64,000 bases of DNA from Abditibacteriota bacterium (GTDB lineage Bacteria > Armatimonadota > UBA5829). Made by a program: the position numbers and the translations under genes. The stretch lies in NCBI GenBank assembly GCA_017445025.1, contig JAFSVJ010000084.1, positions 1 to 64,000 on the forward strand, in the 5' to 3' direction. Under the pieces are notes generated by a model. That model had not been told where the DNA came from and did no database searches. It was given only the letters and a program-made list of their open reading frames with translations. Shown piece after piece: positions 1 to 64,000 of this stretch (positions are counted from its first letter, which is position 1; the number at the start of each line of letters is the position of its first letter).

Positions 1-174
1 ACGGCATATAGCCCATTCTCCAAAAAAGTTTTCAACTTTTTGGAGCCTCTTGGGCTCCCACCCGCCCTGCCGGAGGGGGGTAGCCCCAAAATAGGGCCCC
101 CATCCCCATAGGGCATTATTTCCCAAAAAGTCTTACGACTTTTCGGGAACCCTTTTTAGACCCACCCGCCCTAT
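1..174. repeat. Hairpin-rich gene-free left edge
   Basis: No gene is visible. The stretch holds back-to-back palindromes: a CTCCAAAAAAGTT / AACTTTTTGGAG stem at about 19-45 and a TTCCCAAAAAGTC / GACTTTTCGGGAA stem at about 130-158, separated by C/G-rich linkers. These belong to the family of CCCAAAAAGT-type palindromes found in most large gaps of the window. Confidence 0.7.
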
Positions 175-297
175 GTCGTTTTTGGTGTTTTGCGTAGCAA
201 AACTGTCAAAAACGGCGGGGGGTGCGGGGCTTCGCAAAACAACGATTTTGCGACCATAAGAAGAAAAATGATTTGCGCAGCAAATCTATTTAAAAAA
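175..297. repeat. Nested-hairpin repeat R1, copy 1
   Basis: This is a roughly 120 bp repeat whose second copy is at 3877-3998. An outer stem CGTTTTTG (177-184) / CAAAAACG (207-214) encloses an inner stem TTTTGC-gta-GCAAAA. It is followed by G-rich sequence, a TTCGCAAAACAACGATTTTGCG palindrome and a final palindrome of the AAATTTGC/GCAAAT type. In copy 2 the second base pair of the outer stem changes from G-C to A-T on both sides, a compensatory change that supports a structured function. Confidence 0.8.
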
Positions 298-347
298 AGA
301 ATTACATTTGTTAGTAAAACTTATACTCTCCCCTTTTTCCCTACAAA

Positions 348-376
348 TTGAAAAAATCACAAAAAAATGGTATAAT
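348..376 (+). promoter_or_regulatory. Promoter of lysS
   Basis: TTGAAA (348-353), a 17-base spacer and TATAAT (371-376) preceded by TGG (extended -10). It lies 40 bases upstream of the lysS start. Confidence 0.8.
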
Positions 377-415
377 ATTTAATGGTGTCAGACTAAAAAT
401 ACAAGGAGATTTATT

Positions 416-1990
416 ATGTCCGAAGAAAAAATACAACAAGAAACTCCTGAAAGAGAACTTATTGCCAATCGTTTTAAGAAATGGGATACCATGAAGGAAA
501 TGGGTAAAAATCCCTTTGACATAGAAAGATACGAAAGATACGCCAAATATACCTCCGAAGCCGGAGAAGAAACTCCCGTAGAGCCCAATTCAGTGGCTCT
601 CAAAGCTTGCTACGAAGAAAAAGAAAACAAAGAGGAAAATGCCATAACCGACGGAAAACTCACAGCTTCCATTGCCGGCAGAATTGTGGCATTAAGGCTT
701 ATGGGAAAGGCTGCCTTCATGACATTAATGGATCGTGAAGGAAAAATTCAGCTCTACGTTCGTCGTGACGACATTGAAGATTACCAAATGGTAAAACTTT
801 TGGACCTTGGAGACTTTGTGGGGGTTAAGGGTTTCCTTTTCAGAACCAAAACCGGTGAAGTGAGCCTTCATGCACAAAGCTTTACTGTTCTTGCAAAATC
901 CGTTCGCCCCATCCCCTTTGGCAAGGAAAAAGACGGAGAGAAATGGAACGTTATGAGCGACGTGGAACTCCGCTACAGACAGAGATATGTGGACCTTGTG
1001 ATTAACGAAGACTCCAAAAAAACCTTTATTATGAGAAGTAAAATCGTATCTGCCATGAGAAGGTTTTATGAGTCTCGGGGCTATTTGGAAGTGGAAACCC
1101 CCACTCTTCAAAGCGTAGCCGGTGGTGCCGCCGCTCGTCCTTTCCTAACTCACCACAACGCTCTTGACATGGAATTCCACCTGAGAATTTCTCTTGAATT
1201 ATATCTAAAAAGACTTATTGTGGGTGGTCTGGAAAAGGTTTTTGAAATAGGAAGAGTTTTCAGGAACGAAGGAATAGACACAAGGCATAACCCCGAATTC
1301 ACCTTAATGGAATCCTATGAAGCCTATGCCGATTTGGATGATGTTATGGATCTTGTGGAAGATATGTTTAGGTTTATCTGCACAGAGGTCCACGGTGTGC
1401 CTCAGTGTGAATTCCAAGGTGAGATTATAGATTTCGGCAAAAAGTGGAGAAGGCTTCCCATGCTCCAAGGAATTGAAGAGTATGCGGGCATAAAACCGGA
1501 ACAATTTGCCACTCTTGAAAGCTCCCTTGCCGCCCTTGAAAGTTTGGGCATAGACACGGAAGGGGAAACCATGATAGGTGGAATAATTGAGAAGATACAC
1601 GAAAGATATGTTCAACCTCAGTTGATTCAACCTACATTTATAACTGATTTCCCGACAGAAAATTCACCTCTTGCCAAGAAGAAACTTGACGACCCCTCTC
1701 TTACAAGAAGGTTTGAGGTTTATATAGCAAAACAGGAGTGCGGAAACGCTTTCAGTGAGATTAACGACCCCGTAGACCAAAAGGAGAGATTTATTCTCCA
1801 AGGTAAACAGAGAGAAGCCGGTGATGAAGAAGCTCACCCAATGGATGAAGACTACATCAGAGCCCTTGAATACGGTATGCCACCCTGTGGCGGTCTCGGT
1901 GTGGGAATAGACAGATTAACCATGATTATGTTAAACAAGACATCCATAAGGGATGTGGTCCTGTTCCCTCAAATGAAACCGGAACAATAA
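416..1990 (+). CDS. lysS: Lysyl-tRNA synthetase, class II
   Basis: The enzyme charges tRNA-Lys with lysine in the cytoplasm. The 524-residue protein has the usual class II LysRS layout. An N-terminal OB-fold anticodon-binding domain spans about residues 80-170 (GRIVALRLMGKAAF, then DREGKIQLYV). The catalytic core carries motif 2 (FEIGRVFRNEGIDTRHNPEF, from about residue 276) and motif 3 (GGLGVGIDRL, about 492-501). Length is near the family norm of about 500, with a slightly extended N-terminus. The start is fixed by AAGGAG at 402-407, nine bases ahead of ATG. It is a single-gene unit with its own promoter and an intrinsic terminator. Confidence 0.97.
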   Translation: MSEEKIQQETPERELIANRFKKWDTMKEMGKNPFDIERYERYAKYTSEAGEETPVEPNSVALKACYEEKENKEENAITDGKLTASIAGRIVALRLMGKAAFMTLMDREGKIQLYVRRDDIEDYQMVKLLDLGDFVGVKGFLFRTKTGEVSLHAQSFTVLAKSVRPIPFGKEKDGEKWNVMSDVELRYRQRYVDLVINEDSKKTFIMRSKIVSAMRRFYESRGYLEVETPTLQSVAGGAAARPFLTHHNALDMEFHLRISLELYLKRLIVGGLEKVFEIGRVFRNEGIDTRHNPEFTLMESYEAYADLDDVMDLVEDMFRFICTEVHGVPQCEFQGEIIDFGKKWRRLPMLQGIEEYAGIKPEQFATLESSLAALESLGIDTEGETMIGGIIEKIHERYVQPQLIQPTFITDFPTENSPLAKKKLDDPSLTRRFEVYIAKQECGNAFSEINDPVDQKERFILQGKQREAGDEEAHPMDEDYIRALEYGMPPCGGLGVGIDRLTMIMLNKTSIRDVVLFPQMKPEQ

Positions 1991-1995
1991 AATAT

Positions 1996-2027
1996 TAAAA
2001 AGGAGCGATTTTTCGCTCCTTTTTTTG
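1996..2027 (+). terminator. Intrinsic terminator of lysS
   Basis: Stem AAGGAGCGA / TCGCTCCTT followed by a run of T, directly after the lysS stop. Confidence 0.9.
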
Positions 2028-2065
2028 TAATCAGAAATCAGAAATATGTAATCAGAAATCAGAAA

Positions 2066-2157
2066 TCCATCCCCCCGTCTTTTTTGCTACGCAAAAAATC
2101 CACCCCCCCCAAAAACTCTGTCGAGTTTCAGGGGGGCAGAGTGGGGCTTTGCCCCAC
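2066..2157 (+). repeat. Two-hairpin C/G scaffold, copy 1, with adjoining palindrome
   Basis: The order is CCCCCCGTC, hairpin 1 (TTTTTTGC-tac-GCAAAAAA), TCCACCCCCCC, hairpin 2 (AAACTC-tgtc-GAGTTT), AGGGGGGCAGA. The same linkers with different hairpin stems recur at 8785, 26850, 32253, 35826 and 43434. A separate palindrome GTGGGGC-ttt-GCCCCAC follows at 2141-2157. The gap from the lysS terminator to here also has short repeats of the AATCAGAAATCAG type (2029-2065). Confidence 0.85.
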
Positions 2158-2189
2158 TTAGGTTACCGGTGTGCGAAATTTCTATAAAC

Positions 2190-2218
2190 TTGTTTTATTT
2201 TTCATAATATGTTATAAT
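2190..2218 (+). promoter_or_regulatory. Promoter of the malic enzyme gene
   Basis: TTGTTT (2190-2195), a 17-base spacer and TATAAT (2213-2218), 45 bases before the start codon. Confidence 0.7.
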
Positions 2219-2262
2219 ATAGTGGTAAATAATCTAAAATTTATATAATATGTGAGGCGAAT

Positions 2263-3702
2263 ATGGCTAAAATAACTCCTTCCCCCGGAAACAGTATTTC
2301 CGTTGTAATCAAGTATAACCAAAACGACGGAACTTTATCAAAAATAATTGAGACAATAGAATCCAACAACGGTTCTCTCGGACCTATTGACATAATCGAA
2401 TCCGAAAGAGTGACAATTATTCGTGATTTCGCTATAAACCTTGTAAAAGATACAGACTGTGCTTCTATGGTTGCCGCTCTCAAAGCTATTGATAATGTAG
2501 AGATTATTGACGTTATTGACAGAACCTTTGATATGCACATAGGCGGAAAAATCGATGTTGTTTCCAAAGAACATCTTTACGACTACGACCAACTCTCTAT
2601 GGCTTACACCCCCGGTGTTGCAAGAGTATGTAAAGCTATTGAAACCGATCCCCAAAAGGCTTTTGATTACACCATACGACAAAACACAGTTGCCGTTATT
2701 ACCGACGGAACAGCTGTTTTAGGTCTCGGTGACATAGGAGCCACAGCAGGTCTTCCCGTTATGGAAGGAAAATGTGTTCTCTTCAAAGAATTTGCAGATG
2801 TAAACGCATTCCCCATTTGTGTGGGAACCAAGGATTTTGACGAACTCTTAGCCACATGTAAAAACATTATAGGAACCTTCGGTGGTGTAAACCTTGAAGA
2901 TATTTCCGCTCCTCGTTGTTTTGACCTTGAAAGAGAACTTCAAAAAGTATCCGATATCCCCATTTTCCACGATGACCAACACGGAACAGCCACAGTTTGC
3001 GGAGCCGGTTTCATAAACGCTCTTAAGGTAACAGGCAAAGATCCTTCAAAGATGAGACTTGTAGTTTCAGGTGCCGGTGCTTCAGCTATGGCTTGCACAA
3101 GAGCCTTATTGGACCTCGGTATCGGTGACGCTATCTTATGTGACCGAAAGGGTGCATTATATGACGGTCGTCCCGACCTAACTCCCGACGGAAACAAAGC
3201 CAAATACTGGGCATCTAAGATGTTTAACAAAGACAACATGCAAGGTTCACTTAAAGATGTTTTGAAAGGTGCGGATATGTTCCTTGGTCTTTCCGGTCCT
3301 AACCTCTTAACCGGTGAAGATATCAGAACCATGAACGAAGGTTGTATAATCTTCGCTATGTCCAACCCAACTCCGGAAGTTCCTCTTGAAGACTGCTACG
3401 GTTACGCATCCGTAGTTGCCTCCGGAAGAAGTGACTATCCTAACCAGGTTAACAACGTTCTCTGCTTCCCCGGACTGTTCAAAGGACTTATGGAAGCCGG
3501 TGCAAAAATGGTGACAAGAGAAATGCAAAGAGCTGCAGCTCAAGCTATTGCCGACTGTATTGAAAACCCAACCGCTGACAACATTATCCCCGGTGCATAC
3601 ACACCCGGTATTGCAGACGCGGTTGCAGCAGCTGTTAAGAAAGTTGCCCTTGATGAGAGCATACCAAAGACACCTATATTCTTTGATTTTGATAAATTCT
3701 AA
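2263..3702 (+). CDS. NAD(P)-dependent malic enzyme with N-terminal ACT domain
   Basis: The enzyme oxidatively decarboxylates malate to pyruvate and links the dicarboxylate pool to pyruvate. The 479-residue protein opens with an ACT-type regulatory domain (about residues 1-85), a known variant of bacterial malic enzymes that suggests control by a small ligand. The malic N-terminal domain follows with YTPGVA near residue 113 and VITDGTAVLGLGDIG at about 145-159. The NAD-binding domain carries a GAGASAMA nucleotide loop near residue 270. The start is supported by GAGGCG just upstream. It is a single-gene unit with promoter and terminator. Together with the GTP-type PEP carboxykinase at 38625 it would serve the C3/C4 node. 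Whether NAD or NADP is used cannot be read from sequence. Confidence 0.94.
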   Translation: MAKITPSPGNSISVVIKYNQNDGTLSKIIETIESNNGSLGPIDIIESERVTIIRDFAINLVKDTDCASMVAALKAIDNVEIIDVIDRTFDMHIGGKIDVVSKEHLYDYDQLSMAYTPGVARVCKAIETDPQKAFDYTIRQNTVAVITDGTAVLGLGDIGATAGLPVMEGKCVLFKEFADVNAFPICVGTKDFDELLATCKNIIGTFGGVNLEDISAPRCFDLERELQKVSDIPIFHDDQHGTATVCGAGFINALKVTGKDPSKMRLVVSGAGASAMACTRALLDLGIGDAILCDRKGALYDGRPDLTPDGNKAKYWASKMFNKDNMQGSLKDVLKGADMFLGLSGPNLLTGEDIRTMNEGCIIFAMSNPTPEVPLEDCYGYASVVASGRSDYPNQVNNVLCFPGLFKGLMEAGAKMVTREMQRAAAQAIADCIENPTADNIIPGAYTPGIADAVAAAVKKVALDESIPKTPIFFDFDKF

Positions 3703-3716
3703 TAAGACATTAATAC

Positions 3717-3744
3717 TAAAAGGAGCTTTTTAGCTCCTTTTTTT
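3717..3744 (+). terminator. Intrinsic terminator of the malic enzyme gene
   Basis: Stem AAAAGGAGCT / AGCTCCTTTT with a T-run, 15 bases after the stop codon. Confidence 0.9.
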
Positions 3745-3807
3745 ATAATCTGCTAAGGTAGTTTGTCGCCTAAGTCACGGGAACCGGTGAAGTAGGAGCA
3801 CTAAAAC

Positions 3808-3876
3808 CCCCCTTGAGGGGGGTCATCGGGGGGGTGAAGTCAGGCAGGACCACCCCCGCCCTCCGGGGTGGGGGTC
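3808..3876. repeat. C/G-rich palindromes preceding repeat R1 copy 2
   Basis: CCCCCC-ttga-GGGGGG and related G/C runs such as CCACCCCCGCCC / GGGGTGGGGG. These are fragments of the two-hairpin scaffold family. No gene is seen in 3745-4196. Confidence 0.6.
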
Positions 3877-3998
3877 GTCATTTTTGGTGTTTTGCAAAGC
3901 AAAACAGTCAAAAATGGCGGGGGCGGGGGAATTCGCAAAACAACGATTTTGCGATTATAAGAAGAAAAATGATTTTGCGTAGCAAAATCTTTATAAAG
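3877..3998. repeat. Nested-hairpin repeat R1, copy 2
   Basis: Direct copy of 175-297. The outer stem here is CATTTTTG (3879-3886) / CAAAAATG (3909-3916), with inner stem TTTTGC-aaa-GCAAAA. The paired change relative to copy 1 keeps the stem intact. The last palindrome is longer in this copy (ATTTTGC-gta-GCAAAAT). Confidence 0.85.
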
Positions 3999-4026
3999 TG
4001 GTAAACCCAAATAAATTTGCATACTT

Positions 4027-4161
4027 GCAAATTTATAAACCTAAATTTTGCGAAGCAAAATAAATTTTGTAAACTTTAGGCTTATCTTATCTATACCTCT
4101 CCTTGAAAATCTGCTCGTGGTCGCGAGCGATTTTCAATGGTCCCCTTTATCAAAAGGGGAG
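4027..4161. repeat. Hairpin modules before the symporter gene
   Basis: In order: an AAATTTTGC-gaa-GCAAAATAAATTTT palindrome, the conserved phrase ACTTTAGGCTT..CTATCTATACC (shared with 12808-12840), a nested hairpin GAAAATC-GCTCG / CGAGC-GATTTTC, and TCCCCTTT / AAAAGGGGA at about 4141-4161. Confidence 0.7.
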
Positions 4162-4173
4162 ATTGTCTTAAAC

Positions 4174-4202
4174 TTTAAAAAAACCCTAAAATGTGGTATA
4201 AT
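4174..4202 (+). promoter_or_regulatory. Promoter of the symporter operon
   Basis: TTTAAA (4174-4179), a 17-base spacer and TATAAT (4197-4202) with an extended TGG. It lies 36 bases before the start codon. Confidence 0.7.
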
Positions 4203-4238
4203 ATATATAGATAAAAAAATAACTGTTGGAGAGATAAA

Positions 4239-5714
4239 ATGGATCGATGGAGCAATAGATTTTTACTTGTTTTGGCTGTGGCCGGGGGTGCCATAGGTAT
4301 AGGTAATTTTCTTAGGTTTCCGACACTGTTTGCTCAATACGGAGGGTTGTTTTTAATCCCATATCTTCTAAGTTTCTGCGTTTTGGGTTTACCTTTAATG
4401 TTTACGGAGTGGATTTTGGGGGCTATGGCAAGAGATGTAAAAATGAACTCTCTTGCTTCTTTCTTGGAAGTTTATCATAAAAACAGAGTATTAAAATATT
4501 TCGGCATTGCGGCACTCAGTGCTTGTCTTATTATTTCCGGCTACTATATGTATATTGAAAGTTGGATTTTGGGTTACGGTTGGATTTCCGCTACCGGCGG
4601 TTTCAAAAATATGGAAGCCTCTGCCATGGGTGATTTTTTGAGCAGTTATATGACCATGGGGGACGGAGTTTGTGATATTCTCTGCATTGTTTGTCTTATT
4701 ATAACTCTTTTCCTAAACTACTATTTCACCGCAAAGGGTATTGCCAAGGGTATTGCCACTCTTATTAAAGTTTCCATGCCCTTGTTAATGATAATTGCTC
4801 TTATAATGCTTGTGAAAGTCTTCTTTACTCCCGGTTCTTTTGAAGGTATTAAATATATGTTTCAGCCTCGTGCGAGCCTGTGGGACACCAAAATGTGGAT
4901 AGACGCCGCCAGTCAAATGTTTTTCTCTCTGTCTGTGGGCTTTACCGCCACTTTCACTTATGTCACTTATGCAGATAAGAATTTGGATATATCAAATCAA
5001 GGACTTATGGCTTCCTTTATGAACGTGGGAATGGAAGTTTTGATTGCCTCATTTATTGCTATTCCCGTGTCATACATTGCTTTCGGTGCGGACAAAATCC
5101 AAGATGTTGTAAAGGGTTCCTCCATAGCTTTCGGTATGGTTAGTATGCCTTCCATTTTCAACAATATTCCCGGGGGCCAATTTTGGAGCTTTTTGTGGTT
5201 CTTCTTGCTCTTTATTGCGGCTCTCACCAGTTCTCTCTCCATTGTTCAACCTTCCGCATCATTTTTTTGTAATAAGTTTAAGAAAAGCAAGGTTTGGGGA
5301 TCTGTTATGTCCTTCCTTGTTTGTCTTATAATCATTGTGCCAAGTGTTTTGTGTGCTGTGGGAATAGACGAATTTGACTTTTGGGCAAACTCATTTATAG
5401 TGCCCTTAGGTGCTCTTTTCCTAATAGTAATTGTTTATGCCATAGGTAAGGAGAAGTGTTGGGTATGTTTTGAAAACAATTCCACAAGCAAGCTTAACGA
5501 CTTTATGAAATTTAATATCAGTTGGGCGACACCCTTCTTTTTGATAGTGGTGGTTGTTTTGTATATATTTAATTATGGAAAAGAAATAATAACCTGTGCA
5601 AATTATGAGCCGGAGAAAATACCTCAGGTGATTTTGTGCAGAGGTTTAATGCTTGCCATTGTATTGATTTACGCCTTAATTATTCATTTTAAGAAGATTA
5701 AGCCGGAGGAATGA
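4239..5714 (+). CDS. Sodium-dependent transporter, neurotransmitter:sodium symporter (SNF) family
   Basis: An inner-membrane secondary transporter of 491 residues. The N-terminus RFLLVLAVAGGAIGIGNFLRFP matches the first-helix motif of LeuT-type SNF proteins, where the unwound helix holds sodium and substrate. About 12 hydrophobic segments follow, and a conserved-looking GFTATFTYVTYA lies near helix 6-7. The usual substrates are amino acids, but this one cannot be predicted. GGAGA at 4228-4232 supports the start. The next gene begins two bases after the stop (or overlaps by four bases if the earlier ATG is used), so both form one operon. Confidence 0.92.
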   Translation: MDRWSNRFLLVLAVAGGAIGIGNFLRFPTLFAQYGGLFLIPYLLSFCVLGLPLMFTEWILGAMARDVKMNSLASFLEVYHKNRVLKYFGIAALSACLIISGYYMYIESWILGYGWISATGGFKNMEASAMGDFLSSYMTMGDGVCDILCIVCLIITLFLNYYFTAKGIAKGIATLIKVSMPLLMIIALIMLVKVFFTPGSFEGIKYMFQPRASLWDTKMWIDAASQMFFSLSVGFTATFTYVTYADKNLDISNQGLMASFMNVGMEVLIASFIAIPVSYIAFGADKIQDVVKGSSIAFGMVSMPSIFNNIPGGQFWSFLWFFLLFIAALTSSLSIVQPSASFFCNKFKKSKVWGSVMSFLVCLIIIVPSVLCAVGIDEFDFWANSFIVPLGALFLIVIVYAIGKEKCWVCFENNSTSKLNDFMKFNISWATPFFLIVVVVLYIFNYGKEIITCANYEPEKIPQVILCRGLMLAIVLIYALIIHFKKIKPEE

Positions 5715-5716
5715 TT

Positions 5717-6748
5717 ATGAACGTTGCTGTTATAGGTTGTGGGGGAATAGCCAAAAAAGGTCATTTTCCCAATATAGACAAATTACCGAATTTGACTCTC
5801 TACGGTGTCTGCGATGTGGATATTGAGAGAGCAAAGGATATTCAAAAAACTTATAACTGTCCGAAAGTGACAGATGATTATAAAGAATTGTTAATGGACT
5901 CCCAAGTAGACTCCGTTCACATATGCACTCCAAATTTTCTACACAAAACCATAGCTGTGGAAGCTCTTAAAGCAAAAAAACATGTCATAGTGGAAAAACC
6001 CATTGCCATTACAGTTGCCGACGCTGAGGAGATTTTTAAAACAGCAAAAGAGAATAATGTTTATGTTATGTCTGCCAACTGTTTCAGATATGTGACTGAA
6101 GCCACCATGCTGAAAAAATTTATGGACGCCGACATGTTAGGGGAGATTTATTATGCCAAGGTGGAAGCCCTAAGGCGTAGAGGTATCCCTCCTCACGGAG
6201 TTTTTACCAGTAAGGAAAAGCAAGGCGGGGGCCCCTTAATTGATATTTGTATACATGTTATTGATATGGCTATGTATCTTCTCGGAAACCCAAAGCCTGT
6301 GGCTGTGTCAGGTGCTTCCTTTGCCAAAATCGGCCCCTTTGAAGGTCATGCCACAGGGGTGAGAGGACCTTGGAACCCTAAGGAATTTGAGGTTGAGGAT
6401 TTTGCCTGCGGAATGGTGAGATTTGAAACAGGACAGGTTATGCAAATAGAAACATCCTTTGCCGCAAACATAGAGAAAGATAAGCAAAATGTGACCCTGT
6501 TGGGAGATAAGGGCGGTGCAGAAACCCAACCTTTAAAGGTTTACACGGAACACGGTGGATTTATGACTGACGTGACGCCAGTGTTGGTGGATAAAACCAA
6601 TTTTTATGAAGTGGAAATAAAAGGTTTTTATGAGGCAATAGAGAAAGGCACGGATACTCCCATTAAGAAAGATGAAGTAATAAATGTTATGAAGATTATT
6701 GAAGGGCTTTACAAATCTGCGGAAAGGGGCCAAGAGGTAATGCTGTAG
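5717..6748 (+). CDS. Gfo/Idh/MocA family oxidoreductase
   Basis: An NAD(P)-dependent oxidoreductase of 343 residues, most likely acting on a sugar, inositol or derivative. The N-terminal Rossmann fold starts MNVAVIGCGGIAKKGHFPNI and the family EKP signature appears in HVIVEKPIAI near residue 94. The C-terminal alpha/beta substrate domain is complete. An ATG at 5711 exists, but GGAGGA at 5705-5710 leaves no spacing for it, so the ATG at 5717 is preferred. It is cotranscribed with the symporter, suggesting that the transported compound or a derivative is its substrate (inference). Confidence 0.9.
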   Translation: MNVAVIGCGGIAKKGHFPNIDKLPNLTLYGVCDVDIERAKDIQKTYNCPKVTDDYKELLMDSQVDSVHICTPNFLHKTIAVEALKAKKHVIVEKPIAITVADAEEIFKTAKENNVYVMSANCFRYVTEATMLKKFMDADMLGEIYYAKVEALRRRGIPPHGVFTSKEKQGGGPLIDICIHVIDMAMYLLGNPKPVAVSGASFAKIGPFEGHATGVRGPWNPKEFEVEDFACGMVRFETGQVMQIETSFAANIEKDKQNVTLLGDKGGAETQPLKVYTEHGGFMTDVTPVLVDKTNFYEVEIKGFYEAIEKGTDTPIKKDEVINVMKIIEGLYKSAERGQEVML

Positions 6749-6800
6749 TTTCCCGTAGGGGTTAATTCTGTTTTTGTTAATGCGTTAGCTTGGCACTTAA

Positions 6801-6845
6801 CCTCCTTGAAAGGAATTTGCGAATCAAATTCAGTTCAAAGAGGGT
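6801..6845. repeat. Nested hairpin module CCTCCTTGAA..TTCAAAGAGG
   Basis: An outer stem CCTCCTTGAA / TTCAAAGAGGG with small bulges encloses GAATTTG-cgaat-CAAATTC. A relative at about 12945-12975 keeps the right arm but has the inner hairpin AATTTGC-ggtt-GCAAATT. Confidence 0.7.
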
Positions 6846-6886
6846 GGGTGGGTCTTAGGGGATATTTAAGTTTTTAGGTTGCAAAT

Positions 6887-7690
6887 ATGAAAAAGATATT
6901 ATTTATTATATGTATTGTTTTGATTATTATCATAGCTGTTTTTTGCTATACCAATTTGACTTTCACAGGAATTTATGTTAATGATAAACTTGCTTCTTAC
7001 GCTCCCAATAGGTTTTACGCTAAAAAGTGGGTTAATAAGGTTATTTCCGAGAAAAAATATTTTAGCCCGGATGTAGTGATAAATGACAAAATCACCTACA
7101 AAAAAGCAAATAAAAATGATGATAAATTTAAAATCAAAAACAAAGATGGTGAAGTTGTCAAAGATATAAATACAATCAGAGAATTTTCCTTAATAAATTT
7201 GGAACACGCCATTACGGCACAAGTGCCTTGTACCATTATTGTGGTAGACGGTGAACCTTTACTCGGACTTCCCACAAAAGATAATGCGGGAGAGTTTCTC
7301 ATAGCTGTTAAGGATAAGTTTAAACTTCCCGGTTGTGAAGAGCCTGAGATTAAAGAAAACATAACCATAGACAATTCTGCCATTGATGTTCATAAGTTTT
7401 TCAGAAGCGTAGATAAAGCTTTGGAATATATCTCTGAAGGGGACAATAAAATAACTGTTGTGGTGAGAAAACCCTTTAACAAAGAAGTTCCTGTCCCTCA
7501 AACTACAGTTAAGGTATCTTCCTCAAAAATACCTTTCGGAAAACAGAAGGTTATCTCCAAAGGATCTCCCGGAAAGAAAATAATCACAGGATATACTATT
7601 TTTGAAAACGGAAAGAAAGTCAGAGAAGAAACCACAAAGGAAGATTTTTTAATTCAACCTGTGCCTAAGCAAATTGCAATAGGCATATAA
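6887..7690 (+). CDS. Membrane-anchored or secreted G5-domain protein
   Basis: A 267-residue protein with an N-terminal hydrophobic helix (residues 4-22) acting as signal anchor, so the body is extracytoplasmic. The C-terminal 70 residues, from VPVPQTTVKVSSSKIPFG through GYTIFENGKKVREE to PVPKQIAIGI, match the G5 domain, a beta-rich module tied to cell-wall or polysaccharide binding. The middle region (residues 30-190) is unrecognised. No catalytic domain is evident. No clear promoter or strong ribosome binding site was found ahead of it. It lies upstream of the small membrane protein family and prepilin, which fits a surface role. Confidence 0.75.
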   Translation: MKKILFIICIVLIIIIAVFCYTNLTFTGIYVNDKLASYAPNRFYAKKWVNKVISEKKYFSPDVVINDKITYKKANKNDDKFKIKNKDGEVVKDINTIREFSLINLEHAITAQVPCTIIVVDGEPLLGLPTKDNAGEFLIAVKDKFKLPGCEEPEIKENITIDNSAIDVHKFFRSVDKALEYISEGDNKITVVVRKPFNKEVPVPQTTVKVSSSKIPFGKQKVISKGSPGKKIITGYTIFENGKKVREETTKEDFLIQPVPKQIAIGI

Positions 7691-7773
7691 GAAAATATCA
7701 AACCCCACACCCCCTTAAAAGATCGTAAAATAAAAAAAATTTTTACTTTTTTTCAAAAAACACTGTTTATTAC

Positions 7774-7802
7774 TTGACATTTATTGTAAAATAGTTTATA
7801 AT
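7774..7802 (+). promoter_or_regulatory. Full-consensus promoter for the Gly/Pro/Met-rich membrane protein
   Basis: TTGACA (7774-7779), a 17-base spacer and TATAAT (7797-7802), both boxes perfect. This implies strong expression of the gene at 7906. The leader is about 95 nt. Confidence 0.85.
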
Positions 7803-7905
7803 ATAATTAGAGATACAAAGTTTTTAAAAGCCCGTGGACAGATGTGATAAACATTGTTGATAATTGTGAATAATATCAGTCTACGGAGATTATAAGGAGA
7901 AAAAG

Positions 7906-8211
7906 ATGAAGAAAGACTTACCAATGCCGGTAGTAATTGCAGTTCTCGTAATTGTAATTTTGGCTATTATCGGTGTATATTGGGGAATTTCCTACGCAAA
8001 GGACAAAAAGAACCAATCCTCTATGCCTCCAATGATGCCAGGAATGAATGGTCCTATGATGCCCGGTCAAGGCGGTCCAATGATGCCCGGTCCTAACGGC
8101 CCTAACGGTCCAATGATGCCCGGTCCTAACGGTCCTCAAGGCGGTCCTCAAGGCGGTCCTCAAGGTGGTGCACCTTCTATGCCCGCACCTATGCCTCCCG
8201 CAGGTAACTAA
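7906..8211 (+). CDS. Small one-pass membrane protein with Gly/Pro/Met-rich tail
   Basis: A 101-residue protein starting MKKDLPMPVVIAVLVIVI. One transmembrane helix (about residues 9-28) is followed by a short linker and a low-complexity tail built from repeats of GPMMPG, GPNGP and GGPQ. The N-terminal MKK-x-LP-x-PVV-hydrophobic pattern is shared with the proteins at 8910-9131 and 12471-12701, so these are paralogues in their membrane parts. The tail lacks the GWSIDG motif of the others. AAGGAG precedes the ATG, a perfect promoter lies upstream and a strong terminator follows, suggesting an abundant product. Function unknown. Confidence 0.8.
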   Translation: MKKDLPMPVVIAVLVIVILAIIGVYWGISYAKDKKNQSSMPPMMPGMNGPMMPGQGGPMMPGPNGPNGPMMPGPNGPQGGPQGGPQGGAPSMPAPMPPAGN

Positions 8212-8222
8212 TTAGTTTTGAA

Positions 8223-8262
8223 TCAAAGATTGGTGTATATACGCCAATCTTTGAACTTTTTT
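8223..8262 (+). terminator. Intrinsic terminator after the Gly/Pro/Met-rich gene
   Basis: An 11-base perfect stem TCAAAGATTGG / CCAATCTTTGA and a T-rich run. It ends the first small gene before the next one starts at 8272. Confidence 0.85.
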
Positions 8263-8271
8263 GGAGGAAAT

Positions 8272-8562
8272 ATGAAAGAGAAGTTTCCGACTTCCTTTGT
8301 TATTGTTATAGTAATACTTTTATTACTTATAGTCGGATTTTACTATTGGGCATCCTCCGGCACAAAAGAACATATAGCAGAATCTGATGAAGCTGTTGAT
8401 TCACCTACCACGCAACTTGAGGAAGAAAACCCATTCCAATCACAAGTTCAAGGTTCAAGTGAAGTTCACAAACCTCCCAAAGGATGGTCCATAGACGGTA
8501 AGGGTGGGGGTTCCATGACTCCCGGACCTAAAGGTCCCGTCCCCGGACAAAAAAATAAATGA
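8272..8562 (+). CDS. Small one-pass membrane protein with GWSIDG motif (paralogue)
   Basis: A 96-residue protein: MKEKFPTSFVIVIVILLLLIVGFYYW, an acidic linker, then KPPKGWSIDGKGGG and a Pro/Gly-rich end (TPGPKGPVPGQ). The ATG at 8272 is chosen because GGAGG lies at 8263-8267 and the start matches the paralogues; the reading frame remains open further upstream, but no other start fits. The P-x-GWSIDG motif is shared with 8910-9131 and 12471-12701. The strong hairpin just upstream makes independent transcription or read-through likely. Function unknown. Confidence 0.75.
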   Translation: MKEKFPTSFVIVIVILLLLIVGFYYWASSGTKEHIAESDEAVDSPTTQLEEENPFQSQVQGSSEVHKPPKGWSIDGKGGGSMTPGPKGPVPGQKNK

Positions 8563-8573
8563 TTTTTAAGCCA

Positions 8574-8599
8574 AAACTCCCTGTATGGGAGCTTTTTTT
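8574..8599 (+). terminator. Intrinsic terminator
   Basis: Stem AACTCCC / GGGAG plus seven T, 12 bases after the stop at 8562. Confidence 0.85.
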
Positions 8600-8716
8600 G
8601 CTATATTAACATATAATAGCCTGTCCTTATAAAAGTCGGTTTATAAGACAAAATAACCATTAAAAAAAGGGGATTGTTCTCGCAAAGAACAAACCCCATA
8701 TTGATTAAAAATATTG

Positions 8717-8740
8717 ATAAGGAGAAGGTTTTCTCCTATT
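8717..8740. terminator. Symmetric hairpin, possible bidirectional terminator
   Basis: AATAGGAGAA / TTCTCCTTAT-type stem in the gap 8563-8909. A second hairpin, ACTCCC-aaaaa-GGGAGT, lies at 8763-8779. Either could end minus-strand transcription from the prepilin unit. Confidence 0.5.
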
Positions 8741-8784
8741 AAAAACAGAACAAAAAAAACAAACTCCCAAAAAGGGAGTCTGTC

Positions 8785-8902
8785 TGTCCCCTTAAACTCG
8801 AAGAGTTTGGGGGGGGTGGCATTTGCGAAGCAACCTCCAAGGGCTCCCGAAAAGTTGAAGCATCTGCGAAAACTTTTTGGGAATGGGAAGGAGGGGGGGA
8901 TG
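8785..8902 (-). repeat. Two-hairpin scaffold, copy 2, invaded by a CCCAAAAAGTT palindrome
   Basis: In reverse orientation: TGTCCCC, AAACTC-gaa-GAGTTT, GGGGGGGGTGGC, ATTTGC-gaa-GCAA, then an interruption at about 8834-8889, then GGGGGGATGG. The interruption contains the 47-base sequence 8841-8887, which is the exact reverse complement of 12844-12890. So a palindrome of one family sits inside a hairpin arm of the other. Confidence 0.8.
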
Positions 8903-8909
8903 GATATTT

Positions 8910-9131
8910 TTAGTTTCCGGGGTGAGGACCGGGTTGTGCGGGACCTGCTCCACCGCCGTCTATTGACCAACCTGCGGGAGGTTGAGCAACTGCACCTGTT
9001 GATGGCGGTAAACCCTCAGAGGTAGTAACGTCTTTCTTTGCACCGCTGCAAGCCCACCAAATAACACCAACAATAAGAATACAAGCAACTATAATCCCTA
9101 CTACAAGGGGAGTCGGTAAGTTTTTTTTCAT
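8910..9131 (-). CDS. Small one-pass membrane protein with GWSIDGG motif
   Basis: A 73-residue protein: MKKNLPTPLVVGIIVACILIVGVIWWAC, a short linker, then QPPAGWSIDGGGAGPAQPG. One transmembrane helix, with the tail probably outside. A Cys closes the helix, but no clear lipobox was judged. Its leader AAAGGTGAAAAAATG is almost identical to that of the plus-strand paralogue at 12471. It follows the intact prepilin on the same strand, giving a prepilin / small-protein pair mirrored by the copy at 11608-12701. Function unknown; an accessory of the pilus-like system is inference from position. Confidence 0.78.
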   Translation of the reverse strand: MKKNLPTPLVVGIIVACILIVGVIWWACSGAKKDVTTSEGLPPSTGAVAQPPAGWSIDGGGAGPAQPGPHPGN

Positions 9132-9168
9132 TTTTTCACCTTTATTCCATAAATTTTATATCAGTATA

Positions 9169-9198
9169 AAAAAAGGAGTTAGGAAACTCCTTTTTTTA
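9169..9198 (-). terminator. Hairpin between prepilin and small membrane protein
   Basis: AAAGGAGTT / AACTCC stem with T-runs on both sides. It probably attenuates transcription from the prepilin into the downstream small gene. Confidence 0.75.
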
Positions 9199-9208
9199 TG
9201 ATTGCCAA

Positions 9209-10024
9209 TTACTTCCAGTAGTATTCGTAGTAAAGTTGTGGATTCCAGTATTCAGAGGTTTCACCCCAACTGTTGTTGCCTGAAGCGTCACATTTACCAT
9301 AACCGGCACCTATTTTAGTATCGTCACCTAAACCGGTTGTTCTGTAAAGATCGTTTGGAACTAAAGCTCTATACATCTTTGCGTGACCGTCTAAGAAACC
9401 GGCGGGAGTTTTTCTGTTATGTCCCTTGTTAGAAACACCTCTGTAGTAGAAAAACTGCATTGATTCGATGATTGCAACGGATTCGCCCGGGTTTTCATAT
9501 TCGGCAAGAGCTTCACCTTCTTTTCCCCAGTAGTCAGTTCCACCGGCCCAGAAGGGGTAAGGGCTTGGCCCACAGACATAAGCACATGTCCAAAATGAAT
9601 CACTGTAACCTTTGTTGCTGGGACATTTAAATACGCCGGGGTTCTTTCCGGTTCTTTTTCGAGCTTGATCATTATCGGTCCAGGTAATGTTATCTCCCTC
9701 TGCTAACCATTTGGCGTATGAACCGTTTCCTGCTACATAGTCATATAAACAACCTATACCGTTGGGACGACCGTCAGTTAAGTAGGCTGAAAAACATGCA
9801 AGATATGCACCTGAACCTTGTCCGTAGCATCTTGGTGTTGTTTCATCCCAGTCGTCCATGTAAAGTAATAATCCTGTGCAGATATTCTTTACATTGGACA
9901 AACAGTTGTTTCCTCTTGCTTTTTCTCTTGCTTGGGCGAATACGGGGAATAGAATTGCAGCAAGTATGGCAATAATGGCTATTACTACCAACAATTCTAT
10001 TAAGGTAAAACCTTTCTTGAACAT
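9209..10024 (-). CDS. Type IV prepilin-like protein with H-x9-DG motif (DUF1559-like)
   Basis: A 271-residue protein with a classic class III signal: MFKKG, then [20 protein letters not shown], with the prepilin peptidase site after Gly5 and the conserved Glu five residues into the mature protein. The segment [12 protein letters not shown] after the helix and the later [12 protein letters not shown] (H, nine residues, DG, near residue 202) are typical of DUF1559-like pseudopilins, known mainly from Planctomycetota-type and Armatimonadota genomes. The globular part is rich in Trp, Tyr and Gly. The start is fixed by AAGGAGG. Two tandem promoters with palindromic operators lie upstream. A second, broken copy is at 11608-12351. 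No pilus assembly genes are in the window. Confidence 0.9.
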
Positions 10025-10072
10025 TGTTAATGTTCCTCCTTTTTTTTATTTTAAATTGTTTTTTTTATAAAA

Positions 10073-10088
10073 ACTTGGGTGTCCAAGT
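10073..10088. promoter_or_regulatory. Palindromic operator, site 1
   Basis: ACTTGGGTGTCCAAGT, 14 bases downstream of the -10 of P1, where a bound protein would block transcription. It has the half-site geometry of AraR-like GntR or LacI-type operators (inference). Confidence 0.75.
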
Positions 10089-10101
10089 AATTACCATTAT
10101 T

Positions 10102-10131
10102 ATTATACCACAAATAAAACTTATTTGTCAA
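10102..10131 (-). promoter_or_regulatory. Prepilin promoter P1
   Basis: Minus strand: TTGACA (10126-10131), an 18-base spacer and TATAAT (10102-10107), with operator site 1 just downstream. Confidence 0.8.
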
Positions 10132-10196
10132 GGGGTAAAGTTGGTTTTTTTTAAACCGGAAAATATATTATGACAAAATTTGTTTTTAAAAGTTTA

Positions 10197-10212
10197 ACTT
10201 GGGCGTCCAAGT
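10197..10212. promoter_or_regulatory. Palindromic operator, site 2
   Basis: ACTTGGGCGTCCAAGT, 124 bases upstream of site 1 and in the same position relative to promoter P2. Confidence 0.75.
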
Positions 10213-10224
10213 TATGACATTTAT

Positions 10225-10254
10225 ATTATACCACAAAACAAAACCATTTGTCAA
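10225..10254 (-). promoter_or_regulatory. Prepilin promoter P2, duplicate of P1
   Basis: Minus strand: TTGACA (10249-10254), an 18-base spacer and TATAAT (10225-10230). The surrounding sequence ATTATACCACAAA..TTTGTCAAGG is shared with P1, so promoter and operator were duplicated in tandem. Confidence 0.8.
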
Positions 10255-10340
10255 GGCTTAAAACCACTTTTTTTAAAAAAATTAAAAAAAATTATTTTTT
10301 TTAGTTTCTGTTCTTTTTGAAACAGATTAATAATGTTTAA

Positions 10341-10356
10341 ACTTAGACGTCCAAGT
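10341..10356. promoter_or_regulatory. Palindromic operator, site 3
   Basis: ACTTAGACGTCCAAGT, 144 bases beyond site 2. No matching promoter is visible on either strand next to it. It may be what remains of a third unit cut off by the recombinase insertion. Confidence 0.65.
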
Positions 10357-10430
10357 TCAATTACAATATTAAAGACCAATATAAAAAAAGTTTTGTTCCA
10401 AAGTTTAAAAAAATTTTTAATTATAGATTT

Positions 10431-11477
10431 TTAATAATCTATTTTAAACAATTCGTTTTTAATAATATCATCGCTTAAATGTATATAATAATCCATGGCA
10501 ACGGATTTTTGCTTATGACCACAGGCAAGGTCTATAATGGCAAAATTAACTTTATCTTGCAAAGCCATAACAAAAGCCCTTGATAAGAAGGTGTGTCTGC
10601 AACTGTGAGTTGAATGGTTCATACCTAATTTTTTTATATATGTATTTATGGCTGAAATTATGGATATACACTTTGCAGAATTATAATCCATAAGTTTTGT
10701 GCTATCACCATAGTTGTTATTCAATAAATATTTAATAATATGTTTTATTTTTGGATGTATATAAACTTTTCTGATACTGCTTTCGGTTTTTCCGTCTCTT
10801 ACAAACATATAATCTTCTTTTAAATGGACGTCTGCTCTTTTCATATTTAGGATTTCACTCACTCTGCAACCTGTATATAATAATATTAATAATAATCTTG
10901 CATGTCTTTTGGCATATATATCACCCTTATTCAGTAAATCCCAAAGTTTCTCAATCTCTTCATAAGTAAATACACTTTGTTCTCTCTTCTTGGGGGTCTT
11001 TTGTCCTTTGCTTGATAAAAGGGAAACTATATTTTTGTCTATTATTTCATTTTTGAGAGCATATTCAAAAATCGTGTTGAGCACCATTTTGAACTGTAAA
11101 AATGTGGGTTTTGTATAGCCGGACAATTTCTCATTCAGATCCTTATATTTTATTGAATTGATTGGTGTGTTAAAAAGACTCTCTAAGGTTTTGGCAGTTT
11201 TTCTGTATACAATCAAAGTGTTTTCCGGTATGTTGTTATTGACTTTTTCTTTATATATAATATTATAAATATCTTTAAGTGTTATATGTTTTTTATTCTT
11301 ATTTCCCGCAATATAATTGTTTAAATAGTTTTCCGCTTCTGTTTTTGTGGCAAAACTGCCCAATAATTTTCTTTTCCTTTTATTATTATCTATATAAGAA
11401 GGGGTATAAACTAAATAGGGTTTATCTCTTCCGTCTTTAACTTTATAAACAGTCCCTTGATTTTGTCCCCGTTTCAT
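10431..11477 (-). CDS. Tyrosine recombinase / integrase, solitary
   Basis: A 348-residue phage-type integrase. The N-terminal part (GTVYKVKDGRDKPYLVYTPSY, LLGSFATKTEAENYL) looks like an AP2-type arm-binding domain, followed by a SAM-like core-binding domain. The catalytic domain carries R205 (TGCRVSE), probable K230, H291-x-x-R294 (HSCRHTF), H321 (ACGHKQKSVA) and a nucleophile at Y330 or Y331, so it appears active. No excisionase, relaxase or other mobile gene is nearby. It lies between the intact and truncated prepilins, next to the point where the second prepilin lost its first codons. AT-rich codon use stands out from the prepilin genes. No clear att repeat was found. Confidence 0.93.
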   Translation of the reverse strand: MKRGQNQGTVYKVKDGRDKPYLVYTPSYIDNNKRKRKLLGSFATKTEAENYLNNYIAGNKNKKHITLKDIYNIIYKEKVNNNIPENTLIVYRKTAKTLESLFNTPINSIKYKDLNEKLSGYTKPTFLQFKMVLNTIFEYALKNEIIDKNIVSLLSSKGQKTPKKREQSVFTYEEIEKLWDLLNKGDIYAKRHARLLLILLYTGCRVSEILNMKRADVHLKEDYMFVRDGKTESSIRKVYIHPKIKHIIKYLLNNNYGDSTKLMDYNSAKCISIISAINTYIKKLGMNHSTHSCRHTFLSRAFVMALQDKVNFAIIDLACGHKQKSVAMDYYIHLSDDIIKNELFKIDY

Positions 11478-11503
11478 AATTTCCTCCCTGTGTTTTTCAT
11501 AAT

Positions 11504-11532
11504 ATTATAACATAAATATATAATTTTTTCAA
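11504..11532 (-). promoter_or_regulatory. Promoter of the integrase gene
   Basis: Minus strand: TTGAAA (11527-11532), a 17-base spacer and TATAAT (11504-11509), 27 bases ahead of the integrase start. Confidence 0.75.
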
Positions 11533-11607
11533 TTTTTAGTTATAGAGGAAAACAGGGTTGTCGTTATGTGGTCAACATTATATAATTTTTAAATATAAAT
11601 TATCATA

Positions 11608-12351
11608 ATAGCCATTATTGCCATCCTTGCTGCAATTCTATTCCCGGTTTTCGCCCAAGCAAGAGAAAAAGCAAGAGGAAGCAACTGTCTATCTAACGTA
11701 AAGAATATAACCACCGGTTTAATGCTTTACATGGATGACTGGGATGAAACAACACCAAGATGCTACGGACCTAACTCAGGTGCTACAGTAGCTACTTTCG
11801 GTGCCAAATTAAACGATGGTCGTCCTAACGGTATCGGTTGTTTGTTTGACTATGTTGCAGGTCAAAACGCCTACGCAAACTGGTTAGCAAAGGCTAACAC
11901 TCAAACTGGTAACAACGCCCCCGGTGTTTTCAGATGTATGAGTAACAAAACATACAGTGAAACATGGTGGACATGTGCTTACTTCTGTGGACCAAGCCCT
12001 TACCCCTTCTGGCCCGGTGGAACTGACCACTGGGGAAAAGAAGGAGAATCATTAGCTTCTTATGACAACCCCGGTGAATCTGCTGCTATTATCGAATCAG
12101 CACAGTTCTTCTACTGGAGAGGAATTGCTAACAAGGGACACAACAAAAAGACTCCTGTTGGTTTCTTAGACGGTCACGTAAAGATGTACCAAGCTTTGAC
12201 ACCTAAAGAATTATACCGTGACAACAACCAAGGTTACGACTGGGTAATCAGTGCAGGTTTTGGTCCTTCCGACGCTGCCGGAACCAACAGCTGGGGTCAA
12301 ACAAGCGAATATTGGAACCCACAAGTATTATACCACTACTACTGGAAATAA
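11608..12351 (+). pseudogene. 5'-truncated prepilin (second copy)
   Basis: The reading frame encodes [34 protein letters not shown] and then an H-x9-DG protein (HNKKTPVGFLDG) closely matching the intact prepilin at 9209-10024. The first 14 codons ([14 protein letters not shown]) are missing. Identity starts at ATAGCC at 11608 and the upstream sequence is unrelated, with an in-frame stop at 11596. The first internal ATG (11722) would give a cytosolic fragment without pilin helix. The body is otherwise undamaged, so the loss looks recent. The cause is probably the integrase-bearing insertion on its left. Confidence 0.88.
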
Positions 12352-12362
12352 TATATAGTAAG

Positions 12363-12392
12363 AAAGGGGTTTAACAACTCCTTTCGTTCTTA
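12363..12392 (+). terminator. Hairpin after the truncated prepilin
   Basis: AAAGGGGTT / AACTCCTTT stem with one G-U pair and a T-rich tail. It mirrors the hairpin at 9169-9198. Confidence 0.65.
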
Positions 12393-12406
12393 ATGATAAT
12401 GTAATA

Positions 12407-12442
12407 AAAAATAGTTTTATGTTTTCATAAGACTATTTTTTA
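12407..12442 (+). terminator. Second hairpin before the small membrane protein
   Basis: AAAAAATAGTTTTATG / CATAAGACTATTTTTT, a near-perfect 16-base stem ending in T, just upstream of the gene at 12471. Confidence 0.65.
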
Positions 12443-12470
12443 TATAAAATCAAAGATAAAGGTGAAAAAA

Positions 12471-12701
12471 ATGAAGAAGAATTTACCATTACCTGTAGTT
12501 ATAGGTGTTATAGTGGTTGTTCTCGTAATTGTAGGCGTAATATACGCTGTTGCAATTCGACCTAAAGACGCTGTCACTGACGCAAACGGTTTACCCATAG
12601 GTGAAGTTCATCCGGCACCTGCAGGTTGGTCAATCGACGGTGGTGCTCCCGGACAACCCGGACCTCAAGGCCCCGGCGTTCCCCAAGGTGGCGCTCAATA
12701 A
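12471..12701 (+). CDS. Small one-pass membrane protein with GWSIDGG motif (mirror copy)
   Basis: A 76-residue protein: MKKNLPLPVVIGVIVVVLVIVGVIYAVAI, a linker, then HPAPAGWSIDGGAPGQPGPQGPG. An upstream in-frame GTG at 12462 overlaps the ribosome binding site AAAGGTG, so the ATG at 12471 is used, as in the paralogue at 9131. It follows the truncated prepilin exactly as the other copy follows the intact one. It still has an intact frame and its own terminator. Whether it is transcribed now that the prepilin promoter is gone is unclear. Function unknown. Confidence 0.78.
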   Translation: MKKNLPLPVVIGVIVVVLVIVGVIYAVAIRPKDAVTDANGLPIGEVHPAPAGWSIDGGAPGQPGPQGPGVPQGGAQ

Positions 12702-12713
12702 TAAAAGTTATTA

Positions 12714-12740
12714 AAAACTCCCAATTTGGGAGTTTTTTTT
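12714..12740 (+). terminator. Intrinsic terminator
   Basis: AAACTCCC-aattt-GGGAGTTT and eight T, 13 bases after the stop at 12701. Confidence 0.9.
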
Positions 12741-12843
12741 GTATCTGTCAGTTAATTTGCAACTGTCACCCCCTAAGTAGTAGGGGTGGCAAAATGAAAA
12801 ATAAACGATAAGCTTTAGGCTTTTCCTATCTATACCCCTCCTT

Positions 12844-12930
12844 CCCATTCCCAAAAAGTTTTCGCAGATGCTTCAACTTTTCGGGAGCCCTTGGGTCGTT
12901 TCGCTATTCGCTCAACTTTTTGGGAATGGG
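12844..12930. repeat. Long CCCATTCCCAAAAAGTT palindrome with nested sequence
   Basis: Outer arms CCCATTCCCAAAAAGTT (12844-12860) and AACTTTTTGGGAATGGG (12914-12930) pair perfectly over 17 bases. Bases 12844-12890 are the exact reverse complement of 8841-8887. The gap 12702-13402 holds no gene and is made of such modules. Confidence 0.85.
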
Positions 12931-12988
12931 TCCTTAAAAGAAAATTTGCGGTTGCAAATTCAGTTCAAAGAGGGTGAGACTAATAACT

Positions 12989-13063
12989 TGGTTGTTGGCT
13001 TAGGTTATTAGGCTTCTATCGTAAAATTTGCAGTTTTGCAAATTTTACTCCTGACCACCCACC
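12989..13063 (+). repeat. Module GGTTGTTGGC..CTGACCACCCACC, copy 1
   Basis: Conserved flanks enclose a hairpin GTAAAATTTGC / GCAAATTTTAC. An inverted copy lies at 24194-24263 with a slightly different hairpin (GTAAATTTGC / GCAAATTTAC). Confidence 0.8.
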
Positions 13064-13147
13064 ACAATCCACATCCCGAAAAGTGGAGTTTACGACACTT
13101 TTTGGGATGAGAAAGAGGGTGAATCTAACAACTGAGGCTTTTTTCCG

Positions 13148-13194
13148 CAACAGAGCCTTTATCTCGCAAAACGAGGGAATGCAAAAGGGGAGAT
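13148..13194 (+). repeat. Module AACAGAGC..TTTATCTCGC, copy 1
   Basis: CAACAGAGCCTTTATCTCGC, then a CTCGCAAAACGAG palindrome, then GGAATGCAAAAGGGGAGAT. The second copy is at 14531-14575. It is followed by a CCCCCCTTACGTAGTAGGGG stretch at about 13199-13220. Confidence 0.75.
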
Positions 13195-13269
13195 ATCACC
13201 CCCCCTTACGTAGTAGGGGAAGGTATTTTTTTCTGTTTAGGGGGGCATGTTTTTCTTACTATCTATAAG

Positions 13270-13298
13270 TTGAAAAAAATAGCCAAAAATGGTATAAT
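13270..13298 (+). promoter_or_regulatory. Promoter of the first glycosyltransferase
   Basis: TTGAAA (13270-13275), a 17-base spacer and TATAAT (13293-13298) with extended TGG. Near-identical to the lysS promoter. The leader is about 100 nt. Confidence 0.8.
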
Positions 13299-13402
13299 AT
13301 TTATGTGTATATGTAACTAATTTTATGTTTAATAATTAGTTTAAGTTTAGATTATCAGTTTAAATACTACATTCTTTATTTTAATATATAATAGGTGTTA
13401 AT

Positions 13403-14512
13403 TTGATTTTTGCCATTTTGGATAAGGAGAAAAGCAGTCAGGAATTTGCAAGAAAAGAACTGGCTGAGTTGATTATCAGTAAGGGTCATAGTGTTTTTGT
13501 GGGAGGAGTTAAAGACTCCATTATCAATAAATATTACAAGGATCACAACATTACTTTTTTTAATCTTTCCGTCACCAGAAACAGTCTTAATCCCTTTAAA
13601 GAATTGGCTTCCGTTCTCACGGTTTATAAACAAATTAAAAAACACTCCGTGGAAAATGTCATTATATACGGTATCAAAAAACATTTCAGCTTTACCTTAG
13701 GCTCTCTCTTTGGAGGAGCAAAAAATATAATTTGTATTATAAACGGTAGCGGAAACCTTTTAATGATGGGGGGTATAAAAGGCAAAATCCTGCGAGCCTT
13801 AGCCTTTCCCTGTCTCCGTTATGCCTACAAAAGATGCCTTGCAGTCTGTTTTCAGAATAATGATGACTATATAGAATTTCAAAAGAAAAAATTAATTAAT
13901 GACAAAACTAATGCTTTTGTCACCAATGGGTCCGGAGTTAATTTGTCCGCATTCCCCTTCTCCCCCATGCCACAAGAAAATCGGTTCCTTTTTTTATCTC
14001 GCATTACTCCCTCAAAGGGTATCAGAGAATTTCTTTCCGCAGCTCGAAAAGTCAAAGAAAAATATCCCGACTGTATTTTTGACGTGGTAGGGCAAATTGA
14101 CAATGTGGTTGAAAAGAACTGCACAGACCTTGTCCAAAACGCCATAGAAGAAAATCTTATAAACTATTACGGATATAAAAACAATGTTGCGGAATGTATT
14201 GAAAAAGCAAGGTTTTTTGTCCTTCCCTCTTATTACAGAGAAGGGGTCCCCCGCTGTATATTAGAGGCGCTGTCTTGCGGACGTCCCATTATCACCACAA
14301 ATTGGCAAGGTTGCAAAGAAACTGTTATGTCAAATGAAAACGGTTTTTTGGTCCCTATAAAAAATTGTGAAGCCATAGCCGAAAAAATGATTTGGCTTAT
14401 TGAACATCCAAAAGAAGCAGAAATTATGGGGCAAAAGTCCCGCAAATTAGCGGAAACGAAATTTGATGTAAACAAGATAAACGAAACACTGATAGGAAAG
14501 TTTGAGGAATAA
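13403..14512 (+). CDS. Glycosyltransferase, GT4-like
   Basis: A 369-residue GT-B fold glycosyltransferase for cell-surface polysaccharide. The C-terminal nucleotide-sugar domain is clear: FLFLSRITPSKGIREFLSAARKVKEKYPD, then FVLPSYYREGVPRCILEALSCGRPIITT with the E-x7-E signature. The N-terminal acceptor domain begins MIFAILDKEKSSQEFARKELAELI. The start is a TTG at 13403 with AGGTG five bases upstream; no ATG fits the N-terminal fold. It is the first gene of the polysaccharide cluster and has its own promoter. Donor and acceptor sugars cannot be predicted. Confidence 0.87.
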   Translation: MIFAILDKEKSSQEFARKELAELIISKGHSVFVGGVKDSIINKYYKDHNITFFNLSVTRNSLNPFKELASVLTVYKQIKKHSVENVIIYGIKKHFSFTLGSLFGGAKNIICIINGSGNLLMMGGIKGKILRALAFPCLRYAYKRCLAVCFQNNDDYIEFQKKKLINDKTNAFVTNGSGVNLSAFPFSPMPQENRFLFLSRITPSKGIREFLSAARKVKEKYPDCIFDVVGQIDNVVEKNCTDLVQNAIEENLINYYGYKNNVAECIEKARFFVLPSYYREGVPRCILEALSCGRPIITTNWQGCKETVMSNENGFLVPIKNCEAIAEKMIWLIEHPKEAEIMGQKSRKLAETKFDVNKINETLIGKFEE

Positions 14513-14530
14513 AGGATAAGCTTTCGTATC

Positions 14531-14575
14531 AACAGAGCATTTATCTCGCAAAGCGAGGGAATGCAAAAGGGAGAT
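14531..14575 (+). repeat. Module AACAGAGC..TTTATCTCGC, copy 2
   Basis: AACAGAGCATTTATCTCGC, then a TCGCAAAGCGA palindrome, then GGAATGCAAAAGGGAGAT. A partial third copy (CAACCTTTATCTCGC..GAATGC) follows at about 14597-14625. Confidence 0.75.
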
Positions 14576-14691
14576 GGGCTTTTTTGCCTCAATTCAACCT
14601 TTATCTCGCACCGGAGTGAATGCTCTTATACTTAGTTGTTGGATTAGATTGTTTAAAAAACTTAAAATATTATATATAAAGTGAAATAGTA

Positions 14692-15852
14692 ATGAGAATT
14701 GTTTTTTTATGTGTAGATGTGCCATGGATGTTTTCTAAAGCCAGTCAATGGCGACATCATCAAATTATAGAGGCTTTAAAAGAAAATCATACAGTAAAAG
14801 TTATTGCCTTAAGCCCTAAAAATATAGAGGAATATAAAAAAAAATATAAAACAGATGCGGAATACATTGAATGTTATATGCCTAGGGTAAAAAAGATAGA
14901 TTATTTCCGCAAATCCCTAATATTGCCCCATTTCCCCAAACCTATCAAGTCCGGCTCACTTGAAGAAGCTATCCGAGAATTTGCTCCGGATGTGATTTTC
15001 TATACCTCAATAGGATTTTTCCCCTATGTCAGAAATCTAAATGTTAAAAAAGTTTTCTCCGTCAACAAAGTTCTCTATATGTATTACCAGAGATTGGCAC
15101 TTATAGAAAATTGGTTCAACGGTTTTTTCCTCAAAAAAAGATGTTATTCCATAGGTGCTTGGGAACGACGGGCCTTTATGGAATCGGATATGATACTCTT
15201 TTCCGTAATCAATGATATGGCAAACGTTAACTCCAACATGCAACTTCTAACTCCCAGCTATTATCTCCCCGCCTACATAGACAAGGTGGACTTTGGTCCT
15301 CTTTGTGAAAAGAAAAATATCATTATCTACGGAAATTACAACTCCATTGCGGGAAAAATAATGATAAAAGATTTTCTCGACAACATTCACCCCGCCATAA
15401 AGAAAAAATACCCGGACTACAAAGCTTACGTGGTGGGTTTAGGCTCTGAGAAGCTTACCACAGATGAAAATATTGAAGTTTCTACTCTCTTAACGGAAGA
15501 GATACTAAAAGATGCCCGTGCTTTACTGTTGCCTTACAGAGTTCGAACAGACATGCAATTTCCCGCCATAAAAGCCATGAGTTATGGTGTTCCTATTATA
15601 GGTTTTGATAAAACTATGGATTTCTTTGCTGTTCGAAAAAAAGACGAATATTGCATTTCCGCCAAAAACCGAAACGAGCTTATAACTAAACTCCTAAAAG
15701 CCTTTGAATCCGACCCACCCCTTGAAAAAGTCAGAGAAAATGCCTTTAATTATGTAAAAGAACACTATACCAAGGAACTCTTTAAAAAGACCTTAGCTGA
15801 CAGTTTAGACAAATTACAGGATAAAGTCACCTATATCAAAAGAAAATCATGA
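14692..15852 (+). CDS. Glycosyltransferase, GT4-like, divergent
   Basis: A 386-residue GT-B-like protein. The N-terminus MRIVFLCVDVPWMFSKASQWRHHQIIEALKE fits the acceptor-binding half. The C-terminal half has NIIIYGNYNSIAGKIM, then ILKDARALLLPYRVRTDMQFPAIKAMSYGVPIIGFDKTMD, equivalent to the GT4 donor domain but with a less typical E-x7-E region. No recognisable Shine-Dalgarno. It overlaps the next gene by four bases (ATGA), so it shares a transcript with the MBL and Mrr-like genes. Confidence 0.75.
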   Translation: MRIVFLCVDVPWMFSKASQWRHHQIIEALKENHTVKVIALSPKNIEEYKKKYKTDAEYIECYMPRVKKIDYFRKSLILPHFPKPIKSGSLEEAIREFAPDVIFYTSIGFFPYVRNLNVKKVFSVNKVLYMYYQRLALIENWFNGFFLKKRCYSIGAWERRAFMESDMILFSVINDMANVNSNMQLLTPSYYLPAYIDKVDFGPLCEKKNIIIYGNYNSIAGKIMIKDFLDNIHPAIKKKYPDYKAYVVGLGSEKLTTDENIEVSTLLTEEILKDARALLLPYRVRTDMQFPAIKAMSYGVPIIGFDKTMDFFAVRKKDEYCISAKNRNELITKLLKAFESDPPLEKVRENAFNYVKEHYTKELFKKTLADSLDKLQDKVTYIKRKS

Positions 15853-16751
15853 AACGATTTATTCTTTTACTTCTCTTTCTGTTTTTGTCCTTAAACATTT
15901 ACGGAAAGGATGCAGAGCTCTGCGTTCTTGATGTGGGGCAAGGTCTCTGTTGTATAGTGACAAGTCCGGATAATCACACTATGATTTTTGATTGTGGGAC
16001 CTCAAGCAATCAAAGATGGAAGGACAATATGGCAGTTTTTCAGGATTCCTTATTGCCCTATTTGAAGAAAAAAAACATAAAAAATATAGATTATGTCATT
16101 CTTTCCCACCCGGATTTTGACCACTACTGCGGACTGGTGGGACTTTTGCACAAATATACGGTTGGGAAATATATAGAAAACGGGGATTTCTCAACCACCA
16201 TAGTTTACAAAGAATTACTAAAAGAAATTAAGAAAAAAAGTAATAAAAAAAAGGGGTTTGTCATCAAAGCCCAAGCAGGCTATTGGTATAACTTAGGCTC
16301 GGACATAAAATTTACCGTTCTTTCTCCCCCTTATAAATTTCCAAAAAGTAATGACAACGACATTTCCTTGGCTGTTCGTGTAGTATACAAAGACACATCC
16401 TTTGTTTTGACGGGAGACGCCACCCAAACAGCGGAAAGTGGAATGATCCGTCGTTTCGGAAGGAGCTTGAAAAGTTCTGTTTTGGTGGTGGGACACCACG
16501 GTTCTCGCACTTCCACATCAAGGGAGTTTTTGAAAATCTTAAAACCCAAAATTGCAATAATCTCTTGCGGAAAGAACAATCAATACGGACACCCTCACAG
16601 AGAAGTTCTCTCAAATCTCAAAAGAGAAAAAGTCAAGATTTACAGAACGGACACAGAGGGTGGAGTGTTATGCACAAGTGACGGAAAGAGTATTAAAGTA
16701 AAGACAGGCATTAATCATTATAAAGTCAGAAGCAAAAGGAAGAAAAAGTGA
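15849..16751 (+). CDS. Secreted ComEC/Rec2-type metallo-beta-lactamase fold protein
   Basis: A 300-residue protein with an N-terminal signal peptide (residues 1-19) and then only the hydrolase domain seen at the C-terminus of ComEC: LCVLDVGQGLCCIV, LSHPDFDH (H87, D89, D91, H92, the ComEC-style H-x-D-x-D-H site), TGDAT and VVGHHGSRTSTS, ending with CGKNNQYGHPHREV. In ComEC this domain is thought to degrade the non-transported DNA strand. Here it stands alone without the membrane channel, and the signal peptide places it outside the inner membrane. It overlaps its neighbours by four bases on each side and precedes the Mrr-like membrane protein. A nuclease role is inference. Confidence 0.82.
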   Translation: MKRFILLLLFLFLSLNIYGKDAELCVLDVGQGLCCIVTSPDNHTMIFDCGTSSNQRWKDNMAVFQDSLLPYLKKKNIKNIDYVILSHPDFDHYCGLVGLLHKYTVGKYIENGDFSTTIVYKELLKEIKKKSNKKKGFVIKAQAGYWYNLGSDIKFTVLSPPYKFPKSNDNDISLAVRVVYKDTSFVLTGDATQTAESGMIRRFGRSLKSSVLVVGHHGSRTSTSREFLKILKPKIAIISCGKNNQYGHPHREVLSNLKREKVKIYRTDTEGGVLCTSDGKSIKVKTGINHYKVRSKRKKK

Positions 16752-17683
16752 AATATTTTTGGTTCATATTGATTTTTCTCATTATATGGATAGTGGGATT
16801 CTGTGAACTTGTCACATTTTACCCACTTTATTTGCCTCTGATTATTGTGGTTATGCTGGGGATTTTGGCTTATACTTTTATAATTGTAATTTTCTCCGCA
16901 ATGATGAAAACCAAGGGAGTGGCTGATTATAAAATAACCAAAAAACTCTTTGAAAAAGGGGACAAACTGTCAAAGAGAAAGTATAGAGAACTGGTCAAGA
17001 GATTTCTCTATTCTCGAGGCTATGACAGACTAAAAATAGCCAAAAAAAACCCTTACGGCGTCCGTTGGTATGACAAAGAAGATATTATAATTTTAATTAA
17101 AGACAAGGAAAAAGCAGACCCGGATGTGGTGACACGAGCAGAAGAAGGAGCCATAGCTTTCGGCACCCCTCGAGCCATAATTATAAGCCACAAAGGTTTT
17201 ACCAATGAGGCTGTGACTGAAGCACAAGGAAAAAATATATTTCTTTGGGACACAAAAAGAATTATAGAAATGCTTGCTCGAGATATTAAAGAGGATGAAG
17301 AAAGACGGAAAACCAAGAGAATAAAACCCGATAAGGCAGAAAAAACTCACATTGAAGCTTTGGACTCTTGCTCAGGAGAAGAATTTAAGGAACTTTTGTG
17401 TAAAATCATGGAATCCAAGTATGAATTTAAGGGCAAGGAAGAAGAATATTTTAAATTTGTAATTGACGATAAAGTATATATGGTATATCCTTTAAAAGCT
17501 CCCGAAGGGGAGAGATTAAAAGAAAAAGATGTAGAAAGTATTTTTTGCAATATTTACGAAAAGGGATATTCCAACGCCATGGTTGTGACCAACGGATATT
17601 ATAACCAAAATATAGAAGATATGTCAAGAAAATTACAAATAGATGTGTGGAGTAGGGATAACATTATTTATTTGTTAAAATAA
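16748..17683 (+). CDS. Membrane-anchored protein with two Mrr-like restriction-endonuclease folds
   Basis: A 311-residue protein. Two N-terminal transmembrane helices (about residues 2-22 and 26-50) are followed by two cytoplasmic modules. Module 1, YRELVKRFLYSRGYDRLKI..KEDIIILIKDK..TPRAIIISHKGFTNEAV..NIFLWDTKRII, follows the Mrr_cat layout. Module 2, GEEFKELLCKIMESKYEF..VYMVYPLKAP..YSNAMVVTNGYYNQNIEDMSRKLQIDVWSRDNI, repeats it. The usual catalytic D..QxK residues look degenerate in both, so DNA binding without cleavage is possible. It starts at GTG overlapping the MBL stop. The pairing with an extracytoplasmic MBL domain is unusual. Confidence 0.65.
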   Translation: MKYFWFILIFLIIWIVGFCELVTFYPLYLPLIIVVMLGILAYTFIIVIFSAMMKTKGVADYKITKKLFEKGDKLSKRKYRELVKRFLYSRGYDRLKIAKKNPYGVRWYDKEDIIILIKDKEKADPDVVTRAEEGAIAFGTPRAIIISHKGFTNEAVTEAQGKNIFLWDTKRIIEMLARDIKEDEERRKTKRIKPDKAEKTHIEALDSCSGEEFKELLCKIMESKYEFKGKEEEYFKFVIDDKVYMVYPLKAPEGERLKEKDVESIFCNIYEKGYSNAMVVTNGYYNQNIEDMSRKLQIDVWSRDNIIYLLK

Positions 17684-17711
17684 GGAATTTTAATGAATAA
17701 TGCATAATTTA

Positions 17712-17760
17712 CTCAGGGGTCCCCAAAAATTGAGTTTGACGAAATTTTTAGGGGTTTGAG
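17712..17760. repeat. Nested hairpin CTCAGGGGTCCCCAAAAATT..AAATTTTTAGGGGTTTGAG
   Basis: A stem in the gap between the Mrr-like gene and the polymerase. The same inner phrase (GAGTTT/GAGCTT-ACGAAATTTTTAGGG) occurs inside element E copy 2 at about 20450-20510, so hairpins are shared between element families. It could also act as a terminator. Confidence 0.6.
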
Positions 17761-17857
17761 TGATGAATGCAGAATATTTTACCGACTACTAAATTTACCT
17801 TTACAAAATTTGTTAATACAGAAATAATCCCGATTTACCTATTTACAGTTTTTTATC

Positions 17858-19126
17858 ATGAAAAAAATAAATAAGATAAAATTTAAAAAATTACATAAAA
17901 TTAAAATGAGAATACCCACCATCAACAAGTTAGAGCTTGGTGTGGATACTCTCCTTTTTTCTCTTTACCTTGCCATAACTCCCATTAATCAAATCCTTAA
18001 ATATGGGGGAGGCTCTCTCTCTAAATATATCTGCCTTCTCATTATGATTTTTTTGCTTGTGGGTGAATATGTCATCAACAAAAGCATCCATTTCAGAAAC
18101 AATCTCATAAAGGCTGTTTTGCTTGTCATGGGTTGGTTTTGTCTCACTGTATTTTGGACTTATGACTTTGCCGAAACCCTGACCAACCTTGTGACAGCCG
18201 CCAACTATTTTATATTTTTCATCCTAATCTGTTCACACCATTGGACCGACACTCAAAAGAAAATCTTCGTTCACGTCTTTATTGTGGCGTGTCTTATATA
18301 CAGTTTTATCCTATTCGGAGCCATGACCGTTATGACTCGTGCCTCCATCAGAACGGAAGAGTTTAAAGCAGACCAAAACTACCTTGCCATGAATGTGTCT
18401 ATGGGAGCTCTCTTCGCCACTTACTACATGATTATCTCCAAAGACAGGCAAAGCTTTTTTGTATATCTCTGTATTACTGCAATTCTCCTTGCGGGTATAT
18501 TAAGCACAGGTTCTCGTGGCGGATTGGGGGTATTCTTAATTTCTGCCATATTTCTGGCTGCTCATTTGCTGGATAACAAACTATACAGAAAAAGAATAGG
18601 TATTATTACAGTGGTTTTCCTTATCTGTTTTGTGGGAATGCTCTTTTCGGGACTGGTCAACGAAAGAGTGACCCAGAGATATATAGGAAAGGAATTCAAC
18701 CTTAACGAAAGAGGGGAGATAGCTGTCAAATATATTGATATTATGGCCTCTAAACCCTACAGCTTCTTCGTAGGTTTTGGCTATGGAAGTGAAAGAAAAG
18801 CTTACGGAGATTATTATAATACATCTTTTTTGAGGGCAACCCATAACGATACAATCAGACTTATAGCCGGCTCCGGTATTATAGGATTTTTTCTCTTTGT
18901 GGGTCTTTTATATGTGGTTTGGGACAAAGCCTATATTAAACGAAGAGATTTCCTGGGAGCGGCTTGTTTCATTTTAGTAGTTCTCGGAACCTTTGACATA
19001 AATATCATTGAAAGATATATCTTTTGGAACGGACTTATTTTTGCATATATAGGAATAGGAGCAAACACTCTCCCCATAAAAAGAAAAAAAACAACCCTTA
19101 GTTTAGAAGACGGATTGGAAAAATAA
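17858..19126 (+). CDS. O-antigen ligase / Wzy-type polymerase family membrane protein
   Basis: A 422-residue integral membrane protein with about 11-12 hydrophobic helices and a large loop near residues 265-320 (YIDIMASKPYSFFVGFGYGSERKAYG..LRATHNDTIRLIAGSGIIG). The H-N-D-x-x-R-L motif and preceding GFGYGS loop are characteristic of the Wzy/WaaL (Wzy_C) superfamily, which joins or polymerises lipid-linked oligosaccharides in the periplasm. It starts at ATG without a clear Shine-Dalgarno; the stop overlaps the next gene start by one base. Sits in the middle of the glycosyltransferase cluster, as expected for a polysaccharide locus. Polymerase versus ligase cannot be decided. Confidence 0.82.
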   Translation: MKKINKIKFKKLHKIKMRIPTINKLELGVDTLLFSLYLAITPINQILKYGGGSLSKYICLLIMIFLLVGEYVINKSIHFRNNLIKAVLLVMGWFCLTVFWTYDFAETLTNLVTAANYFIFFILICSHHWTDTQKKIFVHVFIVACLIYSFILFGAMTVMTRASIRTEEFKADQNYLAMNVSMGALFATYYMIISKDRQSFFVYLCITAILLAGILSTGSRGGLGVFLISAIFLAAHLLDNKLYRKRIGIITVVFLICFVGMLFSGLVNERVTQRYIGKEFNLNERGEIAVKYIDIMASKPYSFFVGFGYGSERKAYGDYYNTSFLRATHNDTIRLIAGSGIIGFFLFVGLLYVVWDKAYIKRRDFLGAACFILVVLGTFDINIIERYIFWNGLIFAYIGIGANTLPIKRKKTTLSLEDGLEK

Positions 19127-20223
19127 TGAAAATTTTGTTTGTGGTAAATTCCATGGATGTGGGAGGAGTTCAGTCCGGAATTATGGCTTTTGGAGAAATT
19201 GTCCCTCCCGACATACACATAGATGTGCTTAACTTAACAGAAAAAATAGGATTCCATGAAGAAGCCTTTGCCAAATACGGAAAAGTTTTTCATATTAAAA
19301 CTTTGCAAGGAGAAAACAAATATTCCAAAACCTTTTCTCTGTTCTTTAACAATCTTATAATTGAAAAAAACTTTGATCGGTTTTTAAAATATCATGAGTA
19401 TGATGTGATTCACTCAAAGAGTATGGCTTATTCTGCCACAATTATGAAAGTTGCCAAAAAACATAATATTCCTGTGAGAGTGGCACAAGCCCATGTAGAC
19501 AAGCCGGAGCATTTAAGTCCTATCCACAAATTTTATTATAAAAATTGTTCAAAAACAATAGAAAATAATGCTACTCACAAACTGGCAGTTTCAGAAAAAG
19601 CGGCAGACCTGATGTTCGGAGAGTTTGGGGGGAGGGTTATTAAAAACCCTACCGTCAGTTTAAAAAAATTTGATCATAACAAGTATAACCCCGCTCCACA
19701 CACAAGCATAAATCTCATTCAGGTAGGCACCTATTCCAAGAGAAAAAATCAATGCTTTTCCGTAGAAATCTTAAAAGAGCTTACAGATATGGGAGAGGAT
19801 GTCCGTTTAATCTTTGTGGGATATACTTTTGACGATTTGACCTATTTTGAAAAAGTTCAAAAAACTGTTAAAGATTTAAATCTTTCGGAAAAAGTTGTGT
19901 TTTTACCTAAAGACACAGATATGCCACAAGCTTTGGCAGACAGTGATTATATGCTTCTGCCCTCACTGCGAGAAGGATTGCCCAATGTGGCTCTCGAAGC
20001 CCAAGCTATGGGCGTGCCGGTTTTCCTGACAGATACTATTTTTAGAAATACAAACTGTGGGCTGTGTGTGTTTTTGCCTCTTAATAAAGGACCAAAATAT
20101 TGGGCTTATGAGATTTTAAAATACAGACAAGAAAAAGGAAATGAAAAAACTTATCCCAATATGGCAGATTGGGATAACGAGTTTGTGGTAAAAGAATATA
20201 TAAAAATTTGGGAAAACAGTTAA
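19126..20223 (+). CDS. Glycosyltransferase, GT4 family
   Basis: A 365-residue GT-B enzyme. N-terminus MKILFVVNSMDVGGVQSGIMAF holds the glycine-rich acceptor-domain loop. C-terminus: LIQVGTYSKRKNQCFSVEILKEL, then ADSDYMLLPSLREGLPNVALEAQAMGVPVFLTDT with the E-x7-E motif. Translationally linked to the polymerase (TAATG junction). The presence of polymerase and transferase on one transcript fits a repeat-unit polysaccharide. Sugar specificity unknown. Confidence 0.88.
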   Translation: MKILFVVNSMDVGGVQSGIMAFGEIVPPDIHIDVLNLTEKIGFHEEAFAKYGKVFHIKTLQGENKYSKTFSLFFNNLIIEKNFDRFLKYHEYDVIHSKSMAYSATIMKVAKKHNIPVRVAQAHVDKPEHLSPIHKFYYKNCSKTIENNATHKLAVSEKAADLMFGEFGGRVIKNPTVSLKKFDHNKYNPAPHTSINLIQVGTYSKRKNQCFSVEILKELTDMGEDVRLIFVGYTFDDLTYFEKVQKTVKDLNLSEKVVFLPKDTDMPQALADSDYMLLPSLREGLPNVALEAQAMGVPVFLTDTIFRNTNCGLCVFLPLNKGPKYWAYEILKYRQEKGNEKTYPNMADWDNEFVVKEYIKIWENS

Positions 20224-20231
20224 TACTTATT

Positions 20232-20266
20232 TTTCAAATCACAAAAAACAGAGATGTCGGTATTCC
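20232..20266 (+). repeat. Element E, internally deleted remnant D1
   Basis: CAAATCACAAAAAACAGAG followed by TCGGTATTCC: the left end and right end of element E joined with the middle missing. The sequence after it (CCCTCTACTACGTAAGATTTAATAAAT) matches that following remnant D2 at 21752-21794. Confidence 0.65.
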
Positions 20267-20326
20267 TCTTCCCCCCTCTACTACGTAAGATTTAATAAAT
20301 TAATTAATAATTTTTTGGTTTTAATT

Positions 20327-20392
20327 ATGTTTTTTAGTGTTTTAATACCTGTATATAATGTGGAAAAATATCTAAGGCAAGCGGTGGATTAA
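20327..20392 (+). pseudogene. 5' fragment of a GT2 glycosyltransferase
   Basis: Encodes MFFSVLIPVYNVEKYLRQAVD and then hits TAA formed with the first bases of element E copy 2. It duplicates the start of the intact genes at 20675 and 21845, with only synonymous differences from the latter in the shared codons. Its upstream region also matches that of 21845, so it is the original 5' end. Confidence 0.88.
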
Positions 20393-20647
20393 AGAATGAC
20401 AAATCACAAAAAAGCACAATTTTTCGCAAGAAATATCCTATTGTAGTCATCGACCCCAAGGGTTCCCAGAAAATTGAGCTTAGCGAAATTTTTAGGGATT
20501 TGGGGCTGTAGACTCGGAACAAAATGTCATTTTTCAAGGCAATAGCCATTGATAAAATGTTATTTTGTGAGAATCGTCAAGAAGACACGAAAATAGATAT
20601 TTCGTTAAGCGAAAAATTAGGGATTTTTAGGTGAGTTGGTATTCTTT
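20391..20647 (+). mobile_element. Element E, copy 2 (257 bp, terminal inverted repeats)
   Basis: Left end AAAGAATGACAAATCAC and right end (reverse complement) AAAGAATACCAACTCAC match in 14 of 17 bases. The interior aligns with the copies at 33712 and 63514 (AAGGC-aata-GCCATT hairpin, GATATTTCGTTAAGCGAAAAATTAG near the right end), with an extra AAGGGTTCCC..GGGATTTGG hairpin of about 50 bp. The left end abuts the truncated GT2 fragment and the right end lies just upstream of the complete GT2 gene. No coding capacity. Confidence 0.82.
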
Positions 20648-20674
20648 AATAAATATATTTTTTAAATTTTAATT

Positions 20675-21745
20675 ATGTTCTTTAGTGTTCTAATACCTGT
20701 ATATAATGTGGAAAAATATCTAAGGCGATCGATAGATTCTGTCCTTGCCCAAGATTTTGATGACTACGAAATAATTCTCTGTGACGATGGGTCTACAGAC
20801 CAAAGCGGTGCTATCTGTGACGAATATGCCCAAAAAGATAGCAAAATAAGGGTTATTCATAAAGAAAATGAAGGGCTTATTCTAACCAGACGAGTTGCCA
20901 TAAGAGCCTCAAAGGGAGAGTATCTGATTCACCTTGACTCTGATGACTATATGCTTCCCGGATGTCTTTCTTCAGCCAAGAAAGCCATAGACGAAACCGG
21001 GGCTGATATGGTTATATGGCAGTTTATATCCGGAGTCGGTAGCCACCCGGAAGATTTGTCTCATGTTTCAACCATTCCTTTCAAAGATGGTGAAATTTTT
21101 GAAGGAGAAGGTTTGTATAAACTGAGAAAGCATTATATTCTTGCCACCGGGGACGCCCATATCGGTGCCATGTTCCAAAAGGCAACCAAAAGAGATATTA
21201 ACGATATAGATTTTGATTATCACACCTATCCAAAAATTTACTGTATGGAAGATGTGCTTCAATCTGTGGTTTTGTATAATAATGTAAAAAAAGCTGTTTT
21301 TATAAATAAACCTTTCATTTACTACAGCACAAATCCGGAGGGCATAACCCATGGTGTAACCTCCTCAAAATTGAAAAATTATATTGATACCATATTTTTT
21401 ATGTGGACCGTTCAAGATAAAATCATTGTTAATTGGTTTACCGAAGAGAGTATTTTTAAGAAAATACGAGGCCACCGAATAAAAACTCTTTTGCACAAAA
21501 TTGCTCAAATGAAACGATTGGCCCAAAAAAATGAGTTTATAGAATTTTGTGATTATATAAACAATCACGACTCTCTGCAAAAATATTATAACAGTTATAA
21601 TGATGAATTTCTTGGCAGTTATTTGAAACTAATACTGTTTTTCTTTAAAAGAAAAAAATATGCTTCTCTTTGGTATGTGATGGATATAACGGAAAAGCTA
21701 TATCCTACCCTTAAAGGTATAGCAAAAAAAATGAGGGGGAAATAA
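20675..21745 (+). CDS. Glycosyltransferase, GT2 family (copy 1)
   Basis: A 356-residue GT-A fold enzyme: MFFSVLIPVYNVEKYLRRSIDSVL, then LCDDGSTDQSGAICDEY and HLDSDDYMLPG, where the D-x-D-like SDD (near residues 92-95) binds metal and nucleotide sugar. The first ~118 residues are over 90 percent identical to the neighbour at 21845, while the C-terminal two thirds are unrelated in detail. That pattern suggests recent exchange of the catalytic half. It starts at ATG without a Shine-Dalgarno, and its 5' end now follows element E instead of the ancestral leader. Confidence 0.9.
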   Translation: MFFSVLIPVYNVEKYLRRSIDSVLAQDFDDYEIILCDDGSTDQSGAICDEYAQKDSKIRVIHKENEGLILTRRVAIRASKGEYLIHLDSDDYMLPGCLSSAKKAIDETGADMVIWQFISGVGSHPEDLSHVSTIPFKDGEIFEGEGLYKLRKHYILATGDAHIGAMFQKATKRDINDIDFDYHTYPKIYCMEDVLQSVVLYNNVKKAVFINKPFIYYSTNPEGITHGVTSSKLKNYIDTIFFMWTVQDKIIVNWFTEESIFKKIRGHRIKTLLHKIAQMKRLAQKNEFIEFCDYINNHDSLQKYYNSYNDEFLGSYLKLILFFFKRKKYASLWYVMDITEKLYPTLKGIAKKMRGK

Positions 21746-21751
21746 AGCACA

Positions 21752-21794
21752 ATTTTCCAAATCACAAAATAAGAGATTTTTAGGTTGGTATTCC
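21752..21794 (+). repeat. Element E, internally deleted remnant D2
   Basis: CCAAATCACAAAATAAGAG joined to ATTTTTAGGTTGGTATTCC: both ends of element E without the interior. CCCCCTACTACGTAATATTTAATAAAT follows and leads into the second GT2 gene. Confidence 0.7.
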
Positions 21795-21844
21795 TCCCCC
21801 TACTACGTAATATTTAATAAATTAAATGTTTTTTTGTTTTAATT

Positions 21845-22858
21845 ATGTTCTTTAGTGTTCTAATACCTGTATATAATGTGGAAAAATATCTAAGACAAGC
21901 GGTGGATTCTGTCCTTGCCCAAGATTTTGATGACTATGAAATAATTCTCTGTGACGATGGGTCTACAGACCAAAGCGGTGCTATCTGTGATGAGTATGCC
22001 CAAAAAGATAGCAAAATAAGGGTTATTCACAAAGAAAATGAAGGGCTTATTCTCACCAGACGAGCTGCCATAAGAGCCTCTGAGGGTGAATATTTAATGC
22101 ATCTTGACTCTGATGACTATATGCTCCCCGGATGTCTTTCATCTGTCAAAAAAGCCATAGACGACACAGGGGCTGATATGGTTATATGGAAAATGATATA
22201 CGGAAAGAAAAACCAAAGTGACAAAGAGGTAATCTCTCCCATTCCCTTTAAAGACGGAGAGATTTTTGAGGGTGAAAAACTGTCTCTCTTGCGAAAAGAG
22301 TTTTTAAATAAAGGAAAACTCCAAAATATGTATATCAAAGCCACCAGACGTGACATAAACAACATAGATTTTGACTATTCTCAATACAAAATCTATAAAG
22401 CTGAGGATATTTTCCAGTCCCTTCATCTCTTTGACGCCACCACAAAAGCTGTCTTTATTGACAAGGTTTTCTACTATTACAGAAGAGATAATATGACCAG
22501 TATTTCCAATAAGTTAAACAAGGATACTCTTAAAAAACATCTGTCATCATATTTTTTGCTTTGGCAATGGGAAGAAGACTATATCAAAAAATGGTTTGAA
22601 GGCTCTGAAATGCAAAGTGATTTAAGCACAAGAGCTTTAAAAGCCATAACAACAAAAGCAAAACAAATGGGAACCGTTACAAAAAGAGACGAGTTTAAAG
22701 ATTTTCTTAACTGGGTTATGAGTAATGACAAAATAAACTTTTATTTTGATAATTATAACAAAAACTCTGTGGGACCTTATGCCAAGTTTCTTTTTTGGCT
22801 TATTAAAAACAAAAAATACAATATACTATATAATGTTGTCAAAATAATAAGATTATGA
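21845..22858 (+). CDS. Glycosyltransferase, GT2 family (copy 2)
   Basis: A 337-residue GT-A enzyme, MFFSVLIPVYNVEKYLRQAVDSVL through HLDSDDYMLPGCLSSVKKAID, nearly identical to copy 1 up to about residue 118 and then divergent (PFKDGEIFEGEKLSLLRKEF and beyond). The catalytic D-x-D region is intact. The C-terminal helical region probably sets acceptor specificity. It overlaps the next gene by four bases (ATGA). Confidence 0.9.
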   Translation: MFFSVLIPVYNVEKYLRQAVDSVLAQDFDDYEIILCDDGSTDQSGAICDEYAQKDSKIRVIHKENEGLILTRRAAIRASEGEYLMHLDSDDYMLPGCLSSVKKAIDDTGADMVIWKMIYGKKNQSDKEVISPIPFKDGEIFEGEKLSLLRKEFLNKGKLQNMYIKATRRDINNIDFDYSQYKIYKAEDIFQSLHLFDATTKAVFIDKVFYYYRRDNMTSISNKLNKDTLKKHLSSYFLLWQWEEDYIKKWFEGSEMQSDLSTRALKAITTKAKQMGTVTKRDEFKDFLNWVMSNDKINFYFDNYNKNSVGPYAKFLFWLIKNKKYNILYNVVKIIRL

Positions 22859-24105
22859 AAAAAATATGTTTTTTACAGTATGATTTAAGCGGCGGAGGGG
22901 CTGAGAGAAAGGTTTGCACTCTTGCCAATTACTTTGTTTCCAAAGGCTACACTGTGGATATAGGGATTTTCGGAGAAGAAGTGGTAGCTTACGACTTAGA
23001 TGAAAGAGTAAATCTCACCTTCATTAATCGAGAAACCATGGAATTTAAAAATGCTTTTGAGAGATATTCTTATGCTTTTCGTTGTGCCATGGAAGAGGTT
23101 TTTGTGGTAGGTCCCGCCACTATTTTGTCTAATATATATGAAGATGCAGAAAACAACAGTTTTGTTTTTTTTGAAAAAGAAAAAATCACCCTGGTCAAAA
23201 AAGCCGAAAATCATTATAACAAGAAAAACAATGTTATATTACCCTTAAAAAGATATATTGAAAACAGAAAAGATTACATATTTATTTCAATGATGGCAGA
23301 AGTCTATGTGAAAATCATGGAGCTGTGGAGCGGAAAAAAACAGTGGGATTTGGGTAAGAGATACATAGTTATGGACTGTAACAACCCTGAATATAATGCT
23401 CAGGGAAAACTGAAAGAAAAAAGAGATTGGCTTTACCCCTATGCCGCCAAATGTATTATGATGACGGAAGGACAGAAAAATTGGTTTAACAATAACGTTC
23501 AAAAAATTACCGAAATAATTCCCAATCCCATAAGAGACGACCTGCCGGAGCCTTACTTTGGAGAGAGAAACAAAAATATTATCACCTTTTGCAGATTGAG
23601 TAAACAGAAAAATCTCCCCTTATTGATAAACGCTTTTAAGAGAGTTTACGAGAAGCACCCGGACTATACATTAAGCATTTACGGACAGGGAAAACTTCGA
23701 GAAAAGTTAATAGAGTATATAAAATCTTTAAATCTTCAAGACGTGGCTCATATATATGATTTTGACCCGAAAATTCACGAAAGGATTAAAAAGAGTGCCA
23801 TGTATGTATCTTCCTCTAACTATGAGGGATTTCCCAATAATACCATGGAAGCCTTGGGAATAGGAATGCCGGTTATTTGCACAGATTGTGATTTCGGCCC
23901 CGGAGACCTGATAGAAAACGAAGTAAACGGACTCTTGGTGCCTTGTGAGGATGAGGAAGCATTAGCTGAAGCTATAAATAGGTTTATTGAAGATCCTGCC
24001 TTTGCAGCAGAGTGCGGGAAGAGGGCTGTGAAGGTGAGAGAAGATTTGGCTCCGGATAAAATCGGAGACAGGTGGATAGAGGTAATTGAAAGTATAAATC
24101 TTTAA
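22855..24105 (+). CDS. Glycosyltransferase, GT4 family
   Basis: A 416-residue GT-B enzyme. The acceptor half starts MKKICFLQYDLSGGGAERKVCTLANYF. The donor half carries IITFCRLSKQKNLPLLINAFKRVYEKHPDYTLSIYGQGKLREKL and SSSNYEGFPNNTMEALGIGMPVICTD with E-x7-E. Translationally coupled to GT2 copy 2 by an ATGA overlap. Typical family length is 370-400; the extra residues lie in the N-terminal half (about residues 60-170). Confidence 0.9.
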   Translation: MKKICFLQYDLSGGGAERKVCTLANYFVSKGYTVDIGIFGEEVVAYDLDERVNLTFINRETMEFKNAFERYSYAFRCAMEEVFVVGPATILSNIYEDAENNSFVFFEKEKITLVKKAENHYNKKNNVILPLKRYIENRKDYIFISMMAEVYVKIMELWSGKKQWDLGKRYIVMDCNNPEYNAQGKLKEKRDWLYPYAAKCIMMTEGQKNWFNNNVQKITEIIPNPIRDDLPEPYFGERNKNIITFCRLSKQKNLPLLINAFKRVYEKHPDYTLSIYGQGKLREKLIEYIKSLNLQDVAHIYDFDPKIHERIKKSAMYVSSSNYEGFPNNTMEALGIGMPVICTDCDFGPGDLIENEVNGLLVPCEDEEALAEAINRFIEDPAFAAECGKRAVKVREDLAPDKIGDRWIEVIESINL

Positions 24106-24146
24106 TGCGTTAGCTTAGCAAAAACCTATGCAAAGGAACTCACCCT

Positions 24147-24175
24147 CCTTGTGAAGAATATCACAAGGAGGGGGG
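24147..24175. repeat. Perfect hairpin CCTCCTTGTG / CACAAGGAGG
   Basis: A strong stem 40 bases after the GT4 stop. It could serve as a terminator although no T-run follows. It corresponds to the CTCCTT..AAAGAGGGTG bracket seen at 6801 and 12835-12975. Confidence 0.6.
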
Positions 24176-24193
24176 ACCATTCGCAAAGCGAAT

Positions 24194-24263
24194 GGTGGGT
24201 GGTCAGGAGTAAATTTGCTCTCGCAAATTTACGATAGAAGCCTAATAATTTAAGCCAACAACC
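24194..24263 (-). repeat. Module GGTTGTTGGC..CTGACCACCCACC, copy 2 (inverted)
   Basis: Reverse-complement copy of 12989-13063. The central palindrome is GTAAATTTGC-tctc-GCAAATTTAC. The rest of the gap 24264-24427 shows no gene and no clear promoter. Confidence 0.8.
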
Positions 24264-24427
24264 AAAGTCGAAGCCAGTGGCACTCCCAAGAGCGCCTAAA
24301 AAGCTGTTATGTTATAGATTTACCTAAATTTAAATTTTGTCTTTGTCCAAAAAGAACCATAACAAAAAAGGGGCTTGGCTCTTAAATATATAGTTTGCTT
24401 TGGTTATAGGACATTTTTGGTATAAAT

Positions 24428-25552
24428 ATGAATATTTGTTTTGTTATAAACAGTTTAGGGGCGGGTGGAGCCCAAAGAGTTGTTTCCGTTCTGTCCCATA
24501 AACTGTCCGAAAAACATAATGTGACTGTAATTTTAACGGATAACAAGGATTGTGTTTATCACCTGCCCCAAAGTGTTAAATCAGTCTTTCTAAAAGATTA
24601 CAGTAAAGGAAAAACTATAAATTTAAATCAAAAATTAAAGACTGTTTATTTTAAAATTAAAAGAAAATTTAATAAAAATCTAACCCCTTTCGGTTATTAC
24701 AGAGAACAGAGTTTGTGGCTTCAGAGATATTTTGAGGAAAACCCTCAAGATGTGATTTTCGGCTTTATGGTTTACGCTTCCATAATGCTCTCTCTAATAA
24801 AAACAAAAGCAAAAATAATAATGGCTGAAAGAGTTTATCCTTCCTTGCCAATTTGTGAACAAGACCCTGTTGAAATCAGAAATAAATTCTATAAAAAAGG
24901 GGATAAAATAGTTTTTCAAACTGAAGAAATTAGGGACATGTTTGCCCCTGACATAAGGGAAAAAGGGGTGGTTATTCCCAATCCCATAAAAGAAAACTTG
25001 CCTCTCTATGAAGGGGGCGACAGAGAAAAGATTATAGTAAACTATGGCAGTTTGAGTAAAGACCATAAAAATATACCCCTTCTCTTTAAAGCTTTTGATA
25101 TTGTGGCTGAAACACACCCGGACCATATTCTCAAAATATACGGATACGGAGAATTAAATCAAAAAGCAAAGGAAACCTTAGATAATCTCAAAAACAAAGA
25201 TAAAGTTTTCCTTCTGCCTTTTGAAAGTGATATTCACGATAAAATTAAAAAATATGGCATGTTTGTTATGACCAGTGATTACGAAGGGATGCCCAACTCC
25301 TTAATAGAGGCCATGGGTATAGGCTTACCCGTTATTTCCACAGATTGCAAAGGCGGTGGTGCCAAAGCTTTAATCAAAAACCATATAAACGGAATTATCA
25401 CACCTCCCAATAACTCGGAGGCTGTGGCAGATGCCATAAAGTTTTATATAGACAATCCTAAAAAAGCAGAGGAATATGCCAAAGAAGCCTTGAAAATAAG
25501 AGATGACCTGTCTGTGGATAAAATCAGCGAGAAATGGATGAATTTAATATGA
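24428..25552 (+). CDS. Glycosyltransferase, GT4 family
   Basis: A 374-residue GT-B enzyme, MNICFVINSLGAGGAQRVVSVLSHKL at the N-terminus and FVMTSDYEGMPNSLIEAMGIGLPVISTD (E-x7-E) in the donor domain, followed by GGGAKALI. The next gene is a paralogue with an almost identical donor-site block, so the pair arose by tandem duplication. Overlaps it by four bases. The ATG has no evident Shine-Dalgarno; a TATAAA box lies directly against the start, too close to act as its promoter. Confidence 0.9.
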   Translation: MNICFVINSLGAGGAQRVVSVLSHKLSEKHNVTVILTDNKDCVYHLPQSVKSVFLKDYSKGKTINLNQKLKTVYFKIKRKFNKNLTPFGYYREQSLWLQRYFEENPQDVIFGFMVYASIMLSLIKTKAKIIMAERVYPSLPICEQDPVEIRNKFYKKGDKIVFQTEEIRDMFAPDIREKGVVIPNPIKENLPLYEGGDREKIIVNYGSLSKDHKNIPLLFKAFDIVAETHPDHILKIYGYGELNQKAKETLDNLKNKDKVFLLPFESDIHDKIKKYGMFVMTSDYEGMPNSLIEAMGIGLPVISTDCKGGGAKALIKNHINGIITPPNNSEAVADAIKFYIDNPKKAEEYAKEALKIRDDLSVDKISEKWMNLI

Positions 25553-26694
25553 AAAATATTGTTTTTTGGGTGAATAATTTAGGAAAAGGAGGAGCCCAAA
25601 GAGTCACATCTGTTTTAGCAAACAGATTAATAAAAGATAACAATGTGACTATTGTATACAGAGATTCTGATTCTTGTGTTTATGATATAGATCCAAAAAT
25701 AAAAATCCTTTATATTAAGGATTACCAAAATAATCACACGCCTAACTTTGCTCAAAAAAAAGAAAATATTATTTTTAGAATAAAAAGAAGATTTTTAAAA
25801 GGTAAAGAACTTAAAAAACTAAACAAATTATATTATTTTTACCAAGTCCCCGCATCTTGGTTTAAGAGATATTTAGACGAAAACCCTTGTGATGTCATAT
25901 ACAGTTTTATGGTAGGTCCAAATATAAATCTGACTATGGTAAAAACAAATGCCAAAACCATTCTCTCAGAGAGAAATTATCCCGCAGTACCCCTTCTCGA
26001 AACAGATCCTGTGGAAGTTCGAAACAAATACTATCCAAAGGGGGACATTATTGTTTTCCAAACGGAAGAGATGAAAAATATGTTCTCTCCCGAAGTAGTT
26101 AAAAAATCTGTTGTCATTCCAAACCCCATAAAAGAAAATTTACCTCTTCCCTTTGAAGGGGAAAGGCAAAAAATAATTGTCAATTATTGTAGTCTTGACA
26201 GGCCTCAGAAAAACTTGGACTTGTTGTTTAAAGCTTTTGATATGGTTGCGGAAAAATATCCGGATTATAAACTTATGGTTTACGGTTACGGAGACCTAAA
26301 TCCTAAAGCTTGTGAAACTCTTGAATCTTGTAAAAATAAAGATAAAATTTCCGTGTTGCCCTTTGACCCCAACCTTCACGAAAAAATAAAAGATTATGCC
26401 ATGTTTGTTATGACCAGTGATTATGAAGGTATGCCAAACTCCTTAATAGAAGCCATGGGCATAGGCTTACCTGTAATTTCCACAGATTGCAAAGGCGGGG
26501 GAGCAAAGGCTTTAATTAACAATCATAAAAACGGTATAATTGTCCCTCGAGATGATATAGAGGCAGTGGCACAAGCTATGGAGTTTTATATAGAAAATCC
26601 TGAAAAAGCAAAGGAATATGCCAAAGAAGCCTTAAAGGTAAGGGAAGAGCTGTCAGTTAATCGAATTGCGGAGAAATGGATTGCACTTATTTAA
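25549..26694 (+). CDS. Glycosyltransferase, GT4 family (tandem paralogue)
   Basis: A 381-residue enzyme starting MKNIVFWVNNLGKGGAQRVTSVLANRL. The ATG at 25549 overlaps the previous stop (ATGA) and places the Gly-rich loop as in the paralogue; an upstream in-frame ATG at 25534 would add five residues and overlap more. The donor site FVMTSDYEGMPNSLIEAMGIGLPVISTDCKGGGAKALI matches the neighbour nearly residue for residue, while the acceptor half is more diverged. Last gene of the polysaccharide cluster. Confidence 0.9.
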   Translation: MKNIVFWVNNLGKGGAQRVTSVLANRLIKDNNVTIVYRDSDSCVYDIDPKIKILYIKDYQNNHTPNFAQKKENIIFRIKRRFLKGKELKKLNKLYYFYQVPASWFKRYLDENPCDVIYSFMVGPNINLTMVKTNAKTILSERNYPAVPLLETDPVEVRNKYYPKGDIIVFQTEEMKNMFSPEVVKKSVVIPNPIKENLPLPFEGERQKIIVNYCSLDRPQKNLDLLFKAFDMVAEKYPDYKLMVYGYGDLNPKACETLESCKNKDKISVLPFDPNLHEKIKDYAMFVMTSDYEGMPNSLIEAMGIGLPVISTDCKGGGAKALINNHKNGIIVPRDDIEAVAQAMEFYIENPEKAKEYAKEALKVREELSVNRIAEKWIALI

Positions 26695-26800
26695 TTCACA
26701 ATGCACAATGCAAAATGCACAATAAATTCTTAGAAATTTATTTCATAAATTTCGTTTTTAAAAATGCAAAATGCACAATATAACTCCCGTCTTCCCAAAT

Positions 26801-26947
26801 CCCAAAAAGTTTCGGACGGCCCCCCCACGGTCGCTTCGCTCCTAATTCCATCCCCCCGTCAGTCCTTCGGACTGCCACCCCCCAAGCTTCGCGTAGGGGG
26901 ACAGAATTTTTAGGGGGTTCATTAATAGAAAAGCGAAACTTTTTGGG
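26801..26947. repeat. CCCAAAAAGTTTC palindrome enclosing a two-hairpin scaffold (copy 3)
   Basis: Outer arms CCCAAAAAGTTTC (26801-26813) and GAAACTTTTTGGG (26935-26947) pair perfectly over 13 bases. Inside, at 26850-26904, is the scaffold: CCCCCCGTC, AGTCC-ttc-GGACT, GCCACCCCCC, AAGC-ttc-GCGT, AGGGGGACA. The rest of the gap (26695-27014) has AATGCAAAATGCACAAT-type short repeats at 26697-26780 and a second AGGGGGACA-ended hairpin at about 26958-26998. No gene. Confidence 0.85.
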
Positions 26948-27014
26948 GTTTGAGTAGGGGGGACTAAAAGGGAGTAGCTGTCGCTTAGGGGGACAGACTT
27001 TTTTGGATTTTGAG

Positions 27015-29837
27015 TTAGGAGGATTTTAATATTTTATAAGGCACAGGGGATTTGACATCAATTTTCACATCTCCCGTATCTGTTTTTTCTGCATGGACTT
27101 CTATTCTACCGTATTTTGTGTTTACGGCCCCCCGAACAAAAGATAAATCTCCCAAATGAGGATTTATAACAGCTTCTTCAAATCCCGGTTTTCCCGGAGT
27201 AATTCCCAAAATATAACCCAGCAAATAATAAGCCGGGGTGGAAGAATAACCGTGGCAATGACTTCTGGTAAGCCTTTCTCCCGCATTCTGTCCATAGGTC
27301 CACATTTCCCAAAATGTTGTAGCTCCCTTATCCAGCATAAATCCCCAATCATTCCTTATTATGGAAAGGAGTTTTTCCGTCTCATTTTTCTCTTGCATAA
27401 TATACAAAATCAAATCTTCATATGCGGAAGAGCCTGCCTTAACAAAATCCTCAGGAGTATTGAAAATTAAATCTTCCAATCTTTCTGTTTTACTTTCATC
27501 AATTTTAGCCAAATATGCCCAAGTTTGAGTCTGTTGGCTGTATACAGGTGACTGAACATATACCCCGTCTATAAGTCTTATACAGTCCGTAAAGGCTTGT
27601 TTTTCCTCATTCCACATATATTTGAGAACATTATTCCTCAAAGCATTTGCCAAACCTTTCCATTCCTCTGCATCGGTTTCATAACTAAGTTCCAAAGCGA
27701 CCTTGGCTGTCATTTCCAAAGATCGAATAAATCTCAGCTGAACAAAGGTGACAACTGCTCTCACGGGAGTATCCATGGGAGCCCAGTCGCAAACATTCCA
27801 AGCCCTTTTTTCAAATAAACCTATGGAATTGATATTCTGCTTTATGCCCTCAAAATTCTTTTTAAGATATACCATTATCTCTTTAAACTTCTCTTTATCT
27901 CCTGTGACTTTATAGTAGTAACAGCAAGCGTCCATCCACATAGAAACAACTCCGGGAAGGATGTTTTGCCAACCGGAAGGAACTTGAGACTCCACTATTT
28001 CACTTCGCTCTAAGGACTGACCACCAAGAACAATACTTCTGTAAAGGGTGGAGAAATTTCCGTTTATCAAAGAATCTGACAAAGAGATTAACTGAGCATC
28101 CCCCAGCCAAGTAGTTTGTTCGTAAGTAGGACAATCTGTATAAGTATCTTCCGAACAATTTCTTGCAGAATTTACACAAACGTCAAAGATTTTGTTGAGC
28201 TTATAATCAGAAGAATAAAAATATCCTTGATTTGAACATTGAGAAGAAGAGATTAATGTTCTCACATTTCTTATATACATCGGTTCTTTAAGATTTCTTA
28301 TAGTTAAGTAGGAGTATCGGAAACCCCTTCTGTAAAGAGATTGATATTTGTTATAACCTTCCTTGCTAATATATCGAATGGAGTTTCTCATACCCTCTGC
28401 ATAATTATAAACTCCGTCAGGCTGTATAAACTCAAAATTATGGAAATCTAAAATCACTCCTTTTGGTCCCTTAAATTCAAAAGTTTGATATCCGGTTATT
28501 TCCTTTTCGTATTCAAAAAGTATTCTTATATCACCATCCAAAGAAGGCTCAATCTTAGTCCAAGTATTATTCCCGAGAAGATAAGAGAGAGGAACATTCT
28601 GTATTCCGGTTTTTGTCTTCACCATATCAGTATATGATTGAAAATAAGGGCTTTCTGTGGGGCAGAGATTCATATCTATGGGCTTAAACAAGTCTGTATT
28701 AATATATTTCTCAATCACCGGTTCCTTCAAAAACTCTTCATAAACCTTTACGGATACATTTTCGTCCTCGGGGCAAACATAGTTCTGTTCATCGTCAAAA
28801 TCGTTATAGGCAAAATCCTTTATTTCTTCAGGCAACTCAAAAGGACCGATTATACCAAACTTTGACTTATCATTATCTATTGTCCATTCTAATTTGGCAT
28901 CACAAATAAAAGCAAAGCTGTAATCGTGTAGATGATGGAACATAGAAGGTTGAAATAAAAAATCATTATAACCTTTCTTAAGGTCAAAGGTCACTTCATT
29001 AACCAACCCTTGAATTAACTTTATGGGCTTAATTTCTATTGCTTTTCCGTTAACATAAATATTGGTTCTTTGAATATTCTCAAAGCGAACCTTACAAGTG
29101 GTATCCCTATCACTTACTATATAAGTTGCCACAAAAACATTTATAAAATTTCTGTTACTGTTTCTGTTATTGGGAAACAGGGCTTCTTTTATATTAAAAT
29201 GCAAGAAATAATCACAAGATTTAACCCCTTGAACAGAAACTATTCTTTTGGGGCTGACAGGTTCCATTGTTAAGTTTAATGTATCCTTAGGAGTTAAATT
29301 ATTATGCAAACCATCAGCAAAGGGCCTTATTTCAAAAGCCTCTTCCCAATTATCATCGTTATAATCACACTCTCTCCAATCGTCATCATTATTGGCATTG
29401 TAAATTTCTTCAAAGCCCTGCTGAACGGAAATACGATGAACATTTGATTTATATGCGGTGTTTATTCTTACTTTGAAAGATTTATCACTATATAGAGTTT
29501 CATTTTCAAGGTCTATCTCACAGTATAAACCACCTTCGCAGTTAATAGATTGGAAGGTAGAAGTGTTATAATGGATAAGTAAAACAGCAATTGTATTTTT
29601 ACCCTTATTCATATAGGGTTTTAAGTCATAAATGTCATATTTGTAATGATTGGGCCAGCATCTTGCGGGACCGTATCCCACATATTCACCGTTTACGTAA
29701 AGGACAAATCGAGTGTCCCCGGTAATTTTAATATCACATTTTCCCTCTGTATAGTCAAAAGTTTTTCTAAACTCTATAAATCTGTTAAACTTAGGCAAAG
29801 GCTCCTTAATCCAAAGCCAATATCCCAAACCTTGCAT
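27015..29837 (-). CDS. Alpha-L-rhamnosidase-like glycoside hydrolase (GH78)
   Basis: A 940-residue protein without a signal peptide, so probably cytoplasmic. N-terminal beta-sandwich carbohydrate modules contain FVLYVNGEYVGYGPARCWPNHYKYDIYDL. The (alpha/alpha)6 catalytic barrel carries TDCPTYEQTTWLGDAQ near residue 570, the counterpart of the GH78 DCPQREERLGWTGDA block that supplies acidic catalytic residues, then SGWQNILPGVV and a C-terminal beta domain with RGAVNTKYGRIEV. The expected reaction is release of terminal rhamnose from oligosaccharides. It has AAGGGG ahead of the ATG and no gene partner on the same strand downstream. Confidence 0.85.
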   Translation of the reverse strand: MQGLGYWLWIKEPLPKFNRFIEFRKTFDYTEGKCDIKITGDTRFVLYVNGEYVGYGPARCWPNHYKYDIYDLKPYMNKGKNTIAVLLIHYNTSTFQSINCEGGLYCEIDLENETLYSDKSFKVRINTAYKSNVHRISVQQGFEEIYNANNDDDWRECDYNDDNWEEAFEIRPFADGLHNNLTPKDTLNLTMEPVSPKRIVSVQGVKSCDYFLHFNIKEALFPNNRNSNRNFINVFVATYIVSDRDTTCKVRFENIQRTNIYVNGKAIEIKPIKLIQGLVNEVTFDLKKGYNDFLFQPSMFHHLHDYSFAFICDAKLEWTIDNDKSKFGIIGPFELPEEIKDFAYNDFDDEQNYVCPEDENVSVKVYEEFLKEPVIEKYINTDLFKPIDMNLCPTESPYFQSYTDMVKTKTGIQNVPLSYLLGNNTWTKIEPSLDGDIRILFEYEKEITGYQTFEFKGPKGVILDFHNFEFIQPDGVYNYAEGMRNSIRYISKEGYNKYQSLYRRGFRYSYLTIRNLKEPMYIRNVRTLISSSQCSNQGYFYSSDYKLNKIFDVCVNSARNCSEDTYTDCPTYEQTTWLGDAQLISLSDSLINGNFSTLYRSIVLGGQSLERSEIVESQVPSGWQNILPGVVSMWMDACCYYYKVTGDKEKFKEIMVYLKKNFEGIKQNINSIGLFEKRAWNVCDWAPMDTPVRAVVTFVQLRFIRSLEMTAKVALELSYETDAEEWKGLANALRNNVLKYMWNEEKQAFTDCIRLIDGVYVQSPVYSQQTQTWAYLAKIDESKTERLEDLIFNTPEDFVKAGSSAYEDLILYIMQEKNETEKLLSIIRNDWGFMLDKGATTFWEMWTYGQNAGERLTRSHCHGYSSTPAYYLLGYILGITPGKPGFEEAVINPHLGDLSFVRGAVNTKYGRIEVHAEKTDTGDVKIDVKSPVPYKILKSS

Positions 29838-29857
29838 TTTATACCCCTTATTAAAAA

Positions 29858-29882
29858 AAAAGGTGTCATAAAGGCACCTTAA
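29858..29882 (-). terminator. Intrinsic terminator of argG
   Basis: Minus-strand stem AAGGTGCC / GACACCTT followed by a long T-run, just past the argG stop and just before the GH78 start. Confidence 0.85.
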
Positions 29883-29904
29883 ATATGTTTATTTTTTTAT
29901 AATT

Positions 29905-31098
29905 CTATTTTTTTATAAACCTGTTATACATAACAGCTTGCATATCATGGTTTGCTACTATACCTGTAGCTTGGCTTTGATCCCAAGTCTTAGAATCAAA
30001 TGAAGCAAGATCTTCATTATATAGAGCAAACTCATCGCTCTTTCTACCGATTACTTGAAGTGAACCCTTAAAGAGACGAAGCTTAACATCACCGGTAACT
30101 CTCTCGTTTGTCTTGTCAATAAAGGCGTTCAGGTCATCAAAGAATGGATCGAACCATAAACCGTCATAAGCCATTCTGGACCATTTGGCGTCAACTATTG
30201 CCTTAAATTCTCTTTCTTCCTTGGTCAAAACCAATTCTTCCAAAGCCTTGTGAGCCGGAATTAAGAGTCTTGCGGCAGGACATTCGTAGTTTTCACGAAC
30301 CTTTAACCCTAAAATTCTATCTTCCATCATATCAATTCTGCCCACTCCGTTATCACCGGCAATTTTGTGAGCAGCTTCAACAATAGCTCTTGGATCTAAT
30401 TTTTTACCGTCTATAGCTACAGGGCAACCTTTCTCAAAGGAAATAACAACTTCCGTAGGTGTAGGGCAAGCGTCATCAATGGACTTGGTCCATTTAAATA
30501 TTTCTTCCGGAGGAGCGTAGAAAGGATCTTCAAGTTTTCCACCTTCAATACTTCTTCCCCATAAGTTTTCATCTATTGACCATATTTTTTCTACGGAAAC
30601 AGTTATGGGAATACCCTTCTCTTTTGCGTATTCAATTTCAGCACTTCTTGTCCAAGTATGTTCTCTCATAGGAGCTATAATTTTAACATCCTTAGGAACA
30701 TTACATCTCAATCCAAATTCAAGTCTGAATTGATCGTTTCCCTTTCCGGTACAACCGTGACAAACAGCCTCTGCACCTTCTTTTTTAATAATTTCGGCGG
30801 CAAGTTTTGCTATTAAAGGTCTTGCAATAGATGTTGAAAGAGGATAACCTTGATAGTCACCGTTAGCCTTTATTGCTTGGAAAATGTAATCTTTGGCAAA
30901 TTCATCTCTTGCATCAATAGTGTAGTGAATACAACCCATTTTCTTGGCTTTTTCTTCAGCCTGAGCAATTTCATCTTCCGGCAAACCAACGTTAACTGTA
31001 ATTGTGACTACTTCGTCGTAGCCATACTCTTCTCTCATCATGGGGATACATACACTTGTATCCAAACCACCTGAGTAAAACATAGCAACTTTACTCAT
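29905..31098 (-). CDS. argG: Argininosuccinate synthase
   Basis: Joins citrulline and aspartate with ATP in arginine synthesis. The 397-residue protein has the N-type ATP pyrophosphatase loop SGGLDTS (residues 9-15), the GCTGKGNDQFRLE block, and the C-terminal tetramerisation region; length is normal. GGAG precedes the ATG. Follows argF (ornithine carbamoyltransferase) on the same strand after 119 bases, giving the order of the pathway. argH is not in the window. Confidence 0.96.
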   Translation of the reverse strand: MSKVAMFYSGGLDTSVCIPMMREEYGYDEVVTITVNVGLPEDEIAQAEEKAKKMGCIHYTIDARDEFAKDYIFQAIKANGDYQGYPLSTSIARPLIAKLAAEIIKKEGAEAVCHGCTGKGNDQFRLEFGLRCNVPKDVKIIAPMREHTWTRSAEIEYAKEKGIPITVSVEKIWSIDENLWGRSIEGGKLEDPFYAPPEEIFKWTKSIDDACPTPTEVVISFEKGCPVAIDGKKLDPRAIVEAAHKIAGDNGVGRIDMMEDRILGLKVRENYECPAARLLIPAHKALEELVLTKEEREFKAIVDAKWSRMAYDGLWFDPFFDDLNAFIDKTNERVTGDVKLRLFKGSLQVIGRKSDEFALYNEDLASFDSKTWDQSQATGIVANHDMQAVMYNRFIKK

Positions 31099-31148
31099 AA
31101 TTTATCTCCTATAATATTATTACTTATTTCAAATCACAAATCACAACA

Positions 31149-31167
31149 CGTGGTGCGAAGCACCACG
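31149..31167. repeat. Hairpin CGTGGTGC-gaa-GCACCACG between argF and argG
   Basis: A perfect 8-base stem closed by a GCGAAGC mini-hairpin. A second palindrome, AAATTTGC-aac-GCAAATTT, lies at about 31201-31217 directly after the argF stop. Both belong to the window-wide GC-NNN-GC hairpin set. Confidence 0.7.
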
Positions 31168-31217
31168 ACTTTGATTTTTGCTTTTTGATTATTACTTTTT
31201 AAATTTGCAACGCAAAT

Positions 31218-32198
31218 TTAATATCTATTTCCTAACAGGGCCATAACGGCTTTTTGGGCGTGGAGTCTGTTTTCTGCTTCATCAAAAACTATGGAATTTG
31301 CACAGTCCATAACCTCGTCTGTCACTTCGCTGTTTCTGTGAGCCGGGAGACAGTGCATAAAGCAAGCATCACTTTTAGCATAACCCATAAGCTTACTGTT
31401 CACCTGATAATCCGCAAAAATAACAGCTCTCTTGGCGGCTTCCTCTTCCTGTCCCATAGAAGCCCAAACATCGGTATAAACTATATCGGCTCCCACAACA
31501 GCCTTTACAGGATCGGTTGTGACTATCATATCTACCCCACCCAGAGAGGCATAATTTGAAGCCTTATTTACATATTCTTCCACAGGCAAATAACCATCGG
31601 GACAACCACAGGCAAAGTTTATTCCCAATTTTGAACAAATAATCATAAGTGAATTACAAACATTGTTTCCGTCACCTATATAGGTAAATTTAATGTTTTT
31701 TCCATCACAGCCTTTATGTTCAAAAACTGTTTCTATATCAGCAAGAACTTGACAAGGGTGTTCCATATCACACAAGGCGTTAATAACAGGTTTATCAGAA
31801 TTTTCTGCCAAGCCCACTACGGTAGAATTGCTGAAAACTCTTGCCATTATAATATCTGTTATTCTTGAAAGCACATTAGCCACATCATGAACGGACTCTC
31901 TTTTACCTAAACCTATCTCTGCGGGGCTTAAATACATACCATGTCCCCCAAGCTGATAGATTCCCGTTTCAAAAGAAGTTCTGGTTCTCAAAGAAGGTTT
32001 TTCAAATATTTCGGCAAGACTTTGTCCCCAAAGGATTTTAGTCTGCTCACATCTATCTATTACACCTGTTTTCATAAGCTTTGCAAGGTTTAAAACTTCA
32101 AGGATCTCTTCTCTTGAGAAATCATCCATATATATAAGATCTCTGCCTTGCAAGCCCTTTGCTACAGGATTGTTTTCAAAATATTCTTTAAAAGTCAT
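31218..32198 (-). CDS. argF: Ornithine carbamoyltransferase
   Basis: Makes citrulline from ornithine and carbamoyl phosphate. The 326-residue protein shows the carbamoyl-phosphate motif SLRTRT (residues 69-74), HPCQ (147-150) and the ornithine-site HCLPAHR (282-288), which separates it from aspartate carbamoyltransferase. Length is normal. It is first in an argF-argG unit. Its leader, from the promoter at 32342-32370, contains an inserted nested palindrome (32242-32326). Confidence 0.96.
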   Translation of the reverse strand: MTFKEYFENNPVAKGLQGRDLIYMDDFSREEILEVLNLAKLMKTGVIDRCEQTKILWGQSLAEIFEKPSLRTRTSFETGIYQLGGHGMYLSPAEIGLGKRESVHDVANVLSRITDIIMARVFSNSTVVGLAENSDKPVINALCDMEHPCQVLADIETVFEHKGCDGKNIKFTYIGDGNNVCNSLMIICSKLGINFACGCPDGYLPVEEYVNKASNYASLGGVDMIVTTDPVKAVVGADIVYTDVWASMGQEEEAAKRAVIFADYQVNSKLMGYAKSDACFMHCLPAHRNSEVTDEVMDCANSIVFDEAENRLHAQKAVMALLGNRY

Positions 32199-32241
32199 AA
32201 TTATTTTATCCGTCTTTTTATATAAATGTCATCCAAGGGTT

Positions 32242-32326
32242 CCCAAAAAGTCTGTTCCCCTAAGCGACAGCTTGGGGGGTGGCATCTCGGAGAGATGACG
32301 GGGGGATGGATATTAGACTTTTTGGG
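32242..32326 (-). repeat. CCCAAAAAGTCT palindrome enclosing a two-hairpin scaffold (copy 4), in the argF leader
   Basis: Outer arms CCCAAAAAGTCT (32242-32253) and AGACTTTTTGGG (32315-32326) pair perfectly. Inside, reversed: TGTTCCCCT, AAGC-gaca-GCTT, GGGGGGTGGC, ATCTC-gga-GAGAT, GACGGGGGGATGG. This is the same outer/inner nesting as at 26801-26947, but all stem sequences differ. Confidence 0.88.
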
Positions 32327-32341
32327 ATTTGGACACAATAT

Positions 32342-32370
32342 ATTATACTACTTTTTCTTTTATTTGTCAA
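32342..32370 (-). promoter_or_regulatory. Full-consensus promoter of argF-argG
   Basis: Minus strand: TTGACA (32365-32370), a 17-base spacer and TATAAT (32342-32347), wedged right after the ugd stop codon. The leader to argF is about 135 nt. Confidence 0.85.
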
Positions 32371-32376
32371 GTGATG

Positions 32377-33621
32377 TTAATCTCTTTTAAATATATCCCT
32401 TGTATAAACCTTATCTATAACATCATCAAGACACTTGTCATATCTGTTGGCAATAATGGCTTTTGACTCTTTCTTAAACTTTTCTAAATCATTTACCACT
32501 AAACTGCCAAAAAAAGTGGATCCGTCTTCAAGGGAAGGCTCGTAAATAATCACCTTGGCGCCTTTACCCTTAACTCTCTTCATAATACCCTGTATAGAGC
32601 TTTGACGGAAATTGTCGGAATTAGATTTCATGGTCAAACGGAAAACACCGATTATAACCTCTTTCTCTTTTGAAACATCAAAATCACTGTTTTCTTCATA
32701 GGCTCCCGCTATTTCAAGGACTCTCTCGGCTATGAAATCTTTTCTTGTCCTATTGGAATTCACAACTGCCTCAATTAAATTTTCAGGCACTTCTTCATAA
32801 TTAGCCAAAAGTTGCTTTGTATCCTTTGGCAAACAATATCCTCCATATCCGAAAGAAGGGTTGTTATAATGATTTCCTATTCTCGGGTCCAAACATACAC
32901 CGTCAATAATATTTTGAGTGTTAAGCCCCTTCATTTCGGCGTAAGTATCAAGTTCATTAAAGAAAGATACTCTCAGAGCCAAATATGTGTTTGCAAAAAG
33001 CTTTACTGCCTCAGCCTCCGTATAACCCATGAGAAGACTGTCAATATTCTCCTTAAGGGCTCCTTCCTTCAAAAGCAGAGTAAACTCATTTGCCACTTTT
33101 ACAAGTCTTTTGTTTTCTGTATCAATTCCCACAATAATTCTTGAAGGATAGAGATTATCATAAAGAGCCTTAGACTCTCTCAAAAACTCGGGACAGAATA
33201 TAATATTGTCGCAATGGTATTTCTCCCTTGCATGAGCGGTAAAACCTACGGGAATAGTGGATTTTATAACTATAATTGCTTCCGGATTATTCTCAATAAC
33301 AAGTTTGATAACTGCTTCTACAGAAGAAGTATCAAAAAAGTTCTTCTTCGGATCATAGTTTGTAGGAGTGGCAACAATTACAAAATCCGCATTCTTATAA
33401 GCTGCGGCTCCGTCCATTGTGGCAACAAGGGAAAGATCCTTTTCGCTCAAATACTTTTCAATATATTCGTCATGAATGGGAGATACTCGCTTGTTTATCA
33501 TATCCACCTTTTCCGGGATAATGTCAACAGCAGTCACATTATTGTTTTGTGCCAAAAGAACACCCACAGACAAACCTACGTATCCGGTTCCCGCTACTGC
33601 AATATTATATTTTTTACTCAT
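32377..33621 (-). CDS. ugd: UDP-glucose 6-dehydrogenase
   Basis: Oxidises UDP-glucose to UDP-glucuronate with two NAD. The 414-residue protein has the Rossmann start [18 protein letters not shown] and the catalytic Cys in [15 protein letters not shown] (near residue 258), in the single-domain-pair family of bacterial UDP-sugar dehydrogenases. It follows a tail fragment of the epimerase gene by seven bases; the ribosome binding site AGGAT lies in that tail. It is the third gene of the uronate operon, now separated from the epimerase by element E copy 1. Confidence 0.94.
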
Positions 33622-33624
33622 ATA

Positions 33625-33707
33625 TTTATCCTAAATAAAATTCTTTATACCATTTGGCAAATTTTCGCAAGCCCTCACGTAAGCTTGTATTTGGTCTAAA
33701 ACCAAAA
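33625..33707 (-). pseudogene. 3' fragment of the UDP-glucuronate 4-epimerase gene
   Basis: Encodes FGFRPNTSLREGLRKFAK and on to WYKEFYLG with a TAA stop, identical in protein to the end of the intact epimerase at 33931-34010, but with several base differences, all synonymous. It supplies the natural upstream sequence of ugd. Its open end abuts the left end of element E copy 1. Confidence 0.9.
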
Positions 33708-33711
33708 GTTA

Positions 33712-33917
33712 AAAATCCCAAATCACCAAAAAGATCAATTTTTTATAAGAAATAACGAATTGTCATCACCACTCGTAGCGAATGAGTAGTGGGACAAAAG
33801 ATATAAGGCGTTAGCCATTATAAATTTTGTTTCAATACGATTGAGCGTCAGAGCCGGTAAGACAAGAGTTATTTCGTTAAATAAAAAATTAGAGATTTTT
33901 AGGGGAGTTGGAATTTT
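33712..33917 (+). mobile_element. Element E, copy 1 (206 bp, terminal inverted repeats)
   Basis: Left end AAAATCCCAAATCACC; right end reverse complement AAAATTCCAACTCCCC (13 of 16 match). It aligns from end to end with the minus-strand copy at 63514-63718, both ends being identical, while the central hairpin differs (GGC-gtta-GCC here, GGAC-aaa-GTCC there). It is flanked by 80-base direct repeats of the epimerase 3' end (33628-33707 and 33931-34010). No coding capacity. Confidence 0.88.
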
Positions 33918-33928
33918 TAACGATAAAA

Positions 33929-35011
33929 CTATCCTAAATAAAATTCTTTATACCATTTGGCAAATTTACGAAGGCCTTCTCTTAAGCTTGTGTTTGGTCT
34001 AAAACCAAAATCTCTCTCTAATGAGGATGTATCGGCATAAGTCACCGGCACATCTCCCGCTTGCATAGGCACAAGTTCCTTATGAGCCTCAAAATCATAA
34101 TCCTTAGGCAAAACTCCCGCAGAAACCAATTCCTCTTGAAGAATTTTCACAAAATCCAGAAGATTTTCCGGGTTTGAATTACCTATATTATAAATAGCAT
34201 AAGGCGGAATGGGTAAACCATCCTCCCCTACTTGCTTTGCGGGAGCTTTCTCCATTACTCTTTTTACACCTTCAACTATATCGTCCACAAAAGTGAAATC
34301 TCTCTTACAATTACCAAAGTTGAAAATCTTAATGGTTTCACCTTTTATTAATTTATTGGTAAAACCAAAATATGCCATATCCGGTCGTCCCGCAGGACCG
34401 TAAACCGTGAAAAATCTAAGCCCCGTTGAAGGAATATTGTAAAGCTTGGAATAGGCGTGAGCCAAAAGTTCATTGGACTTTTTGGTAGCAGCGTAAAGAG
34501 AAACAGGATTGTCCACCTTGTCCTCTATAGAATAAGGAACTTTTTTGTTTGAACCGTAAACGGAAGAGGAAGAGGCATAAACCAAGTGTTCCACACCCTT
34601 ATTGCCATTATCATAAGAATGTCGACAAGCTTCCAAAATATTATAAAATCCTATTAAATTGGCTTCAATATACACATCCGGGTGGTCTATAGAATAACGA
34701 ACCCCTGCTTGGGCTGCTAAATTAACAACCACATCAAAATTATATTCTTTAAAAAGTTTATCTACCAAGGCTTTATCCGCTATGGAACCCTTGACAAATA
34801 CCCAGTTATTGTCACCTTTAGCTTCTGTTTCTATAAGTCTTAATCTGTAATCTTTTATTGATGTGTCATAATAATCGTTTACATTATCCAGCCCCACTAC
34901 CTTTATGGGGTTAACTTCTTTTAAGAGTTTTAAAACCAAATTGGCTCCTATAAATCCTGCCGCTCCCGTGACTAAAACACATTTCCCTTTTAAATCTATA
35001 TTTGATTTCAT
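33929..35011 (-). CDS. UDP-glucuronate 4-epimerase-like NAD-dependent epimerase
   Basis: A 360-residue extended short-chain dehydrogenase. It has the TGAAGFIGANL nucleotide loop, the YAATKKSNE catalytic Tyr-x3-Lys, RFFTVYGPAGRPDMAYFGFT and RDFTFVDDIVEGV, the pattern of CapI-type UDP-glucuronate 4-epimerases that make UDP-galacturonate. The neighbouring ugd supplies UDP-glucuronate. It overlaps the nucleotidyltransferase upstream by four bases. The last 80 bases are duplicated beyond element E copy 1. Confidence 0.9.
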   Translation of the reverse strand: MKSNIDLKGKCVLVTGAAGFIGANLVLKLLKEVNPIKVVGLDNVNDYYDTSIKDYRLRLIETEAKGDNNWVFVKGSIADKALVDKLFKEYNFDVVVNLAAQAGVRYSIDHPDVYIEANLIGFYNILEACRHSYDNGNKGVEHLVYASSSSVYGSNKKVPYSIEDKVDNPVSLYAATKKSNELLAHAYSKLYNIPSTGLRFFTVYGPAGRPDMAYFGFTNKLIKGETIKIFNFGNCKRDFTFVDDIVEGVKRVMEKAPAKQVGEDGLPIPPYAIYNIGNSNPENLLDFVKILQEELVSAGVLPKDYDFEAHKELVPMQAGDVPVTYADTSSLERDFGFRPNTSLREGLRKFAKWYKEFYLG

Positions 35012-35745
35012 TTAATAATTCCTTTATATTCCTTTTGAACTTGCTCATAACTTTCAAGGTTGCCTATATCATATCTCTTTCCCGGCATTTCCATAGCATA
35101 AACAGAACTCTTTCGACAAAGCCAAGAGATAAAACTACCCGGAGCATCTGTGTTGCAACCCACCTTTATTGCTTCTTTAACCTTTTTAACATCATCTTTT
35201 GCATAAATATAAAAAGGAGGGCAACACCAATTACTTGGGGGATTGGGAGACTTTTCAACCATTTCCGTCACAAGGTCCCCTTCTCCTATTTTCAAAACTC
35301 CGCTTTTGGTAAGTCTTTTTAAATCTTCTTCATAATATCTCATTACAGTGGTTGATTTTTTTTCTTTAAAATATTCCAAAAACTTAACCAAACTAAAATC
35401 CAAAACATTATCTCCGGCTATCACAAGCAAATCTTCATTTAAAGATAATGTATTTATGGCAAATTCAATATCTTTTACAGCTCCGAGACGAGTTTCGTTT
35501 GAGGAAGTTCCGTCATCCAAAACTGTTATGGGTAAAGAAGGACAAGCAGCCCATTTTTGAAAATGTTCCGCAAATTTATGGTTGGAAATTACAATATATT
35601 CGTCTATTTGTTTGCTTTGGTCTATGTCATCGAGGAGCCAATCCAAAATGGTTTTATCTCCAACTTTTAGTAGTGGTTTGGGAAAATTTTCGGTTAAAGG
35701 ATATAATCTTGTGGCATAACCCGCGGCAAGAATCAAACATTTCAT
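35008..35745 (-). CDS. Sugar-1-phosphate nucleotidyltransferase
   Basis: A 245-residue RmlA-like enzyme that joins a sugar-1-phosphate to a nucleotide. N-terminal signature LAAGYATRLYPLTENFPKPLL, with the GDNVLDF metal site near residue 113. It is shorter than full RmlA or GalU (about 290), lacking C-terminal extensions. With a galacturonokinase-like gene 320 bases upstream and epimerase and dehydrogenase downstream, a substrate such as galacturonate- or glucuronate-1-phosphate is plausible (inference). First gene of the nucleotidyltransferase-epimerase-ugd operon. Confidence 0.85.
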   Translation of the reverse strand: MKCLILAAGYATRLYPLTENFPKPLLKVGDKTILDWLLDDIDQSKQIDEYIVISNHKFAEHFQKWAACPSLPITVLDDGTSSNETRLGAVKDIEFAINTLSLNEDLLVIAGDNVLDFSLVKFLEYFKEKKSTTVMRYYEEDLKRLTKSGVLKIGEGDLVTEMVEKSPNPPSNWCCPPFYIYAKDDVKKVKEAIKVGCNTDAPGSFISWLCRKSSVYAMEMPGKRYDIGNLESYEQVQKEYKGIIK

Positions 35746-35762
35746 TTTCAGGTCCTGTGATT

Positions 35763-36060
35763 AATTAAGTGGTGCGAAACACCATTTTAAAATGCAAAAT
35801 GTGATTTTCTACGAAAATCACTATTCCCCCCCCCGTCAGTTGCCTTTGGCAACTGCCACCCCCCATTTCCTACGGAAATAGGGGGACACATTTACCGGCA
35901 TCTAAAATTAACAGAGCAACTATAATATTTAGAGCCTGCCAACCAAAGTGGGGCGAAGCCCCACACTACCCCCTTTTCAAAAGGGGGTGCCCCATAGGGG
36001 CGGGGGATTTATTTTGCATTCTGCATTTAATTATGCATTATGCATTTTGCATTTTGCATT
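35763..36060. repeat. Gene-free gap with scaffold copy 5 and several palindromes
   Basis: Scaffold at 35826-35888: CCCCCCCCGTC, AGTTGCC-ttt-GGCAACT, GCCACCCCCC, ATTTCC-tac-GGAAAT, AGGGGGACA. Before it: GTGGTGC-gaa-ACACCA and GATTTTC-tac-GAAAATC. After it: GTGGGGC-gaa-GCCCCAC (about 35952-35968), preceded by CCAACCAAA as at 43583 and 50675, then CCCCCTTTTcAAAAGGGGG and TGCATTATGCATTTTGCATT-type repeats up to 36060. Confidence 0.8.
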
Positions 36061-36063
36061 GAA

Positions 36064-37242
36064 TTATCCTATTCCATTGGCAGTTTCACAAATACAGGCA
36101 GAATATTTACCTCTAAGGTCCGGGAAAGTTTTTAGATACTCTCTCTCAACATTTTCTAAAATACTTTCCTCAAATGAATGGTCTATAATTGCCATACAGC
36201 AACCTTTAAATCCCGCACCTGAGAATCGTCCACCATAGATGCCTTCTGTCTGGGTCATTATTTCATATAATCTTTTCAGTTCCGGAGAGCCTGTTTCCCA
36301 ATTATAAATTGAAGAATGACCGCTTTCAAAGGACAGTTTTCCGAACAGATCTATGTCGCCTCTTCGCCAAGCTTCAGCAGCCTTTTCCACTCTGAAAAAT
36401 TCCGTATACCAATGCTCTCCCCTTTTGGCCCAATTTTCCGGAAGTCTCTCTTTATATGTTAAAAATGTTTCGTAAGGCACATCTCTGAGATTGGTTTCGT
36501 TAAATTTTCCATATTCCATTCCGCTGTAAGCTTTAAGAGCATAAGCACAACTACGGCACTCATCAACTCTCATATTAAATTTACTTCCTGCCAAGGTTCT
36601 TTCTATGCCGGAAAAGAAAATAGCAATTTTATAAGGTTTCATTTTCTCGGACCGGGGAATTAGCTCAATACTGTCATCCAGTAAATCCATATAGAGAAGA
36701 TGATCTTTTTTACAATACACTTCACAGGACTGGTCAAGTTTACCGCTGGCAACTCCCACATAATTGTTTTCCGCACTCTTTGCCATTAAAATCATTTCTT
36801 CCGGCTTTAGAGTAATATTATTTACTTTACACAGTGCTGAAAGAAAAACAAGAGTGACGGCGGCAGAAGAAGACAAACCCCCAATAGGCAATTCTCCGTC
36901 TAAAACTCCGCAAACACCCACAGAAAGAGTATATTTTGCCTTTAATGCAAGAGTGACTCCCCTCAAATAATCAGCCCAGTCTCCGGTCTTGGTTTCGGGA
37001 GTTTGGTTAATATGCCATTGAGCCCTTTTGTTAAACTGCATAGACATTAATTCCACAACCCCGTTTTCCTTGGGACTGCAAATAAAATGAATGCCCTTAT
37101 CTATGGCGAAACCGGTTATTTTTCCAAGCTGGTGATCGGAATGAGCACCTACGGGACAAATTCTGTAAGGAGTAAAAAGCTCATAGGCGGGAGAATGTTT
37201 GTATATTTCTTCAAATTTATTAATAGCTCTTATACTCTTCAT
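36064..37242 (-). CDS. GHMP kinase, galacturonokinase-like
   Basis: A 392-residue GHMP-family sugar kinase. It has PYRICPVGAHSDHQLG in place of the galactokinase PGEHTDYN motif, the ATP loop GGLSSSAAV, and the C-terminal GRFSGAGFKGCCMAI. The GAH-x-DHQ-G form plus KRGEHWYTEFFRVEKAAEAW resemble plant galacturonokinase (GALAK) more than GalK, as I recall those sequences. The product would be galacturonate-1-phosphate, which fits the neighbouring nucleotidyltransferase and UDP-glucuronate 4-epimerase. Plain galactokinase or another uronate kinase remains possible. It has its own promoter. Confidence 0.75.
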   Translation of the reverse strand: MKSIRAINKFEEIYKHSPAYELFTPYRICPVGAHSDHQLGKITGFAIDKGIHFICSPKENGVVELMSMQFNKRAQWHINQTPETKTGDWADYLRGVTLALKAKYTLSVGVCGVLDGELPIGGLSSSAAVTLVFLSALCKVNNITLKPEEMILMAKSAENNYVGVASGKLDQSCEVYCKKDHLLYMDLLDDSIELIPRSEKMKPYKIAIFFSGIERTLAGSKFNMRVDECRSCAYALKAYSGMEYGKFNETNLRDVPYETFLTYKERLPENWAKRGEHWYTEFFRVEKAAEAWRRGDIDLFGKLSFESGHSSIYNWETGSPELKRLYEIMTQTEGIYGGRFSGAGFKGCCMAIIDHSFEESILENVEREYLKTFPDLRGKYSACICETANGIG

Positions 37243-37275
37243 AAGTAATCCAAAATAAAGTGATAAACCATATAT

Positions 37276-37305
37276 ATTATACCATTTTTTAGGTTTTTTT
37301 TCTAA
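37276..37305 (-). promoter_or_regulatory. Promoter of the GHMP kinase gene
   Basis: Minus strand: TTAGAA (37300-37305), an 18-base spacer and TATAAT (37276-37281). Weak -35. Confidence 0.6.
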
Positions 37306-37348
37306 TTTTTAGGTATAGATTATTTTTGGTAGTTATTTTTCTTTAAAA

Positions 37349-37378
37349 TTTACTAAATATAATGATTTATGATATAAT
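37349..37378 (+). promoter_or_regulatory. Promoter of the TPR-like gene
   Basis: TTTACT (37349-37354), an 18-base spacer and TATAAT (37373-37378) with TGA before it. Confidence 0.6.
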
Positions 37379-37412
37379 ATATATAGATAAAAATTTTAGG
37401 ATATAATGAATA

Positions 37413-38399
37413 ATGAAACAATTAATGCTAATATTGGTTTTAATATTGTCGGTCAGTTTATTTTCATCTGATCAAGAACAAATTATTATAAAAATACAAA
37501 ATGCAACAAATGCTCTGCAAGCTAAAGATTATCAAACAGCTATAGATGAAGCCAATGATATTTTAAATACAAAAGGTCTTGACAGAGAATTTCAAAGTGC
37601 TTGTTATTTAACTCTATATTATGCATATAAAGAAACCAATAACAAACAGGCAGATAAATATAAAATAATAATAGAGGAATATAAAGATACGGATTCTTAT
37701 AAACAATTCCAAGAAATTTATTCAGTTGATGAATCTTTTGATGAACTTTTAAAATCTAAAAATAAGAACAAAATAAAAAAATCATTAGAAGATACAATCT
37801 CTTTATCTTCCAAAATATCTCCGGAAGAAAAAATCAATACAATAAAAAAAGCTAAAAGCATTATTACCGATTTAGATGTGAATCCGTATTATTTTATTGT
37901 TATTGAAAGTTTAATTGTAAATAATGACTTATATAAAGCTCAAGAGTTATTAGATAAATTAGCAAAAGAAGACCAAAACTTTGCTAAAAGTCCAAAGTAT
38001 ACATTATTACAATATAACATTTACGTAAAATCAGATAATTGTGACGAAAAAGCAAAAGAATTAGAAAACAATTTAGAAAAAGTAAAATTATCGGATTTGG
38101 ATTTATTAAAGTTTTATAGCATTAGAGAAAACTACTATTCCGAAAAAGATCCTGAAAAAGCAAAGAAATATCAAAATAAAACCAATGAATTAATTAAAAA
38201 GTTATATTCAAATCACCCGGGATACAGAAGTGATATAATGGAAAGAAAGGATGATTTTCCTGTAGCCGATAATAATTCACCTAAGGAAGCAAACAACAAT
38301 CCCATATCAATATATTCTATATATGCAATTGTGCTTATATTGATAGTTATAATTATAGTATTAATAAAAAAAATTAAGGAAGTCAATAAAATAAAATAA
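37413..38399 (+). CDS. Exported helical-repeat (TPR-like) protein with C-terminal membrane anchor
   Basis: A 328-residue protein. Signal peptide at residues 1-18 (MKQLMLILVLILSVSLFSS), then alpha-helical repeats rich in Lys/Asp/Glu that read like TPR helices (ALQAKDYQTAIDEANDIL, DLYKAQELLDKLAKED), then a C-terminal transmembrane helix (SIYAIVLILIVIIIVLI) and a basic end. Thus the repeat domain faces the periplasm, anchored by the C-terminus. Very AT-rich codon use. No enzyme motif. Stands alone between its promoter and a terminator. Confidence 0.7.
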   Translation: MKQLMLILVLILSVSLFSSDQEQIIIKIQNATNALQAKDYQTAIDEANDILNTKGLDREFQSACYLTLYYAYKETNNKQADKYKIIIEEYKDTDSYKQFQEIYSVDESFDELLKSKNKNKIKKSLEDTISLSSKISPEEKINTIKKAKSIITDLDVNPYYFIVIESLIVNNDLYKAQELLDKLAKEDQNFAKSPKYTLLQYNIYVKSDNCDEKAKELENNLEKVKLSDLDLLKFYSIRENYYSEKDPEKAKKYQNKTNELIKKLYSNHPGYRSDIMERKDDFPVADNNSPKEANNNPISIYSIYAIVLILIVIIIVLIKKIKEVNKIK

Positions 38400-38421
38400 A
38401 ATTATGGTTTATAAACTAAAT

Positions 38422-38445
38422 GCACTCGAAAGGGTGCTTTTTTAT
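38422..38445 (+). terminator. Intrinsic terminator
   Basis: GCACTC-gaaa-GGGTGC followed by six T, 22 bases after the TPR-like gene. Confidence 0.85.
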
Positions 38446-38537
38446 ATAACTGTATTATTGCTGTGTTTATTACAGACACTATTTTCATTTTACTGTTTAT
38501 CATTAAAAATTAACAGCCAACCAAATAAGCTTTAAAA

Positions 38538-38567
38538 TTGACTAATTATAGGGATTTGTGATATAAT
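38538..38567 (+). promoter_or_regulatory. Promoter of pckG
   Basis: TTGACT (38538-38543), an 18-base spacer and TATAAT (38562-38567). Confidence 0.75.
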
Positions 38568-38624
38568 ATTTATTGGTGTAAAATGCCTTTTAGAAGGCTC
38601 ATATAAATCTCATTGGAGAAAATT

Positions 38625-40391
38625 ATGGAAATCAAAAACAAAAAAGCTTTAGAATGGATTGACGAAATGGTCAAACTATGCGAACCTGACAAAGTTGTAT
38701 TTTGTGACGGTTCCGCAGAACAAAACAAACAATTTGAAGATGACGCTGTAGCAGAAGGCTCTATGGAAAGACTTAACCCTGATCTCCTTCCCGGTTGTCT
38801 CCTTCACAGAACTGACCCTAACGATGTTGCAAGAACAGAAAAATTAACCTTTATCTGCACAAAGAAGAAAGAAGATGCAGGCCCCATTAACAACTGGATG
38901 AGCCCGGAAGAAGCTTACGCCGAAACAGGTGCAAACTTCAAAGGCTCCATGAAAGGTAAAACTATGTATGTTATTCCTTTCATTATGGGTGTTAAAGGTT
39001 CCGACTTTGCAAAAGTAGGTATTGAATTAACAGACTCTCTCTATGTTGTTCTTAACATGAACATTATGACCAAAATGGGTCAAGTTGCCGTTGACCAATT
39101 GGGCGAAGACGGTGAATTTACAAAATGTCTTCACGCTCGCGGTGACCTGTCTATGGAAAAGAGAAGAATTCTTCACTTCCCGGAAGATAACACTATTTGG
39201 TCATTTGCTTCCGGCTATGGCGGAAACGTTCTCTTAGGTAAGAAATGTCTTGCTCTTAGAATTGCTTCTTGGATGGCTAAACAAGAAGGTTGGATGGCTG
39301 AGCACATGTTAATCCTCGGTTTAACCAACAAAAAGACCGGAAAGAAATACTACATTGCAGGTGCTTTCCCCTCAGCTTGCGGTAAGACAAACCTTGCTAT
39401 GTTAATTCCTCCAAAAGAATTCCCCGACTACGAAATCGAAACAGTTGGTGACGATATTGCTTGGATTAGAATTGGTGATGACGGAAGATTTTGGGCTGTA
39501 AACCCTGAAAACGGTTTCTTCGGTGTTGCTCCCGGAACAAGTATGAAATCCAACCCCAACGCTTTATTAACTACAAAGAAAAACACTATTTTCACCAATG
39601 TTGTTAAGACAGTGGAACCTGTTGAAGGCAACGTATGGTGGGAAGGTATGAAAGTAGATCCTCCTACAAAGGGTATTGACTGGTTAGGCAGAGAATGGAC
39701 TCCCGATTCAGAAGAAAAAGGTGCTCATCCAAACTCAAGATTTACCGCTCCCGCTTGCCAATGTCCTTGTATTTCTCCTAACTGGGAAGATCCTCAAGGT
39801 GTTCCTCTATCAGCTATTTTGTTCGGTGGTAGAAGAGCTAAGACAGCTCCCTTGGTATTCCAATCCTTTGACTGGAACCACGGAACATTCCTCGGTGCTA
39901 CTATGTGTTCTGAAACCACAGCAGCCGCAACAGGTGCTGTAGGTGTTGTTCGAAGAGACCCAATGGCTATGAGACCATTCTGTGGATATGACATGGGTGA
40001 ATACTTCGGCCACTGGATAGAGATGGGGGCAAAAGCCAAGAAGGCTCCTAAGATTTTCCACGTTAACTGGTTCAAACAAGATGAAAACGGCGATTTCATG
40101 TGGCCCGGATATGGAGATAATGCCAGAGTGCTCGACTGGATTATCAGAAGATGTGAAGGTGAAGCCGGTGCTAAGGAAACAGCTATCGGATACGTTCCTA
40201 ACCCTGAAGATTTGAACCTTAACGGTTTAGACATTGACGCCAAGACTCTTGACGCACTTCTTGAAGTTGACAAAGAAGTTTGGAAGGCAGAGCTTCCCGG
40301 CATGAAAGAATTCTTAGGTCAATTCGGTTCAACTCTTCCCGCAGAAATCCAAGCACAGCTTGACGCTCTCGAAGAAAGACTTAATAAATAG
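38625..40391 (+). CDS. pckG: Phosphoenolpyruvate carboxykinase (GTP)
   Basis: Converts oxaloacetate and GTP to phosphoenolpyruvate, CO2 and GDP. The 588-residue length and the GTP-family P-loop AFPSACGKTNLAM (about residues 247-259), with FGGRRAKTAPLVFQS and RRDPMAMRPFCGYDMGEYF, mark the GTP-dependent class rather than the ATP form. The ATG at 38625 is preferred because GGAGA at 38615-38619 would lie inside the longer TTG-started frame. With the malic enzyme it completes interconversion of C4 acids with pyruvate/PEP. Own promoter and terminator. Codon choice suggests high expression. Confidence 0.96.
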   Translation: MEIKNKKALEWIDEMVKLCEPDKVVFCDGSAEQNKQFEDDAVAEGSMERLNPDLLPGCLLHRTDPNDVARTEKLTFICTKKKEDAGPINNWMSPEEAYAETGANFKGSMKGKTMYVIPFIMGVKGSDFAKVGIELTDSLYVVLNMNIMTKMGQVAVDQLGEDGEFTKCLHARGDLSMEKRRILHFPEDNTIWSFASGYGGNVLLGKKCLALRIASWMAKQEGWMAEHMLILGLTNKKTGKKYYIAGAFPSACGKTNLAMLIPPKEFPDYEIETVGDDIAWIRIGDDGRFWAVNPENGFFGVAPGTSMKSNPNALLTTKKNTIFTNVVKTVEPVEGNVWWEGMKVDPPTKGIDWLGREWTPDSEEKGAHPNSRFTAPACQCPCISPNWEDPQGVPLSAILFGGRRAKTAPLVFQSFDWNHGTFLGATMCSETTAAATGAVGVVRRDPMAMRPFCGYDMGEYFGHWIEMGAKAKKAPKIFHVNWFKQDENGDFMWPGYGDNARVLDWIIRRCEGEAGAKETAIGYVPNPEDLNLNGLDIDAKTLDALLEVDKEVWKAELPGMKEFLGQFGSTLPAEIQAQLDALEERLNK

Positions 40392-40404
40392 ATATAAGTA
40401 ATAG

Positions 40405-40430
40405 AAAAGGCTCCCGTTGGGGAGCCTTTT
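40405..40430. terminator. Terminator shared by pckG and the convergent LRR operon
   Basis: AAAAGGCTCC-cgttg-GGGAGCCTTTT, symmetric with T-runs in both directions, between two converging genes. Confidence 0.9.
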
Positions 40431-40432
40431 GT

Positions 40433-41341
40433 TTAACCAAATACACAATTATAAACAGCATATGAATAAATATTATTAGGAAAATATTCATCATATTCAT
40501 CGTCATATTCATAAGGATAAAAATACTTATCTTTTACTTTTTCCGGTGCTTCAAGGATTGTTTCAACTTTTAAATAATTAGCTGTTTCATTTGATTTATA
40601 CCAAAAAGAACAATTAAAAGCATTTTTTTCAATTATTATATCCGGATTTTCTATAGTTAGTTTCTTTAAAAAAAGAGAACAAATGGCATGTTCTCCAATT
40701 CTTTTTACATTTTTTGGAATAACAAGTTCTTCTAAATGAGGATATATTCGACCTTTTAAAAATAATAAATCTGTATCAGTTTTTTGTAAATATTTTTTTT
40801 GTAAATATTCATCAGTATTTTCATATCCTACAAAATAAATATCATCAGGAAAAGCATTGGTTGGTATATATTCTACTGACGATGGTATAATATATTTCTT
40901 ATCTTTCTTTTGCCTGGGATAATACACTAATTTAGTTTTTTCTTTATTAAACAAGACTCCATCAACAGAACAATATGTTTTGTTATTAGAATTAACTATT
41001 ATTTCTTTAAGTCCCATAGTATTGACACCAGACATATCATAACCAAATGGAGTAAAAATAGGTATACCATCATTAGATGCTATGAATTTTAAAGTTGAAG
41101 GTAATACTATAGTATTAATTGTTCCCATCCACTCACTAAAAGCATGAGGTCCAATAGATATAACACCTTCAGGTATTATTAATTTATCTATGTGTTCTGG
41201 CATTGGCATACCATAATGATATTTATCAGCTTTATATTTAACCAAAACATGATCCTTAATTATCATTTTTCCTGCAAATACTACTGAAAAACAGTTAAAA
41301 ACCATTAAAACTATAACTAATAATAAAAATATTTTTTTCAT
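40433..41341 (-). CDS. Secreted BspA-type leucine-rich repeat protein
   Basis: A 302-residue protein with a signal peptide (MKKIFLLLVIVLMVFNCFSVVFAG) followed by LRR_5 (BspA/TpLRR) repeats such as LIIPEGVISIGPHAFSEWMGTINTIVLPSTLKFI, LVIPKNVKRIGEHAI and LTIENPDIIIEKNAFN. These repeats form solenoids used for adhesion or protein binding at the surface. Between repeats there is a VDGVLFNKEKTKLVYYPRQK unit common in BspA families. No sorting domain. Last gene of a five-gene minus-strand operon, 14 bases after the previous LRR gene. Confidence 0.85.
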   Translation of the reverse strand: MKKIFLLLVIVLMVFNCFSVVFAGKMIIKDHVLVKYKADKYHYGMPMPEHIDKLIIPEGVISIGPHAFSEWMGTINTIVLPSTLKFIASNDGIPIFTPFGYDMSGVNTMGLKEIIVNSNNKTYCSVDGVLFNKEKTKLVYYPRQKKDKKYIIPSSVEYIPTNAFPDDIYFVGYENTDEYLQKKYLQKTDTDLLFLKGRIYPHLEELVIPKNVKRIGEHAICSLFLKKLTIENPDIIIEKNAFNCSFWYKSNETANYLKVETILEAPEKVKDKYFYPYEYDDEYDEYFPNNIYSYAVYNCVFG

Positions 41342-41355
41342 TAATAACTCCTTTA

Positions 41356-42156
41356 TTAATAAAATGTTATTTCACAATTTTGTGGATAATCAGTTTTGCT
41401 TATATCTAAGCCTTTTGGTGCAGATATATATTTGAGAGCATCACAATCAGCAAACGCTCCCTCTCCAATACTATTAACACTTTTTGGTATGTCAACAATC
41501 CGAAGATTATAACATCCGGCAAATGCTCTTTCTCCAATAATATTAACGCTTGGGGACCAACGTATATACTGTAATTTATAACAATTAGAAAAAGCTTCTT
41601 TCCCTATTTTTGTTACTTTATCTCCTATGTAAATTTCTTTTAAATTTTCACAATTTTCAAATGTGTTATCCTCTATGACTTTTATATTGTTTGGAAGCTC
41701 TATATATTTAATATCTGCACATCCATAAAAAGCACCTTTACCTATAGAAGTAATATTATCATGAAAAGAAGGACAATAACTACTTTTTAAAGGAACTTTT
41801 AGTAGTTTAGTATAATTATTATTATACAAACAACCAACATAACTTTTATAATATTTGTTATTTTTATTTACGTTTATATTTGTTAAGTTTGGATAATAAA
41901 TTCTTTCTATATTTTTAAACGTTTTAAGAGTAGAAGGAATGTTTATCACTTTTATATTCATTTTACTATTAAATAAAGTTGTTATGCCCATTCTAAAATC
42001 ATCCCATTCAGTTGCACCTTCTGGAATATTAATAGTATCAGGTTGACTTGTATATTTATATGTGTTATCTATTTTACCGTTTTTTACAGTAAATTCTATA
42101 GCAAATGAATATTGACAAATAATTAGCAGTAGTAATAATAGTATTATTTTTCTCAT
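41356..42156 (-). CDS. Secreted BspA-type leucine-rich repeat protein
   Basis: A 266-residue protein, MRKIILLLLLLIICQYSFA signal peptide, then at least five LRR_5 units (NITSIGKGAFYGCADIKYIELP, VIEDNTFENCENLKEIYIG, KIGKEAFSNCYKLQYIRW, IIGERAFAGCYNLRIVDIP, SIGEGAFADCDALKYISAP). The ATG at 42156 is chosen because GGAGAG (42162-42167) gives five-base spacing, whereas the upstream GTG at 42162 overlaps it. It immediately follows a frameshifted small gene in the operon. Confidence 0.85.
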   Translation of the reverse strand: MRKIILLLLLLIICQYSFAIEFTVKNGKIDNTYKYTSQPDTINIPEGATEWDDFRMGITTLFNSKMNIKVINIPSTLKTFKNIERIYYPNLTNINVNKNNKYYKSYVGCLYNNNYTKLLKVPLKSSYCPSFHDNITSIGKGAFYGCADIKYIELPNNIKVIEDNTFENCENLKEIYIGDKVTKIGKEAFSNCYKLQYIRWSPSVNIIGERAFAGCYNLRIVDIPKSVNSIGEGAFADCDALKYISAPKGLDISKTDYPQNCEITFY

Positions 42157-42168
42157 TTTCACTCTCCA

Positions 42169-42383
42169 TTATATCTTTTTATATACTTGTGCTGTTGTTG
42201 AAGTTGCAGGAGTATCTATAACAACACCTATAATTAAACCATTTTTAACATCAGAATCAAAAGTTGTTCCTAAACTACCTTGTAGGTTAGCTTCTCTAAC
42301 ATAATGCCAGATTTTTTCACAAATAATTCTTGAACAGTAAATAAAGTTCCTGAAGGTATTGAATCAATAATTTTTTGTAACAG
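42169..42383 (-). pseudogene. Frameshifted DUF1413-like small gene
   Basis: After AAAGGAGA (42388-42395), one frame reads LLQKIIDSIPSGTLFTVQELFVKKSG and the next frame continues WHYVREANLQGSLGTTFDS and VKNGLIIGVVIDTPATSTTAQVYKKI to a stop at 42169. Joined, it parallels the intact neighbour at 42893-43162 (FVVEDLFNPNAW.., NFGAWFEEQVIAGKI, QQIYIKN). The shift falls at an A6 run (GTGAAAAAATCTGG), and CTG stands where ATG is expected. Either a decayed gene, a sequencing error, or slippage. Confidence 0.7.
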
Positions 42384-42418
42384 ATTTTCTCCTTTTAGGT
42401 AATTATAAATATAAGTAT

Positions 42419-42877
42419 TTAATACTTACCTTTATTACGTTGATAATTTCTCTCTAATTCTTCTAATCTTCTCTCTTTTTCGTCTTGTCGTCGTCTTTCC
42501 ATATCATAGATAAATTGTTCAGCTTCTCTTTGAGATTTTTCCAACCTTTCTGCTTCTCGTTCTGCTTCTTCTTTTTCTTTAAGTTCTCTTGCTACTTTTT
42601 CTTCGTGTGTAACTACTTCTGTACGTTTTAGTTCATAAGCGGGAGGATTATATTCTTTTAGGTAATTCCAATGGTTTAAATCTTTTATATCACAACACAT
42701 GATAATAAAAAAAGCTATTGCACCTACACCAAGAAATAATATTGCAAACACTTCTGGACACTCTCCCTCACCCTTAATCAAACGCCTTATTAATAAAATT
42801 AATAAAGTTATGCATATTATAAAACCAAATAAACAACCTGTAATAATACTAGGAAGCCTTTCAGGAAGTATATCCAT
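42419..42877 (-). CDS. Two-helix membrane protein with charged coiled-coil tail
   Basis: A 152-residue protein with hydrophobic helices at about residues 10-30 (IITGCLFGFIICITLLILLI) and 43-62, followed by a long Glu/Arg/Lys-rich coiled coil (HEEKVARELKEKEEAEREAERLEK and on). Tail presumably cytoplasmic. AAGGAGG lies eight bases before ATG and begins right after the preceding stop, so it is cotranscribed. No known family recognised. Confidence 0.7.
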   Translation of the reverse strand: MDILPERLPSIITGCLFGFIICITLLILLIRRLIKGEGECPEVFAILFLGVGAIAFFIIMCCDIKDLNHWNYLKEYNPPAYELKRTEVVTHEEKVARELKEKEEAEREAERLEKSQREAEQFIYDMERRRQDEKERRLEELERNYQRNKGKY

Positions 42878-42892
42878 TATTACATTCCTCCT

Positions 42893-43162
42893 TTAATTCT
42901 TAATATAAATTTGTTGACCGTTAGGGCTTTTAGCCTTATCACCATTAGCATCAAACTTTTCTGTGCAATTTATTTTTCCTGCAATAACTTGCTCTTCAAA
43001 CCAAGCTCCAAAATTTGGCTTATTATGATCAAGAAGTGTTGCCCAAGCATTTGGATTAAATAAATCTTCTACAACAAATTCATCTGTATATTTCGGTAGA
43101 AGTTTAATCCTTTCGTTAATTTCTGCAATTAATAAATCAATTGCAATTTCTGTTCTTGACAT
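42893..43162 (-). CDS. Small DUF1413-like protein
   Basis: An 89-residue soluble protein, MSRTEIAIDLLIAEINERIKLLP, then FVVEDLFNPNAWATLL, NFGAWFEEQVIAGKINC and a final GQQIYIKN. The order DLF..W..L..G..F...V..G.I..QQ.Y resembles DUF1413, small proteins of unknown role seen in accessory and mobile regions. First gene of the minus-strand operon, with GGAG-type ribosome binding site. A TATAAT is present at 43249-43254 on the minus strand. Family assignment is from memory of the pattern. Confidence 0.6.
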   Translation of the reverse strand: MSRTEIAIDLLIAEINERIKLLPKYTDEFVVEDLFNPNAWATLLDHNKPNFGAWFEEQVIAGKINCTEKFDANGDKAKSPNGQQIYIKN

Positions 43163-43433
43163 ATTTTCTTCTCCTTCGCATATTTCTATGCTTTAAACTA
43201 TATTTTTTTTGGTTAGAATGAGTAAAATTTCATAACATAACCATATATATTATACTCAAAAAAAAAAACGCAAGTTTTAAGACATAAATGGTGGAAAAAA
43301 TAAAAAAATTTCATTTCGGGGCATTTAAAGAGCAAAAATAGAAAAGCAAAAATTAAAGTCGTGGTGCTACGCACCACATTGACTTTTAAATGAATAAATT
43401 TCATAGGGCTGTATACAAGTATTAGGCTGCAGA

Positions 43434-43493
43434 CCCCCGTCCTTTGCTTCGCAAAGTCCACCCCCCATTTTTCGCTGAAAAATAGGGGGACAA
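43434..43493 (+). repeat. Two-hairpin C/G scaffold, copy 6
   Basis: CCCCCGTC, CTTTGC-ttc-GCAAAG, TCCACCCCCC, ATTTTTC-gct-GAAAAAT, AGGGGGACA. It lies in the gap 43163-43709, which also holds GTGGTGC-tac-GCACCAC (about 43361-43377), ATTTCATAGG-CTGTATACAAG (shared with 50526-50543) and a CCTAAGTGGTGC-gtaa-GCACCAC module with TGCTTTATGC-type repeats (43583-43640). Confidence 0.85.
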
Positions 43494-43649
43494 ACTGGCG
43501 TCAAAACTTTTTAACGACGACTACAAGATTTAGCTTAATAATAGTTTTTCGATAGCCCACCTTAAACTTTAGAGCCACTAACCTAAGTGGTGCGTAAGCA
43601 CCACAATTTTATGCTTTATGCTTTCTGCATTATGCTTTAATTTTTTGAT

Positions 43650-43679
43650 TTGTGATTTAATCCCATTTTATGGTATAAT
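43650..43679 (+). promoter_or_regulatory. Promoter of tamB
   Basis: TTGTGA (43650-43655), an 18-base spacer and TATAAT (43674-43679) with extended TGG, 30 bases before ATG. Confidence 0.65.
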
Positions 43680-43709
43680 ATTTATAGATTGTAAATAACT
43701 GTAAATATT

Positions 43710-46700
43710 ATGTATATTCTGCGAAACTTATTAAAATTAATATTTGTCTACTGTCCCATAATTATTCTAATTATTGGGTTAGGTTTTTATACTCAAAAAC
43801 AATTTAATAATATACTGACAAACATAGCTCCCATTACTTCAGCCATTGCCACAGAATATATGGAAGCTGAAGCACATGTAGATTCCATTGAATTTAAAGG
43901 CTTAAGCATAATCCTTAACAATCTTTACCTAAAAGAACCCAACGGAAAAGATTTTGCCTCTGCGGAAAAGGTTTCTGTAAGAATCAACCCCTTAACTATC
44001 ACTGCTCGGACATTTTCTATCCTAAACATTAAAGCTGACAATTGTTATATCAATATAGAAAGAAAGAACGGAAAGCAAAACTTTGATTTCCTCACAAAAT
44101 TAGCTCAAAGAAAAAACATAACTCCCACAGATATCAGAGGACCAATCGTTCTCATAACCAACTCTCGAGCAGACATAAGTGACGACCAAACCGGATACAT
44201 AGACCACCTGACAAACATCAACATCCGTTTTGACCTTAGATCCAAGGAACACCCTTCTGTGTCTGCCACTTTATCATCAGACTATATTCAAAAAATAAAA
44301 TATAGCACAAACTTCGACATATCAAACCACAGAGCTTTAATCAACTTAGAGCTTTCAAAAATCAACCTAAGTGTATACAACAAATATTCACACTTAATCC
44401 CCGTAAACGACACTCTTAAAAATGTTCACATCACAAATGTTTACGGTATATCCGATGCCAAAATTTACCTAAATGTTCAAAACATGCAAGTGAAAGACTA
44501 TCTTATAAAAACCCAGTTTTCCTCTCTCTATGCCACCACCAATTTCGGATCTGTTTCAAACGCCAACCTAAGAGCTGACTTAACCCCTTCGCTTGTCACC
44601 TTTAACACACAAGGAAACTTCGGCAGCAATATCTCCGGAAAAGTGGTAAGTTCCAACCTCTCCGCAAAGGGCAACATGGGACTTTCCGCCCCCTACCGTA
44701 TAAATAGTATCTTAACTCTAAAAAACGCCAATTTAAGCAATTTCAGCTCATTTTTGCCAAAAAACACATCCCTTTCAGGTGTCTGTGATATAACTGCCAA
44801 TTTATCGGGAGATTTAAAAAATCCGATATTATCCCTCGGTGTTAAAGGAAAAGACCTTGCCTATGAAGGGGTTAAACTCTCAGAGCTAAGTCTAAAAGCT
44901 TCCTATAAAGACAAAGTAATTGATTATGAAGTCAATGCTACAGGGCCTTCTGTAAACAAATCCAAAATTATCTCCCTAAACAAAAACTGGCTTGGAACCA
45001 CTGTTAAAATTTTTGCACGAGGGGACATAAAAGGATTAAATCTCCAAAAGCCGGACATTAAAAGCCTAACCACCACTTCCCTTGTAAACCTTCGTGGCTT
45101 TGATATAAGTTCTCTGTGCCCATACAAAGGCCTTGCAGAAGGTGACTTTTTGATAAAGGGAAACATAACTCGACCTAAAATCACTTCCAACATGTCTCTT
45201 TCAAAAGGTGTATTTGACCTTAACAAGATTAAATATGAAAATATAAGCATTGACCTATCTTTCAACACGGAAGACCAAAAAGCTGTTATCAAAAACGGTT
45301 TAATAAAAGGTCTATACAACACAGCCATTATTTTCAGAGGCTATTTAGACAGCAAGCTCAACGCTCACGCTTTCCTTTCCATAGACAGCCTTGACCTTGC
45401 TCCTATCGGAAAAGATTTTGACACAGATCTAAAAGGACTTGTTAATTTCAATACAGAAATAATCAAAACAGGAAACATAATAGAAGCCACAAACAGGCTT
45501 AACGGTTCAAATATTCAATACAAAGACCAATACTTGGATTTTATTCAAGCTGATTTCAGCTTAACTCCCTACGCTCTCTACATTCACAACTGTAATATTT
45601 TATATCTTCCTGCCACAGTTCAGTTTGCAGGGATTATTTCACCAAATCAAAATTTCTTAGAGTCCGTTATATCCGAAGCTTCCGACCTTAAAATAGTAAA
45701 AGACACTCAAGAATTTGATATAGAGAAAGAGCTTAAGAACCTTAACAAAGACTCACAAAACATCAGTATTCTATCAATGTTCAAAGCCAAAAAGCCTAAC
45801 ATCTACTTTGCGGGAAAGTTAAAGGGAAACAACTTCTCCACAAAGCATCTCTCAGAGCGTCTCAAAATAAAAAACACTGATATAAAAGCCATTGCCAACT
45901 GTAATATGTATATAGGTGGAGTTTACATAGACAACAAAATCAAGGACCTTTCCGGAGAAGGTGACATTACAATTGACAACCTTATGGCCTACGAAAACAT
46001 TTTCAATAACTTAACAAGCAAAGTAAATGTTAATGACAACATAATCACCCTTTCAGACCTTAAAGGTGACGCTGTATCCTACAACGCCACAGATACAAAC
46101 AGATTCGGCACCATAGACGGAGAATGCACCTATAATATAACCACAGGTGAAATCTTAGGTGACCTTAACATAAATAACCTTAATATAAACGACTTCAGAA
46201 AATATTACAAAAACTATCTGAACGCCTTTGGTATCACTAACACCAAATGTCATTTTTACGGAACTGTAAACAAAGAAATTAACGATATAAACTGTAATAT
46301 TGATACAGAAATCCCCATACTGTCCGTTAACGGAAAATCCTATAGGGACATATCCCTAACGGCCTCTCTTCTTCATTCCGATCTCTTTTCCGCCAACGGG
46401 ATCATAAAAAAGGATGACCAATATCTCAACATCCTTGTGGACAACCTTTCTATTAAAAATGAAAATGTTGAAAACATAAGTGTCACTGTTCAAAAAGCCT
46501 CTGTCAATGACCTAAGAGAAATCTTTTATCTCTCACCCCTTGCCAAAACCAAATCTATGAAAGAATTTCTCTCCTATTTGCCTATAATTTCCAACGGAAC
46601 CATAGATCTAAACATGACAGCTTCCGGAAACCTTAACTCTCTAAACGGTGAATGCGAAATAAACGGTGAAGATATTAACGCCGACTTTGACAAACTCTCT

Positions 46701-48701
46701 GTCTTTTATGCCAAGCTTACAGCAGAAGAAGGTGTAGTGAATCTTGAAAATCTTGATATAGAAGGAACGGAATTTGTATTAGCTTGTGACGCCTATCCTC
46801 TTTTAGATATTCACAATGCTTTTAAACCTAAATCAGAAACAAAGCTTGCAAAGGCTTCTTTGGTTAATAATTCAAATATTAACATATCCATTACAAACCT
46901 ACCCTTAGAACGTTTTGGTAAATATATAAATATGGAAGATGTAAAGGGAATGCTGGCATGCGACGCTCTTATTACGGGGGATCTTTCACAACCAAACATA
47001 ACAGCTTCAGTAAATGTTGATGAACCGGCTATCGGTAGCATTCAAATGGATAATTTAATAGCTTCCAAAATAGATATTACCAAAGACACCATTGACCTAA
47101 CGGAAGGTATAACCCTTTATATGACAGAAGACAACTATGCCACCCTAAAAGGCACCATTCCCATGTCATTTATCAATACAAACAACAGTAAAGATAACAT
47201 TAACCTAAGCTTAGAAGCACCGGAGCAGGATTTGGGCTTCTTGGAAGTTTTAACGCCTCTTATTGACAAAGATACTTCCAAAGGAACTTTTGCTCTCACT
47301 GCCACCCTGGCAGGTCCTATTTCAGACACAACTCTGTCAGGTGGAGCAACAATAAGTGAAGGTGAAATTCACACCATAGGTCATACCACCCTTACCAATA
47401 TAAACTCCCAAATCACCTTTGATAACGATGATGCCGGAAACCTTTTGCTTAACATTGATAAATTAACCCTTAACGACAATAACAACAAAGAGTATGCCTT
47501 TGTGGCAGACCCGGGATACATTAAGATTAAAAGTAAAAACAATATATTGTCAGAAAGAATAAACAATCAAAACAGACAACAAAACAAAAACATAACCATA
47601 GGTGATATGTTGTCTGACGGTGAGATTTATCTCCACGGAACTTTTGATGACTTTTACTATACAAACAGTGATTTTTCATCCTTTAGCGATAAAACCAATT
47701 GTTATGTTAACGGAAAAATATTTGTGGAAGGAAATCTTCTGACACCTAAAATATATTCTCCGGAAACTTGTGTTTTAAACAAAGTCAAATTCTCTTGCAA
47801 AGCAGGTAAAAATGAAAAGTCCGAAGACGACTCTCTTCTCACTCTTGCCAACAATAAAATACAAACCACAGGCATCTACACATATAATGACGCTGTGGTT
47901 TATGATGAAATATTTACTCAATTAAGAGAGAGACGAAACAAAAAGTATCTCTTTAACCCTTCCTTTGATATTTCTGTCAAAGCTGAAAACATAGAAGCAC
48001 GACCTCCCGCAACCATAGCCAAAGTTGATTTAGATGCCACAGTAACAGGAAACCTTAATAACCCCACAGTTAAAGGACGAGCTGTCATTAAAGAAGGTAG
48101 GTCCTCATTCCAAATTGCAAGAGCAAGAATTGTCAAAGGCTCAAGTGTGGACTTTGAATATTCCGACCACACACCAAAAGCTGATATTAATATAGAAGCT
48201 TTCTCCTTCGTTCACGCCTCTGACAAAAGCGGAAATGACGAAAGATATAAGATTAACATTGCCGTTAAAGGTGGCCTTGATGATTACGAAATTAAAATGG
48301 AAAGCGATCCGGAAGGTTTGAGCCAACAAGAGATCTTAGAAGCCTTTACGGGTATAAATAAAAATACCATTAATGCGGGAGATACATTAGCTAAGATAGG
48401 AGCCAATAATATTCTCACACCTATTGAAGATTTCTTTGTAGAGTATTTGGGATTTGATTCATTGGGATTTGAATATCAACAAAACAAATATGCCATTATA
48501 AATATAGAGAGAAGTTTTAACAAAAAATTCTATGCATCATTCTATTCTAATTTATATAACGGCGAAAACACAGAAAAATCCAACATATCAGAGTGGGAGT
48601 TAAAATTCGGTTATAAATTCAATAACAGACTAAGAATGAATATAGGAACTACCGACACCAAGGAAAGAACAATAACCTTCACTTATGGATTTAAGTTTTA
48701 A
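43710..48701 (+). CDS. Translocation and assembly module protein TamB-like
   Basis: A 1663-residue envelope-spanning protein. An N-terminal signal-anchor helix (about residues 8-28, LIFVYCPIIILIIGLGFY) is followed by more than 1,300 residues of beta-strand repeats typical of AsmA/TamB, which form a hydrophobic groove between the membranes. The C-terminal DUF490 domain (VTGNLNNPTVKGRAVIKEGR; PEGLSQQEILEAFTG; LGFEYQ; the closing KFGYKFNNRLRMNIG..FTYGFKF) is complete. TamB-like proteins are linked to outer-membrane protein assembly and phospholipid transport. No tamA/BamA is adjacent. Its presence implies an outer membrane. Longer than E. coli TamB (about 1,260). Confidence 0.9.
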   Translation: MYILRNLLKLIFVYCPIIILIIGLGFYTQKQFNNILTNIAPITSAIATEYMEAEAHVDSIEFKGLSIILNNLYLKEPNGKDFASAEKVSVRINPLTITARTFSILNIKADNCYINIERKNGKQNFDFLTKLAQRKNITPTDIRGPIVLITNSRADISDDQTGYIDHLTNINIRFDLRSKEHPSVSATLSSDYIQKIKYSTNFDISNHRALINLELSKINLSVYNKYSHLIPVNDTLKNVHITNVYGISDAKIYLNVQNMQVKDYLIKTQFSSLYATTNFGSVSNANLRADLTPSLVTFNTQGNFGSNISGKVVSSNLSAKGNMGLSAPYRINSILTLKNANLSNFSSFLPKNTSLSGVCDITANLSGDLKNPILSLGVKGKDLAYEGVKLSELSLKASYKDKVIDYEVNATGPSVNKSKIISLNKNWLGTTVKIFARGDIKGLNLQKPDIKSLTTTSLVNLRGFDISSLCPYKGLAEGDFLIKGNITRPKITSNMSLSKGVFDLNKIKYENISIDLSFNTEDQKAVIKNGLIKGLYNTAIIFRGYLDSKLNAHAFLSIDSLDLAPIGKDFDTDLKGLVNFNTEIIKTGNIIEATNRLNGSNIQYKDQYLDFIQADFSLTPYALYIHNCNILYLPATVQFAGIISPNQNFLESVISEASDLKIVKDTQEFDIEKELKNLNKDSQNISILSMFKAKKPNIYFAGKLKGNNFSTKHLSERLKIKNTDIKAIANCNMYIGGVYIDNKIKDLSGEGDITIDNLMAYENIFNNLTSKVNVNDNIITLSDLKGDAVSYNATDTNRFGTIDGECTYNITTGEILGDLNINNLNINDFRKYYKNYLNAFGITNTKCHFYGTVNKEINDINCNIDTEIPILSVNGKSYRDISLTASLLHSDLFSANGIIKKDDQYLNILVDNLSIKNENVENISVTVQKASVNDLREIFYLSPLAKTKSMKEFLSYLPIISNGTIDLNMTASGNLNSLNGECEINGEDINADFDKLSVFYAKLTAEEGVVNLENLDIEGTEFVLACDAYPLLDIHNAFKPKSETKLAKASLVNNSNINISITNLPLERFGKYINMEDVKGMLACDALITGDLSQPNITASVNVDEPAIGSIQMDNLIASKIDITKDTIDLTEGITLYMTEDNYATLKGTIPMSFINTNNSKDNINLSLEAPEQDLGFLEVLTPLIDKDTSKGTFALTATLAGPISDTTLSGGATISEGEIHTIGHTTLTNINSQITFDNDDAGNLLLNIDKLTLNDNNNKEYAFVADPGYIKIKSKNNILSERINNQNRQQNKNITIGDMLSDGEIYLHGTFDDFYYTNSDFSSFSDKTNCYVNGKIFVEGNLLTPKIYSPETCVLNKVKFSCKAGKNEKSEDDSLLTLANNKIQTTGIYTYNDAVVYDEIFTQLRERRNKKYLFNPSFDISVKAENIEARPPATIAKVDLDATVTGNLNNPTVKGRAVIKEGRSSFQIARARIVKGSSVDFEYSDHTPKADINIEAFSFVHASDKSGNDERYKINIAVKGGLDDYEIKMESDPEGLSQQEILEAFTGINKNTINAGDTLAKIGANNILTPIEDFFVEYLGFDSLGFEYQQNKYAIINIERSFNKKFYASFYSNLYNGENTEKSNISEWELKFGYKFNNRLRMNIGTTDTKERTITFTYGFKF

Positions 48702-48732
48702 TGCACCACTCCCCCTGCTCAAATCCCTAAAA

Positions 48733-48780
48733 CCCATTCCCGAAAAGTTGAAGCATCTGCGAAAACTTTTTGGGAATGGG
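48733..48780. repeat. CCCATTCCCGAAAAGTT palindrome after tamB
   Basis: Arms CCCATTCCCGAAAAGTT and AACTTTTTGGGAATGGG with loop GAAGCATCTGCGAA. Closely related to 8841-8887 and 12844-12890. It may double as the tamB terminator because TTTT follows. Confidence 0.8.
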
Positions 48781-48828
48781 TTTTAGGGGTGAGAAATAAG
48801 CAAAGCTTTTTTGTAAAAACGACAACAA

Positions 48829-48916
48829 CTTGTCGTTTTTAGCAAGAGCCGGAAAATCTACGATTTTTAGGTGCCCGACGGCAAAAATCTTTATCACTAA
48901 AGATTTTTGACTAGAC
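48829..48916 (+). repeat. 88-bp repeat R2, copy 1
   Basis: CTTGTCGTTTTTAGCAAGAG to TTTTTGACTAGAC, containing a perfect AAAATCTTT-atcact-AAAGATTTT hairpin. The second copy, same strand and length, is at 62087-62174. The remaining gap to 49037 shows nothing recognisable. Confidence 0.88.
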
Positions 48917-49037
48917 ATTTAGGAGGGTGACTAATTATAGACATATCTAAAAAATTACACTCAATCTTTTAAAACTCATGAATTGCATTAAGAAAGTGAA
49001 TAAAAAATCAACGCCAATATCTCAATACTATCCATAA

Positions 49038-50411
49038 TCATTTTCCAAGTAGCTCACATTTGCTGACAAGGACAGCTTTATTGTCCACAAGGCACCAAGG
49101 AGAGCCTTCTCTAAAGATATATGTCTTATTGTCCTTGTTTACAGTCCAAATATCACTGCTGTTTTCAAACTTTGTCAGGTCCTTTATTCCACAGGTTTCT
49201 TTATTAAATTTTACTCTGTCAGAATTGTCTTTAAACAAAACTGTTTCTATTTCTTCTGTTGTTGGTTTTAACTCTTTTAACTTTTCATCTGTTAAAAACT
49301 CATAAGGCACTTCTTTAAACTCAGGCTGTGGAACTATTTCTATAGACTTTTTGTATTCAAACACTCTTTTTCTTATATCTTCCGGCAAAAAAGAAATGCT
49401 CCATGGGTATTGGTAGGCTAAAGGATTAAAAAAATCTGTCACTTGATATAAATATTTATTAAATGGATCAAATACAAATTCACAAGCCCATATAGCATAT
49501 TCAGGAATATCCTTAGAAGTTGATGACAGAATTTTATGAACTTTTAATCCAATATCATATTTACTATTAGGTACTCCTTGACAAATACAACTTATTACCA
49601 CTTTTTGTTCACCTATATGTTCTGCAAAAACTTGCCTAAGATATATTTTATTTGATGTATTAAACATTATGTTACAATCTTTAATTTCTTCCTCTGTAAA
49701 AAAACTCTTTACTATATCTGTTATTTCATCATTAGAAACATGCCTATCAGATATTAATTTATAATTTCTTATAAAAAAATTAAATAATATAATCTCACCT
49801 GTTACACTATTTACTTCTATCAAAATACCACCGGCATTATCAATTCCATTTAATTCAGTATTTCTCTTACTGCTTAAATAAAATTCCCATCTATTCATTT
49901 GAGAATCTTTCATTTCAGAAGAAATTACTTGATTAATTAAAGTATAACCTTTTGAATTTAGCCAATCAATAGCTATATTTCTACATTCTTTTTGTGAATA
50001 TTTTGAATTTCCTTTTTGTTCTTCAACATTTAAATTATAATAATGAGTAATAATATTATAATTTAAATCAACATCTATAAAAATCCTACTATCTTTTAAT
50101 CTAACTTCACATATATTTGGTTTAATCACACCTGTATGATCATCTATAACATCTATTTCTATTCCTGATAGATTGTCATTCCCAATAAACTTTCTAACAA
50201 TTTCAACAATCTTTTCTTGTGTTTCAAGGTTAAATCTATAATGTGATCTTAGAACACCTTCGGCTAATTTAATTTCACTCTCCGGAGCAATTGATTTATA
50301 ATTTTCTTTTTCTTTATTATTTGTTATTCTTAGTGTAGTATCTATTTGCGCTTCACAGACAATTGAGAAAGCAACCAATATGGCAACAAAAATTAATATA
50401 TATTTTTTCAT
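49038..50411 (-). CDS. Secreted hypothetical protein, possible PepSY/YcdB-like repeats
   Basis: A 457-residue protein with signal peptide (MKKYILIFVAILVAFSIVCEA). Two alpha/beta segments look like PepSY/YcdB-type units (YSQKECRNIAIDWLNSKGY; then NDEITDIVKSFFTEEEIKD), each followed by strands. The C-terminal end REGSPWCLVDNKAVLVSKCE resembles the start of a copper-amine-oxidase N-terminal-like stalk module. All of this is weak pattern resemblance. Single gene, convergent with tamB. Function unknown. Confidence 0.6.
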   Translation of the reverse strand: MKKYILIFVAILVAFSIVCEAQIDTTLRITNNKEKENYKSIAPESEIKLAEGVLRSHYRFNLETQEKIVEIVRKFIGNDNLSGIEIDVIDDHTGVIKPNICEVRLKDSRIFIDVDLNYNIITHYYNLNVEEQKGNSKYSQKECRNIAIDWLNSKGYTLINQVISSEMKDSQMNRWEFYLSSKRNTELNGIDNAGGILIEVNSVTGEIILFNFFIRNYKLISDRHVSNDEITDIVKSFFTEEEIKDCNIMFNTSNKIYLRQVFAEHIGEQKVVISCICQGVPNSKYDIGLKVHKILSSTSKDIPEYAIWACEFVFDPFNKYLYQVTDFFNPLAYQYPWSISFLPEDIRKRVFEYKKSIEIVPQPEFKEVPYEFLTDEKLKELKPTTEEIETVLFKDNSDRVKFNKETCGIKDLTKFENSSDIWTVNKDNKTYIFREGSPWCLVDNKAVLVSKCELLGK

Positions 50412-50485
50412 TTTATCCCTCCGTATTATAATTTTATTATATCAAAAAACACCGAAAAAAGCAAATAAAAAAAACCTCCCTTATA

Positions 50486-50751
50486 AAAAGAGAGGAGGTT
50501 TGAGGGAGAAAACAGTTGTGCGAATTTCATAGGAACGTATACAAGATAATGAATAATGCATAATGCAAAATGTATAATTAATGCAAAATGCATAATACTC
50601 ACCCCCCTAACGCAGTAGGGGGGACTAACTGTATACCATAGCTCGCCCAAAAGTTTAGAGCCCACCAACCAAGGTGGTGTGTAGCACCACAATAATTGTG
50701 TATTGTGCAATGTAAATTGTGCATTAATTTTTTGATTTTTGATTATTGATT
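50486..50751. repeat. Repeat-filled gap between the hypothetical gene and map
   Basis: Contains the stem CCTCCCTT..AGAGAGGAGG at about 50475-50500, ATTTCATAGGAACGTATACAAG (shared with 43400-43420), AATGCATAATGCAAAATG repeats (50550-50598), a CCCCCCTAACGCAGTAGGGGGG hairpin, and the CCAACCAAGGTGGTG-tgta-GCACCAC module at about 50675-50695. No gene. Confidence 0.75.
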
Positions 50752-51504
50752 TTATTTTTTCGTTGTTATTACGGGGCCGTCTTTGGTTATAGCAACCGTA
50801 TGTTCAAAATGAGCTGACAGAGATCCGTCTGCGGTCACCACTGTCCATTTATCAGGCAAAATCTCTATCTTGGCAGTGCCGGCATTTATCATTGGTTCTA
50901 TTGCAAGTGTCATTCCTTCTGACAATCGGACACCTGTGCCTTTTCTGCCATAATTGGGAACATTAGGGTCCTCGTGAATGGATTTTCCTATTCCGTGGCC
51001 CACATACTCTCTAACCACATAGAATCCCCTACTCTCACAATATGATTGTATTGCATAACCCACATCTCCCAATCTGTTACCGATAACACACTCATCGATA
51101 CCTTTATATAATGCTTCTTTGGTCACTCTAACCAAATCTTCGGCTATTTTAGTTCCCTTTCCGCCAACTATAAAAGTTCTTGTGCTGTCACCGTTAAATC
51201 CTGCCTTACAAGCACCAAAATCCACACTGACCAAATCTCCGGCTTTTAAAATTCTCTGGGTATTTGGTATACCGTGAATTACTTCATCATTAACTGATAT
51301 ACAAGCACTACCGGGAAAACCATAAAGACCTTTAAAAGAAGGAATTGCATCTTCAAGCAAACAAACTCTCTCACAAATATCATCTACATCTTGAGTAGAC
51401 ATACCCTCTTTCAAAAGACTACCCACTTCTTCAAAAACATTATAACATACTCTGCCCGCAATTTTCATTTTTTCTATATCACGGGGAGTTTTTCTGATAA
51501 TCAT
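50752..51504 (-). CDS. map: Methionine aminopeptidase, type I
   Basis: Removes the N-terminal Met from nascent proteins. The 250-residue type I enzyme shows the five metal ligands in context: VSVDFGACKAGFNGDST (two Asp), GHGIGKSIHEDPNVPNYG (His), MTLAIEPM (Glu) and HFEHTVAI (Glu). It has no N-terminal zinc-finger extension. It starts nine bases after adk, the order typical of spc-type clusters. Confidence 0.96.
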   Translation of the reverse strand: MIIRKTPRDIEKMKIAGRVCYNVFEEVGSLLKEGMSTQDVDDICERVCLLEDAIPSFKGLYGFPGSACISVNDEVIHGIPNTQRILKAGDLVSVDFGACKAGFNGDSTRTFIVGGKGTKIAEDLVRVTKEALYKGIDECVIGNRLGDVGYAIQSYCESRGFYVVREYVGHGIGKSIHEDPNVPNYGRKGTGVRLSEGMTLAIEPMINAGTAKIEILPDKWTVVTADGSLSAHFEHTVAITKDGPVITTKK

Positions 51505-51512
51505 TATATCAC

Positions 51513-52154
51513 CTACAAACCGAGAGTTTTCATAATATTATCTCTAATCTCATCTATTGAACCGCTTGCATCAATATCTGTTATTTTTCCCTGCTCTTTG
51601 TAAAACTCTATCAAAGGAGCGGTTTTTTTATCATACTGGTCAAGTCTGTTATTAATAGCTTCCGGCTGATCGTCACTTCTGTGAATCAAATCCGCTCCGC
51701 AAGCATTACATTTTCCCTCAACCTTAGGAGGATGGTTTACCAAATGATAAGTTTCACCACAGTTAAGACAAACTCTTCTTTGGCAAAGTCTGTCAACAAT
51801 CACTTGATGATCTATATTTAAATTAATAACCTTTTCAACAGGCATATTAAGCTCAGATAACATAATATCAAGAGCCTTTGCTTGAGGAATTGTTCTCGGA
51901 AAACCGTCCAAAATAAAATCTTTGATATTGTCATTTATAAGTTTATCTTTTACTATTCCAACAACCACATCATCAGGGACCAATTCTCCCTTTGACATAT
52001 ATTCCTTGGCTTTTAAACCTGTCTCTGTCTCTTTTGCAACAGCTTCTCTTAACATATCTCCCGTGGAAATATGAACGGCACCGGTCTTTGTAGCTATAAC
52101 CTTAGCCTGGGTGCCTTTACCCGCACCGGGGCAACCAAACATAACTATTCTCAT
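51513..52154 (-). CDS. adk: Adenylate kinase with zinc-binding LID
   Basis: Interconverts ATP + AMP and 2 ADP. The 213-residue protein has the P-loop GCPGAGKGT (residues 7-15), the AMP-binding HISTGDMLR and DGFPRT motifs, and a long LID with four Cys in C-x2-C..C-x2-C (CLNCGETYH.. and ..CNACG), so it binds zinc, as in many Gram-positive and deep-branching bacteria. Downstream of secY but separated by a 189-base gap with a terminator. Confidence 0.96.
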   Translation of the reverse strand: MRIVMFGCPGAGKGTQAKVIATKTGAVHISTGDMLREAVAKETETGLKAKEYMSKGELVPDDVVVGIVKDKLINDNIKDFILDGFPRTIPQAKALDIMLSELNMPVEKVINLNIDHQVIVDRLCQRRVCLNCGETYHLVNHPPKVEGKCNACGADLIHRSDDQPEAINNRLDQYDKKTAPLIEFYKEQGKITDIDASGSIDEIRDNIMKTLGL

Positions 52155-52218
52155 ATTAACCTCTTTCCATGAGCCACCACTTCAAAGAGCTACAAATAGC
52201 AACTGTGGAGGCTGTAAA

Positions 52219-52246
52219 AAAAGGAGTTGACTGAGTCAACTCCTTT
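52219..52246 (-). terminator. Intrinsic terminator after secY
   Basis: Perfect 12-base stem AAAGGAGTTGAC / GTCAACTCCTTT with a T-run on the minus strand. It splits secY from adk-map. The rest of the 52155-52343 gap holds a CCCCCCTACTACGTAAGGGGGG hairpin; no clear promoter for adk was seen. Confidence 0.85.
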
Positions 52247-52343
52247 AATAAGCAATTTCTAAGGGTTCCCCCCTCTCACCAAGTCCCCCCTACTACGTAA
52301 GGGGGGGGTTAGGGGGGCGACAGTTAATAAACTTTTAGGGATC

Positions 52344-53636
52344 CTATTTAATAAATCCTTCGTAATGTCTCATAATCAGTTGACTTTCAATTTGCTGCAT
52401 TGTATCAAGAGCAACACCCACAACAATCAAAAGTGATGTTCCACCTATAAGGTTGAAGTTGTGGAAACCAAGCCAACCGGGGATATAATACTGTATCAAG
52501 GCAACTATTGCCAAGAATATAGCACCCGTAAGAGTTATTCTTGTAAGGATTTTATCCAAATATTCTCGTGTGGGCTTTCCGGGTCTTATACCGGGAACAT
52601 AACTACCTTGCTTCTTTAAATTATCGGATACATCTTGAACATTAAAGGTGACAGCTGTGTAGAAATATGTAAACACGAAAATCATAAAGGCATAAATCAA
52701 ACTTCCCCACCAAGAACCACCCGGGGCAAACTGTTGAGCAAACCTAACAAACCAATGATCCATATTACCCTTTGATAAAACATTTGCCAAGGTCAAAGGG
52801 AAATACTGAATTGAAACAGCAAAGATAATTGGGATAACACCGGCAGAGTTTACTCTTAAAGGTAAATAAGTGGTCTGACCACCATATACTCTGTTTCCCA
52901 CAACTCTTTTTGCGTGTTGAATGGGAATCTTTCTCTGAGCAACAGTCACTGATACCATAAAGGCTATAACAGCTATGAAAATTGCTATAAGAACTATGAA
53001 ACGAATCCAACCTGTAAAACCGGCGGAATTGGCTTCGAGAGCACTGGCAAAAAGTTGAAAAGGAAGAGTTACCATAATACCGGCAAAGATAACAATGGAT
53101 ACACCGTTACCTATACCCTTTTCGGTTATCATTTCACCCATCCACATAAGGAAACTGGTTCCTGCAACAAGAACAATGGTAATAAACAATACATACAATA
53201 TACCGGTTCCTAAACCTTGGTCTGCAATAGCGTTGCTGTTCTTTAAAACCAAGGTCATCATAAAACCTTGAATAAAGGCTAAAACACCGGTTAAGTATCT
53301 TGTATATTGCTTAATTCTCTTCTGACCGGAAGCTCCCTCTTTCTGCATTTGAGAAAGAGAAGGAAAGGCTATGGTCAAAAGTTGGAAAATAATGGAAGCG
53401 TTAATATAAGGCATAATACCCATGGCGAATATGGCATACTTCTTAAAAGCACCACCACCAAACATATCAAACATGTCCAAAAGTCCACCTGAGAATTGAC
53501 CTAAAAGTGCCTCAGTATTTACTCCCGGAATTGTAATATGCAGCCCTAATACATATACAGCCATCATCAAAACAAGAAATTGGATTTTCTTCTTAAGTTC
53601 AGGACTTCTTAAAGCTGCCGCTAAGGATTGAAGCAT
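52344..53636 (-). CDS. secY: Preprotein translocase subunit SecY
   Basis: The channel subunit of the Sec translocon. A 430-residue protein with ten transmembrane segments. MLQSLAAALRSPELKKKIQFLVLMMAVY at the N-terminus, GGLLDMFDMFGGGAF in the plug region, QRKIPIQHAKRVVG in the cytoplasmic loop and GIRPGKPTREYLDKILTRIT in the late loop are all SecY signatures. Begins two bases after rplO. Confidence 0.97.
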   Translation of the reverse strand: MLQSLAAALRSPELKKKIQFLVLMMAVYVLGLHITIPGVNTEALLGQFSGGLLDMFDMFGGGAFKKYAIFAMGIMPYINASIIFQLLTIAFPSLSQMQKEGASGQKRIKQYTRYLTGVLAFIQGFMMTLVLKNSNAIADQGLGTGILYVLFITIVLVAGTSFLMWMGEMITEKGIGNGVSIVIFAGIMVTLPFQLFASALEANSAGFTGWIRFIVLIAIFIAVIAFMVSVTVAQRKIPIQHAKRVVGNRVYGGQTTYLPLRVNSAGVIPIIFAVSIQYFPLTLANVLSKGNMDHWFVRFAQQFAPGGSWWGSLIYAFMIFVFTYFYTAVTFNVQDVSDNLKKQGSYVPGIRPGKPTREYLDKILTRITLTGAIFLAIVALIQYYIPGWLGFHNFNLIGGTSLLIVVGVALDTMQQIESQLIMRHYEGFIK

Positions 53637-53637
53637 A

Positions 53638-54084
53638 CTATATTACCTCCACCTTTCCTCCGCAGGCTTCGATTTTCTTTATAGCTTCAGCAGAAAACTT
53701 ATTTGCTTTTACTGTTAAAGCTTTTGTTAATTCACCGTCTCCTAAGATTTTAACACCGTCTTTTACACCGTTGATACACTTAGTGTCTAATAAAGCTTGT
53801 GTTGTCACTTCGCTGCCGGCATCAAAAACTTCTTCAAGCTTTGCAACATTAACAACAACAAATTCTTTTCTGTTAATGTTCTTAAAACCTTTCTTGTGAG
53901 GAAACTTTCTGTATAAAGGTGTCTGTCCACCTTCAAATCCAAGTTTAATACCTACATTGGATCGTGATTTCTGTCCGTTCATACCACGTCCGGCTGTTGT
54001 TCCGTGTCCTGATCCGGGACCACGACCAACTCTCTTACGGGCATGAGTTGAACCCGGGTTCGGCTTTAAATCATGTAATCTCAT
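53638..54084 (-). CDS. rplO: 50S ribosomal protein L15
   Basis: A 148-residue L15: [41 protein letters not shown] is the classic basic N-terminal tail, and the C-terminal domain ends [14 protein letters not shown]. The start shares a base with the rpmD stop. Normal length and order. Confidence 0.97.
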
Positions 54085-54272
54085 TATTTTACCTCCCCAT
54101 CTACTTCTTCCACCTTAAGAAGATGACTAACTCTGTTAATCATACCCTTAACTAATGGTGTATCTTCCTTAATTACGGAAGAACCTATCTTGTGAAGACC
54201 TAAAGCTTTAACTGTTCCTTTTTGGAAATCTTTACCCTTAATAAGGCTTTTAACGAGAGTAATCTTAAGCAT
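54084..54272 (-). CDS. rpmD: 50S ribosomal protein L30
   Basis: A 62-residue L30 ([33 protein letters not shown]). The frame extends 10 codons further upstream, but GGAGGG at 54278-54283 and family length fix the start at 54272. The first bases overlap the end of rpsE by eight. Confidence 0.94.
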
Positions 54273-54861
54273 TTTCACCCTCCTTAACCTCCAAAGTTTC
54301 AACTTCCTTTATATCGGACTCTAAGCCTTGGCTCTCTGCTTTCTTAATTCTTGCATACCAAGGAACCAAAACTTCCAGGTCTCTTTGTCTTGTGGCACAT
54401 ACATCTTCAGCTAATTTAAGGTTTTCAAGACAAATCATGGTAGCCTTGGCGGCGTTTACACCGTTTCGTGAACCTAAAATTTTACCGAATACGTCTTCAA
54501 TTCCCGCAAGTTCGAGAATAGGACGAACAGCACCACCGGCAACAACTCCGGTTCCCTTTGAAGCGGGCTTAAGCATAACTTTGCTTGCACCAAACTTTTC
54601 AAAGCACTCGTAAGGAATTGTTCCGTTTACAATGTTAATCTTAATTATATTCTTCTTGGCAGCTTCGGATGCCTTTCTGATTGCATCGGGAACAGCGGCT
54701 GCCTTTCCTAAACCTATACCAACGTGACCGTTCTTGTCACCTACTGCAACAAGAATTGACCAACTAAGGGTTCTACCACCTTTGGTGGTCTTTTGAACTT
54801 TATTGGTTCTGACAACGATTTCTTCAAGGTTGAGTTGATCTGCGTTTATGTTTTTTGCCAT
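54265..54861 (-). CDS. rpsE: 30S ribosomal protein S5
   Basis: A 198-residue S5 with the RNA-binding double-stranded fold ([48 protein letters not shown]) and the C-terminal [12 protein letters not shown] block. It carries an extra acidic C-terminal tail of about 25 residues ([23 protein letters not shown]), making it longer than E. coli S5 (167). Confidence 0.97.
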
Positions 54862-54870
54862 AATACTCTC

Positions 54871-55233
54871 CTAAAACTTCAGTCCGGCTTCACGTGCACC
54901 ATCGGCAAGTGCAGCAACTCGACCATGATATTTGTAACCGGCTCTGTCAAATACGACTTCGCTGATGCCTGCGTCAAGAGCCTTTTTACCGACTACTTGA
55001 CCAACTAATTTTGCAACTTCTGTCTTGGACTTTCCGTCCATTTGTGATTTAACTTCTGCGTCAAGAGTGCTACTTGCTACAAGAGTGATACCTTTTGTAT
55101 CATCAATAACTTGAGCATAAATACCCTTCAAGGATCTGAAAACATTAAGTCTGGGCTTTGTTTCGGTTCCGGACAAATTCTTTCTGATTCTGAAGTGTCT
55201 CTTTTGGCGAAGCATTTCTTTTGTTTTCTTCAT
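54871..55233 (-). CDS. rplR: 50S ribosomal protein L18
   Basis: A 120-residue L18, the 5S rRNA-binding protein: [39 protein letters not shown] and [37 protein letters not shown] precedes ATG. Unusually, a 180-base structured gap separates it from rplF. Confidence 0.97.
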
Positions 55234-55253
55234 GTTTCCTCCGTCACAGATTA

Positions 55254-55367
55254 ATCCTAAAAATAACTTTAGGATAGGTGTTATCCTTATTAAGCGATTT
55301 TTTCGCTCACCGGCATCTATATGCGAGTTCCCTCAACGGCACACACCGCAAGCATATTAAGACACCT
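55254..55367 (-). ncRNA. Candidate structured RNA between rplF and rplR
   Basis: In a 180-base gap inside a tight ribosomal operon the transcript can fold as P1 AGGTGT (55362-55367) / ACACCT (55276-55281) enclosing P2 ATATGC / GCATAT (55352-55357 with 55319-55324) and P3 AGCGA / TCGCT (55303-55307 with 55293-55297), with hairpin P4 ATCCTAAA / TTTAGGAT (55254-55275) stacked directly beside P1 and ending 20 bases before the rplR start. No open frame fills it. Candidate r-protein autoregulatory element; no known family recognised. Confidence 0.5.
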
Positions 55368-55413
55368 CTGTTGACATTGCGAAATTAAACCTAATAAGGA
55401 ATATGAGAACAGA

Positions 55414-55968
55414 TTATTTCTTAACCTGTTTTCCGACTTTTCTACGAACCACTTCGCCTTTGTAGCGAATACCTTTGCCTTTATAGGGCTCGGGGGGTCT
55501 GATTTTTCTGATAAGAGCTGCTTGTTGACCCACAGTCTCTTTGTTGTAACCCTTTACAATAATTGTGGGTGTTTGGTTTCTTGCTCCCGGGATAACTTCA
55601 AACTCAATACCGGGGAGAGGCTCTACGACGTTTTCGTTTGAATAACCGACATTAATCTTTACATTCTTGCCGGCTGCTTCACATCTGTAACCTACACCGA
55701 TGATTTCAAGGGTTTTGGTAAAACCTTGTGTCACACCTATTACAGCATTGTTAATCAAAGCTCTCATAAGACCGTGAAGTGATCTGTGTTCAGGTCTGTT
55801 GGTAGGTCTTTCACAGGTTATTACACCATTTTCAAATTTAACCGTAATATCCGGGCTTATAGGAATATTTAATGTTCCCTTAGGACCCTTAACGGTAATG
55901 TCTGTTTCTGTTAATTTAATGTCCACTCCGTTTGGCACATGAATGGGCATTTTTCCGATTCTACTCAT
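55414..55968 (-). CDS. rplF: 50S ribosomal protein L6
   Basis: A 184-residue L6: MSRIGKMPIHVPNGVDIKLTETDITVKGPKGTLN, and the C-terminal repeat with IRKIRPPEPYKGKGIRYKGEVVRRKVGK, both hallmarks. Normal length. Seventeen bases after rpsH. Confidence 0.97.
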   Translation of the reverse strand: MSRIGKMPIHVPNGVDIKLTETDITVKGPKGTLNIPISPDITVKFENGVITCERPTNRPEHRSLHGLMRALINNAVIGVTQGFTKTLEIIGVGYRCEAAGKNVKINVGYSNENVVEPLPGIEFEVIPGARNQTPTIIVKGYNKETVGQQAALIRKIRPPEPYKGKGIRYKGEVVRRKVGKQVKK

Positions 55969-55985
55969 TTATAATGTCCTCCTGA

Positions 55986-56399
55986 TTACCAAACGTAGCA
56001 AAGAACTTCGCCACCGATACCAAGCTTTCTGGCTTCTCTGTCAACGATAACACCGTGAGATGTGGAGATAATAGCAATACCTAAACCTCTTAAAACTCTC
56101 GGAACCTTATCTTTCTTGGCATAAATTCTCAAACCGGGCTTAGAAATTCTCTTTAATCCGGTTATAATCTTTTGATTCTTTTCGCCATACTTCATTGCGA
56201 TTATAGCTGTGGGGAATTTGGCTTTTTCGTCCATAGTATAACCCTTAATGAAACCTTCGGCAACAAGAATCTTTACAATTTCCATGTTGAGCTTATTGGC
56301 AGGAACCTTAACTTCAGCGTGTCCCGCTTGGTTAGCGTTTCTGATTCTGGTCAATAAGTCAGCAACGGGATCTGTGACAACCACTTGCGTGTCCTCCAT
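55986..56399 (-). CDS. rpsH: 30S ribosomal protein S8
   Basis: A 137-residue S8: [32 protein letters not shown] and the C-terminal [27 protein letters not shown]8 is the autoregulator of the spc operon in E. coli, relevant to the structured gap upstream (56400-56626). The frame begins [14 protein letters not shown], about seven residues longer than usual; a later start has no better ribosome binding site. Confidence 0.96.
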
Positions 56400-56626
56400 T
56401 ATTAATACTTAGGTCTTCGATAACTCACACAAATTTATTATGCATTTTGCTTTCAAAACAACAGAGCAAATTAATCCGTGGGTCCTCAAGGCGAACCTTA
56501 CCTCATACCAAACTATTCCTTATTACAGTTTTCCTGTCGGAGACACAGGAGACTTTGCAACAGGACATTTTTGACTATATTGTTTTGCAATTTAAGGTTT
56601 TGCGAAACCTTTCTTTCTCGAAAAAC
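56400..56626 (-). ncRNA. Structured 227-base gap between rpsN and rpsH
   Basis: No gene. Several stems are possible in the transcript: AAGGTTTCGC-aaaACCTT near 56594-56612, CCTGT-gtctccg-ACAGG (56533-56549) and AAGG-ttcg-CCTT (56488-56499) within a larger GGT..ACC pairing. Such a gap is unusual in this operon. It may be a leader controlling rpsH or a decayed insertion; both gaps share a TAATAAGGA stretch. Confidence 0.35.
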
Positions 56627-56812
56627 TTACCAACTTGATTTGGTAACACCGGGGATAAGGCCTTTAGAAGCCATTTCTCTGAAACAGATTCTGCAAATGC
56701 CGAATTTTCTCATGTAACCACGAGGTCTTCCGCAAATGTTACATCTGTTGTAGGCTCTAACCTTAAACTTAGGTGCCTTTTTTTGTTTTTCGATAAGACA
56801 TGTTTTAGCCAT
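56627..56812 (-). CDS. rpsN: 30S ribosomal protein S14, zinc-binding type
   Basis: A 61-residue type Z S14: [48 protein letters not shown], with C-x2-C..C-x2-C zinc site. Starts ten bases after the EF-G-like gene, a position normally held by rplE. Confidence 0.96.
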
Positions 56813-56822
56813 GTTTTACCTC

Positions 56823-58847
56823 TTATTCTTCTTTAGCCTTTTCTGCTTCGGCTATGATTTTTTGTGCCACGTCTCTTGGGGCTTGTTCGTAATGGTCAAA
56901 AGTTGTTGTAAATTTTCCACGTCCTGAGGAAATAGAACGAAGGTCAATACAATACTTTTGAATTTCATTGGCGGGAACATTTGCCTTAACCACTGCTCTT
57001 CCACCATGAAGTGTATCTTGTCCGTAAACTCTTCCACGCTTGGTGTTAAGATCTCCGATAACATCACCAACACATTCTGCGGGAACTATGATCTCTATAT
57101 CCATTATAGGCTCAAGGATTATTGGACCGGCGTTCATAGCAGCTTCCTTAAAAGCTGTCTTGGCGGCCATTTGGAAAGCGATATCCTTGGCGTCTACAGG
57201 GTGAGTAGATCCATCAATTACAGAACAAATAATGTCCACACAGGGGTAACCTGCTTGAATACCCTTTGACATAGCATCTTGAACTCCCTTATCAACAGAA
57301 GGGATAAATTGTCTTGGAATAGCTCCACCAACAACCTTATCAATAAATTCGTAACCTTTACCGGGTTCGTTAGGCTCAATAACAATGTGAGCGTCACCAA
57401 ACTGACCGGCACCACCGGTTTGCTTCTTGTGTCTCTTTCGACAGTCGGCTTTCTTTGTAATGGTTTCACGATATGCAATCTTAGGAGTTTGAGTGGTCAC
57501 TTCAACACCAAACTTTTTCTTAATTTTTTCAAGAATGATACCTAATTGGTAGTCACCTAAGGATGCGATAATTGTTTCACCTGTGGATTGGTCACGGAAT
57601 GTCTTAAATGTAGGATCTTCTTCCATAATCTTTTGGAAAGAAGGACCCATTTTATCTTCAGCTGCTTTGTTTGCGGCAAATACAGCAAGAGAATATACAG
57701 GGTTGGGGAAGTCAAGAGGAGGAAATGCTTCCGCACTCTTGTCATTTGTTAAAGTATCTCCGGTTTGAACTGAAACCAACTTTGCAACGGCACCAATGTC
57801 ACCGGCTTTAACTTCTGCCACAGCGTTTTGCTTTGCACCAAAGATAGAGTAAACTTGACCCACTCTTTCTTCCTTTTCTTGGTTTACATCGTAAACTCTG
57901 CTATCACCCTTGAAAGTGCCTGAGGTTACCTTGAAGTAGGTTAATTTTCCAACATAAGGGTCGGCAATGGTCTTGAATACTCTTGCTTTCATAACTCCAT
58001 CTTCAACGGAAGGAGCAGGAGCATAGGTAGATATAAAGTTTAAAAGGGTATCTATACCAACGTTCATTGCGGCAGAACCAACCAAAACAGGAACAAAAGA
58101 ACCATCTTTGATGGCGGACTTAATTCCGGTGGTCAAATCTTCGTCGGAAAGGGTGCCTTCTTCAAAGAATTTTTCCATAAGAGCGTCATCTGTTTCGGCA
58201 ATGGCTTCAATTAATTCTTCTCTAATGGTTTCAACTTGGTCTTCCATATCGGCCGGAACGGGAGCTTCGTCACTGGTCTTGGTTGCCGGGTTGTAAATGT
58301 AAGCTTTTTTACTTATAACATCCACAATACCTTTGAAGTTAGCTTCTTTTCCTATGGGGATATATACAGGAGTCACACCGTTTCCGTAAGCTTCTTTCAA
58401 AGCTTCGCAAGTAGCAGTCCAGTTCATATTATCTTTATCTCTTTTATTAATGAAAACAATCTTTGCGTTTCCGGCGGCGGCGGCAAGTTCCATAGCGTTG
58501 TCTGTTCCCACTTCAACAATACCGGAACCATCAACAACAACAAGTGCGGTTTCAACAGCACTCATGGCACCTACAACATCACCCACAAAATCAGCAAAAC
58601 CGGGAGTATCTATAACATTAATCTTGGTATCTTTCCATTCAATGGGACACATAGACATAAAAAGAGACATTTTTCTGGCTTTTTCGTCTTCTCCATAGTC
58701 ACAAACCGTGTTACCGTCATCAATTTTACCAAGTCTGTTTATAGCATTTGTAGTAAAGAGCATAGCTTCAATAACGCTGGTTTTACCAACTCCGCCATGT
58801 CCCGCTACAGCAATATTTCTGATTTGTTCGGTTGCATAATCTTTCAT
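56823..58847 (-). CDS. Elongation factor G-like GTPase (EF-G2 type)
   Basis: A 674-residue five-domain translational GTPase. P-loop GHGGVGKT, DTPGF at G3 and NKRD at G4; later domains include TGGAGQFGDAHIVIEP and GRGKFTTTFDHYEQAP. Canonical EF-G has DTPGH, whose His helps GTP hydrolysis; here it is Phe, as in the EF-G-like/EF-G2 branch. It is therefore probably a paralogue, not the main translocase. The ATG at 58847 is preferred to an upstream TTG because AGGAAAG then has seven-base spacing. Leads the ribosomal operon from its own promoter. Confidence 0.88.
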   Translation of the reverse strand: MKDYATEQIRNIAVAGHGGVGKTSVIEAMLFTTNAINRLGKIDDGNTVCDYGEDEKARKMSLFMSMCPIEWKDTKINVIDTPGFADFVGDVVGAMSAVETALVVVDGSGIVEVGTDNAMELAAAAGNAKIVFINKRDKDNMNWTATCEALKEAYGNGVTPVYIPIGKEANFKGIVDVISKKAYIYNPATKTSDEAPVPADMEDQVETIREELIEAIAETDDALMEKFFEEGTLSDEDLTTGIKSAIKDGSFVPVLVGSAAMNVGIDTLLNFISTYAPAPSVEDGVMKARVFKTIADPYVGKLTYFKVTSGTFKGDSRVYDVNQEKEERVGQVYSIFGAKQNAVAEVKAGDIGAVAKLVSVQTGDTLTNDKSAEAFPPLDFPNPVYSLAVFAANKAAEDKMGPSFQKIMEEDPTFKTFRDQSTGETIIASLGDYQLGIILEKIKKKFGVEVTTQTPKIAYRETITKKADCRKRHKKQTGGAGQFGDAHIVIEPNEPGKGYEFIDKVVGGAIPRQFIPSVDKGVQDAMSKGIQAGYPCVDIICSVIDGSTHPVDAKDIAFQMAAKTAFKEAAMNAGPIILEPIMDIEIIVPAECVGDVIGDLNTKRGRVYGQDTLHGGRAVVKANVPANEIQKYCIDLRSISSGRGKFTTTFDHYEQAPRDVAQKIIAEAEKAKEE

Positions 58848-58944
58848 AATCAACTTTCCTTTTATACTTTATATAAAAATAAACTTAATCAAATATAAAA
58901 ATCGGCATAACAAAAAGAGCGTCTAAAAAAGTGACACCATTATT

Positions 58945-58973
58945 ATTATACCACATTTTCTTTTTTAAAACAA
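58945..58973 (-). promoter_or_regulatory. Promoter of the EF-G-like / ribosomal protein operon
   Basis: Minus strand: TTGTTT (58968-58973), a 17-base spacer and TATAAT (58945-58950). The leader is about 90 nt. Confidence 0.75.
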
Positions 58974-59028
58974 GTTTTAAGGCCCTTTTTGGAAAATATT
59001 TTTTTACTTATATAATATAACAAAAATA

Positions 59029-61863
59029 TTATTTTAATATAAATAAGAAACCTTTTTTGTGTTCTACCACAAATTGACTATCTATATCAAAAGAGCCTTC
59101 ACCTTGAAATCCTTCTACTTTTGGCATATATAAGCCTTTATAACCTTTATCTTTAAACTCCAATTTAAAGGTTTCTTGAGTATCACTAAAATTAGCTACA
59201 GCTATAATTAAAATATCTTCTTTTTTATAGCATGATACAAAGACCTTTTCATTATTACTCTTTACAGGGCAATTTTTATCCCAGTAACCAATCAACTCAC
59301 TGCCGGCTAAAATTTCATTTTGCATTTTAACCATTGCTCCGTAATTCTCATAAGCTCTTGAAGTTGTCATTGCATAAAGCAAACCCTTATACATATTCAA
59401 TTCATGAGTGCAAAGAAGTTCCTCCCCAGTCAATCCGAAGGGCACACCGCTACATTCCACAAACCAATAATCTTCACTTAAATCATATTCCGAAATTTCT
59501 CCGAAGAATAATGAAGAAATATAAGGCAAAATTTCCATATAAGTTAATGCGGGACTTGATTTAATACAAGTGTTGTTAAACAAATTGCTGGCATGAAGAT
59601 TAATTCTATGGAAACCTCTTTCTTTTTCCATTATTTGAACAAGTCTCTTAAAAGATCTTCTATCCGTATTTGTGGAATCCACATACAAACCGTCGTGAGG
59701 CAATTTTTTTAATCCATACTCAAAACCTTTAACAAAGAAATTTGCAAGTCTGGAAAGTCCGTTGGTAGCCACAGTTATGTCTACTTCTCCGTCATACAAA
59801 CTTGAAACATATTCAGGGTGCGGACGGAAGTTGAGGTGTTCCAAAATCCAAGGGTGATTGCCTCCGAACTGAGTTAAAAACCACTCATGAAGCTTACCTA
59901 TAAGCCACTCTTCCGGCTCAAATATCTCATCTCCGAGACTCTCAAAAGCCCATATCTCCGGTGCATGACAACTGAGTTCCCTAATAGTATTATAAATGTT
60001 AATACCCTTATATTCTTTTAAATACTCATCAAACTTTTTCTTAAGCCTATCTAAGTGGAAGAAAGGATAGTTAATATAAGGATACTCATATTGAGCGTGG
60101 TGGAAATGAACCAGCTCTCCCTCTTTCTGTGTGCCTGAGTTCGTATAAATATAAGACCAATGTTCCGGTAAAATCTTATGAAAAGGAGTTATAAGCAATC
60201 TGAAATTAAACTCAGTTTTTTGACCTTTCTTGAATAATCTGTTTCCCGTATAAGCTTTTATGAAAACCTTTTTGCCTTTTTCATAAACTTTACTTCCTCC
60301 TAACCCTTCATTATACCAAGAAAGAGGATTGCCAAAGTTGGAGTTATAGAACATAGAGAAAGTATCTTTGGTATCTCTTAAATCCAAATAAAGACCACCG
60401 TCTGCATCCCCTATCCATACTTTGTGACTGTTTTGATTTTCATTCCATTTCCAGTCTATATCTTCAGTTCTGTATCCGCCCTGTTTGCAATATCCCATTA
60501 TATATTTTGACATCTCTTTTCGCAGAGGAATCAAGAGAATATTGTCTTTCAATTGGGATTTCTTTGAAGTGGTTTGTATAGACACATCAACACATCCGTC
60601 AAATTCTATTCTTGTAGATGTGATACCTTTAAACTCTTCCGTTTCCCATTTTGAAACAAACAAAACAAAAGTATTTCCGTGAGATTTTTCTTTTATATCG
60701 GATTTAATACACTTTCCGCAATCAAAAAGAATACTGTCGGCAAGAAGTTCATTCTCTCGGCTGGTTATACTTTTAGGAAGACCAAATTCATTTAAAATTA
60801 TTTTTCTGTCAAGGATACTTATAACATAAGCGTTCCCCTTTTTACTAAATTCTACATTTTTATAAGGGTAAGGGACTATATCTTCCGTACCGGTTTGATC
60901 GTTAAGCCATGCAAGTCGAGACATGGAATTCATATCATCAAAACCTTTATCTTTACAAACAGAACCTTTAACCTTTACCGAAACCTTAAATATAACTGTA
61001 TCCTTGTCAGTTACTATTTTAATCTTGTCATTTATATCTTTTTGGGTTTCTGCCAAAAACCATAAGGCACCTACCTGCCCTTTTGGAACATTTATTGTTT
61101 TTGTAAAATGCTCACCCTTATAATCAATACCTTCTGTATTTATACAAGTAATTCCTTTAGGAGTTTCCACTTTAACATTTGTTAAATCACAAATATGAGC
61201 ATAAACACCTATTTGAAAAGCTTTTATTTCTCCCGGTCTTATATTAAAAGATGCTTCTTTTGCCGGTCCCTTGTTAAGCCATCTGTAAGGAATAAAATCT
61301 TTCATTTTAATGGGATGCTGAGCATCCTCAAAGAAAGTCATAAAGGGTTCTTTATAGTTAAGTATTTTTTCAACTTCTTCTTTTGAGGCAGTGACTTCCA
61401 TAGGATAAAAAGAATTAAATCCTATATGGTCCTTTGTTTCTCTATATTGTATTTCCGTACATTTTGCTATAGGTATGTTTCTTTTTAAAGCTAACTTTGG
61501 AGCACCTTTAAACTTAAAGCCTATATCCGTATAATGGTTTTTGGAAAAATCTCCCGTAATTTCAAACTTTTTATAAGGATAATAATAGAAATAATATACG
61601 CCGACTCCGCATTCGGGCTTAAAAACTATATCTCCTCGCAGATTAGTATTATCATTTACATAATAATCTTTAACTTCCGTTCCGTCTTCAAATTCTATAT
61701 AAGGATTTATTCTTTCAGGATGCTTTTCATGTCGTCGCCAATTTATAAAAACTCTGTTATAATCGGAAGCATCCTTTACTACAACCTTTGCTCTGTGATT
61801 TCCGTGACCTTCAAAATCCCAAAAACCATAAGTCCATTTAATTCCGTCAATAATTCCGTTCAT
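59029..61863 (-). CDS. Large glycoside hydrolase-like protein (DUF6067-type)
   Basis: A 944-residue protein without a signal peptide. The central part, FDDMNSMSRLAWLNDQTGTEDIVPYPYKNVE followed by IILNEFGLPKSI, and the later barrel with DGLYVDSTNTDRRSFKRLVQIMEKERGFHRINLHASN and ECSGVPFGLTGEELLCTHELNMYKG, match what I recall of DUF6067 proteins common in Planctomycetota, Lentisphaerota and Armatimonadota. A GH-like TIM barrel with Asp in YVDSTNTD is plausible as the active site. A GntR regulator is encoded just upstream on the same strand. Substrate unknown. Confidence 0.65.
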   Translation of the reverse strand: MNGIIDGIKWTYGFWDFEGHGNHRAKVVVKDASDYNRVFINWRRHEKHPERINPYIEFEDGTEVKDYYVNDNTNLRGDIVFKPECGVGVYYFYYYPYKKFEITGDFSKNHYTDIGFKFKGAPKLALKRNIPIAKCTEIQYRETKDHIGFNSFYPMEVTASKEEVEKILNYKEPFMTFFEDAQHPIKMKDFIPYRWLNKGPAKEASFNIRPGEIKAFQIGVYAHICDLTNVKVETPKGITCINTEGIDYKGEHFTKTINVPKGQVGALWFLAETQKDINDKIKIVTDKDTVIFKVSVKVKGSVCKDKGFDDMNSMSRLAWLNDQTGTEDIVPYPYKNVEFSKKGNAYVISILDRKIILNEFGLPKSITSRENELLADSILFDCGKCIKSDIKEKSHGNTFVLFVSKWETEEFKGITSTRIEFDGCVDVSIQTTSKKSQLKDNILLIPLRKEMSKYIMGYCKQGGYRTEDIDWKWNENQNSHKVWIGDADGGLYLDLRDTKDTFSMFYNSNFGNPLSWYNEGLGGSKVYEKGKKVFIKAYTGNRLFKKGQKTEFNFRLLITPFHKILPEHWSYIYTNSGTQKEGELVHFHHAQYEYPYINYPFFHLDRLKKKFDEYLKEYKGINIYNTIRELSCHAPEIWAFESLGDEIFEPEEWLIGKLHEWFLTQFGGNHPWILEHLNFRPHPEYVSSLYDGEVDITVATNGLSRLANFFVKGFEYGLKKLPHDGLYVDSTNTDRRSFKRLVQIMEKERGFHRINLHASNLFNNTCIKSSPALTYMEILPYISSLFFGEISEYDLSEDYWFVECSGVPFGLTGEELLCTHELNMYKGLLYAMTTSRAYENYGAMVKMQNEILAGSELIGYWDKNCPVKSNNEKVFVSCYKKEDILIIAVANFSDTQETFKLEFKDKGYKGLYMPKVEGFQGEGSFDIDSQFVVEHKKGFLFILK

Positions 61864-61916
61864 AATTACCTCTATGTTTAAAATACTATCTTTAATTTCT
61901 ATTCAATACCATATAT

Positions 61917-61946
61917 ATTATACTATTTTTATATCACAAATTACAA
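61917..61946 (-). promoter_or_regulatory. Promoter of the DUF6067-like gene
   Basis: Minus strand: TTGTAA (61941-61946), an 18-base spacer and TATAAT (61917-61922). Confidence 0.65.
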
Positions 61947-62039
61947 TTATAATGTACAATTGACAGTCCCAAAAAATTGCGGATCTGAAAAGTTTGACTA
62001 TGTGCTAATCCCATCTTTTCCAAATCCCTAAAACCCATT

Positions 62040-62073
62040 CCCAAAAAGTCGTAGCGTAGCAAGACTTTTTGGG
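62040..62073. repeat. CCCAAAAAGTC palindrome
   Basis: Arms CCCAAAAAGTC / GACTTTTTGGG (perfect 11 bases) around a GTAGCGTAGCAA loop, directly before repeat R2 copy 2, as the related palindrome at 48733 stands before R2 copy 1. Confidence 0.8.
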
Positions 62074-62086
62074 ATTTGGGCAACTG

Positions 62087-62174
62087 CTTGTCGTTTTTAG
62101 CAAGAGCCGGAAAATCTATGATTTTGCGGTGCCCGACGGCAAAAATCTTTATCACTAAAGATTTTTGACTAGAC
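62087..62174 (+). repeat. 88-bp repeat R2, copy 2
   Basis: Same length as 48829-48916, with only a few differences clustered around GATTTTGCGG versus GATTTTTAGG. The AAAATCTTT / AAAGATTTT hairpin is unchanged. Confidence 0.88.
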
Positions 62175-62343
62175 CCTTGGAATTGGGCAAATACGAAATT
62201 AAAATTTAAATAAGCCTTTTACATAACAGCTTTTTGGGTGGTATGTTTTTTTCACATTCGAAGACAGCAAATAAAAATATTCTACCCAAAAAGGTGTTTA
62301 TAGGTCCTACTCAAGATTTTGGATTTGCTCAATTCCAAGGGCT

Positions 62344-62480
62344 CCCGAAAAGTTGAACAAAGTGAAACTTTTTGGGAATGGAAATAGAAGCATAGGAAAA
62401 AAGGGGAGTTTAAGAGAACCTGCCCTGCCCCCCTTGGGGGGCAACGATGAAAAACAAAAAGTTTTTCATCGTGGGGGGTA
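62344..62480. repeat. Further palindromes in the GntR-DUF6067 gap
   Basis: CTCCCGAAAAGTT / AACTTTTTGGGA at 62343-62377, GCCCCCCttGGGGGGC and AACGATGAAAAAC-aaaa-GTTTTTCATCGT inside C/G runs at about 62426-62477. The remaining part of 62175-62343 shows a GAAGACAGC..TACCCAAAAAGG stretch with no gene. Confidence 0.7.
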
Positions 62481-62492
62481 ATTATACATCAT

Positions 62493-63494
62493 TCAAGCCT
62501 TAGGTATTATAATCTCCGGGTCGATTACTATATTTTTCTCTAAAGTCCATTTTTGATTAATATTATCCACAGACATATCAAACAAAGCCTTGGTTATCTT
62601 ACTATAATCCACTCTAAGCTCGATATAATCGTATTCCAAATTTAGATTCATATCACCCGAAGTGTAAATAATGAATTTACTATCTTTTATATATTCATTA
62701 TATTTTTTAAGATAATATTTAGCTGAAACAAATAAATTATAATTCATAAAAACTATGGCATCAGGAGGCTCTGTAATGGATTCAAAGCCTTTAGTTAAAA
62801 CTTTATTGGATTCCTTTTTTTCTCGGATAATATTTTGGAAAAAATAATAATAGTTTTCTTTCATATAATTACTGTAGAATTTATCTATTGTTGAACCGTA
62901 ATTGTTAAACTCATTCACAAAATCAAAAACTATCACTTTTTCAAATTTATTCTCTTCTAATATTTTTATAAGTTGCCTATGCCTTAATATTTCGTTAATA
63001 CTGACTTTTGCATAAGGGGACAACTCATTTCCAAACTCAACTATGGGAATATGTTTCTCTCTTGCTATGTCAATAAGTTTACAATTCCACTGATATAGAT
63101 TAATAATACAAGCAATTTCATTTATGTTTACAGGACACTTATCTTTAATATCTTCATAAAATACGGGAATCCATTGTGTATCTGAAAAAAGTTTATATAG
63201 GCCGGAAGATATGACAAAATTACGAATTCCAACTAATAAAGGGTCATAAAAAAATTGTTCATCTAATATAATTACAACATATCTTTTAAAAGATTTGAGG
63301 TAAGTTCCGCTGCCATGACGTCTTTCAATAATATTATCCCTTTCAAGCTCAGAGAAAGCATTTCTGACAGTCAAAACGGAAACAGAAAGCTCCTTGGCAA
63401 GATCAGCCTCGCTCTGTATCCTCTTGTCCGGGTCAAAATCATTGGTCTTTATTAAATTTTTAATATATTCAATAACTTTCTCTTTCTTTGTCAT
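62493..63494 (-). CDS. GntR-family regulator with LacI-like sensor domain (AraR-like architecture)
   Basis: A 333-residue transcription factor. The N-terminal winged helix of GntR type (KVIEYIKNLIKTNDFDPDKRIQSEADLAKELSVSVLTVRNAFSELERDNIIERRHGSGTYL) is followed by a periplasmic-binding-protein-like sensor (YVVIILDEQFFYDPLLVGIRNF; PPDAIVFMNYNLFVSAKYYL). This layout is that of AraR and similar sugar-sensing repressors. The ATG at 63494 is used because the duplicate fragment starts at the same codon. It is encoded upstream of the DUF6067-like glycosidase, its likely target. Its native promoter and first 33 codons are separated from it by element E copy 3. Confidence 0.88.
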   Translation of the reverse strand: MTKKEKVIEYIKNLIKTNDFDPDKRIQSEADLAKELSVSVLTVRNAFSELERDNIIERRHGSGTYLKSFKRYVVIILDEQFFYDPLLVGIRNFVISSGLYKLFSDTQWIPVFYEDIKDKCPVNINEIACIINLYQWNCKLIDIAREKHIPIVEFGNELSPYAKVSINEILRHRQLIKILEENKFEKVIVFDFVNEFNNYGSTIDKFYSNYMKENYYYFFQNIIREKKESNKVLTKGFESITEPPDAIVFMNYNLFVSAKYYLKKYNEYIKDSKFIIYTSGDMNLNLEYDYIELRVDYSKITKALFDMSVDNINQKWTLEKNIVIDPEIIIPKA

Positions 63495-63513
63495 AATTAA
63501 TATCACTTAAAAC

Positions 63514-63718
63514 AAAATTCCAACTCCCCTAAAAATATCTAATTTTTTGCTTAACGAAATAACTTTTGTCTTACCAACCCTGACGCTCATTCGTCTTGAA
63601 ACAAAATACCTACGGACTTTGTCCTTGCTCTTTTGCCCCAATACTCATTCGCTACGGGCGGTGACGACAATGCATTATTTCTTACAAAAAATTGATCTTT
63701 TTGGTGATTTGGGATTTT
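63514..63718 (-). mobile_element. Element E, copy 3 (205 bp, terminal inverted repeats)
   Basis: Minus-strand copy with ends AAAATCCCAAATCACC (at 63718) and GGGGAGTTGGAATTTT (at 63514), identical to those of copy 1, and high similarity throughout apart from the central hairpin (GGAC-aaa-GTCC). It is flanked by 103-base direct repeats of the GntR gene start (63394-63496 and 63722-63824), with two differences between them, both synonymous. No coding capacity. Confidence 0.9.
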
Positions 63719-63721
63719 GTT

Positions 63722-63822
63722 TTGGCAAGATCAGCCTCGCTCTGTATCCTCTTGTCCGGGTCAAAATCATTGGTCTTTATTAAATTTTTAATATATTCAA
63801 TAACTTTCTCTTTTTTAGTCAT
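63722..63822 (-). pseudogene. 5' fragment of the GntR regulator gene
   Basis: Starts ATGACTAAAAAAGAG and encodes the first 33 residues (MTKKEKVIEYIKNLIKTNDF and on to ADLAK minus the last base), then runs into the left end of element E copy 3. It keeps the original promoter at 63841-63869. Only codons 3 and 4 differ (silently) from the complete gene. Confidence 0.9.
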
Positions 63823-63840
63823 AACAATTTACCAATAAAT

Positions 63841-63869
63841 ATTATATCATATATAACCAATAATTACAA
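63841..63869 (-). promoter_or_regulatory. Ancestral promoter of the GntR gene
   Basis: Minus strand: TTGTAA (63864-63869), a 17-base spacer and TATAAT (63841-63846) with TG before it. It now drives only the fragment unless transcription reads through element E. Confidence 0.7.
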
Positions 63870-63918
63870 AATTTTAAGTCATTATATTGACTTTTTTATA
63901 ATTTTAAGACTTTCTATA

Positions 63919-63948
63919 TTGATTTTAAGGCCCTATTTATGATATAAT
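63919..63948 (+). promoter_or_regulatory. Promoter for a gene beyond the right edge
   Basis: TTGATT (63919-63924), an 18-base spacer and TATAAT (63943-63948). No start codon with a frame is visible before the window ends. Confidence 0.55.
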
Positions 63949-64000
63949 TATTTGTGGAAGTAATAGATTTCTTGTCACACCATCCCTACCATTCTTATAT

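Follow-up and report, generated by a model that had tools for sequence, protein, structure and literature searches.

At one end of the window (the whole 64,000-nucleotide stretch analyzed here, from contig JAFSVJ010000084.1 of an Abditibacteriota bacterium), the first codons of a GntR-family regulator gene occur twice, on either side of a short element, and only one of the two occurrences continues into a complete gene. How does an element come to lie in such a position, with a part of a gene on one side and the whole of it on the other?

The GntR locus and its element family

The direct repeats at this locus (63394-63496 and 63722-63824) are 103 bp long, 98.1% identical, and spaced 225 bp apart, and the intervening stretch is bounded by imperfect inverted ends of 26 bp. 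Their alignment score of 99, compared to no more than 20 for shuffled flanks, indicates that the similarity is not due to chance. Aligned copies of the element share one orientation, named from the B end to the A end, and in copy 3, the copy at this locus, B faces the complete gene and A faces the fragment. The complete gene is a 333-amino-acid open reading frame on the minus strand (62493..63494; Pfam GntR, E = 4.6e-13), and the B-side repeat (63394..63496) comprises its start together with the 2 bp upstream of the ATG. The A-side repeat (63722..63824) contains the first 33 GntR codons, truncated by the A end, after which the frame enters the element, for a total of 46 amino acids.

A preliminary description of this DNA had proposed that a gene end was duplicated over a considerable length around a mobile element, and the repeats bear this out. 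It had also placed the element between the repeats, which is correct, but its extent is revised here: the hairpin core spans 207 bp on the plus strand (63513..63719, with the B end at 63513 and the A end at 63719), as detected with nhmmer and by covariance model R1 (208 bits), and 16 bp of extra sequence (TTAATATCACTTAAAA, 63497..63512) separates the B-side repeat from the hairpin. The last four nucleotides of this extra sequence, AAAA, pair with the A flank, since the TTTT following the A end (63720..63723, plus strand) is their reverse complement; the last two of these thymines also belong to the target repeat, constituting a 2-nt microhomology. Both differences between the GntR repeats are silent, as originally stated, but they reside in codons 2 and 3 (ACA/ACT and AAG/AAA) and not in codons 3 and 4.

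The GntR promoter was thought to have been stranded with the 33-codon fragment, and the best sigma-70-like site upstream of GntR on its strand does lie on the fragment side. This site, the putative original promoter (TTGTAA-17-TATAAT with a TG before the second hexamer, scoring 10/12), occupies 63841..63869 on the minus strand, reading from 63869 to 63841, and is assigned by consensus match only. The complete gene now begins at a distance of 18 bp from the core, and the promoter-like site is no longer its direct neighbor. A consensus-type scan detected no promoter-like site inside the element that faces GntR, so the gene may be reached by read-through from the old promoter. Judging from this arrangement of sequences, it is plausible that GntR expression has been rewired, with read-through, initiation at a new start, or lower expression as conceivable outcomes.

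The source genome is a 2.85-Mb draft in 122 contigs that is 91.6% complete, and a DNA search of this genome returned 42 matches to the element. A covariance model built from 37 copies returned 99 rows, representing about 90 distinct copies. Two of the other copies are in the window, both on the minus strand and both with the architecture of copy 3. Copy 1 (20392..20646; 255 bp) contains an internal insert and has duplicated the start of a glycosyltransferase-like gene, with repeats within 20307-20390 and 20655-20738. Copy 2 (33711..33918) duplicates the last codons of a 360-amino-acid open reading frame, with repeats within 33611-33707 and 33914-34010 whose coding part contains 7 base differences, all of which are silent.

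The family includes several variants. A palindrome-like internal insert with CCAAGGGTTCCC...AAGTTGAGCT...TTTTAGGGATTTGG occurs in the window at 20392-20646 and at L008 1672-1722 and L043 1930-2184. A 274-bp subfamily (L071, L072, L078, L083, L089, L215, L216, and L217) has the conserved ends CTTGAGTAT and ATACTCGC, and a mini-element of about 50 bp, consisting of both ends only, is often present in tandem upstream.

Folded as single-stranded DNA, the element of copy 3 forms one long imperfect hairpin (-30.8 kcal/mol, z = -5.5), and none of 200 shuffled sequences was as stable. Across 37 copies, double changes are present in 19 of the 32 predicted pairs, and one-sided changes are few. Such covariation would fit either arms that are kept matched as DNA or the one-step template-switch correction of hairpin arms, which has been described previously (PMC8794818, PMC7202029). 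There was no Rfam match to the element, and the only hit, a sub-threshold miRNA match, fell outside it.

Searches beyond the source genome detected no copies of the element in 14 genomes from its family (covariance model), in 60 relatives (DNA search), or in GTDB contigs (exact core pattern). Nor was there a match in phage or plasmid records or in viral contigs, and carriage by phages, plasmids, or viruses was rejected on this basis. A scan for analogous hairpins with long repeats, which recovers all three window copies, yielded none in 210 kb sampled from a sister genome, where about 5 would be expected at the density of the source genome. One protein encoded in the window matches, at 75 to 82% identity, clostridial proteins from Oscillospiraceae and Lachnospiraceae, many of them of gut origin; since proteins of this type move between lineages, the match gives an approximate placement.

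Long repeats and unequal junctions

Among the 82 tabulated copies, 79 have both flanks, and 56 of these 79 are bounded by direct repeats with alignment scores of at least 30, whereas shuffled flanks reach 26 at most. In a strictly filtered set of 50 copies, the repeats have a median length of 93.5 bp and range from 40 to 202 bp, and those of one further copy measure 233 bp, which together indicate that target duplication is long and variable. At locus L010, the duplicated segment is a 65-bp intergenic promoter-like sequence (97% identity), and so the repeats cannot be solely an effect of gene families or of adjacent related genes. In several copies, the repeats are 98 to 100% identical.

The two ends of the element meet these repeats in different ways. 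No more than 6 nt separate the A end from its repeat in 49 of the 50 copies, but at the B end this distance exceeds 6 nt in 30 of the 50, with extra sequence ranging from 7 to 80 nt. The B flanks of related copies mostly show no match beyond 5 nt, and the donor flank was rejected as the source of the extra sequence for this reason.

Empty sites were reconstructed in silico, with the A junction designated x and the B junction designated y, and genes were defined as open frames of at least 80 amino acids plus ARAGORN tRNAs, a set that is not curated. In these reconstructed sites, 26 copies have x within a gene and y outside, and 4 have the opposite arrangement (P = 1.3e-6); random placement of segments of equal lengths produces the two arrangements at 5.1% and 6.6%, respectively. 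In 10 further copies, y is merely 7 to 36 bp inside the next gene. The polarity that had been noted for all three copies in the window, with the A end inside coding sequence and the B end outside, is therefore also the prevailing one in the genome. B-end junctions occupy AT-rich sequence that coincides with gene ends or is close to them, and A-end junctions usually fall within the neighboring gene. The location of y outside genes may be due partly to selection, but selection alone would permit both polarities about equally. Genes face B with their start in 12 cases and with their end in 10, such that gene direction relative to the element is unbiased and does not point to an association with one replication strand.

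The same arrangement extends to tRNA genes, which are touched by six A-side junctions (Gln, Gly, Met, Arg, and Pro, which were scored, and a second Gln), and it is on the B side that the tRNA is complete. Elements are situated at tRNA-Gln (L025 950-2150), tRNA-Gly (L041 ~3030-3360), and tRNA-Met (L043 1700-2410), and the Gln and Met loci contain several elements in a row with successive tRNA fragments.

Differences between the two copies of a repeat are distributed 57:37:168 over the three codon positions, and 129 of the affected codons are silent and 78 changed. This silent excess is above that expected of a freely drifting fragment. Later allele exchange with other strains is its simplest account and a likely one, with import of a whole gene along with the element as the rival. 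Extending the latter, the B-side gene, which is complete, could have arrived as an imported allele, the element marking the junction and the fragment being what is left of the resident gene, in which case there was no target duplication at all. Such replacement would accommodate the silent excess, as well as the fact that homology ends at or near the gene end in several copies, but the intergenic duplication at L010 and the near-identical repeats reject it as the only origin of the repeats. Considering in addition the tRNA cases, the limited range of repeat lengths, and the ability of later allele exchange to explain the silent changes, we view gene replacement as improbable.

Copy-specific terminal nucleotides

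The terminal 4 to 5 bp are specific to each copy, but the A and B flanks of any one copy are reverse complements of each other over this length. Reverse-complement identity between the A and B flanks is 96, 92, 90, 80, and 54% at positions 1 through 5 and then falls to the background of 16%, compared to 37 to 50% at positions 1 to 5 when partners are shuffled. The complementary run averages 3.96 nt, versus 0.67 nt with shuffled partners (maximum of 1.27 in 2,000 shuffles). Direct identity between the flanks (0.17 to 0.37) is not in excess of that in shuffled flanks (0.31 to 0.42), arguing against a short direct target duplication, a candidate that was rejected by this comparison.

The order in which the two ends were formed can be deduced from copies such as that at C121:32653, where ATTTT precedes B, AAAAT follows A, and the B flank is within the duplicated target. 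Because the A flank is the inverted B flank in cases where the B flank is target sequence but x lacks it, the B flank came first and the A end second. In one pair of copies, the cores are 97.3% alike but the terminal five nucleotides differ (AAACA versus TTTGA), indicating that ends can be remade at insertion; in another close pair, whose cores are 97.8% alike, the terminal five nucleotides are common to both. Microhomology between the A-end extension and the target at x averages 1.52 nt, as opposed to 0.77 nt in shuffled data (maximum of 1.33 in 5,000 shuffles). Later hairpin correction was rejected as the only source of the terminal 5-nt match, because even the youngest copies (those with repeats 96 to 100% identical) show it.

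Two tandem copies at L054 (145-346 and 456-656; G000 C47) have the same terminal five nucleotides and repeats that are 97 to 98% identical, and perhaps represent an array formed by unequal recombination.

One way to obtain such termini would be excision of the hairpin as a single strand, with the 3' A end filled in against a 5-nt 5' overhang of B and joined by a recombinase at x, after which the 3' end of the target is extended to y and imprecisely ligated to B. This route predicts that the complementary extension stops sharply at 5 nt and that a precise A end is combined with an imprecise B end, but it conflicts both with the different terminal nucleotides of close copies and with the identity of the terminal five nucleotides to duplicated target in copies without extra B sequence. 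Moreover, the Y1 (HUH) transposase (PF01797) was not found in the 91.6% complete draft and was found in 5 control genomes, and the best match to the integron integrase (TIGR02249) reached 73 bits against a cutoff of 265, with sub-threshold matches in all 14 controls. In light of these results, we consider a single-stranded intermediate quite unlikely. Integron attC sites are also long imperfect hairpins, and they recombine as folded single strands; in contrast to integrons, no integrase exceeded the cutoff here, no cassette array was seen, and the insertions are scattered and have long duplications. On the minus strand of the window, at 10731-11015, a 357-amino-acid frame has a weak tyrosine-recombinase match (E = 4.9e-4).

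Proposed fold-back insertion and the known systems

Retrotransposition of a short structured RNA, in a manner similar to SINEs and with variable target duplications, could generate repeats of variable length with one precise and one untidy end. Yet reverse transcriptase (PF00078, RVT_1) was not found at 91.6% completeness and was found in 3 control genomes, nearly all copies are full length instead of truncated at one end, and paired positions change without G-U intermediates, rendering this origin highly improbable. The palindromic REP, REPIN, and BIME sequences associated with RAYT resemble the element in being dispersed and located mostly at gene borders; unlike them, the present family has no detected Y1 transposase, a much longer hairpin, and long target duplications. 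Membership among retroelements of the SINE-like, retron, or group II intron kinds, REP/RAYT or IS200/IS605 elements, and integrons was rejected, as the respective enzymes were not detected.

Prokaryotic miniature elements, or MITEs (reviewed in PMC10969869), are likewise short, AT-rich, noncoding, and present in many copies, with inverted ends, AT-rich landing sites, and flanking direct repeats. With a 207-bp core that is a hairpin throughout, the element is within their size and form (less than ~500 bp, noncoding, with inverted ends), but repeats of 40 to 233 bp are present in place of a short target duplication of fixed length. The family also differs from MITEs in its asymmetric ends, its copy-specific inverted terminal five nucleotides, and the lack of a detected partner IS.

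A conventional MITE could nevertheless be mobilized by a transposase acting in trans, of the DDE class or similar, through a staggered cut of 40 to 240 bp followed by gap filling. This possibility is in keeping with the copy number and size of the element, its inverted ends, and its preference for AT-rich sites, and long staggers exist in principle, given that target duplications in the IS1202 group are reported to be 16 to 28 bp (PMC10132070). Members of that group share the unusual length of the duplications but are autonomous IS that encode a DDE transposase, and the lengths here are several-fold greater and variable. A staggered cut does not predict unequal ends, extra sequence mostly at B, or the copy-specific inverted five nucleotides, the variation in duplication length weighs against it, and no kilobase-sized element with the same ends at 3 or fewer mismatches was found in the 91.6% complete draft. 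For these reasons, we regard a staggered cut as unlikely, while according it a real chance.

Another process compared here is quasipalindrome template-switch mutation, in which the nascent strand serves as template at hairpins and the arms become more complementary in one step. It acts at existing hairpins, and PMC7202029 and PMC8794818 were not found to describe a dispersed element that moves or that duplicates the flanks of a new site.

Drawing on one draft genome, we give even chances to the interpretation that the element is a nonautonomous, MITE-like mobile hairpin inserted by an asymmetric fold-back process that depends on DNA synthesis. A growing DNA strand would leave its template at an AT-rich site, y, and copy the element from B to A; the strand would then fold back, with its A end copying 4 to 5 nt of the B flank, and re-enter the original template, or be joined to a displaced strand, at x, some 40 to 240 bp back, aided by 0 to 5 nt of microhomology. 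The segment between x and y would be copied a second time, yielding the duplication, and because y is outside the gene, one complete gene copy would survive, on the B side. The order of these steps is supported by the junctions.

More tentative, and somewhat short of an even prospect, is the specific proposal that the element spreads replicatively by a fold-back template switch, in which the 3' end is rebuilt from the element's own 5' flank (4 to 5 nt), re-entry 40 to 240 bp upstream copies the end of the neighboring gene, and insertion can spare the gene that it touches. Several features count against fold-back insertion. General template switching does not account for the sharp limit of 4 to 5 nt, the silent excess in the repeats needs later allele exchange or another history, and most members of the 274-bp subfamily are without long repeats, which occur in 5 of 16. 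The same holds for the extra B-end sequence, which the B flanks of related copies do not have in common, and for the unbiased gene direction. No report of the combination of long duplication, asymmetric junctions, and inverted 5-nt ends was found in the open-access literature searched.

Small palindromic repeats are common in bacteria, and the approximately 50 insertions in this one genome allow the steps of insertion to be ordered and tested. If fold-back insertion is correct, it would be a mode of insertion unmatched by the transposon types compared in this analysis, and it would explain how these elements can insert at the ends of genes, even where genes are densely packed, with one complete copy of the gene left.
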